Under the pieces are notes generated by a model. The model was not told where the DNA came from, ran no database searches, and saw nothing but the letters and a program-made list of their open reading frames with translations. From Haloferax marinisediminis (lineage in GTDB: Archaea; Halobacteriota; Halobacteria; Halobacteriales; Haloferacaceae), in assembly GCF_009674585.1 (NCBI RefSeq), contig NZ_WKJP01000006.1, positions 62,001 to 126,000 of the forward strand: a stretch of 64,000 nt of DNA, written 5' to 3'. Below, piece by piece: positions 1 through 64,000 of this stretch. Numbering within the stretch: position 1 is the first letter of the stretch; each line of letters starts with the position of its first letter. Both the position numbers and the translations under genes were made by a program.

Positions 1-804
1 TTTGAATGTCCGGCGGACGTGTTCACCAGACGTGGCAATCAGTTGTTCGCCAATATCTTTGGTACTGATATCCTCTAAGTCAGCGACGTACGCATTCACA
101 GCGCGAGCGCGCTTGGTGGGTGCACTTTTGATAACCTCGAGGGCCTCCTCGTCGGTGAATTCCTCAGATGACACATTGACGACGTCCCTCATTTTTTCCT
201 CTTCTTGACCGAGACCAGCTTCTTCGATGTATTCGAGAATGAGTTCTTGAGTTCGGGTGTTTTGGTAGTCCTCGTACTGCTCGGGGGTGATTTTGGTATT
301 TCTGACGTCCCGCATGATTTGTGCGGCGTACTCGGGAGTAATACCTGCGACAACTGCAACCTCATCAGGGTGTAGTTCTGGTGCGACCTCCATCGTATTC
401 ACAACGACCTGCTTCCCATTGGTACCGTACGACGGACGCGGCGGGTACGGATCATCTTTTTTCTGGAAACCTAAGTCAAGCATCTCTACGTCACTCTTGA
501 TGCTTGGAGAGAGCTTCTCAAGAGCAGTATTTTGGTCGTCGTGGAAGTGCTCCTCTTGGATTCGGTTGAGGATGTACCGCTGAAGGTCAACATCAAGTGC
601 ACTTTGGACCTCGTATTTCGATATCTCGCCTTCACTGAGTGCCTTCATTATCCGACGGGAGTATTCTTTCCCGCAGTTGAGCAAAGGCTTCAGGTCCATG
701 TAATGAAGTGACGGTTCAACTGCTAATGCGTTGATGATTCTAACTTTTTGTGAGTATGAATCGGGGTCGATGTCCGGTTTGGTGATATCTTTTGAAGAGC
801 TCAT
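1..804 (-). CDS. hypothetical protein, 3' end outside window
   Basis: An open frame runs from an ATG at 804 down to base 1 without a stop, so the gene is cut by the window edge (about 267 residues seen). The protein begins MSSSKDITKPDIDPDSY, is acidic and rich in charged helices, and carries short helix-turn-helix-like stretches (for example LHYMDLKPLLNCGKEYSRRI and VAVVAGITPEYAAQIMRDVR, both of the kind seen when a helix pair recognises DNA). Its ATG overlaps the stop of the preceding gene (TAATG), which indicates translational coupling in one operon. I do not recognise the family; a DNA-binding role is only a guess from the repeated HTH-like segments. Confidence 0.75.
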   Translation of the reverse strand, partial: MSSSKDITKPDIDPDSYSQKVRIINALAVEPSLHYMDLKPLLNCGKEYSRRIMKALSEGEISKYEVQSALDVDLQRYILNRIQEEHFHDDQNTALEKLSPSIKSDVEMLDLGFQKKDDPYPPRPSYGTNGKQVVVNTMEVAPELHPDEVAVVAGITPEYAAQIMRDVRNTKITPEQYEDYQNTRTQELILEYIEEAGLGQEEEKMRDVVNVSSEEFTDEEALEVIKSAPTKRARAVNAYVADLEDISTKDIGEQLIATSGEHVRRTFK

Positions 805-1142
805 TATGTTGGGGGTGTGGTGGTGTCATCTTGTTGGTCAAGGCCATCTGAAGGTGAGGCCTGCCACTCAGTAGTCTCTAAAGTAGTCTCAGTATAGACA
901 AAATGCCCTTCCTCAATTGCCATAGGTTGAGGTGTGATTTCATCGAATTCGATGTCGCATCCGTTGAGCCCCACGTGAACCTTATCAAAGCCTGTGGTGT
1001 GGGTTCGGATATCGTTTGAACTATTGGACCCATCTACACGATAAAGGCACATCCAAACAAGGTTTATTGGTTGAGTGAATCGTGGCTCACTTGCATGGTT
1101 GTAGACCGGGGCTTGTTCACCGGCTGCCGATTTCATCGACAT
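804..1142 (-). CDS. small hypothetical protein upstream of and coupled to the 804-1 gene
   Basis: A 112-residue frame from ATG 1142; a GTG at 1178 would add 12 residues, but the ATG cluster MSMKSAAGEQ looks the better start. The stop codon at 806-804 shares bases with the ATG of the next gene, so the two are co-translated. Sequence features are a modest beta-rich core (QPINLVWMCLYRV, VHVGLNGCDIEF) and an acidic, Thr-rich tail ending in DDTTTPPT. No signal peptide or known domain is visible. Function unknown. Confidence 0.55.
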   Translation of the reverse strand: MSMKSAAGEQAPVYNHASEPRFTQPINLVWMCLYRVDGSNSSNDIRTHTTGFDKVHVGLNGCDIEFDEITPQPMAIEEGHFVYTETTLETTEWQASPSDGLDQQDDTTTPPT

Positions 1143-1699
1143 GATTTTTTGATGAATACCGTACGTTGATGCTGGCACTCAGAACATGCGTAGTCTACCG
1201 ATTTGGAGTAGGATGTCCAAACACTGATAATCGGTGCCATCACACAATTCAGCTCACTAATTGGGACTTAGGTTCTCATAACATATAGTATTCATTGCCA
1301 AAAGCCCCTAAAACGAGTTTTTCCAATTGGTGGCTTAAGTCTACCAAAGGAACCCCACACAAGTAACAAACATCACGACGGCACTCTAGTTTAGAGCCTC
1401 CTTTTCCGGCGTTGTCCGTTGAAAAACAGATGTGGTTGGCGGAAATTATTACTTTACTGGGTTGTGTGAATCACTCACGGGCGCTCGCGTGACTACCTGC
1501 CCACCAATTTGGAAGTAGATAATTCAAGTTTTCAAGGTGTGGATTCTAAACACATCTTGAAGATCGGGGAGTGTTGAAATATAATCAATAGCACATTTCA
1601 GCATAGCCGCTGTTTTTGAATTATACACACCACCGTATCCGGAGAGACAGCAATCAATCACTCGGAGTCAATACGGAGGTCCCCATTTGGCGCAAACTC
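1143..1699. other. intergenic stretch without a convincing gene
   Basis: About 550 bp between divergent genes. No frame with haloarchaeal codon character was found. It probably contains the promoters of the leftward operon and of the rightward gene at 1.74 kb; the palindrome at 1700-1739 is listed separately. Confidence 0.5.
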
Positions 1700-1739
1700 T
1701 TAACCAACAAAGTTGCCTGGTGACACAGTTGTTGGTTAA
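1700..1739. promoter_or_regulatory. 40-bp inverted repeat, copy 1 of 3 (operator candidate)
   Basis: Perfect 11-bp arms TTAACCAACAA (1700-1710) and TTGTTGGTTAA (1729-1739) separated by 18 bp. The right arm ends one base before an ATG (1741) and 28 bp before the TTG that opens the main frame, so a bound protein would sit on the promoter or start region. The same arms recur at 46211-46250 with the same 18-bp spacer and at 51152-51194 with a 21-bp spacer, each just upstream of a gene start. Confidence 0.75.
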
Positions 1740-1740
1740 T

Positions 1741-2455
1741 ATGGGAAGACAAGGTAGCACGACAAGTTGTTCATCGACCACAAGGAAATCCCACCTCTTG
1801 TCCGTGTCATAATGACGGCAATTCATGCCCACGGACAACGAATTCGCGAGTCGGATTCAGTCGGAACACCCCCGGTCTCATTCGACGAGTGGGTGACCAG
1901 CGAAGACATCCACGAACTCTTGACCGATCACAACATCCACGATGCGTACCGGAAGGACGTCAAGGAACTCAGTCAGAACCCGCTTGCAATCTCTCGGAAA
2001 CTCGTGGAATATCCGGGCGTGAAGCATTTCGATATCGATAATTCAGGGCGGAAAACACGTTCAAATTCGGGAACCCGTACCGGAAAGGTGAGAAATTACA
2101 TATAGAAAAACCAGAAGATATCTTCGAATTACCGTGTGTGGCGAACATCGACGAGCACCTCCACGAAGAAAAACCAGTCCGATACGTGCTGTTCACACTC
2201 GCACGACTCCTGTTCAGCCTCGAGAACAACTTCACAATCGACGACCTCGTGTCCCTGTACGAACGGTGGGATTGGCACGACCCAGAGATTACCGAGTACC
2301 AGCTCACCTACGAATTCGATAACGGCTCGAATATCATGCCAATCAGTTGTACCAGTGAGAACGAAGATTGGATGAGTTTCTGCGTTGGCTACGACAACTG
2401 CCCCTACGACATCTACTCTAGTCTGCCATTGAAAGGCGAGATCTTCGACGACTAA
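1741..2455 (+). pseudogene. hypothetical gene split by a frameshift near 2042-2056
   Basis: The first part (from TTG 1767, or from ATG 1741 if a second shift is assumed) reads 112 residues; the second part reads in the next frame from 2042 and ends at 2455. At the junction the first frame drifts into Arg/Ser-rich text after VKHFDIDNSG, while the second frame immediately gives good coding text (NTFKFGNPYRKGEKLHIEKP), so the pieces clearly belonged to one protein of about 230 residues. The N-terminal half is helical, the C-terminal half acidic and aromatic. No known domain recognised. It lies directly behind the palindrome at 1700-1739, suggesting that it is a member of that regulon. No -1 slippery heptamer is visible, so mutation or an assembly indel is more likely than programmed shifting. 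Confidence 0.65.
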
Positions 2456-3082
2456 TACACCTCACATCTTTCAGCACTTCTAACAATCTCTCCATCTCAC
2501 TGACGTAGTTTAGCACTCTACTGGAGTGAACCACTTCCAGGATTTTACGAATTGACCTCGTTGATTTGGTGGTTAATTGAACCAGTATTGTCCAACAGAT
2601 AGCGGCTATCATCGTGGGAAGAACACCCCGATTCATCGAGATAACTAAACATTTCACCTAACAATCAGTGGGCTTTCAATCGTCTGTACAGTGGGATTTC
2701 CTTGATGAGAATCCCTTTGATTCCCACCATTTGCTCTTTACTGACCCCTCTCGAGCGCACCCTTCTCAGGCGAAAATATATCCTCATATTCCCCTCGTTT
2801 TCCTGTGCCTATTCCGCAATTGAGACGGCCCGAATATCGAGCTGTTTTTTCGTTCTTGCTCTGTTGATTTGGTTCGATTTCGCCGGGGTTGTAACACCCA
2901 AAAGAGGGGCCAATTATCAGATTTCGTATGGTAATATTGAGAGGCTCGGATTATTTACGCCAGTCTTGTTCACGAGCATAATATTCTATCCCGAATGAAC
3001 GTATCAGAATACTAATAACACGTATTCTGAGCATACATTGGTAAAGTCCGATTGTGGTATAAGTAGTATATAAACTCCCTTC
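2456..3082. other. A+T-rich stretch without a convincing gene
   Basis: Short open frames exist on both strands but they have unusual amino-acid composition for a haloarchaeon (few acidic residues, many Ile/Phe/Leu/Ser) and no start-region support. I treat the interval as non-coding and part of the repeat-bearing region that follows. Confidence 0.5.
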
Positions 3083-3607
3083 GAGATATGCCCATTATCT
3101 CAAAATCCAACCCCTCTGGACAATGCGTGTTGAGTTCGGAATCTGCGTGATATTGGGGATAGAAGGTCTGGAAACCTATTGTAAGGCGGAATTGAAAATC
3201 TGTCCGAGATACGCGATTTATCTCAAACAACAATTGACACTCATAAACCAAATGCGTACTATTTTATAGGATGGTAAACTTCAATTTTCATTTATATGCT
3301 ATATAAGCATGGTCCGAGTTATCCCCGATATATCAAATGGAATCTCTCACATTTCCCTCGGACAGCAATTACGGTTTTCACACAGAGCGTGCAGTGCCCC
3401 TACCCTTTGAAAACTGGATTGTAAAACACATCCAATGTTAGTCCCCTGACTAGTGCTTATATGTTAATAATTCAGATATCGAGATATCGCCTCAAGTTGG
3501 TAAAGTGCAGTTAACCACCCCCTTGACCCCCTTCTCGTTCGAGATAAACCCATTATCTCGATAATAACGGGGTGAAATAGGGGGTAAAACCCGAGTTAAC
3601 CACCCCC
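3083..3607. repeat. cluster of GAGATA-N7-TATCTC inverted repeats plus a 14-bp direct repeat
   Basis: Three perfect copies of the palindromic pattern GAGATA-N7-TATCTC occur at 3083-3101, 3206-3224 and 3541-3559. A fourth, degenerate copy with identical spacing (GAGTTA-N7-TATATC) lies at 3316-3334, and an isolated GAGATA half-site at 3481. Flanking bases are also similar (C before, AAA after in most copies). The last perfect copy is bracketed by two exact direct repeats AGTTAACCACCCCC at 3509-3522 and 3594-3607. No gene overlaps the cluster. Such spaced dyads resemble iterons, partition sites or multi-operator regions of plasmids; the function is not determined. Confidence 0.65.
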
Positions 3608-3639
3608 TCTTTTGTCGATGTTGTCCCAAAGAACCCCAC

Positions 3640-3890
3640 TCATTGCATTTTGGTTGTGTGGTGGGTGGGGTTCTTTTGCGGGGGTGGTGGGTGCTGGTGG
3701 TGGTTTGTTGTTTTCTCTGTTTTCTGATATGGTGTTTGGGTGTGTGGTGGTCGAGGTGAGGTGGGGAGTGAGCTGGGGTGTGGCCTGGGGTGGTTGGTGG
3801 GCCCGTGTATGTTCTCGATCTTGTGTGAGAGCAGGGGGTTTCTTTGGTGGAGTACTGGGGGTGGGTTCGATTGTTTACCCCTGAGTTCTG
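3640..3890. other. G+T-skewed, G-run-rich segment
   Basis: The plus strand here is almost entirely G and T with many runs of three or more G (GTGGGTGGGG, GCGGGGGTGG, GGGGTGGTTGGTGGG), while the minus strand is correspondingly C+A rich. The open frame on the minus strand would encode a Pro/His/Thr-rich low-complexity peptide unlike haloarchaeal proteins, so I read the segment as non-coding. The runs could form G-quadruplexes on the plus strand. Confidence 0.55.
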
Positions 3891-3910
3891 AGTAGGTTGC
3901 TGGGACTCCA

Positions 3911-4157
3911 GTCGGAGTGACTAGACCGAGTAGCCAGCCGGAGTGGTCAGCCGGAGTGACTAGACCGAGTGGGTAGACCGAGTGGGCAGTCCGAGTGTTG
4001 AGTCGGTTTGGGTAGTCGGAGTCGACAGTCCACCTCACCAGTCGGTTTGGGTAGTCGGTCTGAGCAGTCGGTCTGAGCAGTCGGTTTGGGTAGTCGGTTT
4101 GGGTAGCCGGTCTGGGTAGTTCGAGTCGATAGCCCATCTCATCAGTTGGAGTTCGGA
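3911..4157. repeat. 13-bp tandem repeat array, 19 units
   Basis: Nineteen contiguous 13-bp units, each beginning with G and ending with A, run without a break in phase from 3911 to 4157. Typical units are GTCGGAGTGACTA, GACCGAGTGGGTA, GTCGGTTTGGGTA and GTCGGTCTGAGCA; units 11, 14 and 15 are identical to unit 8, and units 12 and 13 are identical to each other. Units 10 and 18 are divergent but keep the phase. Because 13 is not a multiple of three, the array is unlikely to be selected as protein, although a minus-strand frame happens to stay open across it. Direct tandem arrays next to spaced dyads are common at plasmid origins or centromere-like sites. Confidence 0.85.
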
Positions 4158-4402
4158 TGCGACCTCGTGAATGAGGGGTGGTACAACAGAGCAGTAGTCC
4201 TCGAAAGCCCCTCTCGTGTCGACGCACGCTCAGCGACATATCGACTTCGTCGATAGTGGGCCGCTGAATCGCACGCGACACCTCGAGCCCCTTTCAATCC
4301 ACCCGGTGGTTGGTGTCGCCATCTCTCGACCTCTATTGTCCCCCGGTGAACGCACTATATCCACGACATGGGGGAATGCACGGAAGAGAGACAGAAATCA
4401 CT

Positions 4403-5320
4403 ATGACCAACGAGATTGAGAAATTCCAGACCGACCCGAGCGCAGAGAACTACTACGACCGACTTGGTGTTCCACAAGACGCCGACACGCAGACGATTCG
4501 CAAAGCAGGGAAACTCGCGTGCAAGAGAACTCACCCTGATTCCGGTGGTCGGTTCTCTGGCTGCAAGGAGTTCACTCGAATCACTGCTGCTCGGGATGCG
4601 TTGGAAGATGACGACGAACGCGGACACTACGAGGTATTCCGAGCGAGGTACGGGGCTGCCAAAGGGACGACGATGTACGAACAGTGGGTGCAGCGGGGCC
4701 AGCCCCAGACTCCTGAGACCTGGACTGTTAGCGAATCCGAGCCAACTGACGGGTGTCAAGACACCACCACTGCATCAGCTCCTCGTAGCGTGGGCACTGC
4801 CCAGGGCGTCACTGTTCCCGATACCGAACCAGTCACAGCACCGTACGGATACGTGACTCGACCGTGCCCCGAATGTGGGAGCGAATGCGAAGCCAGTCAG
4901 ATTGGGCGTACTCCCATCGATTGGGTCCCATCCGGTGAGTTCGACGCGTACGAGGAGTACCTCTGTTTGGTGTGCCGCCTCGTTTTCATCGCCCACGTCA
5001 AGTCCGACTCGACTGTGGAGATGACTCTGCACTCTGGGCCTTACGAAGAACCACGACCCGGTGGCGTTGTTCGTCGAGTCACCTCCCTTGGGCGGGAGTT
5101 CCTCGCTCGACTCCTGAACTTGAACGTGCGTCCCGTTCATGGTCTCACCACCGCGTGCTTAATTTGTGTGAACGACTCGCGTGCAGCGAGACCCAGAAGA
5201 CTACAGGCTATTAGGATGCGAGTGCGGGATCGGTTCCGGAACCACATCCGGTGCTTCGTCTTGGTCTCGTCAATTTCAACTCACCAATCGAGAGTTCAGA
5301 CATTGCCGTCGGTACGGTGA
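4403..5320 (+). CDS. J-domain protein with zinc-ribbon-like segment
   Basis: The frame is open from 4310, but the J domain fits best with the start MTNEIEKF at 4403. Residues about 15-75 form a J domain: YYDRLGVPQDAD, a basic helix, the diagnostic HPD tripeptide (THPDSGG) and a third helix with AARDALEDDDERGHYEVF. J domains stimulate the ATPase of Hsp70/DnaK; this protein lacks the Gly/Phe and CxxCxGxG regions of true DnaJ, so it is a J-domain adaptor. Around residue 155 there is a CPECGSEC motif followed by CLVC, a likely zinc ribbon. The last 60 residues are basic and less convincing and may be read-through of an older gene end. The target process is unknown. Confidence 0.75.
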   Translation: MTNEIEKFQTDPSAENYYDRLGVPQDADTQTIRKAGKLACKRTHPDSGGRFSGCKEFTRITAARDALEDDDERGHYEVFRARYGAAKGTTMYEQWVQRGQPQTPETWTVSESEPTDGCQDTTTASAPRSVGTAQGVTVPDTEPVTAPYGYVTRPCPECGSECEASQIGRTPIDWVPSGEFDAYEEYLCLVCRLVFIAHVKSDSTVEMTLHSGPYEEPRPGGVVRRVTSLGREFLARLLNLNVRPVHGLTTACLICVNDSRAARPRRLQAIRMRVRDRFRNHIRCFVLVSSISTHQSRVQTLPSVR

Positions 5321-5479
5321 GTTTGGTTCTTATTGCTGTTAATTTCACTCGTGCGAACATACTTATTTGACCTCTCACTACCCCGGATTGAGAACTCCAA
5401 AACACGGGAATCTGCCTTCTCAGTGCGGTCTCAAACCAGATCACGTGTTTCTGTTGAGTGACAACGATATTCAAAAAGT

Positions 5480-5707
5480 ATGAAATCATCATCCACACCC
5501 GAAGTTCACAATCAACTCCGAATACACCTCGCGCAGGCGCTGACTCGGAGTGACTCACCCGTCGTCACAGACCACATCAACGCAGCACTAACACTGTGCG
5601 ATGAATTATTCAATGAGGGGCTACACGAATGCCAAGTATGCGGTCGAATCGGTCTCACAGAACGGATTGCAGTACACACCTGCAAAGAACAAAGTCAAGA
5701 CCTGTAA
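5480..5707 (+). CDS. small zinc-finger protein
   Basis: A 75-residue protein from ATG 5480. The C-terminal half holds CQVCGRIGLTERIAVHTC, a CxxC...HxC arrangement seen in many tiny haloarchaeal zinc proteins; the N-terminal half is helical (VHNQLRIHLAQAL). Such proteins are cytosolic and are thought to be regulators or adaptors, but no specific role can be assigned here. It stands alone between non-coding DNA and a convergent gene. Confidence 0.7.
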   Translation: MKSSSTPEVHNQLRIHLAQALTRSDSPVVTDHINAALTLCDELFNEGLHECQVCGRIGLTERIAVHTCKEQSQDL

Positions 5708-5780
5708 CGATTCGTGGTTGGCCTTTTGGGTAACGATACTCCTCATCTTGGACGCTAATCTCGTTGGGTAGAACCGACAG

Positions 5781-6410
5781 TCAGTTCGAGGGTTTTGCAG
5801 ATTCTACTTCGTACCCCACAAGTGCTTCGAAGATGTGGTCGTAGAGTGCCAATTCCTCTTCGGGTGAATCAACAGACCGTTTCGAAGTCCCTTCAGTTCG
5901 GGCAATTTCTCGGAGGACACACAATCCGAAAGCGAACTCACTTCGGTTGAACACCTGATACAGAGAGACATCAGCTGCGTCTGCAAGTTTGTGTTGCCAG
6001 CACCACCGGGTTTGATTCTCTTGGGAGCTCCGCACTGCAACCAGAACGTGCTCAGCTGAGAAGCGGCCTTCGTACACGTTTTCAGGGTCGTCTGCTGGCC
6101 AGAATCGAATGGACTCGGGCATCAGTACGGGGACACGCGACGTATCATTATGATCAACCGTTCGTTCAAGCTCAAACACGTCTTCAGCGTCGCCTACTGA
6201 CTCTTCAGTTGCAACGAGTTTCATGAGTTTTCCTTCGGGCGTTAGTTCGTACTTCACCGTGAGTCGAGAGTTTTTTTCGACGCCAGAGAAATCAGTCACC
6301 CAATCTGTTTCTTCCACAATGCCGCGGTATTTCGGTAGCTCAATACTAGCGGGGAGGCTTACCGGTCGTGGTTCAGTATTCGAGTTTTGTGTGGTCTCTT
6401 TGTTGAACAC
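5781..6410 (-). CDS. hypothetical protein, 209 residues
   Basis: Acidic protein starting MFNKETTQNSNTEPRP at 6410. It has a beta-rich first half (SRLTVKYELTPEGKLMKLVA, then SIRFWPADDPENVYEG) and a helical second half ending with an acidic helix (EEELALYDHIFEALVGYEV). No transmembrane segment, signal peptide or known motif is visible. It converges with the small zinc-finger gene. Function unknown. Confidence 0.65.
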   Translation of the reverse strand: MFNKETTQNSNTEPRPVSLPASIELPKYRGIVEETDWVTDFSGVEKNSRLTVKYELTPEGKLMKLVATEESVGDAEDVFELERTVDHNDTSRVPVLMPESIRFWPADDPENVYEGRFSAEHVLVAVRSSQENQTRWCWQHKLADAADVSLYQVFNRSEFAFGLCVLREIARTEGTSKRSVDSPEEELALYDHIFEALVGYEVESAKPSN

Positions 6411-6872
6411 GATTACATCAACAGATGATTATTCATTAGGTGTTGCCCGTGCACAGGTTCTCTGAGTCTAAAATAGCCAAAGATGGATCAGGAGCACTCA
6501 ACAATAACCAATTCAATTTACGTCGTAATGCAGTCACTGCATATCGGACTCAAATCTTTGGGTTGCTCGACTCCCATTCTCACTCTGAGTCATGTGCGCA
6601 GCAGCTCCACCCGCTGCCCAGCGTAAATTGCCTCAGGGCACCGCCTTGATTTTTCTGTGGATTCATTCGTGGTCGTTCATTTTATCTAGATATCGATATA
6701 CAGTATAGGTACGGCAGAACCGAGCACAGTCGCTCTCAAAACGAGAGCACCCGTGCTGGAACCACGAGTGCTCGGGGCTGTCAGCGACAACACCCATGAA
6801 ATACATAGAGATATCTCTAGAAAAGCGTACTGCACTCAAAACCACCTTTGACGCACTATCAAAGGTACCACA
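6411..6872. promoter_or_regulatory. intergenic region with a perfect 14-bp palindrome
   Basis: About 460 bp without a convincing gene. At 6806-6819 lies the palindrome TAGAGATATCTCTA, about 53 bp before the GTG start of the DUF7344 regulator gene. It contains GAGAT/ATCTC, the same half-site letters as the spaced dyads at 3.1-3.6 kb but without the 7-bp spacer. It is a plausible operator for the downstream regulator. Confidence 0.45.
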
Positions 6873-7259
6873 GTGAGCGAAGAAAGCCACAACGTAAGCG
6901 CTCTATCCGCTCGTGAAGTCGAGCCAGAACTCGACGCTATCTTCGAGTTGTTTTGTGAGGAACGCCGCCGCCTCATCGTCGGCCTCGTTGCAGTGCATCC
7001 CTCAGGACTGACGCTCGATGAGCTCGCGACAATTATCGCGATACTTGAGCCAAAACGTGACCACAACAAGACAGCACACACAAATGACATCCGGCAGAAG
7101 CTCAAAAACCATGCCAGCAAGCTCAGTGCTCATGGCATCATTGAGTACGACGATTCAGCAGTGAAACCAGGACCAGCATTCGAGAATATGCACCAGTCAG
7201 TCTCAGATATCACGATTGATTGGGTACACGGTCAGTTTGGTGACGAGCAACAGGAGTAA
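6873..7259 (+). CDS. DUF7344-type winged-helix regulator
   Basis: A 128-residue protein from GTG 6873. The segment AIFELFCEERRRLIVGLVAV followed by GLTLDELATIIAI and a second helix with a Lys-rich turn matches the DUF7344 pattern: a short winged helix found in many haloarchaeal genomes, often in mobile regions. The region LSAHGIIEYDD would be the wing and the last helix. Likely a cytoplasmic DNA-binding regulator; the target is not known. It converges with the next regulator gene, leaving only 13 bp between them. Recognition is from memory of the family pattern. Confidence 0.7.
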   Translation: MSEESHNVSALSAREVEPELDAIFELFCEERRRLIVGLVAVHPSGLTLDELATIIAILEPKRDHNKTAHTNDIRQKLKNHASKLSAHGIIEYDDSAVKPGPAFENMHQSVSDITIDWVHGQFGDEQQE

Positions 7260-7272
7260 CCACTGAACCCAC

Positions 7273-7689
7273 CTAGAACGAGGGTCTCTCGGCGTTCTCA
7301 GCCGCTCGGATTTCTTCGGATCGTTCGACTTGCTCAAGCAGATTCTTGTAAGGCACTGGCCCGAACACATTGAGTTGGTCGAACAACTCTCGGGCCTCCT
7401 CAGTAAGTCGATAGTATCGATAGGAGTCACCGCGGTTCAGTCCCTCTCGTTGTTTTGACGCTGAGTCAATGAGGCCGCACTCCTCGAGCCTCACTAAGTG
7501 TCGACTCAGAGTTGCCTCGGAAATGCCGGGGTTGTAGTATTTGATTTCTTTCCGGCTTGGCGCATCTTTCGGGTGCCCAACGATCGTTCCGATGATGTTC
7601 TTCCGGCCCACATGATCAAGTACCCCCATTGTTTTGAAGGGATCCAACTGGTCATGCTCCGTGTGCGAAAATTGGTCGAAAGGATTCAT
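7273..7689 (-). CDS. winged-helix transcriptional regulator
   Basis: A 138-residue protein when started at ATG 7689 (MNPFDQFSH). The frame stays open to 7761, but that extension would overlap a 26-bp palindrome, so the internal ATG is preferred. The core is an ArsR/MarR-like winged helix: RKNIIGTIVGHP, then SEATLSRHLVRLEECGLID as the recognition helix region, and a wing with SYRYYRLTEEARELFDQL. A C-terminal coiled helix follows. It probably represses its own promoter through the palindrome at 7718-7743. Its ligand is unknown. Confidence 0.8.
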   Translation of the reverse strand: MNPFDQFSHTEHDQLDPFKTMGVLDHVGRKNIIGTIVGHPKDAPSRKEIKYYNPGISEATLSRHLVRLEECGLIDSASKQREGLNRGDSYRYYRLTEEARELFDQLNVFGPVPYKNLLEQVERSEEIRAAENAERPSF

Positions 7690-7717
7690 TAGAGTCACGA
7701 GGATACCCGTAGCAATA

Positions 7718-7743
7718 ACCATTTTCAAATATGTGAAAATGGT
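7718..7743. promoter_or_regulatory. perfect inverted repeat upstream of the winged-helix regulator
   Basis: Arms ACCATTTTCA (7718-7727) and TGAAAATGGT (7734-7743) are exact complements with a 6-bp A+T-rich centre. The site ends 28 bp upstream of the regulator's ATG at 7689, the usual place for a haloarchaeal TATA/BRE region, so autorepression is the simplest reading. Confidence 0.7.
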
Positions 7744-7785
7744 CTGCGCTCGTTGCCCCACCTCTATACCGTTGCCGTCAGTTAT

Positions 7786-7803
7786 CCACGACTGAAGTCG
7801 TGG
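7786..7803. mobile_element. relic of an IS200/IS605 (IS1341-type) element end
   Basis: CCACGACT-GA-AGTCGTGG is a perfect 8-bp hairpin followed by GCTTCCTCCTC. This hairpin and its trailing sequence are, from memory, very common at the end of haloarchaeal IS605/IS1341-type tnpB elements. No tnpA or tnpB frame is present nearby, so only the end remains. Confidence 0.5.
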
Positions 7804-7911
7804 GCTTCCTCCTCGAATTAATGTGACCGCTCCCCCGATTGGAATCCTACTGCGGGATAAACGTGTTCCATACTATCTCGATGCATCAATCTTGATCACG
7901 ACCTCGGAACC

Positions 7912-8121
7912 GTGATTTTAGAATCCTTCCCCCCATGTCATTTACATTTTCATAACGAACCCGAGTACGTCCTCCAAATTGAGTTAACTAAGCCGAATCG
8001 ATACTTCGCAATTCTCAAAGCTATCGTTGCAGGGGATACCACATCAAATGAAATCACAAAGATGGTTGGAATCGACAGAAAACAGATATCGACCTACACT
8101 TCTAAATATCAATTGAAATAA
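7912..8121 (+). pseudogene. fragment of an archaeal-type AAA ATPase (C-terminal winged-helix part)
   Basis: The 69-residue frame contains YFAILKAIVAGDTTSNEITK followed by VGIDRKQISTYTSKYQ. This resembles the winged-helix segment after the AAA core in archaeal ATPases of the PF01637/DUF234 group, where text such as Y..IL.AIA.G..T..EIA is typical. No Walker motifs or C-terminal nuclease-like part is present, so this is a remnant rather than a working gene. Confidence 0.5.
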
Positions 8122-8156
8122 GTTCGTCACAAATTATATCAGTGTCAATTGATATT
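8105..8156. promoter_or_regulatory. 12-bp perfect inverted repeat before the helicase operon
   Basis: AATATCAATTGA (8105-8116) and TCAATTGATATT (8145-8156) are exact complements separated by 28 bp, ending 14 bp before the ATG of the helicase gene. A further nested dyad ATATCA/TGATAT lies at 8136-8155. The location suggests a double operator controlling the 8171-12629 operon. Confidence 0.55.
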
Positions 8157-8170
8157 CTGGTTTCAATCGA

Positions 8171-9955
8171 ATGGCGACAGAAGATCAGTCACTTGTAGAC
8201 ACTCATTTTAATTTAGAAGATTCTCCAGACGTTTTGACTCAGATCGGCGGAACGGTCAACAACGACCTATCAAGCCATCTTTTGAGCATTGAAGCAACCC
8301 GTCTAGCTATCGCACAGAGCCAACAGGAACTCCAATCGACAAAAGAAATCGCGGACAAAATCCAGCTCCTCGAACATCAGTTGGATGCAGCACACCGTGC
8401 ATTATTCCAGATGAATGGGCAGGCTCTCTTCGCAGACGAAGTTGGGTTGGGAAAGACCATCGAGGTTGGGATGGTTCTCAAAGAGATGGTGTTCCGAGAG
8501 GCACATGAAACATTCCTCATTCTAACCCCCGCACAACTCGCGACGCAGTGGCAAAAGGAGATGCGAGAAAAGTTTGGCTTAGAGTTCGCGTGTAACTATG
8601 ACGATGGATTCGAGGGTTTCGATGCGTACGACAAGGTAATCGCAAGTATCGATACTGCAAAACGGGACTCGTACGCTGAGGAGATCCACAGACGCAAGTG
8701 GGATGCACTAATTATCGACGAAGTACACTACCTTCGAAATCAAGGAACCAACCGATACGACTTCGTCGAAGACATCGAGTATCAGTATGCATTCTTCGCA
8801 ACGGCAACGCCCGTTCAGAACAACGTCAAAGACCTGTACAACATTGTCAATCTAATCCGACCTGGCTTGTTCGGGACCGAGTCTGAGTTCGAACGGCGAT
8901 ATGTTCCTGAGAAGAATCCGGATGGCGTCCAGAACTCCGCTCAACTGAACAGAGAGCTTCGGTCTGTGATGATCCGGCACAAGCGGGGCGACACAGCAAT
9001 CGACTTTACAGACCGTCAAGTCCGGACGAAAACTTTCAAACCCAACAAGCAAGAGCGGGCCCTCTACGAGGCGGTCACCAACTACGTCAAGAACTATTAC
9101 TCGAAACAAGGAGGCCAACACCTCGTCATGCTGATGTTGCAAAAAGAGGTGGTGAGTTCGCCATGGGCTGTGCTCAAGACAGTCGAAAAGTGGCTCGATG
9201 GAGAGGGGAAAGCCGTCGTAGGAAAAGAGAGAGAGGAGTTACTTTCTGTTGCAAAACTAGCCCGTGAAATCAGTCGGACAACTAAGCAACAAAAGCTCTT
9301 GGAGATTATCCGGAGCGTAAATGACCGGATGGAGACAGGGCGAGCGATCGTATTTACACAATTTCGGGCGACCCAAGACGCGATAATTTCGGCGTTGAAT
9401 GATGAAGATGGGGAAGAAGACATTCCAATTCACGTTGTGAATGGGTCGCTCTCAAGTGACCAAAAGGACGCCCAGATCCGGCATTTCAGAGACCGTGGTG
9501 GGGTGCTCGTGACGACAGACTCGATTAGCGAAGGTCGAAACATCCAATTCTGTAACGTCATCGTGAATTACGACCTCCCATGGAATCCGATGAGTGTCGA
9601 ACAACGGATAGGCCGGATTGACCGGATTGGGCAGGATCGCGACGTGTACGTGTACAATCTCGCGTTAGAGGGAACAGTCGAAGATTACGTGTTGGACAAG
9701 CTCTACGGGAAAATCGACGTTTTCCACCAAACTGTCGGTGGCCTCAAGGAGATCCTCTCCGAGCGCGAGCAGTCCAGTGGACAGTTCGAGCAAGAAGTTC
9801 TCCAACAGATGATAAATGCAGGATCGAAACGAGAACTTGAGAACAATTTCGAAGATATGGCAGTCGATCTGAAAAGCGACATGCGCTCGGCAAAGCAGGC
9901 ACAGCAATTTAACGAACAGGTGTTCGAAGGCTTTGAGACTGGAGGTGGCAAATGA
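8171..9955 (+). CDS. SNF2-family DNA helicase/translocase (restriction module)
   Basis: A 594-residue superfamily 2 ATPase. Motif I is ADEVGLGKTIEVG near residue 90, motif II is DEVH near 182, motif III is ATATPVQN near 215, and the C-terminal RecA domain shows VFTQFRATQD, SEGRNIQ and the arginine-finger motif EQRIGRIDRIGQ near 475-490. The SNF2 class is shown by the DEVGLGKT form and the IGQ ending. SNF2-type motors are restriction components in DISARM and in bacterial Dpd clusters (DpdE is, from memory, such a protein). It is first in an operon whose next two genes overlap it by 4 bp and 1 bp. It should use ATP to move on DNA and position the nuclease two genes downstream. Confidence 0.9.
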   Translation: MATEDQSLVDTHFNLEDSPDVLTQIGGTVNNDLSSHLLSIEATRLAIAQSQQELQSTKEIADKIQLLEHQLDAAHRALFQMNGQALFADEVGLGKTIEVGMVLKEMVFREAHETFLILTPAQLATQWQKEMREKFGLEFACNYDDGFEGFDAYDKVIASIDTAKRDSYAEEIHRRKWDALIIDEVHYLRNQGTNRYDFVEDIEYQYAFFATATPVQNNVKDLYNIVNLIRPGLFGTESEFERRYVPEKNPDGVQNSAQLNRELRSVMIRHKRGDTAIDFTDRQVRTKTFKPNKQERALYEAVTNYVKNYYSKQGGQHLVMLMLQKEVVSSPWAVLKTVEKWLDGEGKAVVGKEREELLSVAKLAREISRTTKQQKLLEIIRSVNDRMETGRAIVFTQFRATQDAIISALNDEDGEEDIPIHVVNGSLSSDQKDAQIRHFRDRGGVLVTTDSISEGRNIQFCNVIVNYDLPWNPMSVEQRIGRIDRIGQDRDVYVYNLALEGTVEDYVLDKLYGKIDVFHQTVGGLKEILSEREQSSGQFEQEVLQQMINAGSKRELENNFEDMAVDLKSDMRSAKQAQQFNEQVFEGFETGGGK

Positions 9956-11979
9956 AGTCAGAGGTCGACACGTCGATTTTAAACAGTGTCAATATCAAAC
10001 GATTCACGAAATCGGTTCTCGAAGAACACGGAGCCTCTCTCGACCGGTCAAACAGCGCAAAGTGGCAGGTCGATTTCCCAGCAGGGCTGTCCCAAGAACT
10101 TGACCGACAGCAGGGGACGTTGGTGTTTGACCCTGCAGACAAGACCCTTGGAGAGGGGGATTTACTCGTCCAGCCCGGGACACGCGTGTTTTCTGCACTC
10201 CTTGACTTAGTTCAGAAGCCGGCAAGCCTAGGTCGACTCCGACTCACAGAAGACAATCTCCAGATTAACCCACCGGACGTCTTTGAACCATCTAACTTGG
10301 GTGTCGATATCACAGAGTTCCAAAAGAACGACTCTGACTTCGCACTCACATTCCACTTCCGAGTCCAATTTGAGACGCCTGCATCCTTCCACAGCGAAGA
10401 GATGTTCTCCGTAACAATTGATCCACAGACACAGGCTCGCCTGCCAGACCTCACTGCGAGGCTCACATCACACCTACCACAATTACTCCAGCAAAACAAC
10501 GAAGGAGAGCGCAGAAGCGTCTCAGAAGCTGCGGTCCAAGAATCATTTAGCAAGGCTCAGCAAGCAGTTATTAATCGATCCCGGCCAATCATCTCTGAGA
10601 TTCAAACCGAAGCAGATGACAGTGCAACGGAGCGGATTGACGAAATTCGGTCGTGGTACGAACAGCGTCAATCGGAACTCGACGAGCAAATTACGTCCCA
10701 AGTCGAAGAGATTCGAAAATGGAACAAAAAGTACCGAAAGGCACGCAAAGACAGCACACGCCGGAAATACATTAACAACAAACGCGAGGCAGAAAGGAAT
10801 CTGGAACAACTGAAGAAGACGGTCGAAAAAAAGAAGCGGGAACTCGACGAGGAGGAGGCAACTGAAATCGACGAGGTGATAGACCGGAATGAGGTCAAGG
10901 TTGACGTCTCCCTCGTTGGTGTGACTGAGATTACGTACGTCCGTGGAACACTCACGCTGGATATTCAATCCAGTCAGGTACAAACCCAAGCTGAAGTCAC
11001 ATACCATCCTGCAACAGACGAGTATCATGGGCTCGACTGTGAAGTCTGCTCGAGAGACCTCACTGAGGGAGTCCTCCCACGATTGTGTTCGAACGGGCAC
11101 CTGGTCGGTGACCCGTGTTCGAATAGCTGCCGAAACTGCGACTTAGCCTACTGTGATGACTGTGACACAACCGCTACACTCGATAACTGTACGGTCTGCT
11201 TGGAAGACGTCTGTCAGAGTTGTGTTGAAGTCTGTCTGACGTGTGAATCGGCCGTGTGCAGTGACCACACAGATATTTGTGATTCCTGTGGACAGGCTAC
11301 GTGCCATCTGTGTGGTGAAGAATGCACGACCTGTGGCTCGTTCCATTGCGACACCCATCTCGAACTGTGCTCAGAGTGTGACGACTATCACTGTGATACT
11401 CACACAGATTCGTGTGCTCAATGCGGGTCAGTCCGGTGTGAAGCACATCTCGAAACTTGCGACACGTGTGGCGACCTCCTCTGTGAAGATCACACTGCAT
11501 CTTGCGCGACTTGTGACGAGACAGTCTGTGATGACCACGTCGAGTACTGTGAGGTCTGTCTCGCACACTCAGTGGCTGAGCCACGAGGGTTCTGCGACCA
11601 TCACACAGAGCACTGTTCTGTAGGTGGAGAAGTCCTGTGTGCGACACACAGAGATTCGACAACGCTTGGCTCAGGTCACGTCTGTGAAAACCATCGGGCA
11701 GCCTGCAGTACCTGTACAATAGAATATCGCGAAACGAACCTGACGAATGGACAGTGCTCAGCTTGTAATTCACTCGGTGAGGTGGACGAAGACCACATCC
11801 CAACGGTGGTCTCGAAAGAATACCGGTCTGTCAAAGCCGGGGCAAACGACGCATACATGGTAATTCTTGGTAAGCAACTTCTCGGCCGGAATAAACTAAT
11901 CGTGTACGATATCAAAACTGGTGAGGAAGCCCACCGACAGAGTGCAGGACTGCTGAAGCAACTCTTGGGAGGAATCTAA
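9952..11979 (+). CDS. coiled-coil protein with a tandem zinc-repeat array
   Basis: 675 residues; the ATG overlaps the helicase stop (ATGA). The N-terminal 200 residues are a mixed domain I do not recognise. Residues about 200-315 form a long Glu/Lys/Arg-rich coiled coil. From residue 413 to 532 there are eight contiguous 15-residue units of the form C-x2-C-x4-C-x2-[H/C]-x3, for example CDTCGDLLCEDHTAS and CSECDDYHCDTHTDS, preceded and followed by looser Cys/His clusters. This resembles a string of B-box-like zinc knuckles. The C-terminal 55 residues are a small beta domain. Placement between helicase and nuclease genes suggests a scaffold or substrate-recognition subunit. No family name can be given. 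Confidence 0.85.
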   Translation: MKSEVDTSILNSVNIKRFTKSVLEEHGASLDRSNSAKWQVDFPAGLSQELDRQQGTLVFDPADKTLGEGDLLVQPGTRVFSALLDLVQKPASLGRLRLTEDNLQINPPDVFEPSNLGVDITEFQKNDSDFALTFHFRVQFETPASFHSEEMFSVTIDPQTQARLPDLTARLTSHLPQLLQQNNEGERRSVSEAAVQESFSKAQQAVINRSRPIISEIQTEADDSATERIDEIRSWYEQRQSELDEQITSQVEEIRKWNKKYRKARKDSTRRKYINNKREAERNLEQLKKTVEKKKRELDEEEATEIDEVIDRNEVKVDVSLVGVTEITYVRGTLTLDIQSSQVQTQAEVTYHPATDEYHGLDCEVCSRDLTEGVLPRLCSNGHLVGDPCSNSCRNCDLAYCDDCDTTATLDNCTVCLEDVCQSCVEVCLTCESAVCSDHTDICDSCGQATCHLCGEECTTCGSFHCDTHLELCSECDDYHCDTHTDSCAQCGSVRCEAHLETCDTCGDLLCEDHTASCATCDETVCDDHVEYCEVCLAHSVAEPRGFCDHHTEHCSVGGEVLCATHRDSTTLGSGHVCENHRAACSTCTIEYRETNLTNGQCSACNSLGEVDEDHIPTVVSKEYRSVKAGANDAYMVILGKQLLGRNKLIVYDIKTGEEAHRQSAGLLKQLLGGI

Positions 11980-12629
11980 TGAGCGATCAAGACACTCTCG
12001 AGAAGACGGTAGCCGACACCAATTCACTTGCAGAATTCCTTGAAGCGACAGACGCCCCAACTAAAGACCAGGCAAGCGCGGTTATCAAGCACGTCTGGGG
12101 GAGAGATGTGCCACAGAAGCGGGCAGAGGCAATACTCAACAAAGAACGAGAGCGTCTTGCACAATTCGAGAACGTTTCTTTCACACAGAACTCGCGTGCT
12201 CCACGTTATATGGATCTGACCGACCTGGAGCTTGTGTCCGGTCATGAATTCGAACACATTCTGGCCGAGGTCCTCAGCCGTATTGAGGGAAGCGCAACCG
12301 TCACAAAGGCATCAGGCGATCAGGGTGTCGACGTTGTTTGGTTCCGCGACACGGAGACCATCGGGATCCAAGCAAAGGCATACAATAAGGACAATCCAGT
12401 CGGGAATAGTGCTGTCCAAGAAATCTTCACGGGATCAAAAGTCCTTGACCTGGAGTATTCAATTGACAAGTCCGCAGTGGTGACCACTTCGAGATACACG
12501 GAGAGTGCAATCGAGGCAGCCGAGAAATCAGGAGTCCGTTTGTATGGCCGGTCGCAACTGTCGCAATGGCTGTCTGAAGCGAAGTTAGATGCAGAAGCGA
12601 TGGGTGACCTCTTAGACAGGATCCGCTGA
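11979..12629 (+). CDS. Mrr-like restriction endonuclease
   Basis: 216 residues; its ATG shares a base with the previous stop (TAATG). The C-terminal half is an Mrr_cat PD-(D/E)XK domain: a helix with FEHILAEVLSRI, then the catalytic pair GDQGVDVVW and IGIQAKAYN (D...QxK), and a downstream strand SAVVTTSRYT with AAEKSGVRLYG. The N-terminal 80 residues are helical and may bind the partner proteins. Mrr-type nucleases cut modified or foreign DNA. With the helicase and zinc-array protein it forms a three-subunit set that I infer to be the restriction arm of the island. Confidence 0.88.
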   Translation: MSDQDTLEKTVADTNSLAEFLEATDAPTKDQASAVIKHVWGRDVPQKRAEAILNKERERLAQFENVSFTQNSRAPRYMDLTDLELVSGHEFEHILAEVLSRIEGSATVTKASGDQGVDVVWFRDTETIGIQAKAYNKDNPVGNSAVQEIFTGSKVLDLEYSIDKSAVVTTSRYTESAIEAAEKSGVRLYGRSQLSQWLSEAKLDAEAMGDLLDRIR

Positions 12630-12695
12630 AGGCTGCGAAATACCCACTGAGTGTCAACGACGTAGATAATTTGAACAGTTACTCCGCGCGCACTG

Positions 12696-13546
12696 CTATT
12701 TTTTTAAAGCGTCAGGACTGTCTTCGACAGTAATCTCCGGTGCGAAAAACGAGGAATGTTTACGCACGAAGGTTACCTTCTCACGGCGGTTTGAGGAATC
12801 TGTGTAGAGGTACCCAATTAACTGATCACGCCCTTCAGACTCAAAGTGTCGGACACGCATGGTCCCGCGGTCAAAATCAACTGGGAGATTGTCATAGCTC
12901 TCGGATTGGAATGTACACACAAGCTCTGAATTTGGTGCATCACCTCGAATGATCGATGCAGAATCACTGCGCCAATACTCACTGTCCAGATCAATGTACG
13001 CGATTCCCATCTGTGTCCAGCTTTGAGAGATGATCAAATGCGGAGCATTCTCGAGTGCACCAACAAGATCCTCGTCGTATTCCACCCCAGAAGGTTCGGA
13101 AGAATCGCGACAGACCGAACCCAGACCCCCTGTAAATCGGGCAATTCCTCACCTTTACTCATCAGAGATAACAAACGCCAGAAGAAGACGTTGTGTCCAG
13201 TGTAGAGTAAAGTGAACGCGAGAGTGGCTGTGATCATAATGGTGTTTTCGGCCAGTGCAGCACCAAGCGTGTTCGGAAGGTATCCAGCGAAGGTGGGAAC
13301 AACGGTCGAATTAAGAACGGGGTTCAATATGAGAGCGAGAAGTAGCGCGAACATCCCCATGTACCCAATGTACAGAAATCGGCCCTCGTCAACTGAATAC
13401 GTGTGCATCTCAGATTGAATAGACTCACACGCGCTGACTGTAATTAATTTACCCCCTGACAGATCATCGAGACTCCCGAGGGTAACCCATGGACGGAAGA
13501 TAGATGAGAGAGAAGAGAATTGGTTTACTTTCAGTCTGCGGAACAC
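12696..13546 (-). pseudogene. 2TM/beta-barrel (Cap15-like) effector gene with frameshift
   Basis: The first frame (13546-13034) gives two transmembrane helices (GMFALLLALILNP and TLAFTLLYTGHNVFF regions) followed by LPDLQGVW. The second frame (to 12696) gives HLIISQSWTQMGIAYIDL, then FDRGTMRVRHFESEG and LIGYLYTDSSNRREKVTFVR. Two TM helices, a P-x-L-x-G-x-W strand and this strand series are the pattern of the SMODS-associated 2TM beta-rich effector, the Cap15 fold of CBASS. Reading through to RDSSEPSGVEYDED needs a one-base shift near 13105-13120. No CD-NTase gene is in the window. Divergent from queD with 30 bp between starts. Confidence 0.65.
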
Positions 13547-13576
13547 CTTTTTGTAGCCTTGAGATAATACCTCGGT

Positions 13577-14041
13577 ATGGCTCGAATCACATTGGGAGAA
13601 TCTCGACCCAGTGAAACTGTGCTATCGGACGCTGGTGAACGAACACTCCACGTCGGACGAGACCGCCCTATTCGAATCAGTTCGGGCCACAGGCTTCTCC
13701 ACCATGAGGGGAAGTGTTCTCGACCACACGGGCACAACTACGAGATATCGGTCACAGTCACGGGAACCCTAACAGAAGAAGGATGGGTTGTCGACAAGGG
13801 AGAGGTCACGAGTATCATCGACGAGTGGGACCACCGCTTCCTTCTGGAGGAGGGAGATCCACTCATTGAGGCATTTGCTCAGTCAGGAGATGATGACGCC
13901 GTCGTCGTGCTCGATTATCCTCCGACAGCAGAGGTAATGGCTGTTGTACTCGAAAGACGGTTGCTTGAGTCGCTACCGGACAACATTTCGGACGTCTCCG
14001 TAGAAGTTGCCGAGACGAACGAACTCTGTGCTGTCCTCTGA
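13577..14041 (+). CDS. queD: 6-carboxytetrahydropterin synthase
   Basis: 154 residues with the PTPS/QueD signature: first zinc histidine in SSGHRLLHHEG, catalytic Cys in GKCSRPHGHNY, which also holds the other two zinc histidines, DKGEV, WDHRFLL, PPTAEVMA and a final VEVAETNEL. It converts dihydroneopterin triphosphate to 6-carboxytetrahydropterin, the second step to preQ0. First gene of a four-gene preQ0 operon (queD, queE, folE, queC) with gaps or overlaps of only a few bases. Its N-terminal 30 residues are longer than usual. In archaea preQ0 normally serves archaeosine in tRNA; beside DpdA-type genes a DNA role is likely. Confidence 0.93.
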   Translation: MARITLGESRPSETVLSDAGERTLHVGRDRPIRISSGHRLLHHEGKCSRPHGHNYEISVTVTGTLTEEGWVVDKGEVTSIIDEWDHRFLLEEGDPLIEAFAQSGDDDAVVVLDYPPTAEVMAVVLERRLLESLPDNISDVSVEVAETNELCAVL

Positions 14042-14043
14042 CC

Positions 14044-14829
14044 GTGTCGGTTAATTCAGACGCTAATTCACTTGATTCTCAACCGCAGCACGACGACGGT
14101 GCTCTCCCAATCAACGAAATCTTCCACTCACTCCAGGGAGAAGGCAAGCTCGCAGGTATCCCGAGCACGTTTGTCCGTACATCCGGATGTAACCTCAGGT
14201 GTTGGTTCTGCGATTCGTATCACACCTCGTGGGAGCCTACTCACGGGTGGTTGAATCTTGACGAGGTTGTGTCGAAAGTAGAGAACTTCGCCTCAAATCA
14301 CGTCGTCGTCACCGGTGGGGAGCCGATGATACACGAGAACGTTACCGTGCTCCTCTCAGAACTGCGTAATCGAGGGTACCACACTACTGTTGAGACAAAC
14401 GGCACTGTTTATCTTGATGCTCCCATCAATCTCGTGTCTATCAGCCCGAAGCTTTCCTCATCAACACCAACGAAGGGGCGTCCTCCTGCTGGTGGCGGCG
14501 CTGACGTCGGTGTCTGGGAATACCAGCACGAAGAGACAAGACTAGACTATGATGTTTTAGGTTCGCTGGTAGAATCGTACGACTTCCAACTGAAATTCGT
14601 CGTGACAAACGAAGCAGACGTCAAGGAAGCTCAGACACTCGTCGGGGAACTCCGTGGAGTGAGTAGCGTTCCGGTCAGAAATGAGGACGTCCTATTGATG
14701 CCTGAGGGAATGACCCGCGAGCGGTTGGCCGAGACGCGTGGTTTGACTGCTAAACTGGCACTAGAGTACGGATACCGCTACACCCCACGACTCCACGTAG
14801 ACCTGTGGGACGACGCACCGGGAACTTAA
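14044..14829 (+). CDS. queE: 7-carboxy-7-deazaguanine synthase
   Basis: 261 residues from GTG 14044, two bases after queD ends. N-terminal EIFHSLQGEGKLAG is the usual QueE opening, followed by the radical-SAM cysteines in TSGCNLRCWFCDS (CxxxCxxC). VVTGGEPM is the SAM-binding GGE motif and TVETNGT the next conserved strand. QueE uses a 4Fe-4S cluster, SAM and Mg2+ to contract carboxytetrahydropterin to 7-carboxy-7-deazaguanine. Middle insertion STPTKGRPPAGGGADVG is loop-like. Followed 2 bases later by folE. Confidence 0.93.
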   Translation: MSVNSDANSLDSQPQHDDGALPINEIFHSLQGEGKLAGIPSTFVRTSGCNLRCWFCDSYHTSWEPTHGWLNLDEVVSKVENFASNHVVVTGGEPMIHENVTVLLSELRNRGYHTTVETNGTVYLDAPINLVSISPKLSSSTPTKGRPPAGGGADVGVWEYQHEETRLDYDVLGSLVESYDFQLKFVVTNEADVKEAQTLVGELRGVSSVPVRNEDVLLMPEGMTRERLAETRGLTAKLALEYGYRYTPRLHVDLWDDAPGT

Positions 14830-14831
14830 TC

Positions 14832-15442
14832 ATGAACAGAAAAACCAACGGTGAGATCGACCAGCCGAATAGCACCGAAGTCAAGATCGATTGGGAGAAG
14901 GCACAAAAGGGGTGAGGCTTCTCCTCGAAGCAATCGGTGCCAACCCAGAGGGAGTGGGCCTCGAAGACACGTGGAAGCGACGCGTCCCTCAGACCTTCGA
15001 GACGCTGACCGAGGGGTATCACGAGGAGGAGAAACCAACAATGCGGACGTTCCCAACCAAAGAGTCGTCAGCTGTGGTCAAGACGAGCATCCCCCTCTAC
15101 AGTCTCTGTGAGCATCACCTTCTTCCCTACCACGGTGTTGCCCATGTAGCCTACATTCCTGACGAGCGAGTGGTCGGCCTTTCGAAACTCTCACGATACG
15201 TTCGCTGGCAGTCACGGCGACTCACGGTTCAGGAGTCATTGACCCAGGACATTGCCGTGGGACTCAATGAGGAGGTCGGTGCCGAGGGCGTCATCGTAGA
15301 GATAACGGCGACGCACCTCTGTGAGGCGATGCGCGGTGTCGAACGGGAGACTGAAACGACGACTCGAGCCATCGTCGGAAATGTCACCAATGGTGTTGTG
15401 CGGCAGTTCGAACGAACAATAGACCGGAGTACACGACAATGA
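14832..15442 (+). CDS. folE: GTP cyclohydrolase I, read through a -1 frameshift at AAAGGGG
   Basis: The natural start is ATG 14832, two bases after queE, but that frame stops at TGA 14913-14915. The downstream frame continues GVRLLLEAIGANPEGVGLED exactly as GCH-I enzymes do. Its only start would be a TTG at 14891. The join is reached by a -1 shift on A-AAG-GGG (14906-14912), which has the X-XXY-YYZ form, immediately before the stop. Catalytic and zinc residues are intact: SLCEHHLLPYHGVAHVAY, GLSKLSRYVRW, and ATHLCEAMRGVE. The enzyme makes dihydroneopterin triphosphate from GTP, feeding QueD. It may be programmed frameshifting, a single-base mutation, or a sequencing indel. Confidence 0.85.
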
Positions 15443-16152
15443 ATGAAAGCGAGAAGACGAACACTAACGAAAGAGCAGTCATACTGGTATCTGGAGGGAT
15501 GGACAGTGCAACAGCGGTGTACGAAGCGATGGAGCGTGGATACGACCCACTATTCCTCCACACGTCCTACGGTCAGCGCACCGAAAACAAAGAGTTCGAA
15601 TCAGCCCAGCGACTCGCGGAGGTAGTCGGACCGGATGAGTTCCTCCGTGTCGAGACAGAACACCTCAAACACATCGGTGCCTCCTCACTCACCGATGAGA
15701 GTATCGAAGTAGCCGATGCCGACATGGAGAGCAAAGACATCCCCAGTTCATACATCCCCTTCAGGAACGCCAACTTATTATCGATGGCAACCTCCTTCGC
15801 TGAGTCACAGGATGCTTCGGCTATCTTCATCGGTGCTCACTCTGAGGACTTTTCGGGGTACCCTGATTGTCGACCATCGTTTTTCGAAGCCTTCCAGCAG
15901 GTCATCGACGCTGGCACGAAACCCGAGACTGACATTACACTAGAAGCGCCGTTCGTCGAATGGTCGAAGACACAAATTGCCGAGAGAGGTATCGAGCTGG
16001 GTGTTCCGTACAATCACACCTGGTCGTGCTACCGGGAAGAGGCTCCCGCCTGTGGCACGTGTGATTCTTGTGCGTTCCGCCTCCAAGCATTCCAACGGAT
16101 TGGCGTTCGTGACCCAATCGAATACGAGGAACGACCAACATACAGACACTAA
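15439..16152 (+). CDS. queC: 7-cyano-7-deazaguanine (preQ0) synthase
   Basis: 237 residues; its ATG overlaps the folE stop (ATGA). It has the PP-loop SGGMDSATAVYEA near residue 20, HTSYGQRTENKE, YIPFRNANLLSMA, GAHSEDFSGYPDCRP and the C-terminal zinc cysteines in TWSCYREEAPACGTCDSC. QueC uses ATP and ammonia to convert carboxydeazaguanine to preQ0. It completes the preQ0 set, so the replicon can supply its own 7-deazaguanine independently of the host genome. Confidence 0.95.
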   Translation: MNESEKTNTNERAVILVSGGMDSATAVYEAMERGYDPLFLHTSYGQRTENKEFESAQRLAEVVGPDEFLRVETEHLKHIGASSLTDESIEVADADMESKDIPSSYIPFRNANLLSMATSFAESQDASAIFIGAHSEDFSGYPDCRPSFFEAFQQVIDAGTKPETDITLEAPFVEWSKTQIAERGIELGVPYNHTWSCYREEAPACGTCDSCAFRLQAFQRIGVRDPIEYEERPTYRH

Positions 16153-16309
16153 TCCGTCTGCGCGTACTTCTTGACATTTCTGACTCTACTGAAATATTTG
16201 GAGATTGGTTTTCTCGTCGTGTTTCTAGTTAAACGCTTACAGAGGTTTCAACGAGACCACCTGGACATTGGTCAGAGTGACAGTTGAATAAGAAACATGC
16301 TTCCGACTC

Positions 16310-17467
16310 TTAGAAGGCCTCCTCAACAACCTCCGTAGAGATGACATCGTAATCAGCATCCACCGCGTCGTCAAGGAGTCGACTGCAGAGCGCTAAGATT
16401 TGGCGAACATTCCCTTGAGATCGTTGGAGAATCACATTCAAACTCTCTTCAGTAAATGGTCGAAGGTCAGTCTCCTCTTCCGCAGATAGACGTTCTAAGG
16501 CGAGGTAATCATGAATAAGATTGTATAGATGGTCGCTAGTTAGCGGCTTCAATGTCACCTCTTGACCGATACGTTCGCTGAATGCGTGATATTCGCTCAT
16601 GACGTCCTGCCACACTTCTGGTGCACAACCAAAGAGTAGGCAAAGTCCAGAGCTATTCTGGTCCATGAGATGTCGGACGCTGTTGAGCGTCGCCTGCTCG
16701 TACTTCGGAGAGAGACGTGCGATACTCTCGAACTCGTCTACGAAGACAAACACAGCGGTATACCCGAGGTCAAGGAGCATATTCTTCAATGCAGTAAAAG
16801 CCCTGACACCCATGGTATCATCGTCGAGTGCACTGTGAATCTCCATCTCTTTGCGTTGCTCGTACCGAATCCCTTCGGCCGTAAGCCACTGCCACGCATA
16901 GAGGTTGGTATCTTCGTATATCATGTGGACAATCGCCCGAGCAAAGTCAGCGAATTTCGTGATGTCGCTTAATTCCCTGATTGCCTCTGGAATGATTTCT
17001 GGGAGTAAGACGTCTCCTTCGTCGATGAGTGACCGCATCTCTGCGGCACCTTCTGGTGACTCATCAGTGCATTCTCGAGTGATTGAAGCCAGGTACTCGT
17101 ACGACAAGTTCTGTAAATGACTGAACCCGAGATCGTAGACGAACTCGTGATAGATATCGAGGAAGCCCTCTCCCGGTTGGGCAACATAGCCTACAATCAC
17201 GTCGTCGTGGTCACGAAGCAGTGAGCGTGTGTATTTCAGCGTATGCGACTTCCCATTCCCATACTTTCCTGTGACGACGAGGTGCTTCGACTTGCCAGTC
17301 GACAGTACCGTCGAAACCGTCGAGCTAATCTTCTCTGAAACATGGCTCTGTCCACAGAATATCTCAGGGTTTTCGGCTGGGACTGGACTATACGGGAAGG
17401 GGTTTCCGCTGAGGCCGTATTTTGAGTAATCGCGCTGCTGGTCTGTGATGTTGAAGTTACTGGACAT
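16310..17467 (-). CDS. AAA+ ATPase of the modification island
   Basis: 385 residues. Starts with a YGLSGNPFPYSPV segment typical of ORC/TniB/BREX-like ATPases. Walker A is GKYGNGKSHT (67-76), Walker B VFVFVDEFESI (239-249), followed by a sensor region GLCLLFGCAPEVW and a C-terminal helical lid. Not an origin-binding Orc1 (no winged helix is apparent after the lid). It is the last gene of an operon with the HTH protein (1-bp overlap) and the small TGT-like protein (4-bp overlap). Related ATPases occur in Dpd and BREX clusters; this one may drive target remodelling or restriction. Exact family not assigned. Confidence 0.85.
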   Translation of the reverse strand: MSSNFNITDQQRDYSKYGLSGNPFPYSPVPAENPEIFCGQSHVSEKISSTVSTVLSTGKSKHLVVTGKYGNGKSHTLKYTRSLLRDHDDVIVGYVAQPGEGFLDIYHEFVYDLGFSHLQNLSYEYLASITRECTDESPEGAAEMRSLIDEGDVLLPEIIPEAIRELSDITKFADFARAIVHMIYEDTNLYAWQWLTAEGIRYEQRKEMEIHSALDDDTMGVRAFTALKNMLLDLGYTAVFVFVDEFESIARLSPKYEQATLNSVRHLMDQNSSGLCLLFGCAPEVWQDVMSEYHAFSERIGQEVTLKPLTSDHLYNLIHDYLALERLSAEEETDLRPFTEESLNVILQRSQGNVRQILALCSRLLDDAVDADYDVISTEVVEEAF

Positions 17468-18363
17468 TAGTGTGTCTCTTGTTCAAACGTGATGTCGCGG
17501 TCGTGGACCGCGAGGTAGTAGTATTTCTTACCGTACAATTCGACGCCTGCCATGACTCGCTGAGTCGACTGCGAAGTCGTGATTAGCGAGCCTTCGTCAG
17601 CGAGTTCAATTTGTTTGATTCCGAGCGTTGCATCCTTCGCGGCCGTGTCCATCGGTGCGCCAGAGAGCTCGATTTTACCAACGTTCTGCTGGCAAAGCTC
17701 AAGCACCGCTTCGTCGAAATCTCGTCTCCGACACCCAATTCGTTCGCAGATATTCTCTCGGAGTCGTGGAATCGAGAGGTACCGTTGACGCAAGTTGACC
17801 CCCGCTGTTTGTTCGAGGTTGTCATAGGTGTCTAATAGGATGAAGTGAAAGTTGCTCGGGATTTCAGTCTCGTTCGAGAGGTAGTAGTCCCCAGAGAAGG
17901 CATTCCGCTGCACACTTCCAAGCCGTTCAGCCCAATCACCAACGATCTCGATACCAGTCTGGTTGAATGAATATGGCGTATACTCCTGTGTCTTCTCAAG
18001 GTGTTCTAAGAGTGTGTCGAGGTCAGCATATCCAATTTCTTCAAGCGCTTGGAGGAATGCACCGTAGTGAGGACTTCGGGCAGCGAGAATCGAGCTGACT
18101 TTCCTCCAGTTTTCGGCACGGATAGAGTCCAAGAACGACTTTCCGATGCCCGTAGTCGTGTAGACGAACTCGTCACCATCTTCACTCTCTGATAACAGTG
18201 AAACCCGTGTCGCTTCGAGGATCGTCTCTCGCGCTCTCCGATGATTTACATCGAGTGCTTCAGCCAGTTCTGCTGTTGACCTGTATTCGTCTTCACATGC
18301 GTACGTGAGCTCCACGAGTCGACTCAGCGTAACAGGACGGATAGTCGGTCGCTCATCGCTCAT
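17467..18363 (-). CDS. winged-helix-like protein coupled to TGT and AAA genes
   Basis: 298 residues. The N-terminal 70 residues look like a DNA-binding winged helix: RPVTLSRLVELTYACEDEYR, then STAELAEALDVNHRRARETI and a TGIGKSFLDS wing end. The middle part resembles further HTH repeats (LQALEEIGYADLDTLLEHLE), and residues about 190-235 give RQRYLSIPRLRENICERIG. The C-terminal segment is beta-rich and ends in FEQETH. Start and stop overlap both neighbours, so it is part of a fixed three-gene set. It could be the DNA-sensing subunit that recruits the transglycosylase or ATPase. Family not recognised. Confidence 0.8.
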   Translation of the reverse strand: MSDERPTIRPVTLSRLVELTYACEDEYRSTAELAEALDVNHRRARETILEATRVSLLSESEDGDEFVYTTTGIGKSFLDSIRAENWRKVSSILAARSPHYGAFLQALEEIGYADLDTLLEHLEKTQEYTPYSFNQTGIEIVGDWAERLGSVQRNAFSGDYYLSNETEIPSNFHFILLDTYDNLEQTAGVNLRQRYLSIPRLRENICERIGCRRRDFDEAVLELCQQNVGKIELSGAPMDTAAKDATLGIKQIELADEGSLITTSQSTQRVMAGVELYGKKYYYLAVHDRDITFEQETH

Positions 18364-19394
18364 GTGAGCCTCCGAACCTGCTGTTTTGCGGTCTGGTATG
18401 CGCGACTCGTCACCTCATTGCCCTGGAACCGAAGGTCTAGGTAATCCTCAATGTTCCGCCCGGATTCAGCAACGTATTGGAATCGGCGTAATTCCGTTGC
18501 CAACGCCCAGAGGTTGTGTTGAACGAGAGCAGAGCGATCTTCACGAATGTCGTCCAGTGTTCGAGTACCACAGACTGGGCATGGACACGGGAGTCGCTCC
18601 AACTGTTCTATGTCCTGTAATTCTTCTCCACCAAAACCTGGTATCAGGTAATTCCGATTGCCTGCTCCTCGAATGAAAGCGGATGAATCGAAACTATCGA
18701 CGCCGAGATAGAGAAGAAGTGGTTGATAGACGAGACCACCAAGCCCGTACACGTGGAGGTGTTTGTCGGTGGCGGTTCGCGCTGATAATATCAGTTTTGT
18801 TACTTTTTTGTAATCTGACCGTATTGGAACCATGCTCCCGAGGGCATAGCCATCGAAATCACCGAACTTCTCTAGATGAGCGATGCAATTGCGAACGGTC
18901 TCCGGATCGTACCCGTGAACACTCGCGAATAACAACGCCTCGCCAGAGTGCTGGTCACTTGCTTCGAGCGCATATTCGATACTTTGGTTGACACGGCGCT
19001 GGTTTTCTGCCGCACGTTTTTCTCGTGAAAGTGGGACATCAACCGTACCGTAAATGTCCGCATCGAGTTGACGTTGTGCCTCAAGTGTTTTTTTGGGGGT
19101 AGTGTCGACTTCACCTGAACTGAAGTCGAATCCACCGCTATCCGCAAACACGATTGTATCTTCAGGAACGCCCATCTCCTCGCGGAGTGTAACACCGTTC
19201 AGTAACCGATCCCACATCGGTGTGCGATTACGAATTGCCCGTGTATTGATCATCGCCACCGGTAAATCCGGTATGGACCCCACATACGATGGTGTGTTGT
19301 CACTTGACCGTTTCCCGATATTCCGGACCGGGAAAAAGACAGGTGTGTTTAGTTTCCCGTGAGGGAGGTCAATTGTCCGACGTCTGTATAGCAT
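18360..19394 (-). CDS. compact TGT-like transglycosylase (DpdA-like paralogue)
   Basis: 344 residues with a tRNA-guanine transglycosylase barrel. Residue D85 in FADSGGFDF corresponds to the general acid/base Asp of TGT; GYALGSMVP (183-191) and HVYGLGG (214-220) match TGT substrate-binding loops; VDSFDSSAF (232-240) holds the nucleophile Asp equivalent; C270, C272, C275 and H293 form the TGT zinc site. There is no PUA domain, which archaeal tRNA enzymes carry, so DNA or a special substrate is likely. It is the first gene of an operon with the winged-helix and AAA proteins (ATGA overlap). Gene symbol withheld because a second, larger DpdA follows. Confidence 0.85.
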   Translation of the reverse strand: MLYRRRTIDLPHGKLNTPVFFPVRNIGKRSSDNTPSYVGSIPDLPVAMINTRAIRNRTPMWDRLLNGVTLREEMGVPEDTIVFADSGGFDFSSGEVDTTPKKTLEAQRQLDADIYGTVDVPLSREKRAAENQRRVNQSIEYALEASDQHSGEALLFASVHGYDPETVRNCIAHLEKFGDFDGYALGSMVPIRSDYKKVTKLILSARTATDKHLHVYGLGGLVYQPLLLYLGVDSFDSSAFIRGAGNRNYLIPGFGGEELQDIEQLERLPCPCPVCGTRTLDDIREDRSALVQHNLWALATELRRFQYVAESGRNIEDYLDLRFQGNEVTSRAYQTAKQQVRRLT

Positions 19395-19478
19395 ACCTCC
19401 CGCCCGTGTAGGCTGTTAACATACTTAGAAAATGTCCACGAAAAGTCAGAAGGTGAAAGAAAAAAGACTGTACGTTAA

Positions 19479-22373
19479 TTAATACTGTTTGAGCTCAACT
19501 TGTGTCGGGTCTTCATCGACTTCCCGACATAGTGTTTCGATAAGTCCGGGGTTTAGTAGTTCAATATTCTCGACACGTCGTGCGAAGTTTTTGAGGTAAA
19601 CTCCCTTCAAGCCGACGACGATTGTACCATGGTTTTTGGCGTCATCAGTCCGGGCGGGGACAGACACGATATTGTCGAATTGTTCGTCGACAATCTCCCG
19701 ATTGAACACGACGCCAATCTGGTCTGCACGGATTCGCTGTATCATCGAGTCGATATCGATGCTGTTGTAGTAGTCCTTCCCCAGCGTGAAGAACACGACA
19801 TCGAAGTTGCCTTCGTCGAAGACTTTTTCGAGATCTGACCGGATATGCAGTTTCGAGGAACGGTCACGGATTTCGGCAACCTTCATCGAACTGAACGTCA
19901 CTTCGTACGGTGGTAGCGGTTCGTTCTCTGGAACTAATCCGAAGCCAGCGCTGATGAAGTAGCGTGATACTTGGTGGCCGCCATCTCTCAGTTTTCTGAC
20001 TGCTTCGCGGACGTAGTTCTGTTGACGGCCAGTATACAGGTCAGATGCTGCGATACCGGGAACATTCTCCCTATCTAACAGTTCCTCTCGCGAGAATTTG
20101 AGCGTCTCCTCTGCGTCGAATACGGGCGCCCCATCCGGGAACTCCTTACTGCCCGAACACTGGTCGACAACGAGGATGTTGAGTCCGTCAGCAGGATTCG
20201 CCTCGGGAGCGTGCGGGATGAAATCGTCACCAACGACGTAATCCTCGCCACACGCTTCGAGGACGTCTCTGCGGAGCACAGCAGAATCGGAAAACGTGTG
20301 TAGCTCGCAGTTGGAGGATTCGACTCCCTCGGCGAGTGCAGGGTCTACGTCACCGTCTGGTGTGACGAGGAAGAGGTGTTGGTACCGCTTCGACTGCTCT
20401 CCCAGATTGTCTGCCGTTCGAGTTGTCGAAAACGAGACACTGGAGTTGGTCTCCTCCCACCACTCAGTGACGCCACTAGCGTCGAAGACACCGATTTCGG
20501 CTACAGGGAGATCGTGGACCTGTTGCCAGAATTCGGGTTCTTCGCTTCGGAGGTACTCCTCGATAGTGTCGTAATTGCTGAGGCCTGCCGAACCTCGAAC
20601 CGCGATGAGAATTTTCGGAATCGCGTCGTCGAACTCGTCGTAGAAGCGACGTGTGTTGTGGAATCCACGACGCCGGTTTCGGTCATTTCCTCGGAAGATA
20701 CAGACCTCGATTCCGTGCTCCTCACAGATCGGGCATTCGCATTTTTCCCACGGGCGGTTAGCGAGCGTCCGCTGATAGTCCTCTAACAGATCGTCATCAC
20801 CAATCCAGGTGGCATAGTCCTCGACGACAGCCCAAATCTCGTCGTATGGCGTCGAGTCTGCTCCGTCGATGATCGCGGGCGTTCGCGGGAAAGTCGCAAA
20901 CTCATCTTCAGCAGTGTTCAGCAGGTCTTCGTACTCAGAGAACGGGAGTGGGTCTTCTGAGCTGTCCTTCCGCAGGAGTTTGACGATCTTCCCTCGTAGG
21001 GCATCGCTGAAACTGGCCTGCAGTTCGCGAGCGTATTCGAAGTCATCTCGAAGGGTTGCTTCGATGTCCTGGAGAAGCGACTGGTCGTACCGACTGTCGT
21101 GGCGGTGTTCACGGAGGTACTCCCGGGTTTTCGGGAGGACAGTAGCAGCCAGCTCATGCCATTCGTGGACCGCGTCCGTAAGAGACCCCTCAGCGTCGTA
21201 CGCTCGCAACGCAACGAGCGTTTCTCTCCCACGTAGCGACTTCTGAACGGACTCGTCTAACGAATCACGATTCGAGGGGTACCGAACACGAATTGCATCG
21301 TAGCGTTCGTCGTGGTCGAGCCGATAGTTGTCGCCGCCAGTCCACGCGGAACGGAGCATACTCGCACTGTCGAAACTCGTCATTCCCGAGCGGCCAACAG
21401 TATCGAATCCCTCCGTCTTCGCAAACCCGAAGACGTGTGTATCGATACGTCGGGTGTGTTCGCGTTCGAACTCCTTGACGGATTTCCCGACGTTTTTGAC
21501 GATCTTTCGGACGTCGTGGATTGGACTGCCCGCGACACCACCGATTCCCACGTAGTCGTATCCGATTCCGAGGACGTACTCGAGGGCTTCGACGTAGGAT
21601 TCTGGGTCCCAACCCTGGATAGCGACCATCAAGCGGAACGAATAGTCGCCCGCGTGGTACTGCTCGTACATCTCCTGGGCGTTGTCGAGCGTGAGTTCGT
21701 ACCGGAATGCCGCATCGTCAGCACGATAAACTGCACGCGAATCCTCTGCTAACTCAGTGAGGACAGCATCCACGTCGCCCTCGAAATCAGACCGCGTAAA
21801 TGGTGTAACAGCAGCATCTGTGCGAATGCTTGGTTCGTACTCATCGACGTAGCTCGGCCACTCATCGGGCCACTCATCGATCATCAAATCGACGACATCG
21901 GTTATGCTGTCTGGGATGTCAGACTTCGAAAACCCGCCACCGAAAGCGCGTTTGTCGAGATAGAGACGCCCCTTGTCTTTTCCAGACCCTAAGACAAGAT
22001 GGTCGATAGTGACACCAACAGAGACCTTCAGGTCTTCATAGAAATCCAGCATCTCTGCATTGTCGTAAGGGGGAAACGGGAGCGATTTGTACCCCCACGC
22101 GCCGCAGTCACTGATTGTCGGGAGCCATTCCGGGATAGAGAGAACAGGGTCATCGTAGACACCGTGCTTGCGCAATCGTTGAGATTTCCGGATCGAGCTT
22201 TCGACTTGTTCGCGCGAAATCAGTACCCCATCGATGGGAGTGGTATCGTGTTCAAAAATATCCCAGATGTAGCTGAGCTCACGCTCCTGACGGTCGACAG
22301 TAGAGAGTTCGTCGTGTTCGAAATCATAGCCAGCATCGACAGCATCGTCCCATTCTGGAACGTAGAATCGCAC
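19479..22373 (-). CDS. dpdA: DpdA-type DNA transglycosylase fused to a YaaA/DUF6884-like domain
   Basis: 964 residues. The start MRFYVPEWDDAVDAGYDF and the block ISDCGAWGY (87-95, D89 as acid/base), VTIDHLVLGS, GIGGVAGSPIHDV, THVFGFAKTEGF and GMTSFDSASML (330-340, D335 as nucleophile candidate) fit the DpdA branch of the TGT superfamily, which exchanges guanine in DNA for preQ0. A TGT zinc site is seen as C545, C547, C550 and H571. From residue 731 to about 890 lies a second domain: LNILVVDQCSGSKEF, DLYTGRQQNYV, YFISAGFGLVPENEPLPPYE, resembling YaaA/DUF6884 domains and, in the CSxSK motif, the ArcS catalytic region. It could further modify the inserted base. Separated by 84 bp from the next operon. 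Confidence 0.85.
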   Translation of the reverse strand: MRFYVPEWDDAVDAGYDFEHDELSTVDRQERELSYIWDIFEHDTTPIDGVLISREQVESSIRKSQRLRKHGVYDDPVLSIPEWLPTISDCGAWGYKSLPFPPYDNAEMLDFYEDLKVSVGVTIDHLVLGSGKDKGRLYLDKRAFGGGFSKSDIPDSITDVVDLMIDEWPDEWPSYVDEYEPSIRTDAAVTPFTRSDFEGDVDAVLTELAEDSRAVYRADDAAFRYELTLDNAQEMYEQYHAGDYSFRLMVAIQGWDPESYVEALEYVLGIGYDYVGIGGVAGSPIHDVRKIVKNVGKSVKEFEREHTRRIDTHVFGFAKTEGFDTVGRSGMTSFDSASMLRSAWTGGDNYRLDHDERYDAIRVRYPSNRDSLDESVQKSLRGRETLVALRAYDAEGSLTDAVHEWHELAATVLPKTREYLREHRHDSRYDQSLLQDIEATLRDDFEYARELQASFSDALRGKIVKLLRKDSSEDPLPFSEYEDLLNTAEDEFATFPRTPAIIDGADSTPYDEIWAVVEDYATWIGDDDLLEDYQRTLANRPWEKCECPICEEHGIEVCIFRGNDRNRRRGFHNTRRFYDEFDDAIPKILIAVRGSAGLSNYDTIEEYLRSEEPEFWQQVHDLPVAEIGVFDASGVTEWWEETNSSVSFSTTRTADNLGEQSKRYQHLFLVTPDGDVDPALAEGVESSNCELHTFSDSAVLRRDVLEACGEDYVVGDDFIPHAPEANPADGLNILVVDQCSGSKEFPDGAPVFDAEETLKFSREELLDRENVPGIAASDLYTGRQQNYVREAVRKLRDGGHQVSRYFISAGFGLVPENEPLPPYEVTFSSMKVAEIRDRSSKLHIRSDLEKVFDEGNFDVVFFTLGKDYYNSIDIDSMIQRIRADQIGVVFNREIVDEQFDNIVSVPARTDDAKNHGTIVVGLKGVYLKNFARRVENIELLNPGLIETLCREVDEDPTQVELKQY

Positions 22374-22747
22374 AGGTTAGATCACCTACTTAGTCATAAT
22401 TCCATCTCACCTTATGTATGTCTCTTTCTCTGTGTCGGAACGGCATATGAACGGGAATATCTGAGGAATATGATAATGCTCTATAAAGAATAATGGTGAG
22501 GCCATGTCGACACCAACCCGAGAGTAAAAACTACACTTCGAACCGCCGAGTGAGTCATTCGCTGACTCCCGTCGCAGAAGTTGGACGGGCAATAAGAGCT
22601 TGCTCTGTGTGCCGAGCCATGAGCATCAATGTTCGTTGACGACTTATCATCTGGTCGCTCGACAAGTCCACGACTGGACGTTGGTTGCCGTTAACGGGCG
22701 GTCGAGAGACCATACTTGCCGTGAATGAGGAATTTTCTCCGAAGAGT
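22374..22747. other. intergenic region, no gene supported
   Basis: 374 bp between the dpdA start and the stop of the DUF262 gene. Only short frames with abnormal composition are present. It should hold the dpdA promoter. No repeat or hairpin stands out. Confidence 0.45.
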
Positions 22748-25414
22748 CTAATCTAAAAACCGTTGGAAATTTGCTGTAATGACGGTCTCTTGTCTCTTCG
22801 CCTCTGTCTCGACAATTTCCCTGTAATTGATCTCTTCGTCCTCATTATCGTCTTCATCTTCTCCACCATACTCATTATCCAGAAGTTGTATAGATGTAGC
22901 AACTTGCTCCAGAATCTCTATCTTCCGCTCTGTCACGCCCTCGTAGGTCCATCGCCGGTTGTAGTCATCAGCCACGTTCGCCAATTCCTCCATTCTCGAC
23001 TCAACCGATTCCACGAACTCCTCATAGCTAGATACAGAGTCAAATCCAAGTTCGGTGACTGTGCTTCCGTACGTGTCCTCACCGACCTCCTCAAGAGTCT
23101 CTGCTAGCCGCATGTATTCATCTAGCTCAGAGAATTCCGGCGTGTCGATATACTGGTTGTAGAGACTCTCGTTCACCGACAGTTCGTCGAAACCGTCCGT
23201 TTTATCGTATGCGTACGCTTTCTTTGCGAAGGGCAAGTTCCCGATCGATTGGTTTTCGGTGAAACGTAGGAGAGTCAGATTTCCCAGGCTGTGTATGTAC
23301 TTCTCTGCGAGTTCCCCAAGGTGGTCATCGGCCTCTTGATCGATGAGTCCTTCAACGACTCCCTGAAGGGTGTAGTCACCATCATCTCGTTGGGGAGCGT
23401 TCTCTGTACAAAAGAACCACCGGTACCAATCGTACTTGTCCCCATGGTTCTCAAGGAGCGGAGACTGAGGAAAGATATGCTCGATATGGACCACTTCATC
23501 ATCTTCATTGAGGGTCTTCAACACCATCTCATCGTCACCAACCATAGCTTCAGAGACTAACTTCCTGAGTAGTTGCTTGCCCATGTCAGGCCGCCAGTCA
23601 CTCTCGCATAGTAGTTTGACGAGAGGTTCACCGAACAACTGACTGTTCTCGCTACGTGCTTCTCTGACTAACTGTTGCTTTACCTCCTCTGAGAAGCCGT
23701 TATCGGTGAACTCACCCACTGCTGCCGCGTACGAGTTGTCCTTAACATGAACATCTCGACTCACGTAAAGCCGGACAGTCATGGACTCCACAGTCCGGAG
23801 TAATTCGAGTAGGTCACCCTGGCGATCCATGTGGTGCTCACATACATCGTGATACGCTGCGAGAACCAATGGTTGCCAAACACTGGTGTTCGCCTTAGAC
23901 AAGCGTATCAGGATGCGGTTACACTCCGACTCAGTGTCCTGGTCTCCCTCCTCGCCGAGGTCGATTCCGTAGTTCTCGGGATCCACGAGGTGGTGATAGT
24001 AGACAGCATACTCCTGCAGGTCTTCAATTAGTTCCTTCGCATCGTCAATGTTACTCAGATGTGTCGATAGTCTTCGAGAGTCGTCCTCAGTCTCTTCGAG
24101 GGTGAACGCCTCTAATAGGTGGTCGCCGATATCTCCCCGGGCATTGATACCGTCCTCCGTCACGACGAAATATGTCTTGAGGAAGTCGAGTATTCTTCTA
24201 TGATCGGTGTCGAACTCGTCCACCACAGATTCCCAACGACGAGTGTACTCGTCATACTCGCGCTCCGATGCATCGCGTCGGAGTCTACCGATGATTCGTG
24301 TCCTGATGATGTCAGTCTGCTTGAGTTCGACTCCACGATTGTTGAGGACTTCAAAAATCTTCATCAGAAGTTGGGGCTGGTTATCATCCACCTCGAAGTA
24401 GCCAACATAGAAGCATTGCAGAATGAATTCTTTCAGGTTTACCAGAAAGAGGTACTGCTTCTCAGGGTTTGGACGGTTCTCGAGTTCCCCGTCGATACGC
24501 TTCGAGAAAAATCTGTATGCCTTTCTAATTTGATTATTGGAATTTTTGAATTTGACCTTACCATTTATCAGAATCTCTTTTTGCAGGTCCGTGAAATCGG
24601 ATGCGTCGTCCTTACCAGACGGCATACCTGCATGTGACTTCATCAGGTTCGGCCTAGACCCATCTGTCTCCTCGTACAGACTGTCATCAGCTATTGCATC
24701 GAGGTAAGCGTCGTGCTCAAGATCGAATTCATCCAGGAACGTCTTGATACGAATAGCATTGTTCTTGGTATTGTTGCTCACCCCTTCGTTCTGGATAATA
24801 TACCGAATGAGGGCCTCCTCACCCCTCATCAGGGCAGAGAAGAACTCGCGGTTGTGTTGATCAAGTTCTAGAGACGGACCTAATGTCGGGTCTCCGTTGG
24901 TGTAGATGAGCGATTGTGTTTTGCCTACGTGACCGGAGTACTGACTGATGAACCTACTCCCGCAATCGGGAAGGTTCTCGACGAGATGGTCGGCGATTAT
25001 TTTGAAGAGAACGGAGAGGGTCGTCACTCGCTGTTGACCATCGATGACGTCGAAGACATGACCATCACGGTTGATATCCTTACGATCGGAGAAGAACATC
25101 GAACCAAAAAACACGTCTGAACCCCGTCGTGATACACTCCGTCCGTTTGACTCGAGGAGAGGGATAATCTCGGCCCAGAATTCATCCCATTGCTCCGTGT
25201 CCCATTCATATCCACGTTGATAGTCTGGGATGTGGAACTCTTTGTGGAAAAATTCGTTGAGTGGAACCCTGTCGATTTCAATATGATCTCGAACCCGGGT
25301 GCGGATCAAGTCGGTATAGACTATTTCGTTTTGACCGGCCTCCCCCTCGAAACGAAGAAGTTTGTTCCCTAGAACATCCTCTATACTCATAGTGTCATGT
25401 GTGCTAGATACCAC
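22748..25414 (-). CDS. DUF262-DUF1524 protein (GmrSD-like type IV restriction enzyme)
   Basis: 888 residues. The N-terminal DUF262 domain shows FHIPDYQRGYEW (60-71) and DVIDGQQRVTT (122-132), the NTPase motif. The C-terminal DUF1524 part shows VHIEHIFPQSP near 640 and SLGNLTLL near 708, the HNH-like nuclease motif. GmrSD and related enzymes hydrolyse NTP and cut DNA that carries base modifications. It lies beside dpdA, on the same strand. Two readings are possible: a nuclease that destroys phage DNA with other modifications, or an ATPase partner of DpdA, in the way ATP-hydrolysing DpdB is needed in bacteria. The frame is full length and all motifs are intact. Start ATG 25414; a second ATG at 25390 is possible. 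Confidence 0.88.
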   Translation of the reverse strand: MVSSTHDTMSIEDVLGNKLLRFEGEAGQNEIVYTDLIRTRVRDHIEIDRVPLNEFFHKEFHIPDYQRGYEWDTEQWDEFWAEIIPLLESNGRSVSRRGSDVFFGSMFFSDRKDINRDGHVFDVIDGQQRVTTLSVLFKIIADHLVENLPDCGSRFISQYSGHVGKTQSLIYTNGDPTLGPSLELDQHNREFFSALMRGEEALIRYIIQNEGVSNNTKNNAIRIKTFLDEFDLEHDAYLDAIADDSLYEETDGSRPNLMKSHAGMPSGKDDASDFTDLQKEILINGKVKFKNSNNQIRKAYRFFSKRIDGELENRPNPEKQYLFLVNLKEFILQCFYVGYFEVDDNQPQLLMKIFEVLNNRGVELKQTDIIRTRIIGRLRRDASEREYDEYTRRWESVVDEFDTDHRRILDFLKTYFVVTEDGINARGDIGDHLLEAFTLEETEDDSRRLSTHLSNIDDAKELIEDLQEYAVYYHHLVDPENYGIDLGEEGDQDTESECNRILIRLSKANTSVWQPLVLAAYHDVCEHHMDRQGDLLELLRTVESMTVRLYVSRDVHVKDNSYAAAVGEFTDNGFSEEVKQQLVREARSENSQLFGEPLVKLLCESDWRPDMGKQLLRKLVSEAMVGDDEMVLKTLNEDDEVVHIEHIFPQSPLLENHGDKYDWYRWFFCTENAPQRDDGDYTLQGVVEGLIDQEADDHLGELAEKYIHSLGNLTLLRFTENQSIGNLPFAKKAYAYDKTDGFDELSVNESLYNQYIDTPEFSELDEYMRLAETLEEVGEDTYGSTVTELGFDSVSSYEEFVESVESRMEELANVADDYNRRWTYEGVTERKIEILEQVATSIQLLDNEYGGEDEDDNEDEEINYREIVETEAKRQETVITANFQRFLD

Positions 25415-25665
25415 AATAATACTTGCCTAGAGTAAGAGAATCAACCCTACCTATCGAATGTGAACGATACCGACGCATTGGCTCATTCAAAACGGGTATG
25501 GCAATGGTCTGGTCCTCTCACTTATCCCGCTGGACCGGTCACAAAGTGTTGACGCAGTTAAATCAAATAGTCTTAGAAGTCGCTGTGTTGGCCCAGTTGT
25601 TGGGGAAAGTCATAGATGTACTCAATTTCAATAGAGTCGGTTCAATCTATTCAACCGAATCATTT

Positions 25666-25953
25666 CTACTGGTCCAATAGTTCAACAATCTCTTCCTCGA
25701 GACACAAGGTAGCCAAATGGCTCACCGCGTCAGTCGGGTCGGGGCCTGCTAATTCATCGAACGGGACAGGCGATTCGAACTGCGTCGCAATGCTCCACGG
25801 ACAGAGGTCGAAGTCTGCCCTAATGGCAGTTGCAGCCTCATAGGTGTCGTACTTCTCAGCAACTGACCGGTAGTCTTCGAGGTGCTCGCTTACGAAATCG
25901 CGAACCTCCGCTGCAGACTCAAAATGAATCGTTCCGGATTGATGTCCGCTCAT
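25666..25953 (-). CDS. small hypothetical protein
   Basis: 95 acidic residues from ATG 25953. Helical throughout: AAEVRDFVSEHLEDYRSVAE, then TYEAATAIRADFDLCPWSI and a C-terminal LATLCLEEEIVELLDQ. Only 3 bp separate it from the TFB remnant upstream, so it may once have been cotranscribed. Function unknown. Confidence 0.6.
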   Translation of the reverse strand: MSGHQSGTIHFESAAEVRDFVSEHLEDYRSVAEKYDTYEAATAIRADFDLCPWSIATQFESPVPFDELAGPDPTDAVSHLATLCLEEEIVELLDQ

Positions 25954-25956
25954 GTT

Positions 25957-26273
25957 TCAACTCGATGGTTGTTCAAGACTTGAACCTTCGGTAGCGACTC
26001 CGATTACATCACCCAACTCGTTCAATGTATCTCGGTGAGCTCGAATCGTTGCCACGGACACGTTCGCCGCTCGACTGTCCTCCGACTGTGTGAGACAACA
26101 TTCTGTGTCACTGCTCGGGTCGATTTGATACTCGTCGATGACGAGTCCACACTCCTCACAAAGGGTTTCGACCATGTTCGTGCTCACATAGCCGCCGCAA
26201 TCTGGACAGGCTTGTTCGTGTTAACCGGTACATCTTCGTCGAAGCCAGTTTCGTAGATATCTCTCGTCGCCAT
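25957..26273 (-). pseudogene. remnant of a transcription factor B (TFB) gene
   Basis: From ATG 26273 the frame reads MATRDIYETGFDEDVPVN, the typical N-terminus of haloarchaeal TFB. After a one-base shift near 26219 the next frame gives ACPDCGGYVSTN, then ETLCEECGLVIDEYQID, the TFB zinc ribbon. Then, instead of two cyclin folds of about 180 residues, the frame goes directly to ANVSVATIRAHRDTLNEL, which looks like the last TFB helix pair. So the gene has both an internal deletion and a frameshift. A short product from GTG 26187 could still be made. Confidence 0.7.
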
Positions 26274-26371
26274 TGGTCATTTGCAAGGCACTCGTAGTGC
26301 ACCCCGCACCCTTCAGGGAGAATAAAATACTGCCGTTGTTTCGTTACTGTTCACTCGATTCGACAATGGGC

Positions 26372-26812
26372 TTACTCGGGGAGCTCACGTCGTCCACTAT
26401 CAACGCACGCCCAACACGGGAAGTAGTCGTCAAGAACATCACAGTCGCAATCATCAGGTGTTGCATCGTCTTCCACCCCGGTTTCGGGTTGTTCGTCGGT
26501 TACCGCACCGCCGTCTGCAACCATCTGCATTTGCTCAACGGCATCAAGAATGGAACGCCGAATTGCGACAGCAATCCGGTGTTTGCACGGGCCAGTGTAT
26601 CTCTGGTCAGCAGGGCACCCACACGACGTCGGTACGCCGTCGATCATTCGTACGTTGTATTGTACGTTGTATTCATGATTCTCAGGTTCGGCGTGGCTCG
26701 CATTGCGGACTAGAACGTCGCCGTCGAATAACGAGAATTCGAATGCCTCGTATTGGGCCCGTTTCAGAACACGCTTGGTTGGGTCAAGTCTTGCTAGTAG
26801 GGATTCGGACAT
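26372..26812 (-). CDS. SWIM zinc-finger protein
   Basis: 146 residues. N-terminal strand region (AQYEAFEFSLFDGDVLVRN) followed by a SWIM motif CGCPADQRYTGPCKHRIAVA, giving CxC-x(n)-CxH, and an acidic C-terminal tail with further cysteines (DDCDCDVLDDYFPCWACVD). SWIM fingers bind nucleic acid or protein; in haloarchaea such genes are common on plasmids. It stands alone. The last part, CWACVDSGRRELPE, may be a second zinc site. Confidence 0.75.
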   Translation of the reverse strand: MSESLLARLDPTKRVLKRAQYEAFEFSLFDGDVLVRNASHAEPENHEYNVQYNVRMIDGVPTSCGCPADQRYTGPCKHRIAVAIRRSILDAVEQMQMVADGGAVTDEQPETGVEDDATPDDCDCDVLDDYFPCWACVDSGRRELPE

Positions 26813-26898
26813 GATATTTTTCGAAGCGCCCAGATGAGAGCGCCTCGCCCATCGAGGCGCTAGTAAATCAACAAGTCACTCGTAGCTATCGTAGACCT

Positions 26899-28083
26899 CT
26901 ACCAGAATCCATGGTCATACTCAAGCCACCAAGGATGTTCCATCGGGTCATATTCTTCCAGCGAGCCTGGATGAGCAGTTGTCCGCGGCATGAGAACTCC
27001 CAAATGCTTGAGTTGGTGCGTGAAATTATGGACGACGTTTTGTCGGATGAGTGATTTCCAGACGTCCTCGTCCTGGTATATTTGAGCTCTGTCTTCTGAT
27101 TCAAGATAGCGGATGGCTTGTGATTGCTTGCCTGGACGGCAAAGCAGATTTAAAAAGGCGTTAGGATATCGGGTGACAAGTCGCTCAAGAACATCCGGTA
27201 GGACGACGTGTGCTTGATTGAATGAGCCGATTGCTTCGTACAACAGTTCGAAATCAGGATGACGGCGGAAAAGATCCCGAATGAAGAGTGCGACCGTTGG
27301 GTGTGACTCACAGAGCGCGCCACCTTGCGGAATGCGGTCTTTGAGCGAGTCAAGGTTTTGAAGTGTGACTATATCTTTGCCTCCTAAGAAGGTCACAGCA
27401 ATTTTTCCACGGTCCGTCAACGAGTGATCGTTACGATTGAGTAATCCAAGCTCGATCGCTCCAGAAACTGATGCCCCGCCTTCGTGGAAATCGTACTTAC
27501 GCTCGTCTGCGAGTTCGTCGACGATATCCGCCTTATCTGCCGTTTTGAGTTCGTCCATTACAAGGACCGGGGCGAGATAGTTCAGCGGTTGAGACAACTG
27601 CAGTCCAGAGATATTCCCGTTAGTGACGTTGCCCTCGAAATAAGATTTGAGACGTGTCTCGACATCATATAGCGACTCTTTGATTTGGGCATCGGGATCA
27701 TACTGGCTAACTTCCCCCGCTGGGTTGACCCCTAAAAACCCAATTACACCATTATCCTTCGAGAGGTGGTTGAGTTCTGTCGCTGGTGCAGCGAGATACG
27801 AGTAGTGAGCACCGTCTCGATAAATCGTCGCTTGGCCCAGGCCTGTGTCAATATCTTCGGCTCCTTTGACCTCAACGGCAAACACATGTCCGCTAGGTGT
27901 CCGTCCGAGGATATCTGGATATCTGCCATCGATTGTAATTCGGTGACTTTGGTACTCTCTAAGAACTGCCTCATATCGGTCTTCATGTGCGTCTGGAATG
28001 TGAACGAAGAACGAGTACGACTGGGAGTTGAGGTAGGATACAACGTGTTCGAATACCTCGGGCTCCGTCATCGGTGTATCCAT
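26899..28083 (-). CDS. PD-(D/E)XK-like nuclease protein
   Basis: 394 residues from ATG 28083 (frame open to 28098). Residues about 50-115 form a nuclease core: DGRYPDILGRTPSG, then VFAVEVKGAEDIDTGLGQAT and YRDGAHYSYLAAPA, i.e. D...ExK followed by the usual GQ helix. The central region (GLQLSQPLNYLAPVLVMDEL and a winged-helix-like EGGASVSGAIELGLLNRNDH) and a helical C-terminus are unknown. Its layout resembles the 30352-31626 protein. Likely an accessory or defence nuclease acting alone. Confidence 0.72.
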   Translation of the reverse strand: MDTPMTEPEVFEHVVSYLNSQSYSFFVHIPDAHEDRYEAVLREYQSHRITIDGRYPDILGRTPSGHVFAVEVKGAEDIDTGLGQATIYRDGAHYSYLAAPATELNHLSKDNGVIGFLGVNPAGEVSQYDPDAQIKESLYDVETRLKSYFEGNVTNGNISGLQLSQPLNYLAPVLVMDELKTADKADIVDELADERKYDFHEGGASVSGAIELGLLNRNDHSLTDRGKIAVTFLGGKDIVTLQNLDSLKDRIPQGGALCESHPTVALFIRDLFRRHPDFELLYEAIGSFNQAHVVLPDVLERLVTRYPNAFLNLLCRPGKQSQAIRYLESEDRAQIYQDEDVWKSLIRQNVVHNFTHQLKHLGVLMPRTTAHPGSLEEYDPMEHPWWLEYDHGFW

Positions 28084-28349
28084 TGCTACTGCTGACACCT
28101 CAGTGATGGGTCAAGAATCCGTCGACACACAGACTCCTGTAGTTGGTGTATCAGGCTATAACATGCGTTCGAACAACCGGATCGGATTCGTTGAAGTGGT
28201 CTGGTCGTTTGAATGTGGTCGATGACAAACAAATTCGCGGCACAAACGTAATAACGGCCTCCTTGCTTCACGGAATAGTTTTCATGTGATATTGATTCAG
28301 TTCCTCAGGGGTCACAAACTTATTTGTACCAATAGCATCCGTACGACAT

Positions 28350-28736
28350 ATGCAAGACGATAGGGATATCAAACCAACTATTCTGGAGGTCGACATATAT
28401 CCGACAAGCCCGGAAGAACAGGAAGAGAGACAATTTAATTGTGTGAGGAATCTTCTCGCAGACTACGGGTTCTCAATCGCGGATATCTCCACTGAGCAGG
28501 ATAGCAACCCTGTTTTGACTGATGCATTCACTACCTTAGATAGTAATATCGAGTCTGTTGAACAAATTGTAAAAACGTTAGAGGAGTGGTATCCGGGACA
28601 TGAAGTCTCGTACTCCCGGATATATTCAGACCTCTATCGTGAGACAGCAATTTTCCCAGAAACGCAACTGATCGCGGTAGAGTATGTCAAAGGTGGAGCA
28701 ACAGACTATCAGGCGATGACGGAGTACACAGAGTGA
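28350..28736 (+). CDS. hypothetical protein, 128 residues
   Basis: Starts MQDDRDIKPTILEVDIYP. Alternates strands and helices (SIADISTEQDSN, SVEQIVKTLEEWYP, TQLIAVEYVKGG) and is acidic. No motif or membrane segment seen. It stands between divergent promoter DNA and a repeat-bearing region. Function unknown. Confidence 0.6.
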   Translation: MQDDRDIKPTILEVDIYPTSPEEQEERQFNCVRNLLADYGFSIADISTEQDSNPVLTDAFTTLDSNIESVEQIVKTLEEWYPGHEVSYSRIYSDLYRETAIFPETQLIAVEYVKGGATDYQAMTEYTE

Positions 28737-28834
28737 TGGAGTTGAGTCTATTCTGGATATAGGTGAATACTCAGACATCCTGCTGACTACACCCTCTGAA
28801 TGTTGCACGCGGCTACTGACAGTGACTGGGGAGG

Positions 28835-28864
28835 TCTCTGTGGGCGTGCTGAATACAGGGCGCG
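28835..28864 (+). repeat. dispersed repeat, copy A
   Basis: Contains CTGTGGGCGTGCTGAATACA followed by GGGCGCG. A related copy in the same orientation occurs at 29632-29659 (CTGTGAGCGTGCTGAACTCA followed by GGGCGCG) and a shorter copy at 29870-29889 (TTGCTGAATAGAGGGCGCGT). The first two flank the gene at 28895-29374. These could be ends of a small mobile element. Confidence 0.5.
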
Positions 28865-28894
28865 TAGTCGTCAAGACCACATCTGAAACCTCAG

Positions 28895-29374
28895 TTGACG
28901 GGCTCCTTTGTGTCCAAGATAGCAGAAAGCTATACATTGAATCTCCCCCCACGGTCCAGATACAATGATACCCCCAAGCCCGGAACGTTCCAAGACGCAG
29001 CCCGCCACGCCGAGGCCGTGGCTGATCACGGCATAGGCACAAGCCACCCCAAGGCGCTTGTAAAGATGCGAAATGCGCTCATCCGTCTGGAGAACGTGGC
29101 TAAAGAAGCACGAAAACAAGTGGTTGAGCCTGCATTAGATGACGAGATGGACGTCGGAGACAACGTTGCCGGCGTGCAAAGGCTGGAGGGCGAGCGCCCC
29201 ACCGTGACGGACAACGTGGCCGCCCTGGAGATGCTCGAGGACGCTGGCGCGGATCCGGCAGAGGTAGTGAGGATCAACCCAAGGCAATTCGTCGACGCCG
29301 TCGATGGAACCGGTGTTGACCCATCGGAAGTCATCGACCGCGAGAAGTACACATTTTACCGCCGGAGCGAGTGA
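28895..29374 (+). CDS. hypothetical protein of G+C-richer, possibly viral origin
   Basis: 159 residues from a TTG; the true start is uncertain. The clear coding part begins at RSRYNDTPKPGTFQDAARHA and continues with a helical segment (MRNALIRLENVAKEARKQVV) and an acidic C-terminus (GADPAEVVRINPRQFVDAVD, then GTGVDPSEVIDREKYTFYRR). The last third is visibly richer in G+C than its surroundings. Flanking direct repeats and this composition suggest transfer. The sequence style reminds me of small haloarchaeal virus or provirus proteins, but I cannot name a family. Confidence 0.6.
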   Translation: MTGSFVSKIAESYTLNLPPRSRYNDTPKPGTFQDAARHAEAVADHGIGTSHPKALVKMRNALIRLENVAKEARKQVVEPALDDEMDVGDNVAGVQRLEGERPTVTDNVAALEMLEDAGADPAEVVRINPRQFVDAVDGTGVDPSEVIDREKYTFYRRSE

Positions 29375-29631
29375 GTGAGCGGGTTGCCCAAGGAGAGCCC
29401 GGAGTTCCGCGCGTATCGCGAGCGAAATCACGAGAGAGCGAAACTCTCCCAAGGGACTGACGCATGTAATCGAGTTCCACTAGAAAGAGATCAATTGTAG
29501 AAAATGGTCTGTAGGAACTCCTAACTAATGGGTTTCATTTCTGCTCGCGTGAAACCAACAACAACTGCTTGCTGAATATACCCTCTAAGTTCAGCACTCC
29601 GATTCTGACAACGTTCAGAGGGGAGGGGGTA

Positions 29632-29659
29632 TCTGTGAGCGTGCTGAACTCAGGGCGCG
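29632..29659 (+). repeat. dispersed repeat, copy B
   Basis: Second copy of the element described at 28835-28864. An opposing TTCAGCAC at 29590-29597 pairs with GTGCTGAA at 29640-29647, giving an inverted pair about 43 bp apart. Confidence 0.5.
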
Positions 29660-29715
29660 AGACTGAAACCCGTGTGGGTCAATAACTATAGATAACCAAT
29701 GGTAAATCAGAGTTG

Positions 29716-29880
29716 ATGAAGGCACTCATCCATAATGACCGTGGAAAGACGCGGGAATATACCGATGTAGTGAAAATCGTGAGAGATAGCGACTCGCTAC
29801 GTGTAACTCGAAACGATGGAGAAAACAAAGAGCAATTCGAAATTCCAGAAGGTCTGATTGTTGAGGTGGTTGCTGAATAG
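29716..29880 (+). CDS. 54-residue hypothetical protein
   Basis: ATG 29716 opens a short frame: MKALIHNDRGKTREYTDVVK, continuing through a strand (DSLRVTRND), an acidic middle (GENKEQFEIPE) and GLIVEVVAE at the end, stopping at TAG 29880. Composition and codon use look haloarchaeal and it resembles small single-sheet proteins. The stop overlaps a TGCTGAATAGAGGGCGCG repeat, so the 3' end may be altered. Function unknown. Confidence 0.5.
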   Translation: MKALIHNDRGKTREYTDVVKIVRDSDSLRVTRNDGENKEQFEIPEGLIVEVVAE

Positions 29881-29928
29881 AGGGCGCGTATCGCCTACAG
29901 TTTGGGACTCAGAACTGGTGTAGCTGTA

Positions 29929-30231
29929 TTACTTGATTCGAATGCATTCAAAATAATCTATCGCAACATGATTGCCGAGTGTCCCATCTTCAAGTTCCAC
30001 TGATTTCGAAGAGAATTCTGCTTTGAATTTTTGTAACATGTCCTGTACCAGCGCCAAGTTTTCATCATTGTATTCAAACCCATGGGATTGGAATTCTATA
30101 CCCTCGTCGGAAGGTTTGTGCGAATATTGAATCGGGAAATCGTTCTCTTCCATCAGTCGTTTCATTTTCTCCTCGTCCTTATCATCATAACCAGTAATCC
30201 ACACATGAAGTCGGGTTGTTGGTTCGGGCAT
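29929..30231 (-). CDS. hypothetical protein, 100 residues
   Basis: From ATG 30231: PTTRLHVWITGYDDKDEEKM opens a beta-alpha fold, followed by FPIQYSHKPSDEGIEFQSHG and a helix ENLALVQDMLQKFKAEF. Acidic, no membrane segment. Between the repeats at 29.9 and 30.3 kb. Family unknown. Confidence 0.65.
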   Translation of the reverse strand: MPEPTTRLHVWITGYDDKDEEKMKRLMEENDFPIQYSHKPSDEGIEFQSHGFEYNDENLALVQDMLQKFKAEFSSKSVELEDGTLGNHVAIDYFECIRIK

Positions 30232-30281
30232 GGGTCGTGATACCCCTCCTTGCGTCTATAATCTAATGGTCAGGAGTTTAG

Positions 30282-30312
30282 CGTGCTGAATTCACTCTCT
30301 ATATTCAGCACG
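30282..30312. repeat. inverted repeat CGTGCTGAAT-N11-ATTCAGCACG (terminator or element end)
   Basis: Ten-base perfect arms at 30282-30291 and 30303-30312. It lies 40 bp behind the stop of the leftward gene 31626-30352 and before the start of the next leftward gene, so it could act as a terminator hairpin. A homologous site at 51077-51107 shares the CTCTCTAT centre and the trailing TCCTGTCA, so both belong to one dispersed family. Confidence 0.5.
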
Positions 30313-30351
30313 TTACTCCTGTCAAGCTCTGTAATTTTCAACAGAGTCAAT

Positions 30352-31626
30352 TTAGTCAAACTGCCTCCACGAGGCCTGAGGCGATCTAAGTGCCCAAGTT
30401 TCAGTTTGTGGGTCTAGCTTTTCTTGACTATCAACACCGTACTCCGTGAGGATTCCAGCATTCACGAGGAAGGCCTTGTACTGGAATATTGTATTCGTAT
30501 GGTAAATCGACTTTTTCTCAAATACCGACGGACGAATGTTCCCATCTGAATCAAATACTTCACCGTCAGAAAACTCAGTGCTCATCTTTCGTTGATTGAC
30601 AAAGAGTTCAACAGCGAGGTCGGGACTCCTAGATGCCAGTTCCTTTGCAACGAGTTCCAGTGATGGTTCTGTTTCGGTATTTTCCATCAAATCATTGATC
30701 ACGTCGATGAGTTCTCTCGTACCCGGGTACTCGAGAACAACCCACCGCGCCATGAGTCCCAGTATCGGTTCCATTTGGATCAGGGGCTTCGCCTTCCGTC
30801 GGAGTCGTTGAACTACTTCAAGAACTTCGTTGAGACCTCCATATGCGTCGATCAGCGCGTGAACGACAGTTTGTCCGAGCGGAGTGAGTTTTTCGCCGTC
30901 TACACCGTCCACAATAAGCCCCAGAGAACGTGCGTCTCGTCGACAGTCAGCTACAGACGAAATCACGTACTCTTCACAGAGAGCACCTGTCTCGCCATCT
31001 GCTGCTACACAAACCGCATACCCGAGTGGGTTCTTTGGGCTATTCTTCGTTAATTTGGTCAGTTCGGGTGTCCCAATTTGAGCATTGTACCGAATACGGT
31101 CACCAATCGGAACTGCCGCTGCTGCAGCGATCCGAGGCGTTTCCTCTACGGTTACAGTACCATCAGATTCGACACCGAGTAACCCAACGTTGAGATCACT
31201 CGCTAACTGTTTGTGCCACCGTTCGATGTCGGATTTGGGTACGGCAGCAATAGATATATTTACCTCTTCGAAATGGCGGTGGGCCTGAGAGATCGCCTCT
31301 GAAACTGCCGCTGAATTGCTTGTCTTTCCCTTGGCTTCGATCGCAGCAAGTGGGGGAGACATGAGGTTGACATCTCCAACCGTATGATAGCTCGATTCTT
31401 TCGGGAGCGCCACTAACATGTCGGGTTCGCCAGTCGAAAGCCGAATCGGGGCCATCGGTTCGAGACGTTCTCGAACGTCGGCGGGGACGGGTGCCGAACC
31501 CCAATCAGTTACTGCGAACTGAGTGTCGACAACTGCATGGCCTTCAGTCGATTCCGTCGGCAAAAGATACTCCTTTGAATGTATCAAGACGACAGGTTCG
31601 ATTAGCGGCAACAAGTGAGAGGACAT
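30352..31626 (-). CDS. PD-(D/E)XK-like protein, 424 residues
   Basis: Starts MSSHLLPLIEPVVLIHSKEY at 31626. Residues about 65-130 hold a nuclease-like core: STGEPDMLVALPK, then SPPLAAIEAKGKTSNSAAVS and AISQAHRHFEEVNISIAAVP (D...ExK, followed by the helix and strand of the fold). The centre reads NPLGYAVCVAADGETGALCE, and the C-terminal half is helical with a winged-helix-like PSVFEKKSIYHTNTIFQYKA. It shares overall design with the 26899-28083 protein: N-terminal nuclease, C-terminal HTH/helical part. Possible stand-alone defence nuclease. Confidence 0.72.
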   Translation of the reverse strand: MSSHLLPLIEPVVLIHSKEYLLPTESTEGHAVVDTQFAVTDWGSAPVPADVRERLEPMAPIRLSTGEPDMLVALPKESSYHTVGDVNLMSPPLAAIEAKGKTSNSAAVSEAISQAHRHFEEVNISIAAVPKSDIERWHKQLASDLNVGLLGVESDGTVTVEETPRIAAAAAVPIGDRIRYNAQIGTPELTKLTKNSPKNPLGYAVCVAADGETGALCEEYVISSVADCRRDARSLGLIVDGVDGEKLTPLGQTVVHALIDAYGGLNEVLEVVQRLRRKAKPLIQMEPILGLMARWVVLEYPGTRELIDVINDLMENTETEPSLELVAKELASRSPDLAVELFVNQRKMSTEFSDGEVFDSDGNIRPSVFEKKSIYHTNTIFQYKAFLVNAGILTEYGVDSQEKLDPQTETWALRSPQASWRQFD

Positions 31627-31900
31627 TTTCTATAGAAGTGTATCGTGTCTAATAGGTGTGCCGAGAACTTGCCCCTGGCGCACCGGAAAGGTGCGAGCAA
31701 AGTGAGATGAGACGGTAAGGATCAACTCATCGCAAACAGCGGGCAAACGTGAGTCGTGAGAACGAAGGACACAGAGAGGGATGTCGTCTATACAGAGTAG
31801 ACACAGTTGCTAGAGTGTTAGCGGGGAAGTCGAGTGTTCAGACGTCGTTTCGAGAGACAACACACCTGGGACCACATAACTGACTTCGAGCACAGGTTAG
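31627..31900. other. short intergenic region
   Basis: 274 bp between two leftward genes. It contains the promoter of the 31626 gene. I see no gene or repeat. Confidence 0.4.
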
Positions 31901-32980
31901 CTATTTTAACGACGATTTGAGATGGTGCCGTTGGTAGCTCAAGCCTGAAGAACTGGCTGAAAATAGACCCACAGACGGCGAAAGTGCTGATTTCTTATAG
32001 CCGATTGGAGCTGTCGAGCCTCCACATACCACCGTACAACCATCAGTATCTTCTTCAATCTGTTTGTGGAGGTGCCCCAGTGCGAGCACATCAAAGTTGA
32101 CACCACAGTACTCGCGTGCCCACCGAAGTACGTCATTGACAGTACCAATTGCGCGGTCTGATAGAGAATACGGCTGAACAGACTGATGTAAAGTTAAAAT
32201 CGAATATTGATTATTAGACGGGCTACCTTTCAATAGTGCTGCTTCCCACTCAGATTGCCTAGTGAAATCAACCCCATAGAGGTCTAGATGTTTTCCGACC
32301 TTGGTAGGGGTAGTAGACAGGTGGGTTGCAAGCCCGTCCCGTTCGTATGTTTTCAGTATCTCTGTCCCCTCTTTACGCTCATGGTTGCCCAGAATGTAAT
32401 AAAATGGGATGTTTGCTGATCGTAAATACGAAAGCTGTTTGCGACACGTCGAAGAAAGTGACTCAGAGATACCATGGCGATCGTTATGAAACAAATCACC
32501 CGAATGAAAGACAGCATCAACGTCCTTCGCTACTGCGAACTCGATAGCTCGTTTGAAACCTGGAACACAATCAACTGTGCGTTTGTACCGTTTTGATCCC
32601 GCATTGGTTTTCCCCAGGTGAGAGTCAGTCATCTGGAGCACTACCGTGTCGTCAGATGCTGTTTGAGAGCCCGTTTTGTTTTTGTAATCGACGGCACCAC
32701 GATATCCTATGCGGTTCCAGTCGTGTCGTTTGTCGCGTTTCCCGCTTACGTGTGCAGCAACAGAGGAGATTTCTCCCGTATAGTTACACTTACTGACCGG
32801 ACACCGAACGTGACCTCGAGGAAGGTCCCTCTCTGAAGAATTCTGCACCCGCTTGAAGTGATTTGCACCATCGTAACCGAGCCGAGACCAGCTATGCTGT
32901 GTGTCTCTTTTACCACTAATATGCCCTGCAACCGAAGCTACTGGGCCGCGATAATCACAGCCGGCTACTGGACAGTTCAT
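31901..32980 (-). CDS. Mre11/SbcD-like metallophosphoesterase with two N-terminal zinc fingers
   Basis: 359 residues. The first 85 residues hold two similar fingers (CPVAGCDYRGPVASVAGHIS with KRDTQHSW, and CPVSKCNYTGEISSVAAHVS with KRDKRHDW), each C-x4-C-x11-H-x8-H. The rest is a calcineurin-like phosphoesterase: LQMTDSHLGKTN, VFHSGDLFHNDRHG, YILGNHERKEG, ILTLHQSV and LALGHLHKQ cover the five metal-binding motifs. Mre11/SbcD enzymes process DNA ends. It lacks the Mre11 capping domain and there is no Rad50 partner in the window, so this is a compact stand-alone form, possibly for defence or DNA-end processing. Confidence 0.85.
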   Translation of the reverse strand: MNCPVAGCDYRGPVASVAGHISGKRDTQHSWSRLGYDGANHFKRVQNSSERDLPRGHVRCPVSKCNYTGEISSVAAHVSGKRDKRHDWNRIGYRGAVDYKNKTGSQTASDDTVVLQMTDSHLGKTNAGSKRYKRTVDCVPGFKRAIEFAVAKDVDAVFHSGDLFHNDRHGISESLSSTCRKQLSYLRSANIPFYYILGNHERKEGTEILKTYERDGLATHLSTTPTKVGKHLDLYGVDFTRQSEWEAALLKGSPSNNQYSILTLHQSVQPYSLSDRAIGTVNDVLRWAREYCGVNFDVLALGHLHKQIEEDTDGCTVVCGGSTAPIGYKKSALSPSVGLFSASSSGLSYQRHHLKSSLK

Positions 32981-33158
32981 CTGAAAAATATCTTATCTTC
33001 GGTTAATATAAATGACTTCTCCGTTCCCCTTATTTGATTGAAATACAAGAGTAACATGACAGGTTTTGCTAGAATTGGGGTGCCACTTTCGAATGGCGAA
33101 GAGTGGAGAGGTTGGCTGAGCCGGCAGTTTGATTTAAGAACGGAGAAAATACTGTGTC

Positions 33159-34499
33159 GTGTCAGAGAGCCTAAAGCAACGCCTCGCCGAATTCAAAAAT
33201 CGGCTCAACCGTCTCCCAGAGGCCGAAGAGACCCCTCGTACGACACTTCAGATCCTCGGTCGGAGCCGAATAGAACAAGACTGGCAACGACTTCTATTTT
33301 ACTTTCTCTCGCCTGACGAGGCACATGGACTCGAATCCGCCCTTTTAGAACATCTCATGACGGCACTTTCCGAAAGAGAGGGCCTGGATTTTGCGTTCTC
33401 CCGTTTTGACCTGGACAACACGCATGTCGAGCTCGAAGTTGTTACCTCCAATGGTCGACGGCCTGATGCTGTATTCTGGTCGAGTGAAGATTGGTTTCTT
33501 TGTTGGGAACTGAAAGTCACAGCCGCGGAGGGCACAGACCAAACGCCAGATTATGTCGCCGCTGATTCGTTCCCGAGTATTGACCTCCACAAAGACAATG
33601 TACCCTGCAGTGGCCATCGGTATCTCTACCTCGCTCCGGAAGGGTCACCTCCACCGAAAGCAGACGAGTTCCACCAAGTCTCGTGGGAGTGGGTTAGTTC
33701 GGAACTCCAATCGTTCCTTTCGAAGAGCCACGGCAGATATCCAGCACAAACGACAGCGCAACTCAACGACTTCATCAGCACAATCCAGACCGAACTTACG
33801 ATGACTGAATACCGAGAAAACCAACAAGAGAAAGCGAACTTGTACTTCGATTACTATGACGAAATCAAAGAAGCCCAGGCGGCTTTCGATAAGCAATGGG
33901 ACGCGTTTGCAGAGGATTGGGCAGTACAACTGGCACAACTCTTCGATGAGTCAGGGACTGGTGAAACCTCGACGAACTCTGATAACGACGTCATACTCAC
34001 ATTCGATGGTAATCGTGACCAGTGGATATTCCGACAGGGCTATCCAGACTGGGCGGGGATAACCAAGGAACGTTGGTGGCGAAACAAGGCAGACTTATCT
34101 CCTATTTCCCCCACTGCGGAAGCCGACGATCAGATTCGACTGGCGTTCTATCATCGGTTACGACAGAACCGTGAACGTGCAATTCGGGATGACACACTGG
34201 AGTTCCAACTCTGGCACGGGACAAGCAGTACTGACGAATTCGAGTACGCATTCAGAGATGCCCTCGCAAAGAAGGTCGATGGACTGACACGTGGATGCCC
34301 TCAGGCTGTGACGCTCACCGGGAAACGTGGGAATCCTCTAATTGCGACCTACGATATCCCGGTTGAGGAATACGACGATTTCTTTCAGGCGTATCTCGCT
34401 GCACTGCAAGACGGGTTATTGGATCTCGCGGTCGAACATAGCGAACTGATCGACGCCATCGACCAATCGTTCGAAGAGAATCTCCAAATCTTCGAATAG
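33159..34499 (+). CDS. PD-(D/E)XK nuclease family protein
   Basis: 446 residues from GTG 33159. N-terminal helices (LKQRLAEFKNRLNRLPEAEE) lead into the core: IEQDWQRLLFYFLSPDEAHG, then NGRRPDAVFWSSEDWFLCWE with LKV, i.e. the PD and ExK catalytic pair, as in the PDDEXK_4 (PF14281) group. The middle part is a long helix (QTELTMTEYRENQQEKANLY) and the C-terminal half a beta-rich domain with LWHGTSSTDEFEYAF. Such proteins occur alone in defence islands. No neighbour is coupled to it. Confidence 0.75.
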   Translation: MSESLKQRLAEFKNRLNRLPEAEETPRTTLQILGRSRIEQDWQRLLFYFLSPDEAHGLESALLEHLMTALSEREGLDFAFSRFDLDNTHVELEVVTSNGRRPDAVFWSSEDWFLCWELKVTAAEGTDQTPDYVAADSFPSIDLHKDNVPCSGHRYLYLAPEGSPPPKADEFHQVSWEWVSSELQSFLSKSHGRYPAQTTAQLNDFISTIQTELTMTEYRENQQEKANLYFDYYDEIKEAQAAFDKQWDAFAEDWAVQLAQLFDESGTGETSTNSDNDVILTFDGNRDQWIFRQGYPDWAGITKERWWRNKADLSPISPTAEADDQIRLAFYHRLRQNRERAIRDDTLEFQLWHGTSSTDEFEYAFRDALAKKVDGLTRGCPQAVTLTGKRGNPLIATYDIPVEEYDDFFQAYLAALQDGLLDLAVEHSELIDAIDQSFEENLQIFE

Positions 34500-34613
34500 A
34501 AACTCGATTGCCTTCGATGAGGACTGTAAATAGATAGTATCAAACTAGCCATTTCTCAATCAAGATATTATTCCAAGGTGAGATTATATACGAGTATATC
34601 CCAACTTCACTGT

Positions 34614-35303
34614 ATGACCGACAAAATAGAGTTTAACCCAGAAAAGACAGCGGAATTGATTAAAAAACATGGGCGACATATCCACGACGAAGATGCTCAA
34701 GAAGAGAGGCTTCGTGACTTAATTCAATTAGACAAAGAGACAGACCTCAACCGCAGAAATTTGCAAAATAAGCTGCGTGAGAATTTTGATGAGCTTTCGA
34801 AACACAACGGTGAATTGCGACCCCACATTCGGTTTCCTCTTGACTCCGAAGCGTTTGAGAATGCGATTAAGAAGACTCTTGACGGAGAGGTAGCAGGCGT
34901 GAGCGCAGAAGGATATGTCATTGACTTCGACGCGTGGAATGACATGGGAACAATCCAGATGGGTATCGATATACAACAACTGATAGAGAGTACATTAACA
35001 AATCCAGATATGTGGGACGTCGAGTACTCTGGTCCTGATGACTATGATACTGTGATATCGTACTACGATGGTGAACCAGCACTCCTCCAACCAGAAGTGC
35101 AATCTAGAGAATTCCCTTCTCATTACGTTGTTGACACGTATTATACTACTCTCCTTCGAGATATGAGCAATGAGTGTGCTGAAGCAGTGGATACAATGCA
35201 TGAGGTTGTAGATGCAATCCCAGATGTCCACTGGGGAGGAGAACCAAAACTTACCAGAGTGGGTGCAACATATAGGTTCGCGTCAACGTTACGGGTCCGG
35301 TGA
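34614..35303 (+). CDS. hypothetical protein, 229 residues
   Basis: Best start is ATG 34614 (MTDKIEFNPEKTAELIKKHG). The N-terminal 80 residues are helical (DEDAQEERLRDLIQLDKETD), later FDAWNDMGTIQMGIDIQQLI, and the C-terminal half contains DMSNECAEAVDTMHEVVDAI. No known domain. A+T-richer than the helicase gene downstream. Function unknown. Confidence 0.6.
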   Translation: MTDKIEFNPEKTAELIKKHGRHIHDEDAQEERLRDLIQLDKETDLNRRNLQNKLRENFDELSKHNGELRPHIRFPLDSEAFENAIKKTLDGEVAGVSAEGYVIDFDAWNDMGTIQMGIDIQQLIESTLTNPDMWDVEYSGPDDYDTVISYYDGEPALLQPEVQSREFPSHYVVDTYYTTLLRDMSNECAEAVDTMHEVVDAIPDVHWGGEPKLTRVGATYRFASTLRVR

Positions 35304-35433
35304 ATCTCAAACGCGACTGAAGCAATCTGACCGCAAACTTCGACCCGTCCATCGAGGTTGAGCTTTGTATGTTTGATTTCAAGTGAATTTTTTCACCCAA
35401 AAAACTATGTTAGGGTCAATCATCGTTTTCCGC

Positions 35434-35781
35434 ATGGGTAATCGACGACGGAAAGACAAGGCGCACGATATCGGTGATTCAATGCCAGGGACATATGGCG
35501 ACAGCCAAGGGACGATTCACGATCGTCAAGGAGGAGGACCGACGTTCAATCCCGAAGATGATGTGATTGTACCAGGCGAGATTCACGAACAGTTCAACAA
35601 GGAAAAGCCGAGCAGCAATAATCCCAACCCGGACGCAGATACTGAAGAACAAGACGAGATAAGTAAACGAATGCGGTACGCGAAGAGATACGGCGATTCT
35701 TGGCCGGAGGACCGGAAACGTCGGTTCCTCCGCGAACACGATGTGTCGGCGGAGAAGATGGGTTGGAAAGTTACCGAATAG
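35434..35781 (+). CDS. small hydrophilic hypothetical protein
   Basis: 115 residues from ATG 35434 (MGNRRRKDKAHDIGDSMPGT); earlier starts at 35383 and 35407 add a hydrophobic stretch without support. Gly/Asp/Asn-rich and probably disordered in the first half, with a charged helix at the end (RMRYAKRYGDSWPEDRKRRF). It precedes the SF1 helicase gene by 87 bp. Function unknown. Confidence 0.55.
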   Translation: MGNRRRKDKAHDIGDSMPGTYGDSQGTIHDRQGGGPTFNPEDDVIVPGEIHEQFNKEKPSSNNPNPDADTEEQDEISKRMRYAKRYGDSWPEDRKRRFLREHDVSAEKMGWKVTE

Positions 35782-35868
35782 CCAAACTGAAAGTGCAGAG
35801 AACCTATAACACTGCTGGCCTCAATTTTCACCCGATGTTTGTTCCCACTAACTTAGATTCAGAATTTA

Positions 35869-38109
35869 ATGAATAGAGACATGGACGATAATCCGTTTCA
35901 AAATTGGTCGCGTGACAATGGAAGCCTCCTAAGTGCTTCTCTTACACAAGGCCAATATCCGCCAGTCTCCGTCGTCAAAGCCTACGAAAACGCGGTTGAG
36001 AAGCTCGACATAGGTGTTTTCGGAAAAGACGAGTACGTGATTCCGCTATTCGACTCGGAAGTTCCGAAACCCACTGGTGAGTATGTTCAGTACAAACCTG
36101 CGACGAAGAAAATCAAAATATACGACAGGGACAAAGGGCGCCTCAACTGGCTGCCGCCACAGAAAGTGTCGACAACGAATCTCGGCCAACGACTACGCTG
36201 GTGGATTCCAGAAATCAAACAAGGTGTCAAGACACTTGATGACGATCAAATACCTCCAAAAGCCGTCTCACCCATCAACACACTGAGTGATAGTGAGACG
36301 TCCGAGTTCTTTGCCGAGATGCGTGGGGTCGTCAAACAGGAACGAAGGGCCAATAAGGAGAACAACAGAGAAAGATTTGACGAGCTCAGACTGGAATCCG
36401 CCATTCATAGAGGATTGATGGCAGGGCCTCTTGTTCCGATTACCACAGTATCGTATGAAGGGGATAGGGCGTACAAATTCCAACTCACGACTGAAGATAC
36501 TGACGACGATACGGACCCAAATCTCCGTGACGACGCCGGTATCTTCCCAGATAACGAATATATCGCTGGAGTGCGTGGTTACGAAAGCCAGAAACCGATT
36601 GAGATGGAAGCCGTCCATGTTGGAGATTCAGAATTGTGGCTTCGTCCACTGAACCGGCCGATTACACCAGGTTCACCACGTGACGATGCACTCACAGACA
36701 ATGAAGCAACGGTGTGGCTTCACGACCTACTTAATCCGCTTCCATACGAACGCCGACTGAACGCGATAAATAGGGTGAAAGTCAACCAGAAAAAGCGACA
36801 GCTTCTAACCGGAAATCGGGAAGTGACGTTTGGTTCTAGTAAGTATGCCGTTCCAGACCCATCTGTCGAGCTCAACGACTCGCAAGAAAAAGCCCTCGTC
36901 TGGGCAGAAGCCGCAAACAATTGCCTCTGTATTCACGGACCACCTGGAACCGGGAAGACGCGGACACTAACTGCTTATATCCGTGATGCTGTTGGTCGTG
37001 ATCAAAATGTCTTGATTACTGCACATTCCAACCAGGCCGTCGATAACCTCCTCGTAGGTGACAGCACTGTCGATGAACCAGAGGACGAAACGCTTCACGC
37101 AATGGCACAAGATGACGAGATAGACCTAACAATAGCGCGTTCCGGAAGCAACTCTGAAAACCGTGTCGTTAAACGATACTATGAAGGTGTAGCCGCAAAC
37201 GGGGCAGATGTCGTTGCAGCGACAACCAGCGGAGCAGCCCGGTTTTCTCCCGATACCTTTGACATCGGAATCGTCGATGAAGCCACGCAGGCGAGTCGCG
37301 CCGCGACTGCCATTGCGTTCAGTGCCTCCGAAAAGCTAATTCTTGCAGGGGATCACAAGCAACTTCCGCCGTTCGCCGCCTCCGACGACAAACTCGGTGA
37401 TGAGAAGCGACTCTCGCTCTTTGAAACACTGATGAACCGGTATAGCGACGATATCGCAGTCATGCTTCGTACGCAATACCGGATGAACGAGACCATTGCG
37501 GCCTTTCCGAACGAAGCCTTCTACGATGGCGAATTGAACACTGCTGACCGGAACCGTGACTGGACCGTTGATAACCTTTCACCACTGATGGGAATCCATA
37601 TCAAAGGGACTGAGCAAAAGCGGGCAGCAAGCCACTCCTACTACAATCCAGAAGAGGCCGAAGCAGCCGCAAAACAAGTGAAGTTACTTACCAACAGCGG
37701 ACTATCCCCTGCAGATATTGGTGTCATTGCGGCGTATAGGGGACAAATCAAAGAGATCAGGAAACAGCTTCGTGGGCTCGATATCAATCGAGTCCACCAA
37801 GTCTCCGTTAATACTGTTGATGCCTTCCAAGGGAGTGAACGTGAGGCAATCATTGTCTCGCTGGTTCGAAGCAATAGCGCCGCATCAACTGGCTTCTTGA
37901 CAATGCCCGACGAGGGCCCACGTCGGCTCAACGTAGCGCTTACTCGCGGTCGGAAACGTTTGGTAGTAATTGGTGATTGGGACACGCTGGGTACGCGCGC
38001 CTCACATCGAGCCCCCGACGAAAGCTGTGCACAGTTATATGCCGAATTAGAAGACCAAATTCGGGGAATAGAGAAAATGCTTGATGCGGAACCCCAGTCT
38101 TTCCAGTAA
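35869..38109 (+). CDS. superfamily 1 (Upf1/Dna2-like) helicase
   Basis: 746 residues. ATG 35869 or 35881. Walker A CIHGPPGTGKTRTLTAYI near residue 355, QAVDNLLV, Walker B DIGIVDEATQASRA near 468, LILAGDHKQLPPFAAS, LRTQYRMNETIAAFPNEAFY, then VNTVDAFQGSEREAIIVSLV and RRLNVALTRGRKRLVVIGD at the C-terminus. These are the motifs I to VI of the AAA_11/AAA_12 pair in Upf1-like DNA/RNA helicases. The N-terminal 330 residues may bind nucleic acid. Such helicases occur in several antiviral operons, but none of the neighbours is coupled here. Confidence 0.9.
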   Translation: MNRDMDDNPFQNWSRDNGSLLSASLTQGQYPPVSVVKAYENAVEKLDIGVFGKDEYVIPLFDSEVPKPTGEYVQYKPATKKIKIYDRDKGRLNWLPPQKVSTTNLGQRLRWWIPEIKQGVKTLDDDQIPPKAVSPINTLSDSETSEFFAEMRGVVKQERRANKENNRERFDELRLESAIHRGLMAGPLVPITTVSYEGDRAYKFQLTTEDTDDDTDPNLRDDAGIFPDNEYIAGVRGYESQKPIEMEAVHVGDSELWLRPLNRPITPGSPRDDALTDNEATVWLHDLLNPLPYERRLNAINRVKVNQKKRQLLTGNREVTFGSSKYAVPDPSVELNDSQEKALVWAEAANNCLCIHGPPGTGKTRTLTAYIRDAVGRDQNVLITAHSNQAVDNLLVGDSTVDEPEDETLHAMAQDDEIDLTIARSGSNSENRVVKRYYEGVAANGADVVAATTSGAARFSPDTFDIGIVDEATQASRAATAIAFSASEKLILAGDHKQLPPFAASDDKLGDEKRLSLFETLMNRYSDDIAVMLRTQYRMNETIAAFPNEAFYDGELNTADRNRDWTVDNLSPLMGIHIKGTEQKRAASHSYYNPEEAEAAAKQVKLLTNSGLSPADIGVIAAYRGQIKEIRKQLRGLDINRVHQVSVNTVDAFQGSEREAIIVSLVRSNSAASTGFLTMPDEGPRRLNVALTRGRKRLVVIGDWDTLGTRASHRAPDESCAQLYAELEDQIRGIEKMLDAEPQSFQ

Positions 38110-38195
38110 AACTGTGGCGGACTTTCATCAAATTTGAGGCCACGCACCACGTTCGAGAGATTACTCGATGTAATCAAATTCGGATTATCCCAGAC

Positions 38196-38429
38196 GTGTA
38201 TAGATATGTCTACTATGGATTATTACAACGCCTTCCGGCTAACATCGGCCACGGTAGACAATATCGGACTCGGTGCCCCCAATGTGGCAACCAAGTCAAA
38301 GTCATCACTAACGATCATGCTACTGCTAGGACGATTCCAAGTGCGGGTACAGCATCTACAGAGATGGTCGAGTCTCCGCGAGAGATTCTCTCATACGGTG
38401 AATTTGGATATTTAATTGCTCTAATATAA
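38196..38429 (+). CDS. possible small CPxCG protein
   Basis: A 77-residue frame from GTG 38196 contains RTRCPQCGNQVKVITND, a knuckle-like motif, and ends REILSYGEFGYLIALI. Only one CxxC is present. Overlapping frames are no better. This may be a small zinc protein or a relic. The rest of the 38110-38632 gap holds no supported gene. Confidence 0.3.
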   Translation: MYRYVYYGLLQRLPANIGHGRQYRTRCPQCGNQVKVITNDHATARTIPSAGTASTEMVESPREILSYGEFGYLIALI

Positions 38430-38632
38430 CATCAGTGAGCACTGGTCCTGAGAGACCCAACCGATGTGTCTTCTTGAACCCAACTAAGAATCCAGTTTCC
38501 CGATGTAGTGCTGTTGAGTTGACCACGAATCGTTCTTCTATGTTGTCCCTTAAGTACGAGCTGCTAGATTACGAGAGGGACCTTCTCGAAGACATCGGGC
38601 CACAGAAAGCTCAATTTATAGATGATAAATCT

Positions 38633-39742
38633 TTACTCAATAGTGAAATTTCTATCATCAAGATTTTGGAAGAAGTCATCTTCAAGTAGGTTAGAGACTT
38701 GATCTGTGACTTCAAGAATTTCTTGTGAATAGAGCTGTAATAGCACTTCTCGAGGAGTATTGTTTTCTATCTCTTTGGCTATCCACTCCACATCTGCTTC
38801 CATGAGGGCGGTGGATACGACTCTCCCAGTTGTTTGTCTATCAATCTCTAATGCAGCGCCAATGGTGGCGCCTACTAAACCACCATTTTTCCCACCAATA
38901 CTTTCACCCGCGTGTTTCCAGGTTATTACTGATTGGGATATCTTATACGAATCCAAGTCATTTATTCGAATACGTGCATTAGTACCCGAATTTTTTGATA
39001 ATTCTCTCCACAATGCATATCCTCCTCCTATAATAAATCCAGCTACTGCTCCATATCCTCCTCGAAGTGCTCCGAGTTTTGCACCATTTGCCGCATATTT
39101 AACAACAGTCTCAACATCGATTTTCTTAGCAAGATTAGTGAGCTCATATAATTTATTTTTCAATATTTTCTTTGCATCATCATAATTCACCTCCTCAGTC
39201 CAGAACTTGGAAGACTCATTTACACTACCTGCTTTTTCTTTTATATACATCTGTGCACTTTTCCCTTCTTTTTCGAAACCAATCTCCGACAAACTAATTT
39301 TGTATACATAGTCGTTTGTCCATATTTTCACAGATTCACCACTGAAAATACCGAATTTGAACCTATTTATTTCCCCGTATCGTGTAGAAATAACTCGTCG
39401 TTGCGCTCCGTTTTTATAGACTAATACTAGTCGTTTGTCTGTTATGAGAAACATCGCTGGGTAAATTCGAGTAGTAACTAACCCATGTTCATCTCCGAAA
39501 GGGTCAGTTCCCCCCTCAAAATATAGATTGCAATTATGAAACATATATTGGAGTTGTTCCCCATAATTCACATACACATGGAACGGCCCCTCCAATCGTT
39601 GAGTGAAGGGAATCATTGTGGCTACTACCTGGGGTGCTTCCGACAACCGACCCAGTGTTACCGTTTCACTCTCTGATCCTGCAAACACATCTTCTATCGA
39701 CCGAGTTCCAAATTGAACATTATCGTCTGAATGTTTATTCAT
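38633..39742 (-). CDS. PH-like domain protein with glycine-zipper membrane segment
   Basis: 369 residues when started at ATG 39742 (MNKHSDDNVQFGTRS); the frame is open to 39838 but the extension is hydrophobic and A+T-rich. Residues about 90-170 resemble a bacterial PH-like domain: YPAMFLITDKRLVLVYKNGA and SVKIWTNDYVYKISLSEIGF. A glycine-rich hydrophobic stretch follows (GAKLGALRGGYGAVAGFIIG) and another near GGLVGATIGAALE, both of glycine-zipper type. The C-terminus is helical and acidic. Base composition is clearly lower in G+C than the neighbours, a sign of transfer. A pore-forming or membrane-associated effector is possible; unproven. Confidence 0.7.
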   Translation of the reverse strand: MNKHSDDNVQFGTRSIEDVFAGSESETVTLGRLSEAPQVVATMIPFTQRLEGPFHVYVNYGEQLQYMFHNCNLYFEGGTDPFGDEHGLVTTRIYPAMFLITDKRLVLVYKNGAQRRVISTRYGEINRFKFGIFSGESVKIWTNDYVYKISLSEIGFEKEGKSAQMYIKEKAGSVNESSKFWTEEVNYDDAKKILKNKLYELTNLAKKIDVETVVKYAANGAKLGALRGGYGAVAGFIIGGGYALWRELSKNSGTNARIRINDLDSYKISQSVITWKHAGESIGGKNGGLVGATIGAALEIDRQTTGRVVSTALMEADVEWIAKEIENNTPREVLLQLYSQEILEVTDQVSNLLEDDFFQNLDDRNFTIE

Positions 39743-40355
39743 CCTATAATTAGACAATGTACAAATATAAATATGTAACCGAAAACATATTAACGAACAA
39801 TCAGTGCCGTCGAGGCTAATTTGCCAGGAGATGAACATCTACTGCCATCTGATTTCGGCAAAACCTTGTCGAATGTACGACCATATCTCATCAATTAATA
39901 ATAGAGTGTATGAAACTTCCTGAGAGCCACAATCAGTAATGCCTCGGTGAAACATTCGATGCGTCGGTGGCGTTCGGCGGCGAGCGATGGTCAGACTGCA
40001 ATCCACCTCTGGACCGGGCTTAGTGCTTGTCGGTGACGAATGATGGTTTGGAGGAAGAATTGTACCGTCGCGTTGCCGCACAAGATAATAACCCGTTCAA
40101 TTTCCCCCATTTATCACCGAAGTCCAGTTGAGGTCGTGCATTTGAGTTGCCTGCTGGTGCTTGACGGTAACATATTCTAGTGACTAGATATCCGCGACCG
40201 TATGAGACAGGTACATAGCCACCGGTACACAGATGGGCTCGCCAGCGGTTGTCCTTGGATATCATTACCGTTGTCACCAGAATCCAAACCGCAGGTGTGT
40301 CGCGGATTTATCACTGCCCGGTACAGTTATCCAGCTATCAATTATCTTGTGATTC
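39743..40355. other. intergenic region, no gene supported
   Basis: About 610 bp between divergent genes. Frames on both strands are of poor quality. It must contain the promoters of the PH-like gene and of the CARF/PIN pair. No strong repeat seen. Confidence 0.4.
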
Positions 40356-40826
40356 ATGACCAAGGTCTGGATTACCACGATGAGCACCCACATCGAGGCG
40401 GTCATCAACCCTCTTCTCGCTGCGAGCGAAGACGAGTTCGTTCCTGATGTCATCCATCTCTTGAGTAATCCGGGAATCGAGTCGAAAGTCCCGTTAGTCC
40501 AAGAGATGATGACTGCGGTGACTGATGCTTATGGGTCTGGGCCAGCGGAAGTCAAAGTGACCACTCTTGACACTGAGACTGACTTCGCGGGGGTCATCAG
40601 TCACATCCGTGATCCAATTGCGGCCGCACACCCCTCTGATGTCGTTGCTGTAGACGTGACTCCAGGGCGGAAGTTTATGTCGGCTATCTCATTTCAGGCA
40701 GGAATCCAATTTGCTGCAGACCACGTGTACTATCTCTATCTCGACTCCGATCGCCACTTCGGTGATCTCCTTCCAGATATCCCGACTACCGCCGCTCAAC
40801 TCATCGACTTCACGGAGGAGTTGTAA
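40356..40826 (+). CDS. CARF-like (cyclic-oligonucleotide sensor) protein
   Basis: 156 residues. KVWITTMSTHIEAVINPLLA fits the first strand and helix of a CARF Rossmann fold, so ATG 40356 is favoured over 40380. Residues about 95-115 give DVVAVDVTPGRKFMSAISFQ, the D-x-T-x-G-x-K-like loop that in CARF proteins contacts cyclic oligoadenylate. AADHVYYLYLD follows as the next strand. It has no effector domain of its own; the stop is directly followed by the ATG of a PIN protein (TAAATG). It probably senses a nucleotide signal and controls that nuclease. Confidence 0.7.
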   Translation: MTKVWITTMSTHIEAVINPLLAASEDEFVPDVIHLLSNPGIESKVPLVQEMMTAVTDAYGSGPAEVKVTTLDTETDFAGVISHIRDPIAAAHPSDVVAVDVTPGRKFMSAISFQAGIQFAADHVYYLYLDSDRHFGDLLPDIPTTAAQLIDFTEEL

Positions 40827-41873
40827 ATGCTATTGAGCCGCAAACATATTCTCCCACTACTGAACGCTCTGTATCGAACGGGTACAAATCGAATCTCCGT
40901 GTCCCATCCTGCAACCGAGATTGGAGAACTCCTAGAAATTCGACTCAAGCATCCGAATGAGACGTCCGTCCGGTTGACAATGGATCTGGGTGACCTCAAT
41001 GAAGGTCGTGAAGAGATCCGTCGACGATATGGTGAAACCGTACACAATGACCTCCCAGACGCTGATGAATACGTCCGTGCTGTTACAGCGGGAGGATTAG
41101 TTCCTGTTGCGAACGTATCCGAGATTCACGAGTATATTTCACGACATGGGTATCGCGATCTTGAGGCGGGGCATGGCCCACTCGTTCTTGGTATCGATAC
41201 AAACATCATCCCCTGGGAACTCCCACGGATACTCGATCTCGATCATAAGTATGGGACTACCGACGATGCCGGAAGACGACCGACAAACGGCTACGCACTC
41301 GCAACGGGTGTGAAAGAGGAACTCGACTGGCACTACAAGCATTATGAAACGAACTCACTTGTCGAGGCATTCGGACCAGAGTTCGAACGACTCACAAATC
41401 AACCAGCAGGTAGCAATCGGCAAGGGTTCCTGGGTCTGTATGCATACCGCGCGTTGATGGCAGGGCGAAACGTCGACCGTGTCGAGACCGGGACAGGCGA
41501 CGAGAGTATCGTGTCTGGATATCTCGAGTATCAACAGAACTCACGGAAAAAACCGCTTCTCCTGAGTAATGACCGCGGATTTGTGGAGCGGTCGGTCGAT
41601 GCAGGGCTATTATCCCAGCACGTTTCGTTCACGCCCGTGCTTCCACGAACCGTGTCTGCAACGTGGAAAGAAATTGCAGATACACTCTATCTACTTTCAG
41701 TCATATTCGGTGCCCTCAACCTTCCAAAAGTCACGCTCTTCGGTGTGTGGAACGGTAAATCAGGACTCGGATGGCAACATGAGAAGCTATCGTGTCAATT
41801 CCGAAGTCCAAAACTCGAGCCACTCGTCGAGCGTCAGATGCGTGTACTTGACGCGTACGACGATATTCGTTGA
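40827..41873 (+). CDS. PIN-domain nuclease paired with the CARF protein
   Basis: 348 residues. The N-terminal 110 residues are an unrecognised, partly beta domain. The PIN core has VLGIDTNIIPWELPR near residue 130 (first catalytic Asp), GVKEELDWHY (Glu), GDESIVSGYLEYQ (acidic pair) and KPLLLSNDRGFVER (last Asp). PIN enzymes cut RNA. Start immediately after the CARF gene, so the two are one transcription unit. No CRISPR array or cas gene is in the window, so the activating signal must come from elsewhere or from an unknown source. Confidence 0.78.
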   Translation: MLLSRKHILPLLNALYRTGTNRISVSHPATEIGELLEIRLKHPNETSVRLTMDLGDLNEGREEIRRRYGETVHNDLPDADEYVRAVTAGGLVPVANVSEIHEYISRHGYRDLEAGHGPLVLGIDTNIIPWELPRILDLDHKYGTTDDAGRRPTNGYALATGVKEELDWHYKHYETNSLVEAFGPEFERLTNQPAGSNRQGFLGLYAYRALMAGRNVDRVETGTGDESIVSGYLEYQQNSRKKPLLLSNDRGFVERSVDAGLLSQHVSFTPVLPRTVSATWKEIADTLYLLSVIFGALNLPKVTLFGVWNGKSGLGWQHEKLSCQFRSPKLEPLVERQMRVLDAYDDIR

Positions 41874-42124
41874 TTGGTGGCAAATTTGAATCCGATTGTG
41901 GGAAATATATCCTATACATGGGCCCTTGAAAAGAATACATATCCTGTTGAAAACCCTCACACTTTGACAGGAGTGTCGTGCCTGAATATAGGGAGTGTAG
42001 TCAGCAACCTTCCCGTCACCTAGTCACGATATTTTGGATGGCATTGACGTTGATTACTCCTGCAAACATGACCCACTGAGACACCATTGAGCCTTAGAAA
42101 GTGTACCTCTGGTTTTCCGGATAC
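41874..42124. other. intergenic region between convergent genes
   Basis: About 250 bp. No gene, repeat or clear hairpin terminator was found. Confidence 0.4.
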
Positions 42125-43141
42125 CTATCCACTTTCATTCTGAAGAGTGTGCGAAATGATCTCGTGGGTCGCATCCCGGCAGGTGTCCATTCTCTCGATA
42201 ACTACTTCTTCCAATGTTTCTTCAGTAGATTTCCCATCTCGAGCAGTCAGTTGATTACGTTCGTAGAGCTCACACAGTTCTCTAACTTTTTCTACACCAG
42301 CACTATTAGATTCTGTGACCATGTTAATTGCTCTGAGAGGTATTATCTCAGAAGCAAGAAGGAGTGCTTTGATCCTTCTATTAGCCTTTTGAATCCGGAT
42401 TACAACACTACCATCTTCAAATTCAAGATCAGAGGTAACCTCATCTGGATTCTCCTCAACATACCCTCGGAGCTCACTTTGGAGCGAATCGTAGATATGA
42501 TCAACCTCTCGTTCGATGGCTTCAACATCGGCATTATGCGACTCTTCGAACGTGATTTGAGATCTGTGCTCCTGGGAATCCTGTTGCGGTGACGTTTCGG
42601 ATTCACTTGGATTTAGAACTGTAGATTGGTCGGATCTATGTCCTGATTTTTTATCACCGACTCGTTGGATTATGCTGCCATACTTCTCCTGAAGTTCATC
42701 ATCGTTCTCAACATATGTTTCAAGAATCCCGACCGTAGACAGCATGATTACTGATTCAGCTATATCACTGAGTCCGATTATCCCAATTCCTTTTTCATGA
42801 GCAAGCTCCACAACATCCGCGCCCAGTGGCCGATGTACGATGATGGACAAGCGAGAGGTGGGATTGGATGGTATCTTGCTGACAAGTTCCTCAATTCGCC
42901 GAGTTGTTAATTCGCCGTCGTCGTAGTGAAGGATAGATGTAGACTCTGGGTACGGTAGAGATTTCGTCGCCTGAACATCGCCTATATGATTAGAATTCGC
43001 AATCGTAACATTGGGTTTCCAACCACGTACTGCACAAAGATCCGCTATGAGATGAGCAAAGCTAATCGCGTCAAGATCATTGAGAATTTGGAATACAACC
43101 TCTCTATCGTTAGAGCCTGAGAGTGGCATACTTGTACCCAT
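42125..43141 (-). CDS. Mrr-like protein with degenerate catalytic site
   Basis: 338 residues from 43141 (a second ATG at 43129). The N-terminal 130 residues have an Mrr-like order of elements: FAHLIADLCAVRGWKPNVTI, then GDVQATKSLPYPESTSILHY, and SIIVHRPLGADVVELAHEKG with IGIIGLSDI. The Asp of GDVQA is present but the usual QxK/ExK is replaced by ILHYDD, so cleavage activity is doubtful. A Ser/Gln-rich linker leads to a helical C-terminal half (DVEAIEREVDHIYDSLQSEL). It may bind DNA without cutting it. Confidence 0.6.
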   Translation of the reverse strand: MGTSMPLSGSNDREVVFQILNDLDAISFAHLIADLCAVRGWKPNVTIANSNHIGDVQATKSLPYPESTSILHYDDGELTTRRIEELVSKIPSNPTSRLSIIVHRPLGADVVELAHEKGIGIIGLSDIAESVIMLSTVGILETYVENDDELQEKYGSIIQRVGDKKSGHRSDQSTVLNPSESETSPQQDSQEHRSQITFEESHNADVEAIEREVDHIYDSLQSELRGYVEENPDEVTSDLEFEDGSVVIRIQKANRRIKALLLASEIIPLRAINMVTESNSAGVEKVRELCELYERNQLTARDGKSTEETLEEVVIERMDTCRDATHEIISHTLQNESG

Positions 43142-43418
43142 TAATCAAGTAATGAATAGTTTTGGGTGGTTCTGCTGAGATGGCAAGACGTCGGCCTATG
43201 ATGATAAATTGGATTTCCCGTCAGACGTCGAATCACTGGTAACCGATACGGGCCCTGTATTCAGCACAGTATCTAAAAACAATCAGCGACTGAGAGGTTC
43301 AGCAGATCCAAAACACACTAATTCGTCTCCGTTGGATCGACACAGAGAGGTCTGGTGAGTTATTCGATTTAGCTAGATGAATTATCTAGTTGTAGATATA
43401 ATAGCAAATTGATTACAC

Positions 43419-44012
43419 ATGCCAAAAGAAAATCGTACTGAGCTCGATATCGCCTCGTATATGGGGGACAACTCCTACCCATGGCAATTTTCTGTGACAC
43501 GTTCAACAAATGAGATTGTGATAACGCAGGCTCGTGGTCCAGAAGATAAATTTGACCCAGTTATCAAACAATTCGAGATTAAGGATAGCCCAATCGACGA
43601 CGAGCCACAGTCGTTTCAGCACACAGTTATTCGCCGTGTGTGGACTGAAGACCCCAACGAGCCAAATGTGCGTTCCCAGCGAAGTGAAGGCCGTATCGTT
43701 GAAACTCTCCTTCATGACAAACGTGGCTGGCACCTCGACCGTCCAGAGCCACGTTCACCAATCGAAAGTTCAGATTGGGAGACCACATATTACCAAACCA
43801 ACTATCCGGGAATCACCGTCTCAGACGGGACTATTCGTTCACAGACCGAGGACGAATTGCAATTTACCGAAGAGCGTAACTATCGTATCTCGAAGGAGTT
43901 GTTCGAGACGTACGATTCAGGGTACGTACTCTCCTACCATGAAGTCAATGAGGAATCTCGTTCATGTGGAATGTGGGAGACAGCCAATGCGACCGCATAT
44001 CGACTTCTTTAG
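43419..44012 (+). CDS. hypothetical protein, 197 residues
   Basis: From ATG 43419 (MPKENRTELDIASYMGDNSY). Beta-rich (WQFSVTRSTNEIVITQARGP), then RRVWTEDPNEPNVRSQRSEG and DSGYVLSYHEVNEES. No catalytic motif or membrane segment. It lies 105 bp upstream of the ADP-ribosylglycohydrolase gene on the same strand, so it may be a partner or substrate. Function unknown. Confidence 0.6.
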   Translation: MPKENRTELDIASYMGDNSYPWQFSVTRSTNEIVITQARGPEDKFDPVIKQFEIKDSPIDDEPQSFQHTVIRRVWTEDPNEPNVRSQRSEGRIVETLLHDKRGWHLDRPEPRSPIESSDWETTYYQTNYPGITVSDGTIRSQTEDELQFTEERNYRISKELFETYDSGYVLSYHEVNEESRSCGMWETANATAYRLL

Positions 44013-44117
44013 TTCTTGTAGGCTAGTTTTGAGACAACTGAGTTGGGTCGGCGTCAGCGTTCTCGAGGCACTGTTAATCGGTGTAGATTTACAATGCCGG
44101 CATGGCATCACGGTCAC

Positions 44118-45050
44118 ATGATAGAAAAGAGTCGAGCGCAAGGATGTCTTCTAGGATTAGCTTGTGGAGACGCATTAGGCCGTCCTGTCGAGTTCAAGAG
44201 CCCTTCCGAGATTGATTCCGACCATGGCAACGTAACTGAGATGATTGGCAATGGGACGCACGGACAACCGGCTGGCACCATCACTGACGATACCGAGATG
44301 GCACTGTGTATCGCTCGAAGTCTCGTTGAGCAGAATGCGTTCGACCCAGAAGACGTTGCAAACCGATTTGTCGAGTGGCTGGATTCCGGCCCCTTCGATA
44401 TTGGATTGATGACTCGTGATGCACTCTTCCGGATCAAACAGGGGACTCCATGGAACGAAGCAGGTGTCGACGTGTGGCACTCACGTCCAGAGGGCTCCAA
44501 CGCAGGCAATGGAAGCGTGATGCGATGTGCACCACACGCGATTGCGTTCCGGAACGAACGTAATGAGTTAGACCGTGTCAGTCGACATTCGTCTTCAATA
44601 ACCCATGCTGACCCACGCTGTCAGTGGGGCTGTATCCTACTTAATCGGACGCTCGCAAACCTAATCTGTGACGTGAGCGACCCACTAGGAACTGCACTTG
44701 AAGACTCAAGTGAAGCCCCCGATGAACTCTGGACTGCGATCGAAAACGTACATCAGGTACTGAGCGGTGAGAGGAACCAGTCGAGTTTCGAGTCTACGCT
44801 TTCGACGTCGGGATATGTCGTCGGCTCACTCCAAGCAGCGGTATACTACGGATTATCGGCTAACTCTGCCGAAGATGCCGTGGTTCAAGCTGTGAACAGA
44901 GGACATGATACAGATACAGTCGGAGCGATTGCTGGGGCCGTTGCAGGGGCACGGTATGGGGTTGAAGAAATTCCAACTCGATGGATAGAAGAAATCGATG
45001 AGTCAGTTGAGCTATCGAGGTTGGCTAGCCAGCTACTGACAGTTCAGTAA
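44118..45050 (+). CDS. ADP-ribosylglycohydrolase (DraG-like)
   Basis: 310 residues with start ATG 44118 (MIEKSRAQGCLLGLACGDAL). Metal-binding signatures are TITDDTEMALCIARSL near residue 60, GSNAGNGSVMRCAPHAIAF near 125, and GHDTDTVGAIAGAVAGARYG near 265. The enzyme removes ADP-ribose from proteins or nucleic acids using two Mg2+ or Mn2+. In accessory DNA it often reverses an ADP-ribosyl toxin, but no ART gene is obvious here. The frame upstream to 44043 is open but unlike the family. Confidence 0.88.
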   Translation: MIEKSRAQGCLLGLACGDALGRPVEFKSPSEIDSDHGNVTEMIGNGTHGQPAGTITDDTEMALCIARSLVEQNAFDPEDVANRFVEWLDSGPFDIGLMTRDALFRIKQGTPWNEAGVDVWHSRPEGSNAGNGSVMRCAPHAIAFRNERNELDRVSRHSSSITHADPRCQWGCILLNRTLANLICDVSDPLGTALEDSSEAPDELWTAIENVHQVLSGERNQSSFESTLSTSGYVVGSLQAAVYYGLSANSAEDAVVQAVNRGHDTDTVGAIAGAVAGARYGVEEIPTRWIEEIDESVELSRLASQLLTVQ

Positions 45051-45167
45051 CGGGCTTCGACGTGATGAGCCTATACTGAAATTAGGTGTTTGGATTATGG
45101 TACTCGATGGCAACCATTTGGAAACTTGTAGATAAGAATATATAATTTGGGGAGAATTATAGTTTGA

Positions 45168-45602
45168 ATGGCCTTACAGAAGACATCACGCTCTAATGAG
45201 ATGGCCGCGGCTCAAGAGCAAGAACAGATACAGCGGCTTGCACAAATTGAGATGTGGCGAGGAGACCTTCGCGTCCTCCTTCGTGTCCTCCAAGATTCAC
45301 GCACACCATGGTACGCATCAGCGTTGATGGCCGGGGTGCTTCTGTGGGGTCTGTTGCCAGTCGATCCACTTCCAGATATTGTGCCATTGGCGGGGATCAT
45401 CGACGATGCCGGCGTCTTCCTGATAATCCGTGCGGCAATCTACCGGTTAGTCCCCAACGAGATTGTCGACCAGCACGCCGAGGTCATCGCGAACACGAAG
45501 AAGCATCGGTTTGGCCCCGCGAAGGCTGTCGCAAGCATCGCCGTACTCCAGGTTGTTCTAATCGTTGTTGTCCTGGGTGCGTTCGGTGCAATGGTTTTCT
45601 AA
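45168..45602 (+). CDS. DUF1232 (YkvA-like) membrane protein
   Basis: 144 residues. A helical charged N-terminus is followed by the DUF1232 signature: ASALMAGVLLWGLLPVDPLP, then DIVPLAGIIDDAGVFLIIRA, including the PxDPxPDxxPxxGxxDD core. A last hydrophobic helix (ASIAVLQVVLIVVVLGAFGA) suggests membrane anchoring. Function of the family is unknown. Confidence 0.85.
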   Translation: MALQKTSRSNEMAAAQEQEQIQRLAQIEMWRGDLRVLLRVLQDSRTPWYASALMAGVLLWGLLPVDPLPDIVPLAGIIDDAGVFLIIRAAIYRLVPNEIVDQHAEVIANTKKHRFGPAKAVASIAVLQVVLIVVVLGAFGAMVF

Positions 45603-45841
45603 TCTGAAACAGAATTTTTCTACTGACTTCAAGAACCACTTCCAAGGGTAGACGGTTATAGGAACCTCTGAAGACGGATTACTGGAGTTTTACACCCCAC
45701 TATTTCCAGTAATACGGTTACACACGAATTCGACAAGAGCGGGCTTTTGGAAGCCATCTTCAGAAGTCCATTGGTCGTGGACGTCGTCCCAACACTTCCG
45801 ACAGAAGACGTCCCCAACTGGAGTTTCAAACGAACCCGGCG

Positions 45842-46186
45842 TTACGATTTCTCTCGGAGGAACATCTCGACCACACCTTTGGCACTCAACAGTGGGATTC
45901 CAAGTGTAGTCGCCCGGAAACCTCCAAGGTGATTCAACGATATCAGTCGAGGGATCAACAAGCCAAACAGGAATCTAGCCTCGGTCCCAGGGAGAACCTT
46001 GCCCAGTTCAGCGATTTCCGCTTGAGTAACTCTCGTGTCGTAGACGACGTAATCAGTGAGGATAGTCGATGATAGTATAGTGATTTCTTTTAGTGAGCCG
46101 TACTCTCCGAGTTTCGTGAGCACATCTTTGGGAGGCTTCAACTGACCAGAAAACCGTGTGTGGTCGAAGACCTCAGATATATTCAC
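45842..46186 (-). CDS. small hypothetical protein inside the origin region
   Basis: 114 residues from GTG 46186 (MNISEVFDHTRFSGQLKPPK). A helical, slightly hydrophobic protein: VLTKLGEYGSLKEITILSST resembles a short HTH-like module; ARFLFGLLIPRLISL is hydrophobic. Its start lies 24 bp from the 40-bp palindrome at 46211-46250, as two other small genes do elsewhere. It is flanked by ORB boxes on both sides, so it may be an origin-linked regulator. Not recognised. Confidence 0.5.
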   Translation of the reverse strand: MNISEVFDHTRFSGQLKPPKDVLTKLGEYGSLKEITILSSTILTDYVVYDTRVTQAEIAELGKVLPGTEARFLFGLLIPRLISLNHLGGFRATTLGIPLLSAKGVVEMFLREKS

Positions 46187-46210
46187 CTCGTTCTTTGTGG
46201 ATGACTGGAA

Positions 46211-46250
46211 TTAACCAACAATAACGGGTTATTTGATGGTTGTTGGTTAA
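46211..46250. promoter_or_regulatory. 40-bp inverted repeat, copy 2 of 3 (operator candidate)
   Basis: Arms TTAACCAACAA (46211-46221) and TTGTTGGTTAA (46240-46250) with an 18-bp spacer, identical in arms and spacing to 1700-1739. It sits in the origin region, 24 bp upstream of the leftward gene at 46186. Confidence 0.75.
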
Positions 46251-46997
46251 GTGGTGATTCGGTCTTCTCGACTGCGTCTGACGAGTGTCATACCCCGCCA
46301 TTTCCACTAATAGACTGACAAGAACTCGATGTGATGGTCCACGCGGTTGACCCTCCCCCCACCGTTTCCAGTAAAACTCGACGAAGAGAAGGGCTAGCCC
46401 TTGCAGAAGTTTTTTCCACCATTGAGTGGGCGACAACAAGCTTCTGTCAGTTTATCCTACGGACTAACTTGTTATCCACCAATATAAAACTTTGCTACTA
46501 TTTACTGTTTATTCTGTAGCACCCCGACCTATTCGAGGTTCTTTACTGGAAATGGTGGGGAGGGTGTGTCCCGACCAAGCTCGTGATTGAACAACCACGA
46601 CGTCTCCCGATTAACTTATAATCGAAGATTTACTGGAAACAGTGGTGTCTCCCAGATATATAAATAAGTCTTTACTGGAAATACTGGAACCCAGTGGTCT
46701 CATTTCTGGTTTAACTTTACGACTTCTTGTTCTTCGACTTTACTGGAAATGGTGGGGTCTAATCACCTTCCAGCACCCCGTTGATTTACTGGAAATAGTG
46801 GTGTGAACAATCATCCAAAATCCCAATCCTCTCGTCATAGTCCCTAATGACTGTCTCAGTGACTTTCTTGTGTATAATTGGAAACCAAGGGGGCAATACT
46901 TGCTATTGGAACCGATGGGTACCCATGGTTATACTGGAAATACCGGAAACGGTGGTCGAAACAATTATCAGACACGACTGAGTTATCTGACCAAACC

Positions 46998-48245
46998 ATG
47001 ACGCCGCGGTTTCAGCCGGACGATACACTCTACAAGCGACGGAATACGCTCAAGGTTGAGTACGTCCCCGACGACATCGTCGGGCGGGACAACGAAATCG
47101 AGGAATACGAGGCCGCACTTCAGCCGATTATCAATGGAGAATACCCTGACAATATCTTCATTTATGGGAAAACCGGTGTCGGAAAGACCGCCGTCACGAA
47201 CTTCTTACTCAACGAGTTGCAAGACTCGGCGAAACACTTCGAGGTCGACCTATCTGTAATATCCCTCAATTGCGATGGCCTCAGCACGAGTTACCAGGCT
47301 GCAATTAGCCTCGTCAACAACCTCCGAGAACCGGAGCATCATATCGCCGAAACCGGACATCCTCAATCGAAAGTCTACCGTCTTCTCTGGGACGAACTCA
47401 ACAAGCTCTCTGGGACTGTCGTTATCGTCCTCGACGAGATTGACCACATCGCAGACGACACGTTCCTCTACCAAATCACACGCGCAGACAATAACGGCTA
47501 CATCGACAATATCCAACTCGGGCTCATCGGCATCAGTAACGACTCGACGTTCCGAGAGCAACTCGACGCGAAGGTTCAATCCTCCCTCTGTGAAACCGAG
47601 ATCTCGTTCCCACCGTACGGAACAGGAGAACTCCAGAAGGTCCTCGAACAACGTGCTGATATCGCGTTCCACCAGAACGCAATCGAGGATGGTGTAATTT
47701 CGCTGTGTGCTGCACTTGGTCGACAGGATGGTGGTGACGCCCGCCGAGCAATCACACTTCTCCGGAAGGCGGGTGACCTGGCTCGGACAGAAAATGCAGA
47801 GACGGTCACAACCGACCACGTCGAGCGTGCCCAGGAGAAACTCGAGGCACAACAGAGCATGGACATCATGCGTGACCTCACGGAACATGAGAAACTCACC
47901 TTGTACGCGCTGACGACGCTCGCTGCTGAGAATGCGACTCCCGCACGCTCGCGCATCGTCTATCAACGCTACAAAGAACTCTGTAACTTCCAGGGGCGAG
48001 ACCCTCGGACAGCTCGTCGAATGCGGAGCTTCCTCTCTGATTTCGAGATTCTCAACCTCACGCTCTCACACATGGAACACCGTGGTCAGGACGGAGGGAC
48101 GTATCGGGAACACGAACTCAATCGAGATATTGCGACGGTCGTTGACGCGCTTCAGACGATCATCAGCGAGTTTGGGGCACACCGAAGTATCATCGAATAC
48201 CTTCCCGATTCTGGTGAAGACTTCGCTGCGATGGGGGACGACTAG
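46998..48245 (+). CDS. orc1/cdc6: Orc1/Cdc6 replication initiator
   Basis: 415 residues when started at ATG 46998 (MTPRFQPDDTLYKRRNTLKV); the open frame upstream overlaps an origin box, so it is not used. Motifs: YVPDDIVGRDNEIEEYEAAL, IYGKTGVGKTAVTNFLL (Walker A near 56), VVIVLDEIDHIADD (Walker B near 143), LIGISNDSTFREQLD (sensor 1), GDARRAITLLRKAGDLA (sensor 2), and a C-terminal winged helix ending with the RxMRSFLSDFEILNL segment. It binds the ORB boxes next to it and loads the MCM helicase. Divergent N-terminus and neighbours point to a plasmid-type paralogue. Confidence 0.95.
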   Translation: MTPRFQPDDTLYKRRNTLKVEYVPDDIVGRDNEIEEYEAALQPIINGEYPDNIFIYGKTGVGKTAVTNFLLNELQDSAKHFEVDLSVISLNCDGLSTSYQAAISLVNNLREPEHHIAETGHPQSKVYRLLWDELNKLSGTVVIVLDEIDHIADDTFLYQITRADNNGYIDNIQLGLIGISNDSTFREQLDAKVQSSLCETEISFPPYGTGELQKVLEQRADIAFHQNAIEDGVISLCAALGRQDGGDARRAITLLRKAGDLARTENAETVTTDHVERAQEKLEAQQSMDIMRDLTEHEKLTLYALTTLAAENATPARSRIVYQRYKELCNFQGRDPRTARRMRSFLSDFEILNLTLSHMEHRGQDGGTYREHELNRDIATVVDALQTIISEFGAHRSIIEYLPDSGEDFAAMGDD

Positions 48246-48396
48246 TCCTCAAAGGTCGAAGTGCACAAGCACGGACTCAGAGTGCTGAATTGTGAGACCG
48301 TGATTGTGGTCGGCCGGAGGGCTGGAGGTTGTTGAAATCATTGTCCTGCAATGGGTTCCCAAGGTCGCGCTGAATAGAGTGCGTAACGGGGGCTCA

Positions 48397-48879
48397 TCAA
48401 ACGTCGTCGATCCCATGCCGCAACGCCCGCCAGGCGAACCACAACTCTTCCAGGTCCAGCCCAGTCGCATGCGCTGAGACTGCCACGCCGTCCGGTCGCG
48501 ACTCAAGACCCGTGGATTGCTGGAATGTCACCCACGCGTTTGCGGTTAAGTAGGTCAAAATGTGCAGAACACCGAGTCCGATGGCCACTTCTCTCGAATC
48601 AAACTCAAAGGACTTGATGTGACCGACGACCACGAACCGAGTTTGAGGAACACGAAGAGGTTCTGCCAAATGTGGCTGAACTCCCCGTGCATCCAGGGCC
48701 GAGGACGGATAGAACAGAGGCGTGATGGTGGGCGAAGCGAGATAAATTGACCCATCTTCGGAAAATATCCCCAGGCGTTCTGGTGAAATCCACAGGCACT
48801 GATATTTTGTTGAGGCTGTACTGAATACAAACTCGAACCGCTGCCACTGTCGACGGTGCGTTATCATCCTAACAACCAC
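48397..48879 (-). CDS. possible hypothetical protein, 160 residues
   Basis: Frame from GTG/ATG near 48879 (MVVRMITHRRQWQRFEFVFS). Mixed composition, with hydrophobic stretches (IGLGVLHILTYLTANAWVTF) and an acidic end (LDLEELWFAWRALRHGIDDV). The reverse-strand frames overlapping it are worse, but the codon character is only fair. It lies behind orc1/cdc6 in a region that otherwise looks decayed. Function unknown. Confidence 0.4.
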   Translation of the reverse strand: MVVRMITHRRQWQRFEFVFSTASTKYQCLWISPERLGIFSEDGSIYLASPTITPLFYPSSALDARGVQPHLAEPLRVPQTRFVVVGHIKSFEFDSREVAIGLGVLHILTYLTANAWVTFQQSTGLESRPDGVAVSAHATGLDLEELWFAWRALRHGIDDV

Positions 48880-48959
48880 AATATCCGCAAGTTTAGCCTA
48901 CATTACACTGAAATCAGTGCATTGGGCAGGGAGATAGATATCGACCAGCCACCACCCCA

Positions 48960-49185
48960 CGTAGATTGTACCCGTTGCTGAGTTCTACCTCCTTGGCCAA
49001 GTTCACAAGACACACACTCTGTCGTCGAAACGAGCTTTTGGTTGCTTCCAGTTGGTTGAGCGACGAGACGTGCCGTTTGATGAACTCCCGCAGCAGTCGT
49101 GGCAACCTTGGTTCTCAAGTTCCCGATTCAGCAACTGATACGCACGCTGAACTCGTGGTCACGAATCGCGATTATACCGCTCCAT
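48960..49185 (-). pseudogene. remnant of a small zinc-protein gene
   Basis: Reading leftward from ATG 49185 gives MERYNRDS, then a TGA at 49161-49159, and then PRVQRAYQLLNRELENQGCH with DCCGSSS and a later CVLC/CELG segment in a shifted frame. The TGA replaces a codon one transition away from CGA (Arg). The pattern, a short helix followed by CxxC...CxxC, is that of a small haloarchaeal zinc protein. At least one stop and one shift make it non-functional. The remaining interval to 49312 holds no gene. Confidence 0.35.
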
Positions 49186-49312
49186 ATTTGGACGGATAGC
49201 GGTCCGGTTCTGATACCGACAGGCGGAATATTACACGGTGACGATGGAACAGGATGTGTAACTATTGAGGCGTGCGCGATGGGTTTACACGTGGAGACGA
49301 AAGATACACGCT

Positions 49313-50464
49313 ATGTCGGAACAGGTTTGTGTATACTGGGATGACTCACTGCTCTCGGACCGGACTGGATTCGCTATTTCCGGATTGACAGCGGACGGGG
49401 AACCAAGTCATAAAGTCAAGATTTCAGAAGGGGCCGATGGATTCGTATCGGTGTTTGCACGACCGGAAAATGGCAATCGAACGGTCGCGTTAGCGTTGGA
49501 ATCGTCTCCAGAGCCGGGGGTCTACATTTTCGAACCGAAATATGCGGGCTACGATTTTGAGGTCCGACTTGAGTACCCCCAAGAACCGTATCCGAGTCCA
49601 GCGATGCAAACGTACGAAGTAACCTCACCACTTTGTGCGGTAGAAGTTGGGGACACCATTGATATCGGACTCAGGAAGGACGTGACGACCACCCCGGGAG
49701 TGAAACATGTAGAGGGGCGAGTAATCGACGTTGCAGATTGTTGTGGGTTGCTCCCGGACACCCCACCTTTCGATATAGACCCAGATACTGTTCTCTCAAT
49801 CCTGGTTAATATCTCAGACGAGAAGGGAGATGTGGAGAAAGCACAAGCGGTTTCGGCGATGTTAATACGGAGGCGGCTTTCATCAGTCGGAAATAAAATG
49901 GGGGTGCTGAATATCACGGGGACTGAAAATCCGCTGGAATTCGACTGGGAAGGTCGGTCAGACACGCCACATCTTCAGGTCGAGTCCGTGACTGTCACGC
50001 CCGAGAAGGGGGAACCATGGACGGTTGAGAACGAGGGCCTTTCGGAGTTGCAGTTCAACCCGCTAGCAGATTACTCGACGACAGAGCGAGTCGAGGAACT
50101 CCAGTCAGCGTTCGCTGAAATGCCTGACGTGACGGTCTCAGAACGGACGCTGGAAGTTTTTGCTACAGCCGTAACGGCAGAACCTCCAGACATGTCGATT
50201 GAGTGCCATTACAAATCGAGACGGAGTGGTAATGTCCTCATGAAGAGTGGAAAACTACGTGAAGCGCGCTCGGTATATTACGCAGAGTCTAATCGGGCAA
50301 AACACCAGATTCGGTTCGCGGATAATGAAGCGACGTATTATCTATTGGTTGACACGGATAACACCGCATCAGAATCTGTTTCCGTGTACACTGTCGCCGA
50401 GAATAGACACTGGGACTCGGAATTAGGCCCACTTGTTGAGCTGGAACTCACTGGTTCTCAGTGA
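49313..50464 (+). CDS. hypothetical protein, 383 residues
   Basis: Start ATG 49313 (MSEQVCVYWDDSLLSDRTGF); the frame is open further upstream but without similarity to the acidic style. The protein is beta-rich and acidic (YIFEPKYAGYDFEVRLEYPQ, then PLCAVEVGDTIDIGLRKDVT and LQVESVTVTPEKGEPWTVEN). No signal peptide, membrane helix or catalytic motif. Monocistronic. Function unknown. Confidence 0.7.
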   Translation: MSEQVCVYWDDSLLSDRTGFAISGLTADGEPSHKVKISEGADGFVSVFARPENGNRTVALALESSPEPGVYIFEPKYAGYDFEVRLEYPQEPYPSPAMQTYEVTSPLCAVEVGDTIDIGLRKDVTTTPGVKHVEGRVIDVADCCGLLPDTPPFDIDPDTVLSILVNISDEKGDVEKAQAVSAMLIRRRLSSVGNKMGVLNITGTENPLEFDWEGRSDTPHLQVESVTVTPEKGEPWTVENEGLSELQFNPLADYSTTERVEELQSAFAEMPDVTVSERTLEVFATAVTAEPPDMSIECHYKSRRSGNVLMKSGKLREARSVYYAESNRAKHQIRFADNEATYYLLVDTDNTASESVSVYTVAENRHWDSELGPLVELELTGSQ

Positions 50465-50626
50465 ATGGACGTGGGTCCAACGGACATGACATGCAGGCTA
50501 TGTGGCTGAATGTCCACTAGGCCACACACAACAGTAAAAATGTAGAGCGCTAGTTGGCCGGCTTGCACTCCTCAATTTAATACCCAAGTTGTCAATAGTT
50601 TATATATCCAAACGTAATTACAAACT

Positions 50627-50944
50627 ATGAGCGACGAAATCGACGTATCCGACGACCCCGATATACTCGACGGGAAAAAAATAATCGAGGGTATAGGAGA
50701 CACCCTTCGGTTGCTGCTTGACGCACAGCACGGCACGCTCTCGGACGAGAAACAGACGAAGATTTTGAATCTAAGAGGAAGCGACCCGGCAGAAGCGCTC
50801 GGCCATTCATACCACCTCCGTGATGAGTTACGAGAAAACGGATACGCTGCCGACTGTGAATACCTTGGCCTCGCCGACAACCAGCCCGAGTGGTCTTCCG
50901 AGCCGCGACATGAGATTAAACTGTGCATCAATCACGACGAATAG
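50627..50944 (+). CDS. hypothetical protein, 105 residues
   Basis: From ATG 50627 (MSDEIDVSDDPDILDGKKII). Acidic, mainly helical (GDTLRLLLDAQHGTLSDEKQ, then PAEALGHSYHLRDELRENGY). No motif. Preceded by an A+T-rich segment that fits a promoter. Unknown function. Confidence 0.6.
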   Translation: MSDEIDVSDDPDILDGKKIIEGIGDTLRLLLDAQHGTLSDEKQTKILNLRGSDPAEALGHSYHLRDELRENGYAADCEYLGLADNQPEWSSEPRHEIKLCINHDE

Positions 50945-51076
50945 GTACTTATCCAGCCATTACCGGCCTCGTTCGAACGAGGAATCTGAGGGGGTCAGTC
51001 TAACTGGAGATGGGGTTCTGAGGGGCATCAGCAGCCTAGCGGTATATCCAATCACTCTAGTTTTGAAGTATTTGGA

Positions 51077-51107
51077 CATGCTGAAATCATCCTCTCTATT
51101 CAGCATG
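51077..51107. repeat. inverted repeat homologous to the one at 30282-30312
   Basis: CATGCTGAA (51077-51085) and TTCAGCATG (51099-51107) enclose ATCATCCTCTCTA. The centre CTCTCTA and the trailing TCCTGTCA match the 30.3-kb copy. It could be a terminator or the end of a short dispersed element. Confidence 0.45.
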
Positions 51108-51151
51108 CCATTCCTGTCATGTTCTGAGTAGTCCTACAATGTCATCTCTGA

Positions 51152-51194
51152 TTAACCAACAAATCTATGTCTGTACAATGCTTGTGTTGGTTAA
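51152..51194. promoter_or_regulatory. inverted repeat, copy 3 of 3 (operator candidate)
   Basis: Left arm TTAACCAACAA (51152-51162) is exact; right arm GTGTTGGTTAA (51184-51194) has one mismatch. The spacer is 21 bp rather than 18. It ends 10 bp before the ATG at 51205 of the DUF6788-like gene, overlapping its expected promoter. Confidence 0.65.
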
Positions 51195-51204
51195 GATTGA
51201 GTTC

Positions 51205-51537
51205 ATGTCTCACGAGTCACCGACACCCCACCCCGAGATTCCTGCTGGAATCGTCGAACAGCTTGAAAGCCTACCTTCTGATACACTCAATCACGTCTCG
51301 AGATACGCCGAGCGGCTAGCAGAACACCGCGAACGAGAGCGACGACTCGAGGTACAGCAGGAATCAGACCGGGTCAAAAAAGAACGTCCGAGTGATTTGC
51401 CAGAAGACGTCCCGTCAAGGGCCACCATCACGATCAAAGAAATCAACGACAACCGATACTACTACTGGCAGTGGAGAGAGGGAGACAAGGTCAAATCCAA
51501 ATACAAAGGACCTATGAACAAGTCCGGTAATGACTGA
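51205..51537 (+). CDS. DUF6788-like small protein
   Basis: 110 residues from ATG 51205 (MSHESPTPHPEIPAGIVEQL); the longer frame from 51139 would cross the palindrome. Two parts: a charged coiled helix (HVSRYAERLAEHRERERRLE) and a C-terminal beta hairpin with RYYYWQWREGDKVKSKYKGP, a pattern I associate with DUF6788 proteins of haloarchaeal plasmids. Possibly DNA-binding. It is under the palindrome at 51152-51194. Confidence 0.7.
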   Translation: MSHESPTPHPEIPAGIVEQLESLPSDTLNHVSRYAERLAEHRERERRLEVQQESDRVKKERPSDLPEDVPSRATITIKEINDNRYYYWQWREGDKVKSKYKGPMNKSGND

Positions 51538-51559
51538 CTCTGCCGCTAGTCAGATGCCG

Positions 51560-51665
51560 TCCCACACCACCAAACTCTCAAGTCACTCCTCCGCTTCGTT
51601 GAGCTGTTGTAATCCAACCTTCACTAACACTTCACGAAGGCCGTCAGTCGACTGGCGAAGTTACA
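51560..51665 (-). pseudogene. degraded copy of the ParA-partner gene
   Basis: The stretch around 51590-51655 (TTGTAATCCAACCTTCACTA, then ACACTTCACGAAGGCCGTCAG) is clearly similar to 56635-56690 (CTGTAAACCCACCTTCACTA, then ACGCTTCGCGAAGGTCGGTCAG) in the gene at 56973-56575. Only the C-terminal coding part of that gene is matched, so an old partial duplication of the partition locus is likely. Confidence 0.5.
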
Positions 51666-51779
51666 CACCGACGTCAGTCTGTGCGAAATGGAGTATCTGG
51701 TTGACATCAATCGATTGCTCGACATAGGACTTCACGGTCGTTTATGTATTCAAGCACGTTGTTTTCGCACTTTGAATCT

Positions 51780-52233
51780 GGGAAGTATCGCGGGACGCTC
51801 TGCTCGAGAAGTCTTGTGCCAACCACCTCGCTTTGGTCGTGCTTTGTTCTCGTCGTGTGAAGACCCCACCACATTGACCCTCGAAGTAGTGGCGGTGCAG
51901 ACGCACCGGAGAATGTGATTGTAATCTGCGCCAATTGCCACCGTTGTGTACACCGTGGGAACGACGGAGCTGAATTCAATGAATCTGAGCTCCCCCGATG
52001 GAACTGGTGTGCGATTCAATTACCTGAAAAACATCGGTTCCAGTTATCGGGGTGAGGTCCAGAATGGGAAAATTGTAGACCCGAACGGCGACGAACGGTC
52101 CCCGAATGGAGCGGCCAATGTAGTGGATAAAATCATCCGAGGAGAAGACGCCCAGGAACCCGGTTGGAGTCCAAGTCAATGGGAATGGTTTTCGGGAGAT
52201 GGATGGGAAGAACTCTCGACATCTGATAGCTAA
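51780..52233 (+). pseudogene. decayed HNH nuclease with RAMA-like tail
   Basis: Pieces in different frames line up as one gene. The frame with PHHIDPRSSGGADAPENVIV and ICANCHRCVHRGNDG has the HH...N...H pattern of an HNH endonuclease, but a TGA precedes it. The 3' frame (51946-52233) gives NYLKNIGSSYRGEVQNGKIV, then RSPNGAANVVDKIIRGED and WEWFSGDGWEELS, resembling a RAMA-type domain of restriction systems. At least two shifts separate the parts. Probably a dead restriction gene. Confidence 0.55.
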
Positions 52234-52235
52234 CA

Positions 52236-52724
52236 TCACTCAAAGAGATTTCTCGTATACCGGTAGATTGGTGCCCCCAGCCAGTCGCGCCGTTCAGCGA
52301 TCGTCTCGAAGGCAGCTTTCACGGCGTCATCCCCGAGTGTGCCCCGCTTGACCAACGCTCGAAGCACGATCGGTGACAGTGCGGCGTCAGCGTCGACTAA
52401 CTGCTGCAGTTCGGGAAGTGCTCGGTAGTCGTCAGTAATGAGGAATACTGCATCTAACTCGCGAACAGTAGTGACACAACTCGCTTCGCCCTGGTTGATT
52501 CGACTTGTTACGAACTCGTCGCCGGTGACATCGACCACTTCGTTATAGTCTATCGATTCGAGGACGCTGTTCGCACCGTCTCCATGCCGGTCATCGTATT
52601 GGGCAGTCGCTTCGAGTCCGTCGACGACTGCTTCGGTAGTCACGACGTCGAATTCATTGACGACGGAATCGAGAACACCACCGATTGCCAGAGAGATGAA
52701 CGCACTCGTATCTACGACGAGCAT
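52236..52724 (-). CDS. PIN-domain (VapC-like) protein
   Basis: 162 residues from ATG 52724. PIN core: MLVVDTSAFISLAIGG (first Asp), VVTTEAVVDGLEA (Glu), INQGEASCVTTVRELDAVFL (acidic pair) and LITDDYRALPELQQLVDADA. The C-terminus ends WLGAPIYRYTRNLFE. PIN toxins cut RNA and are normally held by a VapB-type antitoxin. The start lies inside the end of the antitoxin frame (13-bp overlap), the usual TA layout. The antitoxin frame is interrupted, so toxicity must be lost, suppressed, or controlled otherwise. Confidence 0.85.
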   Translation of the reverse strand: MLVVDTSAFISLAIGGVLDSVVNEFDVVTTEAVVDGLEATAQYDDRHGDGANSVLESIDYNEVVDVTGDEFVTSRINQGEASCVTTVRELDAVFLITDDYRALPELQQLVDADAALSPIVLRALVKRGTLGDDAVKAAFETIAERRDWLGAPIYRYTRNLFE

Positions 52725-53026
52725 CTAGGGTCTGCGAGTTTGTCGGCGAGTTCTTCACCACGGTTGAGGGCTTGCTTCGAGGCTCGAACTGCTTCGGCGT
52801 CTTGCCGGCCAATTATCTCGACGAGTTTCTCGAACTCGATGTGGTCCTTGAGGTAGAGTTCGACGACTGCCTCTCGGAAACTCTCTTCAGATTCTTTCTC
52901 TAAGAGGTACTGTTTGAGCGCCTCGATGAGTATCTCAGTCCGATTCTTATGGGTGACCTCCGCAGAGATGTCAGCGTGCGTGATAAATTCCTCGGAGAGT
53001 CAGAAGTTGACTCGTTTCGTGCTCAT
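52712..53026 (-). pseudogene. VapB-like antitoxin with in-frame TGA at codon 9
   Basis: From ATG 53026 the frame reads MSTKRVNF, then TGA at 53002-53000, then LSEEFITHADISAEVTHKNR and TEILIEALKQYLLEKESEE, continuing to TAG at 52712. The complete reading is about 104 residues and has the ribbon-helix-helix layout: a short beta strand KRVNFxL, then two helices. The TGA is one C-to-T change from CGA, which would give the expected Arg. A repeated TGTGTACA just upstream (53027-53052) may be the operator. Read-through or a later start would be required for function. Confidence 0.7.
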
Positions 53027-53158
53027 GTGTACATACAATGTGTGTACAATGCTAAAGATGTGTGTTTGAGTCCAAGCTTCGAAACGCTGGGTGTCCCTCC
53101 ACGACTTCGGACCACCACAGAAAAGTACATAAAGTAATGAATATAATATCTGATAACT

Positions 53159-53599
53159 ATGCAGGAGAGTGACTACACTCACGCTGGCGATGACCAGGTC
53201 CCCATTCTGAACCTAACTACGGAGGTCGGAACCGGTGAGAAAGCAATTGCGGTCGTGGAGAAAGACCCGAACGGCGAGGTGAAGCTTATCGGACCAATGA
53301 GCGAGCGTCGAAATATAACGATGACTATTTCGGGAGACGTCAACGGGGCTGACGAACAGGTGGTTGCCGTTGAGATAACCTTTCGAACGTACCCACAAGG
53401 ACCGAGTTCAAAAATCCGGATCTCCGCACACGTCATCGGCGAGTGGGGAGACGACATCGACATTCAGGAGCGACTCTCGAAACTCAGAGAGATTCAATCA
53501 GAAAAGACAGAACAGGAGGTCAATAAGACAAGTACCGCAAGCCCGAGTGTACTCAGGGGCCCCAGCGACGTTAAGGGGTTTTCTAGACGAAAACACTAA
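53159..53599 (+). CDS. hypothetical protein, 146 residues
   Basis: From ATG 53159 (MQESDYTHAGDDQVPILNLT). Beta-rich N-terminal two thirds (EKAIAVVEKDPNGEVKLIGP, then VVAVEITFRTYPQGPSSKIR) and a charged helix with a polar tail. No known motif. Divergent from the TA locus. Unknown function. Confidence 0.6.
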   Translation: MQESDYTHAGDDQVPILNLTTEVGTGEKAIAVVEKDPNGEVKLIGPMSERRNITMTISGDVNGADEQVVAVEITFRTYPQGPSSKIRISAHVIGEWGDDIDIQERLSKLREIQSEKTEQEVNKTSTASPSVLRGPSDVKGFSRRKH

Positions 53600-54012
53600 T
53601 CGATGTATCGTGCGGTGTAATCACTCGGTCACAGATAGTACACAGTAGTTTCTCTTTCCTTCCTCTAGCTATTCGGCGGTTCCTGCCTGACCTGGCGTTC
53701 CGAACTCAGTAGCACTGTACTTGGTGGTGATACCGTTCTTAACAGCCTTTCCCAACACGACCATGATCTCCATGTTAATCGTCGCGGAAAGTACGTGACA
53801 ATCGGCCTCAATGCACTCTATACCGATGATATGAAGTTGGACAGACTGCAGTGGCGTTACCCAGTAAATCAGCTGCGGGGAGAGTTGATTTACCCACTGA
53901 AAGATTGTAGAAGCGAGAGTTCTACGCCATGAAGACGGAGCAACCGTCATCAACGCGCTCGACAATACTGTCGTAGGCGATGATTTATTACTAGTGTGCC
54001 AACTGTTACACT
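53600..54012. other. intergenic region, no gene supported
   Basis: About 410 bp. A 98-residue minus-strand frame (53965-53669) has few acidic residues and odd composition, so I leave it out. It may contain relics. The promoter of the next gene lies at its right end. Confidence 0.4.
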
Positions 54013-54936
54013 ATGGGCTCTTGGACCGTCCTCTCATTTGGTGTTGTCAATCCTGAAGAACGACTCAGCCGAGTTCGACGGCAGTTAACGGTGAATGACT
54101 TCATCACGCTCACTGACCAGCCGATGCGCGGCGACGACGCGGGCGTCCTCGCGCTGACGACCAGTCGGCGGTACGAGCCGTCAACGGAACCATACTCTCG
54201 GCCACGACACGACGACGTCACCATCTACGGACCCTATATGGACCTCGTGTTGGAGCCGGGCGAGTACGGCTGTGTGCTCGGTGTGAGTAACACCGCCGAC
54301 GCCGGCGAGGGCCCAGTCTACTACAAGCGGAAGTCCGACGGGGCAATTGAAGTCATCGATCGGCTCAACGGCCACGCACCCAATGCGGGGCAGGATGCGG
54401 CCGACGAGTGCCTGTCGAAGTTCGGCTTCCGGCCGACGCCTGAGAGTCCACACGAGGTTAGGCACAGTGCTTACATCCGTCACGACCCGTTCGTCCTGTA
54501 CGACAGGATGTACGAGGTTGAGTCGGGCCTCGTGGACCCTAACGAGAACGTGGTCACGGGGCCGAAATGTCCGAACTGTGGCACGGCGGGGTCGTTCACC
54601 GACGAGTTGAACCTCCAAATCTACATCAAAACCCGGCGGTGCGACAACTGTAACGCTTCGTCCGACTTCGTCCGGCGTGACAAACTTCCGGCACACGACG
54701 GGCAGTGTTCCTGTGGCGGCGAATTCGAGCGCCGGGACTTGCAGTATCCAGACCTCGGGTCGACCGCGTACGAGTGTTCGGGGTGCGGCATCGTCACCTT
54801 CGACACGCTCACGCGCGACCGCGACGAACTTGCGCCGCATGTCCCGTACAGAGAGAGAGACAGCGTCCACCCAGACTACCGGGGATTCTACGACGGGCAC
54901 GGAGAGAATTCGGTGTGGCCTCCCGAGTTAGCATAG
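54013..54936 (+). CDS. zinc-ribbon hypothetical protein, 307 residues
   Basis: From ATG 54013 (MGSWTVLSFGVVNPEERLSR). Acidic, with a beta-rich first half and zinc ribbons in the second: GPKCPNCGTAGSF with RRCDNCNASSDF, then GQCSCGGEF with YECSGCGIVTF. This gives four CxxC/CxC pairs, two ribbons. Visibly richer in G+C than its neighbours, so recently acquired or from a different genomic background. Function unknown. Confidence 0.7.
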   Translation: MGSWTVLSFGVVNPEERLSRVRRQLTVNDFITLTDQPMRGDDAGVLALTTSRRYEPSTEPYSRPRHDDVTIYGPYMDLVLEPGEYGCVLGVSNTADAGEGPVYYKRKSDGAIEVIDRLNGHAPNAGQDAADECLSKFGFRPTPESPHEVRHSAYIRHDPFVLYDRMYEVESGLVDPNENVVTGPKCPNCGTAGSFTDELNLQIYIKTRRCDNCNASSDFVRRDKLPAHDGQCSCGGEFERRDLQYPDLGSTAYECSGCGIVTFDTLTRDRDELAPHVPYRERDSVHPDYRGFYDGHGENSVWPPELA

Positions 54937-55249
54937 TCGGACGAGTCGCTGCGGGTGTACGGACGAAGTGGAAGAATCGGGCCGAACGTCGGTCACCCTG
55001 CTGTCGTCGGCCCTGGCTCTGCTCTCACGTCGGCATCATCTGTATCCGAACCTCTGTTGGAGTTCGGAGGCATATTTTGTATGGCTTTATTTAGTTTATA
55101 GCCAAATGAGGCCTTCGTGCCAGGTTATACTTAACTTGGTTGTCTGCGTGGGACAACTGAATATGAGGGATGCTTAAGTACCTGACATTTTTAGCGAAAG
55201 TACCGAAAATGGAACACTCAGAAAGAAGCCTTCACCGAAGTGACCACCA
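54937..55249. other. intergenic region, no gene supported
   Basis: About 310 bp, becoming A+T rich toward the right end, which would contain the promoter of the DUF1643 gene. No repeat found. Confidence 0.4.
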
Positions 55250-55756
55250 GTGACTCGAGAAGAGAACACATCGTCCGGTTCCAAACGAAGTAGCGCAGTC
55301 CTGAGCGACTGCCGAGAGTACCGTTACCGACTCACGAGAGAATGGAATGCTGAGAAGCCAGCGGTCGCCTTCCTAATGCTCAATCCGTCTACGGCTGACG
55401 AGACGGAAGACGATCCAACGATTCGGCGTTGTATCGGGTATGCAAAAGACTGGGGTTACGGGTCGCTTGTCGTTGGAAACCTGTTCGCACTGCGAAGTTC
55501 AGACCCGTCAGATCTTCGGGAACACCCTGACCCGATTGGCCCAGATAACGACGAACACTTACAATTCATTTGTGATAACGCAGAGATGGTCGTAGCTGCG
55601 TGGGGTACAGACGGGGCACTCAAAGAACGCGGTAAAGAAGTCGCCCAAACGCTCAACGAGAACCTCTACGCGCTCAACACGACCAAAGAAGGCCATCCGA
55701 ACCACCCGCTGTACCAGCCGAAGGATGCCGAACCTGAGCCGTTTTTATACGAATGA
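55250..55756 (+). CDS. DUF1643 protein
   Basis: 168 residues from GTG 55250. Recognised by VLSDCREYRYRLTREW, FLMLNPSTADETEDDPTIRR, GYGSLVVGNLFALRSSDP, and MVVAAWGTDGALKERGKEVA. This family is common on plasmids and phages; its biochemical role is unknown, although the fold is thought to be uracil-DNA-glycosylase-like (from memory). The stop overlaps the integrase ATG (ATGA), so the two are translated together. Confidence 0.85.
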   Translation: MTREENTSSGSKRSSAVLSDCREYRYRLTREWNAEKPAVAFLMLNPSTADETEDDPTIRRCIGYAKDWGYGSLVVGNLFALRSSDPSDLREHPDPIGPDNDEHLQFICDNAEMVVAAWGTDGALKERGKEVAQTLNENLYALNTTKEGHPNHPLYQPKDAEPEPFLYE

Positions 55757-56560
55757 CCAACTACCAGTGGTCGCGAAAGTCGCTCGACGAACTTCGCGAG
55801 TTCCACTGGGAAACGATCAACCCTCAGATGATGCGTGGCGGCCTCGATTTCCAAACCATCCGGAGCTTCTACGAGTACCTCGTTGACTTCCGTCGCGAGG
55901 TGAACAACCCGGTCGAGAACGCCGGCAAACAGTTTCGGTGGGAACAGGGGACACCGAACAACCGGACGATGACCGCTGACCAAATCCGCGAGATGTACGA
56001 CGCTGCAACCTCCCTCGAAGACGAGCTCCCCGTGCTGGGTCTTGCATCCTGGGGATTGCGACCGGGAGAACTAGCATCGATGCACGTCTCTCAACTCGCT
56101 CTCGACGTTGAGGAAGAAACAGAACCTTACCTCGCTTTCGACGAGCGAAAGAACGGGCCAGGAACGGTCGCACTTCTCTACGATGTCAAGGAACTCTATG
56201 ACCGCATAGAGGTCTTAGACGAGCGTCCTTCATGGAACGGATACATCTTCCCGTCCTCCCAGTCTTCAAGCGGCCACCTGACGACCGACACGATCAACAA
56301 TCGGTTCAAGCGCCTCGCACGCGCGTGTAATGTATGCGTAGATGGCTCGGTACCGACCGAAGTTGAGCCGGCGCTTTTGGTACACTATGTATCAAGAGGC
56401 TGTTGGTGAGCTTCTCTCACAACTCAAGGGTGTGGCCGATGACCAAGGGAGTTCGTCGATTGTAGTGGTGATGTCGAACTATCTGTCGGAGGAGAAACGG
56501 AGGACATTCCGGAGAACTGCGATGCGATACACTCTTGGAGAGGTGTTCAAGTCCGAATAA
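55753..56560 (+). pseudogene. tyrosine recombinase (integrase) gene with frameshift near 56350
   Basis: The first frame (55753-56409) gives a core-binding part and a catalytic domain with GLASWGLRPGELASMHVSQL (first catalytic Arg in GLRPGE) and NGYIFPSSQSSSGHLTTDTI. It then runs off into PTEVEPALLV. The next frame (to 56560) gives RPKLSRRFWYTMYQEAVGEL, then GSSSIVVVMSNYLSEEKRRT with the likely catalytic Tyr. The halves fit as one integrase of about 270 residues; a +1 shift joins them between VDGSVPT and PKLSRRF. The N-terminal SAM-like domain is short. Without a repaired frame the Tyr is missing. Confidence 0.75.
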
Positions 56561-56574
56561 GCGTGGTCGGGCAG

Positions 56575-56973
56575 TTAGTCAAACGTCATTCCGTATCCCC
56601 AATCTTCGAGGCATTCTTCTGCTTCGTCGAGGTGCTGTAAACCCACCTTCACTAACGCTTCGCGAAGGTCGGTCAGTGAGACGTTTTCTTCGAACTTGTC
56701 TTCGAGTTCGTGGAGGGCATCTCGCTCTGCGACTTTTGTTTCCTTCTGTAAGAACAGTGGAACTCGGTCACGGCCGTCTTGGACGCCATCACGACGGAAT
56801 TTATACGGAATCTGGAGTTGCTGCTGAGATTGTTGCGTATCCCCTTCGTCCACTTGCGACTCAGTATTTTCACTCTCAGACGGTTCTTCCTGAGTTGATT
56901 GGGGCGTTGTCGACTCGACTGACGAAGTATCTGCGAAAGGATCTTCACCCGCTCCTTTCTTCATCCCAGTCAT
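56575..56973 (-). CDS. ParA-partner protein of the partition operon
   Basis: 132 residues. An acidic Ser/Thr/Gln-rich first half (QPxQ-like tract, probably disordered), then IPYKFRRDGVQDGRDRVPLF and a helical C-terminus (VSLTDLREALVKVGLQHLDE). It starts 4 bp inside the end of parA. In haloarchaeal plasmids this slot holds the small DNA-binding partner of ParA. It has no ParB domain. A decayed partial copy lies at 51.56 kb. Confidence 0.7.
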   Translation of the reverse strand: MTGMKKGAGEDPFADTSSVESTTPQSTQEEPSESENTESQVDEGDTQQSQQQLQIPYKFRRDGVQDGRDRVPLFLQKETKVAERDALHELEDKFEENVSLTDLREALVKVGLQHLDEAEECLEDWGYGMTFD

Positions 56974-57845
56974 GCAGTTAGCACCTCATGGTCAACGTCG
57001 CCGGGTTCTGGTGGGTTGGGTGCTTCGATGCCAACTTGTTCTTCGAGTTGTCTTGCGAGGCGGTCGAACTGAGCAAGCGTTTCGACCTCGTAGTCGCGTC
57101 GACGAGAGCGATGGTCGCGAACGTAGCTAAACGCCGAGCATTGCTCCATCCAGCACCCTTCCATGAGCGACGCACGTTCGCTGATTATCTCTGGGATTGG
57201 GTAATTAATCTCGTCTAAGATTTTTCGCTGGTCACGGGTGTTTTTGAATCCTGTTGGGACTGCAGCGAGGACGCCGACGTCGATACCGAGTTGTTCTTCG
57301 AATCCTGCGACGAGTGCTTCGAGGCCTTCAACCGCTGCACGACCTTTTGCGCTTGGCTCGACGGGAATCACGAGGGATCTGGTTGCGTGAATCGCGTTGT
57401 AGAGGTGTGGTCCTTCCGTTGCTGGTGGGTCACAGATGAGAACGTCGTATTTGTCTGGAACGCCTGCCTCGCGGAGCACACGAAGTAACTGGGCGTGCAT
57501 TCCGAATGCCTCACCCATCGCCTCTGCTTGGTCCTTTTCACGCTGTAAAAACTCGGCCAGGTCTGAGAGCATATTGTGCTCAGGAACGATATCGACGCCT
57601 TCTACAGTCCGAATAAGATTGTTGAATTCACCGTTCGGGCGTCGGATCATGTGACGGACGACGTTATCGACCGAATCCGTTCGCTGGTCATCGACGCCGA
57701 AGAGACGCGAGAGATCTCCGTCTTGCGGGTCGAGTGGGACGACAAGCGGTTTTACCCCGGCACGAGCATGTGCGACCGCGAGGTTTGCTGCGGTGGTCGT
57801 TTTACCGACCCCACCTGCCTCGCTGTAGGTCGAATACGTAAGCAT
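56970..57845 (-). CDS. parA: ParA/SojC-like partition ATPase
   Basis: 291 residues with start ATG 57845 (MLTYSTYSEAGGVGKTTTAA). The Walker A motif EAGGVGKTT lacks the leading signature Lys of canonical ParA (KGGVGKT), as in haloarchaeal SojC types. LVVPLDPQDGDLSRLFGVDD is the Walker A' strand, and YDVLICDPPATEGPHLYNAI the Walker B. It segregates the replicon by ATP-dependent binding to DNA, together with the partner protein downstream. The 24 codons upstream of 57845 overlap the repeats and are not used. Confidence 0.9.
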   Translation of the reverse strand: MLTYSTYSEAGGVGKTTTAANLAVAHARAGVKPLVVPLDPQDGDLSRLFGVDDQRTDSVDNVVRHMIRRPNGEFNNLIRTVEGVDIVPEHNMLSDLAEFLQREKDQAEAMGEAFGMHAQLLRVLREAGVPDKYDVLICDPPATEGPHLYNAIHATRSLVIPVEPSAKGRAAVEGLEALVAGFEEQLGIDVGVLAAVPTGFKNTRDQRKILDEINYPIPEIISERASLMEGCWMEQCSAFSYVRDHRSRRRDYEVETLAQFDRLARQLEEQVGIEAPNPPEPGDVDHEVLTA

Positions 57846-58165
57846 ACTGTGTTCATGAATTACCTTCACCTTGAATCTTCTGTGAATGTCTACATGGTGT
57901 TCATTAATTTTGTTCATTCATGAATGGTTCTAGTGAACACAATTGGTGAACATTTGTAGTGAATACAGGTGGTGAATGAATAACTGAACTCGCGCAGATA
58001 CATATTAGAGTACGCCAAACCGCCGTTCACGTTCTTATCAAATAGGTATTCATCTGGTAGCATCTCTCTGAGGTTGGGTGATTTCTATGAACATGTACAT
58101 TGAACATAACTGATGAACAAAATCAATGAATGTATTTAATGAATAGTGTTCATGAATGCAATACC
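57846..58165. promoter_or_regulatory. GTTCA/TGAAC iteron-like region upstream of parA
   Basis: Many copies of GTTCAT(G/T)AAT and its complement cluster here: 57851-57860, 57899-57908, 57912-57925 (GTTCATTCATGAAT), 57934-57939, 57946-57952, 58087-58092, 58099-58104, 58111-58118 and 58148-58157. They surround the parA start and its promoter and extend about 300 bp. The arrangement suits a partition centromere or an autoregulatory operator bound by the partner protein. Confidence 0.65.
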
Positions 58166-58689
58166 TGTATGTTATCAGTGGGTGTATACTGTGAATACCA
58201 TACTCACCGACCACCTTTGCATTGGCATCCCGCTAATAAGTGGAGACAACCGGTATCGCACGCGTCTCCTTCCCTATGATAATTCGACGGCACTTGGTTG
58301 ATGTCCTGACTGCAGAAAAGAGATTGGGGTACACCAGTCGGTTATTGAGTTCGAGGATACTGATGGGACAGCTGAGGTGTTTTTCCAAGAAAGCTTCATG
58401 TGGTGAAGTTGTCATTCCGAAATGACGAGCTGGTGCTACCTGTTGATGAGATTGTCCGTACTGAATTCTTGGGCGAATTCGTGTCCTGACCGAAATACTG
58501 GTTCTGGCTTTGTCGTTTGGGAGGCTGTTTCTGCGTAAAAGACGGGTCGATGCCGGACTGAACTCCTCGAACGGGCGTAGCGACCGAGTCGAGCGATGCT
58601 CTTGATTAACGAACGGCAATATGAAAGGGCGGAATAAGGGTAGCGGGCCTGAGGTTGGGTTTGAGGACTGACTCCCACGGGGTTGACAA
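58166..58689. other. gap with a coding remnant at 58302-58395
   Basis: About 520 bp without a complete gene. The plus-strand frame at 58302-58395 reads CPDCRKEIGVHQSVIEFEDT and DGTAEVFFQESFMW before a stop, which looks like the end of a zinc-ribbon protein, but it is preceded at once by TGA. I treat it as a relic. Nothing else is visible. Confidence 0.35.
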
Positions 58690-60816
58690 TTATCGCGAGG
58701 GTCTTTTCCTATCAGTGTGGGTCAGCAAGTCGTCTATGACCGCAATCTCGCGTGTCATCGAATCGTCGTCGACTGTTTTTGACTCAGTAGCGAGGTAGTC
58801 TCGGAGGTCGTCAAAGACGGCGGCGTACGAGTCTGAGACGCGAAGTGGAGCAGACTCACGTTCGTGTTTAGTACGAGTTTCTCGTCGTGCCATCCAGTCG
58901 TCAACACCTGCGTCTGCACTCTTCGAGGACTGTCGAACCGACGTGGCCCACTCGCGAAGCGTTCGGCCATACCGACTCAGAGCGACTGCTTTTCGAATCC
59001 GTCGGTTGTCGTAGTGCTGGTCAGTCGGGAGGTCAACCGTGACTCGGGAACCATGAGTGGTGCTATCGCTTTCGACCCACGAGAGGTCAAGCGTAACATT
59101 TGGTTGTTCGGTTTCCAATTGGTGTAGCCGTACGAGAATTACTCCTCCACGGGACTCACCTGCTGTGGTCGGTGACGGGAAGAGCGTCTCGATGCTAAGA
59201 ATCTGTCCGTTCGAAATGTCAGCATTTGGAGCACCATAAACAGCATCCACGTCACAACCATCAGTCTCGATCGACAACGACAGGTCGAAAACCAACGGCG
59301 AGACCATGTAGTCAAACTCGTCGGCGAGTCGCGTTTTGAACTCACTAGCAGAGTGAATGAAGTAGTGGTTGGCCCCGCGAATCCCGGACAACTTGCTCAT
59401 CAACGCCGCGTTTTCATCGAGTCCCATCCCGACGAACGTCGTGTAAATTCCCTCCTTGGAAGCATCGGTGGCACACTCGACGAGCGGGGCCGACCGGGTC
59501 TCACCGACGTTTGGCATCGCGTCAGTCATGAAGATGACACGCTGTTCTCGGTTGGTGTCGCCACCTGAGAGGAGTTCTCGTGCTGCGGTGAACCCCGTTT
59601 CCATGTTCGTGCCACCCCCAGCAACAACCTCGCGGATGTGACCCCGAATTGCGCCCATGTCGGTCGTTCGAACTTCGGAGAGAGGTTTTGCCACGTGAGA
59701 ATCTGAATTATACAGTACGACCCCAAACCGATCACTGTTATTGAGGTGACGAGTGAGCGCACAGAGTGATTCAGTTGCGGCATTCAACTTCGTCTGTTCT
59801 GGGTCAGTGGCTTCAGTGCTCTTTCGGGTACCGTTTGCATCGTAATAGTACTCGTCGAACGGCGAGGACATCGAACCGGAGATATCCAAGACGGCTACGA
59901 GATCGAGTGCTGGCCGTTCAAACTCTGAGGCGTTCAGTGTCGAGTCGAGACCGACCGAGAGGAACTGTTCGCGCTCTCCAGTGACGGGGTTGTCCCCAGC
60001 CGCACGTTCGAAGGTAGGGGTAAACAGGGCGTCGCTCGTTGATTCAGATTCTGCTGTGGGGAATTGGTAGTCGTAGAAGAGCCCTTCATACGACAGGGCG
60101 TCCGGTTGGGGGGCGTACCCCTCGGCGATGTTCTCACGGAAGTTTGAAGCGTCGCGAGCACCACCCGTTGCTAGTCCGAGTGACTCGTTTGCTGGCGCCG
60201 CACACGCATTGAGGGTAGGCTGGTTTGTATCACTGCGAGAAAACTCGAGTTCTCGCTCTGGAACCACGTTTTCACAGTCGACACAGATGTAGTCACTGTT
60301 GATCCGTGCCGGTGTACGAGTTTCTTTGGGTATCCAGTCGTCCTTTAGTTCGGTCGAGGCGGTGTTGACGGACTGGATACTATCGCACACGATGAAACAA
60401 CCGCCCAGATTCAATGCGTCGCTGACGCTGACCAGGTTTTCGTACTCATCTATGGTAGCCGACTCCCGGAGTGCTCCATTGCACTCTGGACACGATGTTT
60501 CGTGATAGGGTAGCGAAGTCTGAGCGGTTGCGACCGTCCCCTCAATCGTGTAAATCGAACCTACTTTGAGGTCAAGTCGTTCACCGCTGTCGTTTGGTGC
60601 GAGTACTACCTCGTAGAGCGTTTCGGCGTCAGTTCGAATTGAGACACGACAGGCTGTTTCTCTATCAACATGGACCGTCCGCTGTGATACAAACTCTCCA
60701 ATGAGCGTGATTTGTTCTCCATCTTGGAGCTTCCCGCCACCAGCTTTGATTGTGACCGAATCCATAACCCCGCCCCTCTCTCCAACTATCGACACCCTGT
60801 TGTCCTCATTGCCCAT
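58690..60816 (-). CDS. von Willebrand factor A domain protein with zinc-ribbon N-terminus
   Basis: 708 residues from ATG 60816 (ATG 60765 is an alternative start). Residues about 105-205 hold CPECNGALRES, then CFIVCDS and YICVDCENVVPE, suggesting a zinc site. The VWA domain starts at LVAVLDISGSMSS near residue 310 with the DxSxS MIDAS, followed by FGVVLYNSDSHV, AGGGTNMETGFTAARE (MIDAS Thr) and RVIFMTDAMPNVGETRSA. The C-terminal third is beta-rich (VTLDLSWVESDSTTHGSRVT) with a final helical region. Similar in design to vWA proteins that work with AAA ATPases, and the next gene upstream encodes one. Cytosolic; no signal peptide. Confidence 0.85.
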   Translation of the reverse strand: MGNEDNRVSIVGERGGVMDSVTIKAGGGKLQDGEQITLIGEFVSQRTVHVDRETACRVSIRTDAETLYEVVLAPNDSGERLDLKVGSIYTIEGTVATAQTSLPYHETSCPECNGALRESATIDEYENLVSVSDALNLGGCFIVCDSIQSVNTASTELKDDWIPKETRTPARINSDYICVDCENVVPERELEFSRSDTNQPTLNACAAPANESLGLATGGARDASNFRENIAEGYAPQPDALSYEGLFYDYQFPTAESESTSDALFTPTFERAAGDNPVTGEREQFLSVGLDSTLNASEFERPALDLVAVLDISGSMSSPFDEYYYDANGTRKSTEATDPEQTKLNAATESLCALTRHLNNSDRFGVVLYNSDSHVAKPLSEVRTTDMGAIRGHIREVVAGGGTNMETGFTAARELLSGGDTNREQRVIFMTDAMPNVGETRSAPLVECATDASKEGIYTTFVGMGLDENAALMSKLSGIRGANHYFIHSASEFKTRLADEFDYMVSPLVFDLSLSIETDGCDVDAVYGAPNADISNGQILSIETLFPSPTTAGESRGGVILVRLHQLETEQPNVTLDLSWVESDSTTHGSRVTVDLPTDQHYDNRRIRKAVALSRYGRTLREWATSVRQSSKSADAGVDDWMARRETRTKHERESAPLRVSDSYAAVFDDLRDYLATESKTVDDDSMTREIAVIDDLLTHTDRKRPSR

Positions 60817-61063
60817 TTACAACACTCCATTGAATCTATTAGAATATAAAACTTTCTTAGGCAACAATCAATTGTGTCTATCTGAAAATTAAGGGCCTCA
60901 TAAGCTGTTTACAGGGTTTGGTGAGGCTCTATCCACTCTAAGCCAGTGCACAGAAATGACGATAAATCGCCTCTTCAACGATACAAGCAATTCTCTTCGG
61001 GTGAGCTGAGAGGCTGTTTATAGGATTAAAAGCCAACTCTCCTGGATTTGACCCTGTGACAGT

Positions 61064-62755
61064 TTACGCGAGGAGTAAGAACAACCAGTACGGGAGATAA
61101 CAGAGCTGTTTCCCATCACGCTCAACGGCCAATGACGATGATTCGTGTACCTCTCGTGGAAGTGAATCGGTGACGATGAACCGGTATGGTGCTTCGTAGG
61201 TTAAATCTCGAAGTTCTTCACCGGACTCGTCGAAGTGGGACCCTGCAGATGGGTCGAACTCCAATGCAGTCGCTTCGCTTCCATCGGCGTACGGTTGATA
61301 CGAGAGCACGAACGGAAGGACAAGCCCATCGCCGTGAAGGACATAATCGACGGTCCCACTCTCTGTCTCAGTATATTCGACATCAAGTCGTTGATCACTC
61401 TCTCCGGGAAGTGACCATGCCAGTCGCTTTGCATGGTCAAAGCCGACTGTCCGCGCGAGTGCGTACTCAAATTCCGCGTTCAACACGCCATTGCTTTTGT
61501 ACGACTCGAACCCGTGGTGTTCACGCCGTTGAGAAAGAAGTACCACGTGTCTTGGGTCACGGAGGTACAGTCGTGTTCTTCGATAGCGCTGGAGCGCGAA
61601 GTCGTGTGATTGACCCACTGCTAACCCTCCTTCGAGAACTGAGAGATACGAGTCGACAGTCCGTCTATCGACGCCAAGTTGTTCACTCAGTGTTGTATAC
61701 CGGAGTTCCTCGCCTGCCTTACTCGCTGCCAGTGACCCAAGTCGATGGAGGTTCTCTGGGCGTTGCACGCTATGATATCGCGCGAGTTCCTTGTAGAGAT
61801 ACAGTAAAAAATGCGACCTAACAAGGTCGTTTCTGACCATGTCTGTCTCGACTGAATGGAATGATCCTCCCCGTCGAAGATATGCTCTCGCCGCTTCGTG
61901 AAGGATGTCGTGATCAATAGAATCAAGCTCGTCAAAGTAGAGCTTGGATAGTGATTTGACCATGTTCCCGACTGCCCGCTGCTTGAGATCCTCTTTGCGT
62001 GCGCGATTGATGAGGCCGTTGACCTGGTGGTGTTCAAGTGATTCAGCGAGTGCTTGTGCGTGTTCGTCCTCGAAGTCGACAACGTGGCCTTGTTTGACTG
62101 CGTCAATGAACTTCGTCGGGAGCATCGAGAACACGCCAACTACGTTTTCGACAGTCTCGCGCCACGATTCCGTATTAACATCGACTTGTGGTCTGACGAT
62201 TCCCGAAATGAAGAGATAGGTTCTGTCGTCAACGAGTTCCTGCAACCGCTCGGGACCAGTATCTTCACCAAATGAGAGCGCACCGATGTCGTCGAGAATG
62301 ATGAACTTCGTCCCACGCCGAGGGGCGACGTGCGAGTCGAAATAGTTGATAACGCTCTGGAGCCGGTCGAACGCCACTTCTGGCGTTTCGAGGTGATAGA
62401 GTGACTCTTCGAGAGGTAAATAGAGGATTTGTCGAGGAGAGACTGATCCGACGAGTGATTGATCGCGGTCACCAGGCGCGTATGCTAAGATGTCGTTGTC
62501 TATGAGTGCCGCGATAAGCTGCCGAAGCATCGTTGTCTTTCCGATGCCGGTTTGGCCATATATCGCGTGTACGAGTGAGTAGATATCATCGTCATGTGCC
62601 TTGTCGAGGACCTTGAGTAGGCCGTGGAGGTCTGAGCGTTCCTTCCACTCTGCTACGGTTCGGAGTTCGTCGAACCCACCGGTACCGCTCCACCACGGAT
62701 TGTGATACTCGGCATCGGTGATGAAATCTTCTGCCGTTGTCGATGAATCAATCAT
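61064..62755 (-). CDS. AAA ATPase with DUF4143-like C-terminus
   Basis: 563 residues from ATG 62755 (MIDSSTTAEDFITDAEYHNP); the frame is open to 62857. Walker A AIYGQTGIGKTTMLRQLI near 66-74, LYLPLEESLYHL as in AAA_14, TKFIILDDIGALSF as Walker B, and YLFISGIVRPQ as sensor strand. The C-terminal region shows a winged helix (TLSEQLGVDRRTVDSYLSVL) followed by RYRRTRLYLRDPRHVVLLS and a nuclease-like beta domain, as in the AAA_14/DUF4143 family of archaeal ATPases. Leftward, 247 bp upstream of the VWA gene. Function in the family is unknown; many are mobile. Confidence 0.85.
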   Translation of the reverse strand: MIDSSTTAEDFITDAEYHNPWWSGTGGFDELRTVAEWKERSDLHGLLKVLDKAHDDDIYSLVHAIYGQTGIGKTTMLRQLIAALIDNDILAYAPGDRDQSLVGSVSPRQILYLPLEESLYHLETPEVAFDRLQSVINYFDSHVAPRRGTKFIILDDIGALSFGEDTGPERLQELVDDRTYLFISGIVRPQVDVNTESWRETVENVVGVFSMLPTKFIDAVKQGHVVDFEDEHAQALAESLEHHQVNGLINRARKEDLKQRAVGNMVKSLSKLYFDELDSIDHDILHEAARAYLRRGGSFHSVETDMVRNDLVRSHFLLYLYKELARYHSVQRPENLHRLGSLAASKAGEELRYTTLSEQLGVDRRTVDSYLSVLEGGLAVGQSHDFALQRYRRTRLYLRDPRHVVLLSQRREHHGFESYKSNGVLNAEFEYALARTVGFDHAKRLAWSLPGESDQRLDVEYTETESGTVDYVLHGDGLVLPFVLSYQPYADGSEATALEFDPSAGSHFDESGEELRDLTYEAPYRFIVTDSLPREVHESSSLAVERDGKQLCYLPYWLFLLLA

Positions 62756-62959
62756 AGTGACAATCGGGAGTGCGCCGCTATTAAATATGCACACCCTCAT
62801 GTCCCTAAGGAAAATATCTCTGATGAGAAATGAACCACGATCTGTGATCTCGGACACGAAATGATGTATTCTCGTTAACTAATCTCGTAACAATCTGGGT
62901 ATCACACGCATGAATATTTATAGTCGTATCCAAATGACTTGATAACGTGGTGACGATGA

Positions 62960-64000
62960 TTGTCTTCGAAGGATGATATTGAAGGCGACCCCTGGGACGT
63001 ATTTGATGAGGCTCTCAGCCGAGCGACTGAGAACCTCGATGCAAGTCGAGATCACTACCAAACGCTCGGGGAACTCGGTGCTTCGCCACCAGATGGCTAC
63101 GTAACCGCATTGAGTGACCTCGAACAAGATATCGAACGTATCGACGATTTACTCGACGTCACGGCAGAAGAAGCCCAAACAGCAGTGAATGTCGCTCAAC
63201 GAGCGACACTGCTCGCTGACGTTCTTTCTATCTCTCGGACATTCCACGAGGCACTTATCGACATTCACCTCGACCTCGCTGAGACATGGCTCGAGGCACT
63301 CTCACATGCAAACGCCGGTTTCGTCGAAGCGTTGGATGAGAACTTCACTGTCGTCCAGCAACTTGTTGCAGGGGGAAAATACGCACAAGTGATGGACAAC
63401 CAACAATTCAGCCTAGTCAGTTGTTGGAACCAACTGTACGAGAAAGATGCGGACATCCGTACTGATTCTCCAGATAAGTACGTAGAGGCCTGTCTTGAGG
63501 CAATATCAGATATCGAAGAGGGATTCACTGACGACCTTCAGGAACTCAACCGTGCAGGTGCAACACTTAGAGTGAAGTCTGAACGACAGGCGCTGAACAG
63601 TGTTTTAGAACCAGTCCGTGAGGTGTTTTCGGACAGAAAGTGTACCCAAGAGACCGCGCTTGAAACTAGTATCGCTCTGCAGGGTGCGATGATGTTGAAG
63701 TACCAAACGACGTTTGCACGTCGGGCATACACCTACTGCTGTGAAATTGCCGATATATTAGCGGCCGAATCTGTGGCGGTGGATTCTCTCGACGAACTCA
63801 AAACGAGTCGACGTGTCGACGAACTTGTCGCACTGCTAAACAAGTACGTCACTGGTGAAACGACAGTCAGCGATGAAGAGAGAGTGTTCGATCTCCTGAG
63901 CGAGCATCATGGGAGTCTAAAACAAGCGCTTGCAGCAACAGACCTTGGCACAGCGGAGTTCTTCGACACAGTCCAGAAACTGTATCTCGACGACCAGGTG
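62960..64000 (+). CDS. hypothetical coiled-coil protein, 3' end outside window
   Basis: The frame is open from TTG 62960 (after TGA at 62957) to the end of the window, 347 codons. Acidic and almost entirely helical: DDIEGDPWDVFDEALSRATE, then LSDLEQDIERIDDLLDVTAE and AYTYCCEIADILAAESVAVD. No motif was recognised. Divergent from the AAA/DUF4143 gene, which it could accompany. The start is weak but the coding character is strong. Confidence 0.75.
   Translation, partial: MSSKDDIEGDPWDVFDEALSRATENLDASRDHYQTLGELGASPPDGYVTALSDLEQDIERIDDLLDVTAEEAQTAVNVAQRATLLADVLSISRTFHEALIDIHLDLAETWLEALSHANAGFVEALDENFTVVQQLVAGGKYAQVMDNQQFSLVSCWNQLYEKDADIRTDSPDKYVEACLEAISDIEEGFTDDLQELNRAGATLRVKSERQALNSVLEPVREVFSDRKCTQETALETSIALQGAMMLKYQTTFARRAYTYCCEIADILAAESVAVDSLDELKTSRRVDELVALLNKYVTGETTVSDEERVFDLLSEHHGSLKQALAATDLGTAEFFDTVQKLYLDDQV

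What the first reader, a model, noticed from the sequence alone, without database searches (positions are those of the whole stretch)
8171..12629. Three-gene restriction module: SNF2 motor, zinc-array scaffold, Mrr nuclease
Seen: the genes overlap by 4 bp and 1 bp, and all catalytic motifs are intact. Known: SNF2 motors and PD-(D/E)XK nucleases combine in DISARM and other systems. Inferred: this trio is a restriction complex whose middle subunit, with eight 15-residue zinc units, is of a type I cannot name and may bind DNA or recruit the nuclease.
Basis: partly seen in the sequence, partly recalled or inferred. Interest (0 to 1): 0.75.

Follow-up and report, generated by a model that had tools for sequence, protein, structure and literature searches.

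The report
Split SNF2-nuclease defence module, zinc scaffold
Three neighbouring genes of a salt-loving archaeon look like a DNA-cutting defence enzyme of a known general type that has been split into a motor, a zinc-rich middle piece and a nuclease, and the same trio recurs in other salt-loving archaea.

Summary
In detail: three intact genes (SNF2 594 aa, zinc protein 675 aa, Mrr 216 aa) overlap by 4 and 1 bp, and the middle one has eight 15-residue CxxCx4Cxx[CH] units in register. The trio recurs in scattered haloarchaea with different neighbours; of 86 listed places encoding a relative of the middle protein, 79 have the SNF2 gene beside them, and 23 of 24 other array-bearing places have the Mrr gene. 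It is not tied to que/dpd genes (DpdA in 4 of 23 trio genomes against 51 of 368 others). The middle protein can be partly named: residues about 14-300 match, in profile comparison, the C-terminal half of single-chain HmaA/DrmD-like SNF2 helicases. Motor plus middle protein is best read as one RapA/HmaA-type motor split in two, with a zinc array added before the nuclease. Shorter relatives without the array sit beside SNF2, often with a DUF499 (HmaC-like) ATPase. Arrays hold 6 to 31 strict units and are very acidic, so DNA binding by the array is not favoured; a scaffold or latch for the nuclease is likelier. No methyltransferase accompanies the window's type. Defence function is inferred, not shown. 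A new variant of a known kind.

The parts
8171..9955 (+). SNF2-family motor subunit, 594 aa; nearest profiles DrmD, BrxH, HmaA, DpdE, ZorD
9952..11979 (+). middle protein, 675 aa
9952..11031 (+). N-terminal domain (residues 1-360): alpha+beta with two long helices (192-263, 267-312) between strands; homologous to the C-terminal half of single-chain HmaA/DrmD-like helicases
11038..11772 (+). cysteine/histidine-rich zinc array (residues 363-607); eight strict 15-residue units in register at residues 413-532 (window 11188-11547)
11785..11976 (+). C-terminal small beta domain (residues about 612-675), present in array-bearing relatives, absent from the short ones
11979..12629 (+). Mrr-type PD-(D/E)XK nuclease, 216 aa; best PADLOC match the Mrr end of ZorD

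Best explanation
The trio is a helicase-nuclease effector of the HmaA/RapA-like kind divided over three genes in collinear order. SNF2 plus the first ~360 residues of the middle protein rebuild one RapA/HmaA-type double-stranded-DNA motor; the middle protein then carries a zinc array with eight regular units and a small C-terminal domain that hold the separate Mrr nuclease at a distance from the motor. The likely action: the motor engages and moves along invading DNA, and the tethered nuclease cuts. Shown: gene order, conservation, profile similarity of the N-domain to helicase C-terminal halves, array regularity and acidity. Inferred: complex formation, zinc binding, translocation, cutting, antiviral role. 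With no methyltransferase or DUF499 ATPase beside the window's type, it would have to tell self from foreign by DNA modification (type IV-like) or by DNA structure; which of these is not known.
For: Profile comparison: N-domain vs the last ~350 aa of single-chain haloarchaeal helicases, probability 97.3 (14 sequences, E 2.6e-11) and 97.4 (13 sequences, E 1.4e-11); without the coil (residues 1-188) 75 and 85; 13 decoy clusters gave at most 2.3. Predicted model: long helix pair between sheet strands, as PMC12839542 (section 27) describes for RapA/BrxHII C-terminal domains; the full model aligned E. coli RapA 8spg residues 705-968 to model 5-332, 239 residues, Z 8.3, rmsd 11.1. SNF2 beside 79 of 86 places; Mrr beside 23 of 24 other array-bearing loci and 0 of 15 array-less ones. 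All SNF2 partners of array proteins form one clade, 22 rows, 100/100. Patchy occurrence, three plasmid records with array-type matches, decayed copies, neighbours that match defence profiles.
Against: No experiment. The RapA structural match is rank 39 with large rmsd, and was not in the top 50 when the N-domain was searched alone; Foldseek had nothing at E<=0.001 with either model. E. coli RapA alone gave probability 0.1 and the two-sequence set g3 6.0. The coil adds to the scores, and residues 300-360 alone matched none of the single-chain sets (at most 1.5). The Mrr protein did not match the HmaA profile at E<=0.01. One full SNF2 relative sits without a middle-protein hit (G098:C27), as do two partial matches, G124:C2 and G214:C9.
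Confidence: 0.65

Rival explanations
1. The trio is the restriction arm of the neighbouring 7-deazaguanine (dpd-like) DNA-modification genes, playing the part of DpdE and its partners.
For: It lies next to queD/queE/folE/queC-like genes (names recalled from the translations) and DpdA; the SNF2 protein matches DpdE profiles; in G040 a long-form trio lies about 10 kb from DpdA.
Against: DpdA in 4 of 23 trio genomes vs 51 of 368 others, Fisher p 0.55; dpd core without a trio in the fetched stretch in G112, G348 and G162; no que/dpd gene in the stretches fetched around five named close trios; DpdE score 205.5 against cut-off 500.
Confidence: 0.06
2. The zinc array binds DNA and gives target recognition.
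For: Tandem zinc modules often bind nucleic acid (general knowledge); array length differs between forms.
Against: Array net charge -0.10 to -0.18 per residue with 3.0-6.5% Lys+Arg in 20 of 20 proteins; in the window's own trio the array is -0.153 against -0.051 (N-domain), -0.045 (SNF2) and -0.056 (Mrr). In the two proteins with a methyltransferase neighbour the contrast with the N-domain is slight or absent. No solved DNA-binding array matched.
Confidence: 0.15
3. A housekeeping or repair machine, RapA-like recycling included, not defence.
For: RapA shares the motor and C-terminal architecture; Mrr-type nucleases are not all antiviral (general knowledge).
Against: Array-bearing forms in 23 of 391 class genomes only (sorted), plasmid copies, decayed copies, neighbours that match defence families.
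Confidence: 0.1

Closest known systems
Hma / Type-1 BREX-related (BR) helicase-nuclease effector (HmaA)
   Same: SNF2 motor, RapA-type C-terminal region, then a PD-(D/E)XK nuclease, in that order (PMC12839542); a split two-gene version of the motor occurs beside DUF499 ATPases.
   Different: Three genes instead of one; zinc array in between; no DUF499 ATPase or DUF1156 methyltransferase beside the window's type.
Zorya type I ZorD
   Same: SNF2 motor with an Mrr nuclease; both ends of the trio match ZorD profiles.
   Different: ZorD is one chain; no ZorA, ZorB or ZorC among nine window proteins scanned; the trio adds a RapA-type half and a zinc array.
DISARM DrmD (with DrmMI)
   Same: SNF2 motor scores best against DrmD; a sub-group of related trios sits beside a DrmMI-like methyltransferase.
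   Different: 264.8 bits against cut-off 610; no other protein of the nine scanned matched a DISARM profile.
E. coli RapA
   Same: Motor and C-terminal architecture.
   Different: Single chain, no nuclease, no zinc array; acts on RNA polymerase.

Membership tests
Hma / Type-1 BR | SNF2 helicase with RapA-type C-terminal region | tested here: met
   In split form:
Hma / Type-1 BR | DUF499 ATPase in the locus | tested here: not met
   0 of 12 loci of the window's type (8 distinct places) by tblastn with one haloarchaeal DUF499 protein
Hma / Type-1 BR | DUF1156 N6-methyltransferase in the locus | tested here: not met
   0 of 12; no [DNS]PP[YFW] motif in called ORFs of at least 150 aa in the window's first 30 kb or in five named loci, bar a 154-aa ORF in L082
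Hma / Type-1 BR | PD-(D/E)XK nuclease | tested here: met
   As a separate Mrr gene; no match to the HmaA profile itself
Zorya type I | ZorA/ZorB motor and ZorC | tested here: not met
   No hit among nine window proteins; more distant genes were not scanned
Zorya type I | SNF2 and Mrr fused in ZorD | tested here: not met
   Separate genes with a 675-aa gene between
DISARM | DrmD above curated cut-off | tested here: not met
   264.8 of 610 and 245.6 of 950 bits
Dpd system | DpdE above curated cut-off | tested here: not met
   205.5 of 500 bits
Type IV (Mrr-like) restriction | Cuts modified DNA only | not testable with these tools
   Needs biochemistry or plating

The most novel reading that the evidence does not exclude
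A methyltransferase-free restriction machine in which a RapA-type motor has been split and an acidic zinc rod, 6-9 strict units in some lineages and 23-31 in others, acts as a length-variable latch or DNA mimic that holds the nuclease off until the motor senses foreign or damaged DNA.
Probability: 0.22. Interest if true: 0.75.

Novelty: new variant of a known kind. Interest (0 to 1): 0.5.

Why it matters
It places a protein annotated only as hypothetical as half of a helicase, links array-bearing haloarchaeal trios to the DUF499/HmaA world, and gives a natural series (no array, 6-9 units, 23-31 units) with which to ask what a metal-rich spacer does in a restriction enzyme. How such a system spares its host without a methyltransferase becomes a direct test.

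Tried and rejected
Naming the middle protein from libraries: nothing in PADLOC or NCBIfam at E<=0.01, only a hit below cut-off in Pfam; phrog_36169 of unknown function matched residues 13-372 (7.6e-12). Solved structures by sequence: only weak RING/zinc hits (best E 0.0031, TRIM32) and, for the array alone, E 0.017 or worse; taken as composition. Foldseek with either model: no E<=0.001. Viral contigs: 46 stretches matched a pattern, none encodes a relative; phage records: none. Outside the class: 13 of 294 phylum genomes matched, 12 of them the window's own genome or relatives within its order; the other (G462) matched only in the array, E 3.8e-9 (how many of the 294 lie outside the class was not counted). 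A dpd partnership was rejected on co-occurrence. Literature: the searches listed no paper whose title or abstract start describes this trio; PMC12839542 has no 'split' or 'haloarch' in its main text. Of that paper I read sections 27-31 and 33 and passages; of PMC11890865 passages only; PMC11232893 is not held and is known only from a reference entry; the others from listings only.

Rows dropped before counts: the 86 places are those I took from the printed table (74 of its 78 genomes; G046, G137, G230 and G247, with weak matches, are not among them). The 7 places without SNF2 are G313 (two), G337:C27 and G318 (broken copies), G268 (contig end), and G304:C70 and G337:C21 (weak). The 12 loci of the window's type hold four duplicates of one place under two ids; the five methyltransferase-bearing loci are three distinct places, and a fourth relative, L086, showed no such methyltransferase. 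Of the B-type loci, L045, L051 and L052 were left out of the 12 as broken or incomplete.

Full report
Observation. Eight CxxCx4Cxx[CH] units in exact 15-residue register start at residues 413 to 518; a ninth at 393 is out of register. The window lies in contig C6 of a 3.49-Mb genome, G000. A Haloferax marisrubri contig of the same length as the G040 contig (166953) suggests that G040, of the same genus, is that species (inference).

Relatives. In 391 class genomes, 78 have a match to the middle protein. I fetched 40 stretches around relatives and sorted them by gene content. Type A, as in the window: SNF2 about 595 aa, middle protein 675-676 aa, Mrr 216-220 aa, with no flanking gene shared by all; five in the sample (L031-L035), decayed copies in G313 and G316 and a fragment in G337. 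Named examples are Haloprofundus marisrubri, Halobellus rufus, Halocatena pleomorpha, Haloarcula sebkhae and Halobacteriales archaeon YIM A00013, and a Halocatena salina plasmid whose record calls the three SNF2-related protein, hypothetical protein and restriction endonuclease. Type B: the same three with a 1029-1185-aa middle protein, a 298-aa gene after Mrr and, as a rule, a 286-aa gene and a ~960-aa helicase on the other side (the helicase in 11 of 12 loci). Type B': middle protein of 907-946 aa in two sampled loci, beside a 1352-aa DrmMI-like methyltransferase (three distinct loci). Type C: SNF2 about 584 aa and a ~400-aa relative that ends after the first zinc site, without Mrr; 10 of 16 have a DUF499 (HmaC-like) protein in the fetched stretch and 3 of 16 a DUF1156 methyltransferase (some stretches end too early to tell).

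79 of 86 places have SNF2 within 6 kb; the seven misses are four broken copies, one contig end and two weak matches. Mrr is beside 23 of 24 array-bearing loci (L031-L054, window not counted; broken copies included) and 0 of 15 type C loci. So the refuting result, middle proteins mostly without helicase and nuclease, was not found for array-bearing ones; the array-less relatives, which are more numerous, have the helicase and lack the Mrr gene. DpdA (E below 1e-100) is in 55 of 391 genomes, 4 of them among 23 genomes with an array-bearing locus (p 0.55). The dpd core (DpdA, TGT-like, 298-aa protein, BrxD-like ATPase) stands without a trio in the fetched stretch in G112 and G162 and, without the 298-aa gene, in G348. 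The two are separate systems that share a neighbourhood here.

What the middle protein is. Single-chain haloarchaeal relatives of HmaA and DrmD have about 300-380 residues after the motor. Profile comparison of those with residues 1-360 of the middle protein gave probability 97.3 and 97.4; without the coil 75 and 85; thirteen decoy clusters at most 2.3. The predicted model (pLDDT 82.6) has two long helices between strands of a sheet, the fold that PMC12839542 (section 27, read) gives for the C-terminal domain of BrxHII and RapA. Structure comparison with the whole model listed RapA 8spg, 239 residues aligned, Z 8.3, rmsd 11.1, the only listed row that spans the domain and not just the coil; the N-domain alone did not list it. 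The reading is supported, not proved.

The array. Strict unit counts are 8-9 in type A, 6-7 in B' and 23-31 in B. In all 20 proteins the array is acidic, net -0.10 to -0.18 per residue with 3.0-6.5% Lys+Arg. In types A and B it is more acidic than the N-domain of the same protein; in the two B' proteins the difference is slight or absent. Halophile proteins are acidic in general, but the contrast within the protein argues for a spacer, scaffold or mimic rather than a DNA grip. Type C proteins end, as a rule, in one CxxC...CxxC pair at the place where the array begins, so growth of the array from a single zinc site is an inference.

Descent. In a tree of 52 SNF2 sequences, the partners of array proteins form one clade (22 rows, 100/100), with A (7 rows, 100/100) and B (13 rows, 100/99) inside; type C lies beside it and single-chain forms apart (99/99). 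The split probably came before the array; rooting is by midpoint only, with a very long RapA branch.

Mechanism. HmaA is described as TUDOR, SNF2, inactive REase, alpha+beta domain and active PD-(D/E)XK nuclease in one chain (PMC12839542, section 29). The trio has the order motor, RapA-type half, nuclease over three genes, with an array added. I infer a motor-nuclease complex acting on foreign DNA. With no methyltransferase found beside type A, self must be spared in another way; modification-dependent or structure-dependent cutting are both open.

Noticed in passing
window 12696-13546 (-): Two overlapping ORFs in different frames match the first and second half of the same 2TM effector families (PADLOC, phrog_23442): probably one frameshifted membrane effector gene.
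   Followed up: partly
window 16310-22373 (-): DpdA, a TGT-like protein, a 298-aa protein and a BrxD-like ATPase form a core that recurs in other haloarchaea; the pairing with a BrxD-like ATPase is unexplained.
   Followed up: partly
window 19479-22373 (-): DpdA fused to a C-terminal DUF6884/DpdC-like domain; in about 20 other genomes the two parts are adjacent separate frames.
   Followed up: partly
window 7912-8121 (+): 69-aa ORF just upstream of the trio that clusters with longer proteins (464 and 218 aa) in L040 and L057: probably a truncated remnant.
   Followed up: no
window 22748-25414 (-): GmrSD-type protein (GmrSD_N 3.8e-29, GmrSD_C 6.1e-11).
   Followed up: no
L038 6230-7066 (-) and 13386-14282 (+): The conserved 278-aa and 298-aa partners of the long-form trio match no Pfam, PADLOC, NCBIfam or PHROGs family at the thresholds used.
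   Followed up: partly
G462:C35:10459-10743: A frame in another part of the phylum matches the zinc array only (E 3.8e-9).
   Followed up: no

Follow-up and report, generated by a model that had tools for sequence, protein, structure and literature searches.

A fused DpdA–DpdC protein beside a second transglycosylase in Haloferax marinisediminis: the probable modification enzyme of a haloarchaeal Dpd-type system

Introduction

The replacement of guanine in DNA is known in bacteria, in phages and in some archaeal viruses. The locus described here raises the question of whether an archaeal host encodes such a replacement itself, which base it would leave in the DNA, and what would stand in the place of DpdB, which the bacterial system uses together with DpdA. 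The DNA analysed (hereafter the window) is a stretch of 64,000 nucleotides from Haloferax marinisediminis, in which a single frame joins a DpdA-type transglycosylase (TGT) to a second domain (Table 1). The reading that we favour, with a probability of about 0.7, is that this fusion carries out the modification in a Dpd-type restriction-modification system of haloarchaea: it would place preQ0 in DNA and then convert it to dADG, and the role of DpdB would fall to a second TGT (TGT2) together with a winged-helix protein and an ATPase.

In a survey of 391 Halobacteria genomes, strong DpdA matches were found in 56, such that the replacement of DNA guanine is probably a host-encoded marking in around one in seven of the haloarchaeal species sampled. 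Two scans of viral contigs turned up neither a relative of the fused domain nor one of TGT2. Haloferax is genetically tractable, which makes the base directly testable.

The contig that carries the frame measures 128.8 kb, in a genome of 3.49 Mb. An Orc1/Cdc6-type initiator gene at 46878-48245 of the window suggests that this contig replicates independently; the same contig carries an ADP-ribosylglycohydrolase (44043-45050; PF03747, E 1e-81).

Table 1. Features of the locus, with positions in the window
Feature	Position	Strand	Basis
DpdA–DpdC fusion, 964 aa	19479..22373	(-)	NF041059 DpdA 283.5 bits; PADLOC DpdA/DpdC; no internal stop
DpdA (DNA-guanine transglycosylase) part, residues 1-581	20631..22373	(-)	Alignment of 43 DpdAs; phmmer to 7ui4
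DpdC/DUF6884 domain, residues 731-964	19482..20183	(-)	Profile matches; separate gene beside DpdA in split relatives
C739-S-G-S-K743 (C-x3-K motif), candidate catalytic Cys and Lys	20145..20159	(-)	40/40 DpdC-like domains
Second TGT (TGT2), 344 aa	18360..19394	(-)	TIGR00432 135 bits, cut-off 350 not reached
Winged-helix protein, 298 aa	17467..18363	(-)	Alignment; N-terminal winged-helix pattern in model
BrxC/D-like AAA+ ATPase, 385 aa	16310..17467	(-)	PF10923 E 9.6e-15
QueD (PTPS)	13577..14041	(+)	PF01242 E 5.8e-22
QueE (radical SAM)	14044..14829	(+)	PF04055 E 7.4e-16; family from gene order
FolE (GTP cyclohydrolase I)	14891..15442	(+)	PF01227 E 6e-52
QueC (preQ0 synthase)	15439..16152	(+)	PF06508 E 1.5e-70; second copy besides chromosomal QueC
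GmrSD/DUF262-type nuclease, candidate restriction partner	22748..25414	(-)	PF03235, PF07510; related genes in several dpd loci
SNF2 helicase, 675-aa cysteine-rich protein and Mrr nuclease, candidate restriction module	8171..12629	(+)	

The DpdA half and the maintenance of the fusion

The frame runs uninterrupted through 964 codons from a GTG start. Its N-terminal part exceeds the cut-off of 200 bits of the NCBIfam DpdA equivalog NF041059 (E 2.4e-84), and among solved structures it comes closest to the DNA-guanine transglycosylase 7ui4 (phmmer, E 1.2e-41). The acid/base residue D89, the nucleophile D335 and the zinc ligands C545, C547, C550 and H572 are at least 97% conserved among 43 aligned DpdAs and fall on the same columns as the residues of the Enterobacter DpdA. 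The preliminary description had read this half as a DpdA-type TGT with both catalytic aspartates and the zinc site intact, and these matches bear it out. DNA would be its substrate.

The named relatives closest to the fusion are from Haloferax. Counterparts of equal length (964 aa) occur in relatives from Haloferax gibbonsii and H. marisrubri, and a Haloferax alexandrinus plasmid carries an 82%-identical copy, which bears the PGAP label ‘queuine tRNA-ribosyltransferase’. Between the window and H. gibbonsii, dN/dS in the DpdA part is ca 0.05, indicative of strong purifying selection, and the C-terminal domain has a dN of 0.15 with dS saturated. The common length together with the low dN/dS shows that the fusion is a maintained protein.

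The C-terminal domain and the expected base

The second domain starts at L731 (LNILVVDQCSGSKEF) and is matched over residues 731-964 by the PADLOC DpdC model (E 6e-7). With DUF6884, for which the cut-off is 30 bits, the domain alone reaches 30.6 bits and the whole protein 27.9 bits, in agreement with its original placing in the YaaA/DUF6884 type. According to the Pfam curators, the active site of DUF6884 is probably made up of CxxxK and LSAxxG, and its fold is YaaA-like (PMC11701544); DUF6884 is grouped with YaaA (DUF328) in one superfamily. Both DUF6884 motifs, CxxxK and SAxxG, are present in the fused domain, the latter as SAGFG; in other words, the CSxSK string pointed out at the start is the CxxxK of the curators.

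Profile–profile (HH) comparison, for which the query was built from 25 haloarchaeal domains, places the domain more closely. Against five bacterial DpdCs the probability is 97.5% (E 7e-12) over 207 columns, a remote match in which the identity is ca 16%. Against the N-terminal domain of cyanobacterial and Paenibacillus proteins annotated as ‘DpdA’ it is 99.8% (E 9e-30), and against E. coli YaaA it is a weak 1.7%. The C-x3-K motif is kept in all 40 of the domains compared, which come from haloarchaea, methanogens, cyanobacteria, Bacillota and proteobacteria. An AlphaFold model of the domain, made from a four-row alignment, was poor (pLDDT 53, pTM 0.61); a Foldseek search of the PDB with this low-confidence model gave no significant fold match, and a sequence search of the PDB with the domain profile gave no relevant match. 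As a side observation on the family, the annotated start of the Enterobacter cloacae DpdC (L071:6970-7918) seems too far downstream, since the conserved TTCTNGK motif lies in frame upstream of it.

DpdC is described as the converter of dPreQ0 to dADG (PMC12839542, PMC11888242). Given that the fused domain is of the DpdC/DUF6884 kind and that C-x3-K is universal among the 40 domains, the product expected from sequence is most likely dADG (amido-deazaguanine), the known DpdC product, and not a new base. The pathway would then begin with FolE, QueD, QueE and QueC, which would make preQ0. The DpdA half would exchange a guanine of DNA for preQ0, with D335 acting as the nucleophile and D89 as the acid/base residue, after which Cys739 of the C-x3-K motif would probably attack the nitrile to give a thioimidate, to be resolved by water. 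The presence of both steps in one chain suggests direct hand-over of the nitrile intermediate.

Two other accounts of the domain need to be weighed. In the first, which we consider unlikely, the domain performs no chemistry, and a YaaA-like binding of DNA helps DpdA to reach or flip the base, leaving unmodified dPreQ0 as the mark. Such an account would sit well with the match of E. coli YaaA itself to DUF6884, and with the finding that dPreQ0 in some systems needs DpdA alone (PMC6884629). E. coli YaaA is, however, a stand-alone stress protein which lacks the cysteine motif and reads ISPAKT at that site, whereas the DpdA-associated domains keep C-x3-K without exception; moreover, the HH probabilities put the fused domain much closer to DpdC than to YaaA.

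Less probable again is the second account, in which the domain acts in the manner of ArcS, turning inserted preQ0 into an amidine, a lysine adduct or another base, such that the base would be new or would be dG+. Like the fusion, archaeosine synthase is a TGT-derived enzyme with an added domain that holds a CSxxK string, in ArcS the similar CSAKKPY at the end of a strand. In addition, residues 874-964 of the fusion, which lie beyond DUF6884 and are conserved among haloarchaea, could carry extra chemistry. However, the short string is all that ArcS shares with the fused domain: the HH probability against a profile of 19 haloarchaeal ArcS proteins is 0.5%, on which basis homology is rejected. 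Neither an additional radical SAM gene nor an amidotransferase gene was recognised in the operon, and the relation of the domain to DpdC is clear. The genome also retains a full TgtA (633 bits) and ArcS (844 bits) of its own, intact on its main contig, C1.

The comparison with ArcS that was drawn at first is thus not supported. Of the mechanism built on it, action of the domain on inserted preQ0 probably stands, with DpdC as the better-fitting model, and the suggestion that the base could be new carries little weight, since the domain is that of DpdC, the maker of the known dADG.

A second transglycosylase in the absence of DpdB

Downstream of the fusion and on the same strand follow TGT2, the winged-helix protein and the BrxC/D-like ATPase, whose genes overlap one another by at most 4 bp, the winged-helix gene and TGT2 by exactly 4 bp. 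In TGT2 the residues D85, D236, C270, C272, C275 and H293 are invariant in 28 of 28 aligned rows. When TGT2 is aligned to the TgtA of the same genome the catalytic and zinc sites coincide, and the C-terminal tRNA-binding domains of TgtA are missing from TGT2. That the island TGTs are tRNA-modifying paralogs of archaeosine synthesis is very improbable: TGT2 does score with the TgtA model, but the complete TgtA and ArcS on contig C1 mean that archaeosine synthesis can do without the island copies, both island TGTs lack the C-terminal tRNA-binding domains, and they occur in just ca 14% of genomes, located among defence genes.

TGT2 is found in 56 of the 391 genomes and accompanies DpdA in 55 of them, that is, in 55 of the 56 genomes with DpdA (Fisher p 6e-65, uncorrected for shared ancestry); both exceptions to the pairing are located close to the end of a contig. 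The winged-helix protein occurs in 58 of the 391 genomes and, with the BrxC/D-like ATPase, is a usual neighbour of TGT2. Its AlphaFold model, from a four-row alignment, is poor (48.9) and has the winged-helix pattern at its N terminus. Comparison with proteins beside the Paenibacillus TGT2 led us to reject two candidate homologies, that of the winged-helix protein to a 246-aa protein and that of the ATPase to a P-loop protein.

The DndB family (PF14072), which covers DpdB, was found neither in the genome of the window nor in 55 of the 56 genomes with DpdA. The one exception is a lone DndB/DGQHR-like match between DpdC and TGT2 (L046; G274:C1:843914-844129). On cyanobacterial plasmids, the DpdC–DpdA pair occurs with either a second TGT (L073, L104) or a DGQHR/DndB protein (L105, L106), an alternation which, from these few cases, suggests that TGT2 replaces DpdB. 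At a locus of a second type (L051:1-19901), a divergent TGT of 302 aa, which retains the pair of catalytic aspartates and the zinc cysteines, stands beside DpdA and DpdC, such that a second TGT is present there even without TGT2 itself. In the reading that we favour, TGT2, the winged-helix protein and the ATPase would find or open the DNA target, as DpdB does in bacteria. The near-constancy of the second TGT thereby raises a testable question, namely what replaces DpdB.

In comparison with the bacterial Dpd system (dpdA-C and dpdD-K of Salmonella Montevideo), the haloarchaeal set shares the catalytic and zinc residues of DpdA, a DpdC-type domain and nearby preQ0 genes and, beside some of its copies, DpdJ- or DpdH-like proteins and a PLD-domain protein. 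It differs in that DpdA and DpdC form one chain, DpdB is absent, the host is archaeal, and a second intact TGT, a winged-helix protein and a BrxC/D-like ATPase are added. A survey that demanded both dpdA and dpdB placed the islands in bacterial phyla only (PMC11888242); the haloarchaeal class lacks dpdB. A BREX-related capture system also combines a TGT with a BrxC-like ATPase, and a STAND ATPase is proposed there as the replacement for DpdB (PMC12839542); in the haloarchaeal set, by contrast, no HerA, DUF6079 or DUF4007 was found, and a DpdC domain is present.

We therefore put forward, tentatively and at somewhat less than even odds, a distinct haloarchaeal two-TGT class of Dpd system, in which a DpdA–DpdC chain is combined with an intact TGT2, with the winged-helix protein and the ATPase instead of DpdB, and in which each TGT may place a deazaguanine mark of its own, or the pair may form a heteromeric enzyme of a kind undescribed for DNA. 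Within the literature searched, an archaeal class of this kind, DpdB-less, with two TGTs and both modification steps fused, appears to be new, an earlier mention being possible.

Fused and split forms across genomes

The 56 intact long-form copies of haloarchaeal DpdA divide into 31 fused (open frames of 965-1182) and 25 unfused (723-773); the count leaves out a short-type fusion (G131) and a second copy that is broken (G264). Thirty-six loci were read, and in each the DpdC-type domain is either fused to DpdA or directly beside it, each unfused DpdA there having the same domain as a separate adjacent gene. These separate genes mostly start M-x-I/V-L-I/V-I/V-DQCS. In the DpdA tree, 16 fused rows form one clade (support 100/99) and one fused row (L057) stands apart, from which it follows that the fusion may have arisen more than once.

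Beyond the haloarchaea, the fusions of cyanobacteria and Paenibacillus (annotated dpdA, ca 690 aa) contain the same two domains in reversed order, DpdC then DpdA. Those of Picosynechococcus, Nostoc and Paenibacillus have a second TGT nearby, as in haloarchaea, and those of Allocoleopsis and Scytonema are paired instead with a DGQHR/DndB-type protein. In methanogens, a shorter DUF6884 domain is fused to the C terminus of DpdA. Together, the reverse-order and methanogen fusions suggest that these two activities have been brought together repeatedly. The methanogen form was seen in four archaeal genomes outside Halobacteria, taken as methanogens (L111-L114); in three of them an AAA ATPase of 1118-1129 aa adjoins DpdA, followed in the one that was scanned (L111) by a DEAD helicase.

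preQ0 genes and candidate restriction partners

The genes for QueD, QueE, FolE and QueC are divergent from the operon of the fusion and TGT2. Some relatives have a Vut_1 (YhhQ-type) gene near the dpd locus, verified for one (L063), which is consistent with uptake of preQ0.

The restriction partners differ from locus to locus: some are large DruE/DpdJ-like helicases accompanied by a PLD-domain protein, others a DpdH-like ATPase or GmrSD/DUF262 nucleases. As candidates for the role of dpdD-K, the window holds the SNF2/Mrr module and the GmrSD-type nuclease alone. Given this variation, restriction in the H. marinisediminis genome is unproven, and either candidate may serve as the partner of the modification. 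Elsewhere in the window, at 35869-38109, is a superfamily 1 helicase resembling MkoA (PADLOC E 8e-84), a possible defence gene. In some relatives the dpd operon has a Csa3-type CARF protein as its neighbour (L058:11159-11986), and csa3 is annotated in a further locus (L075) too.
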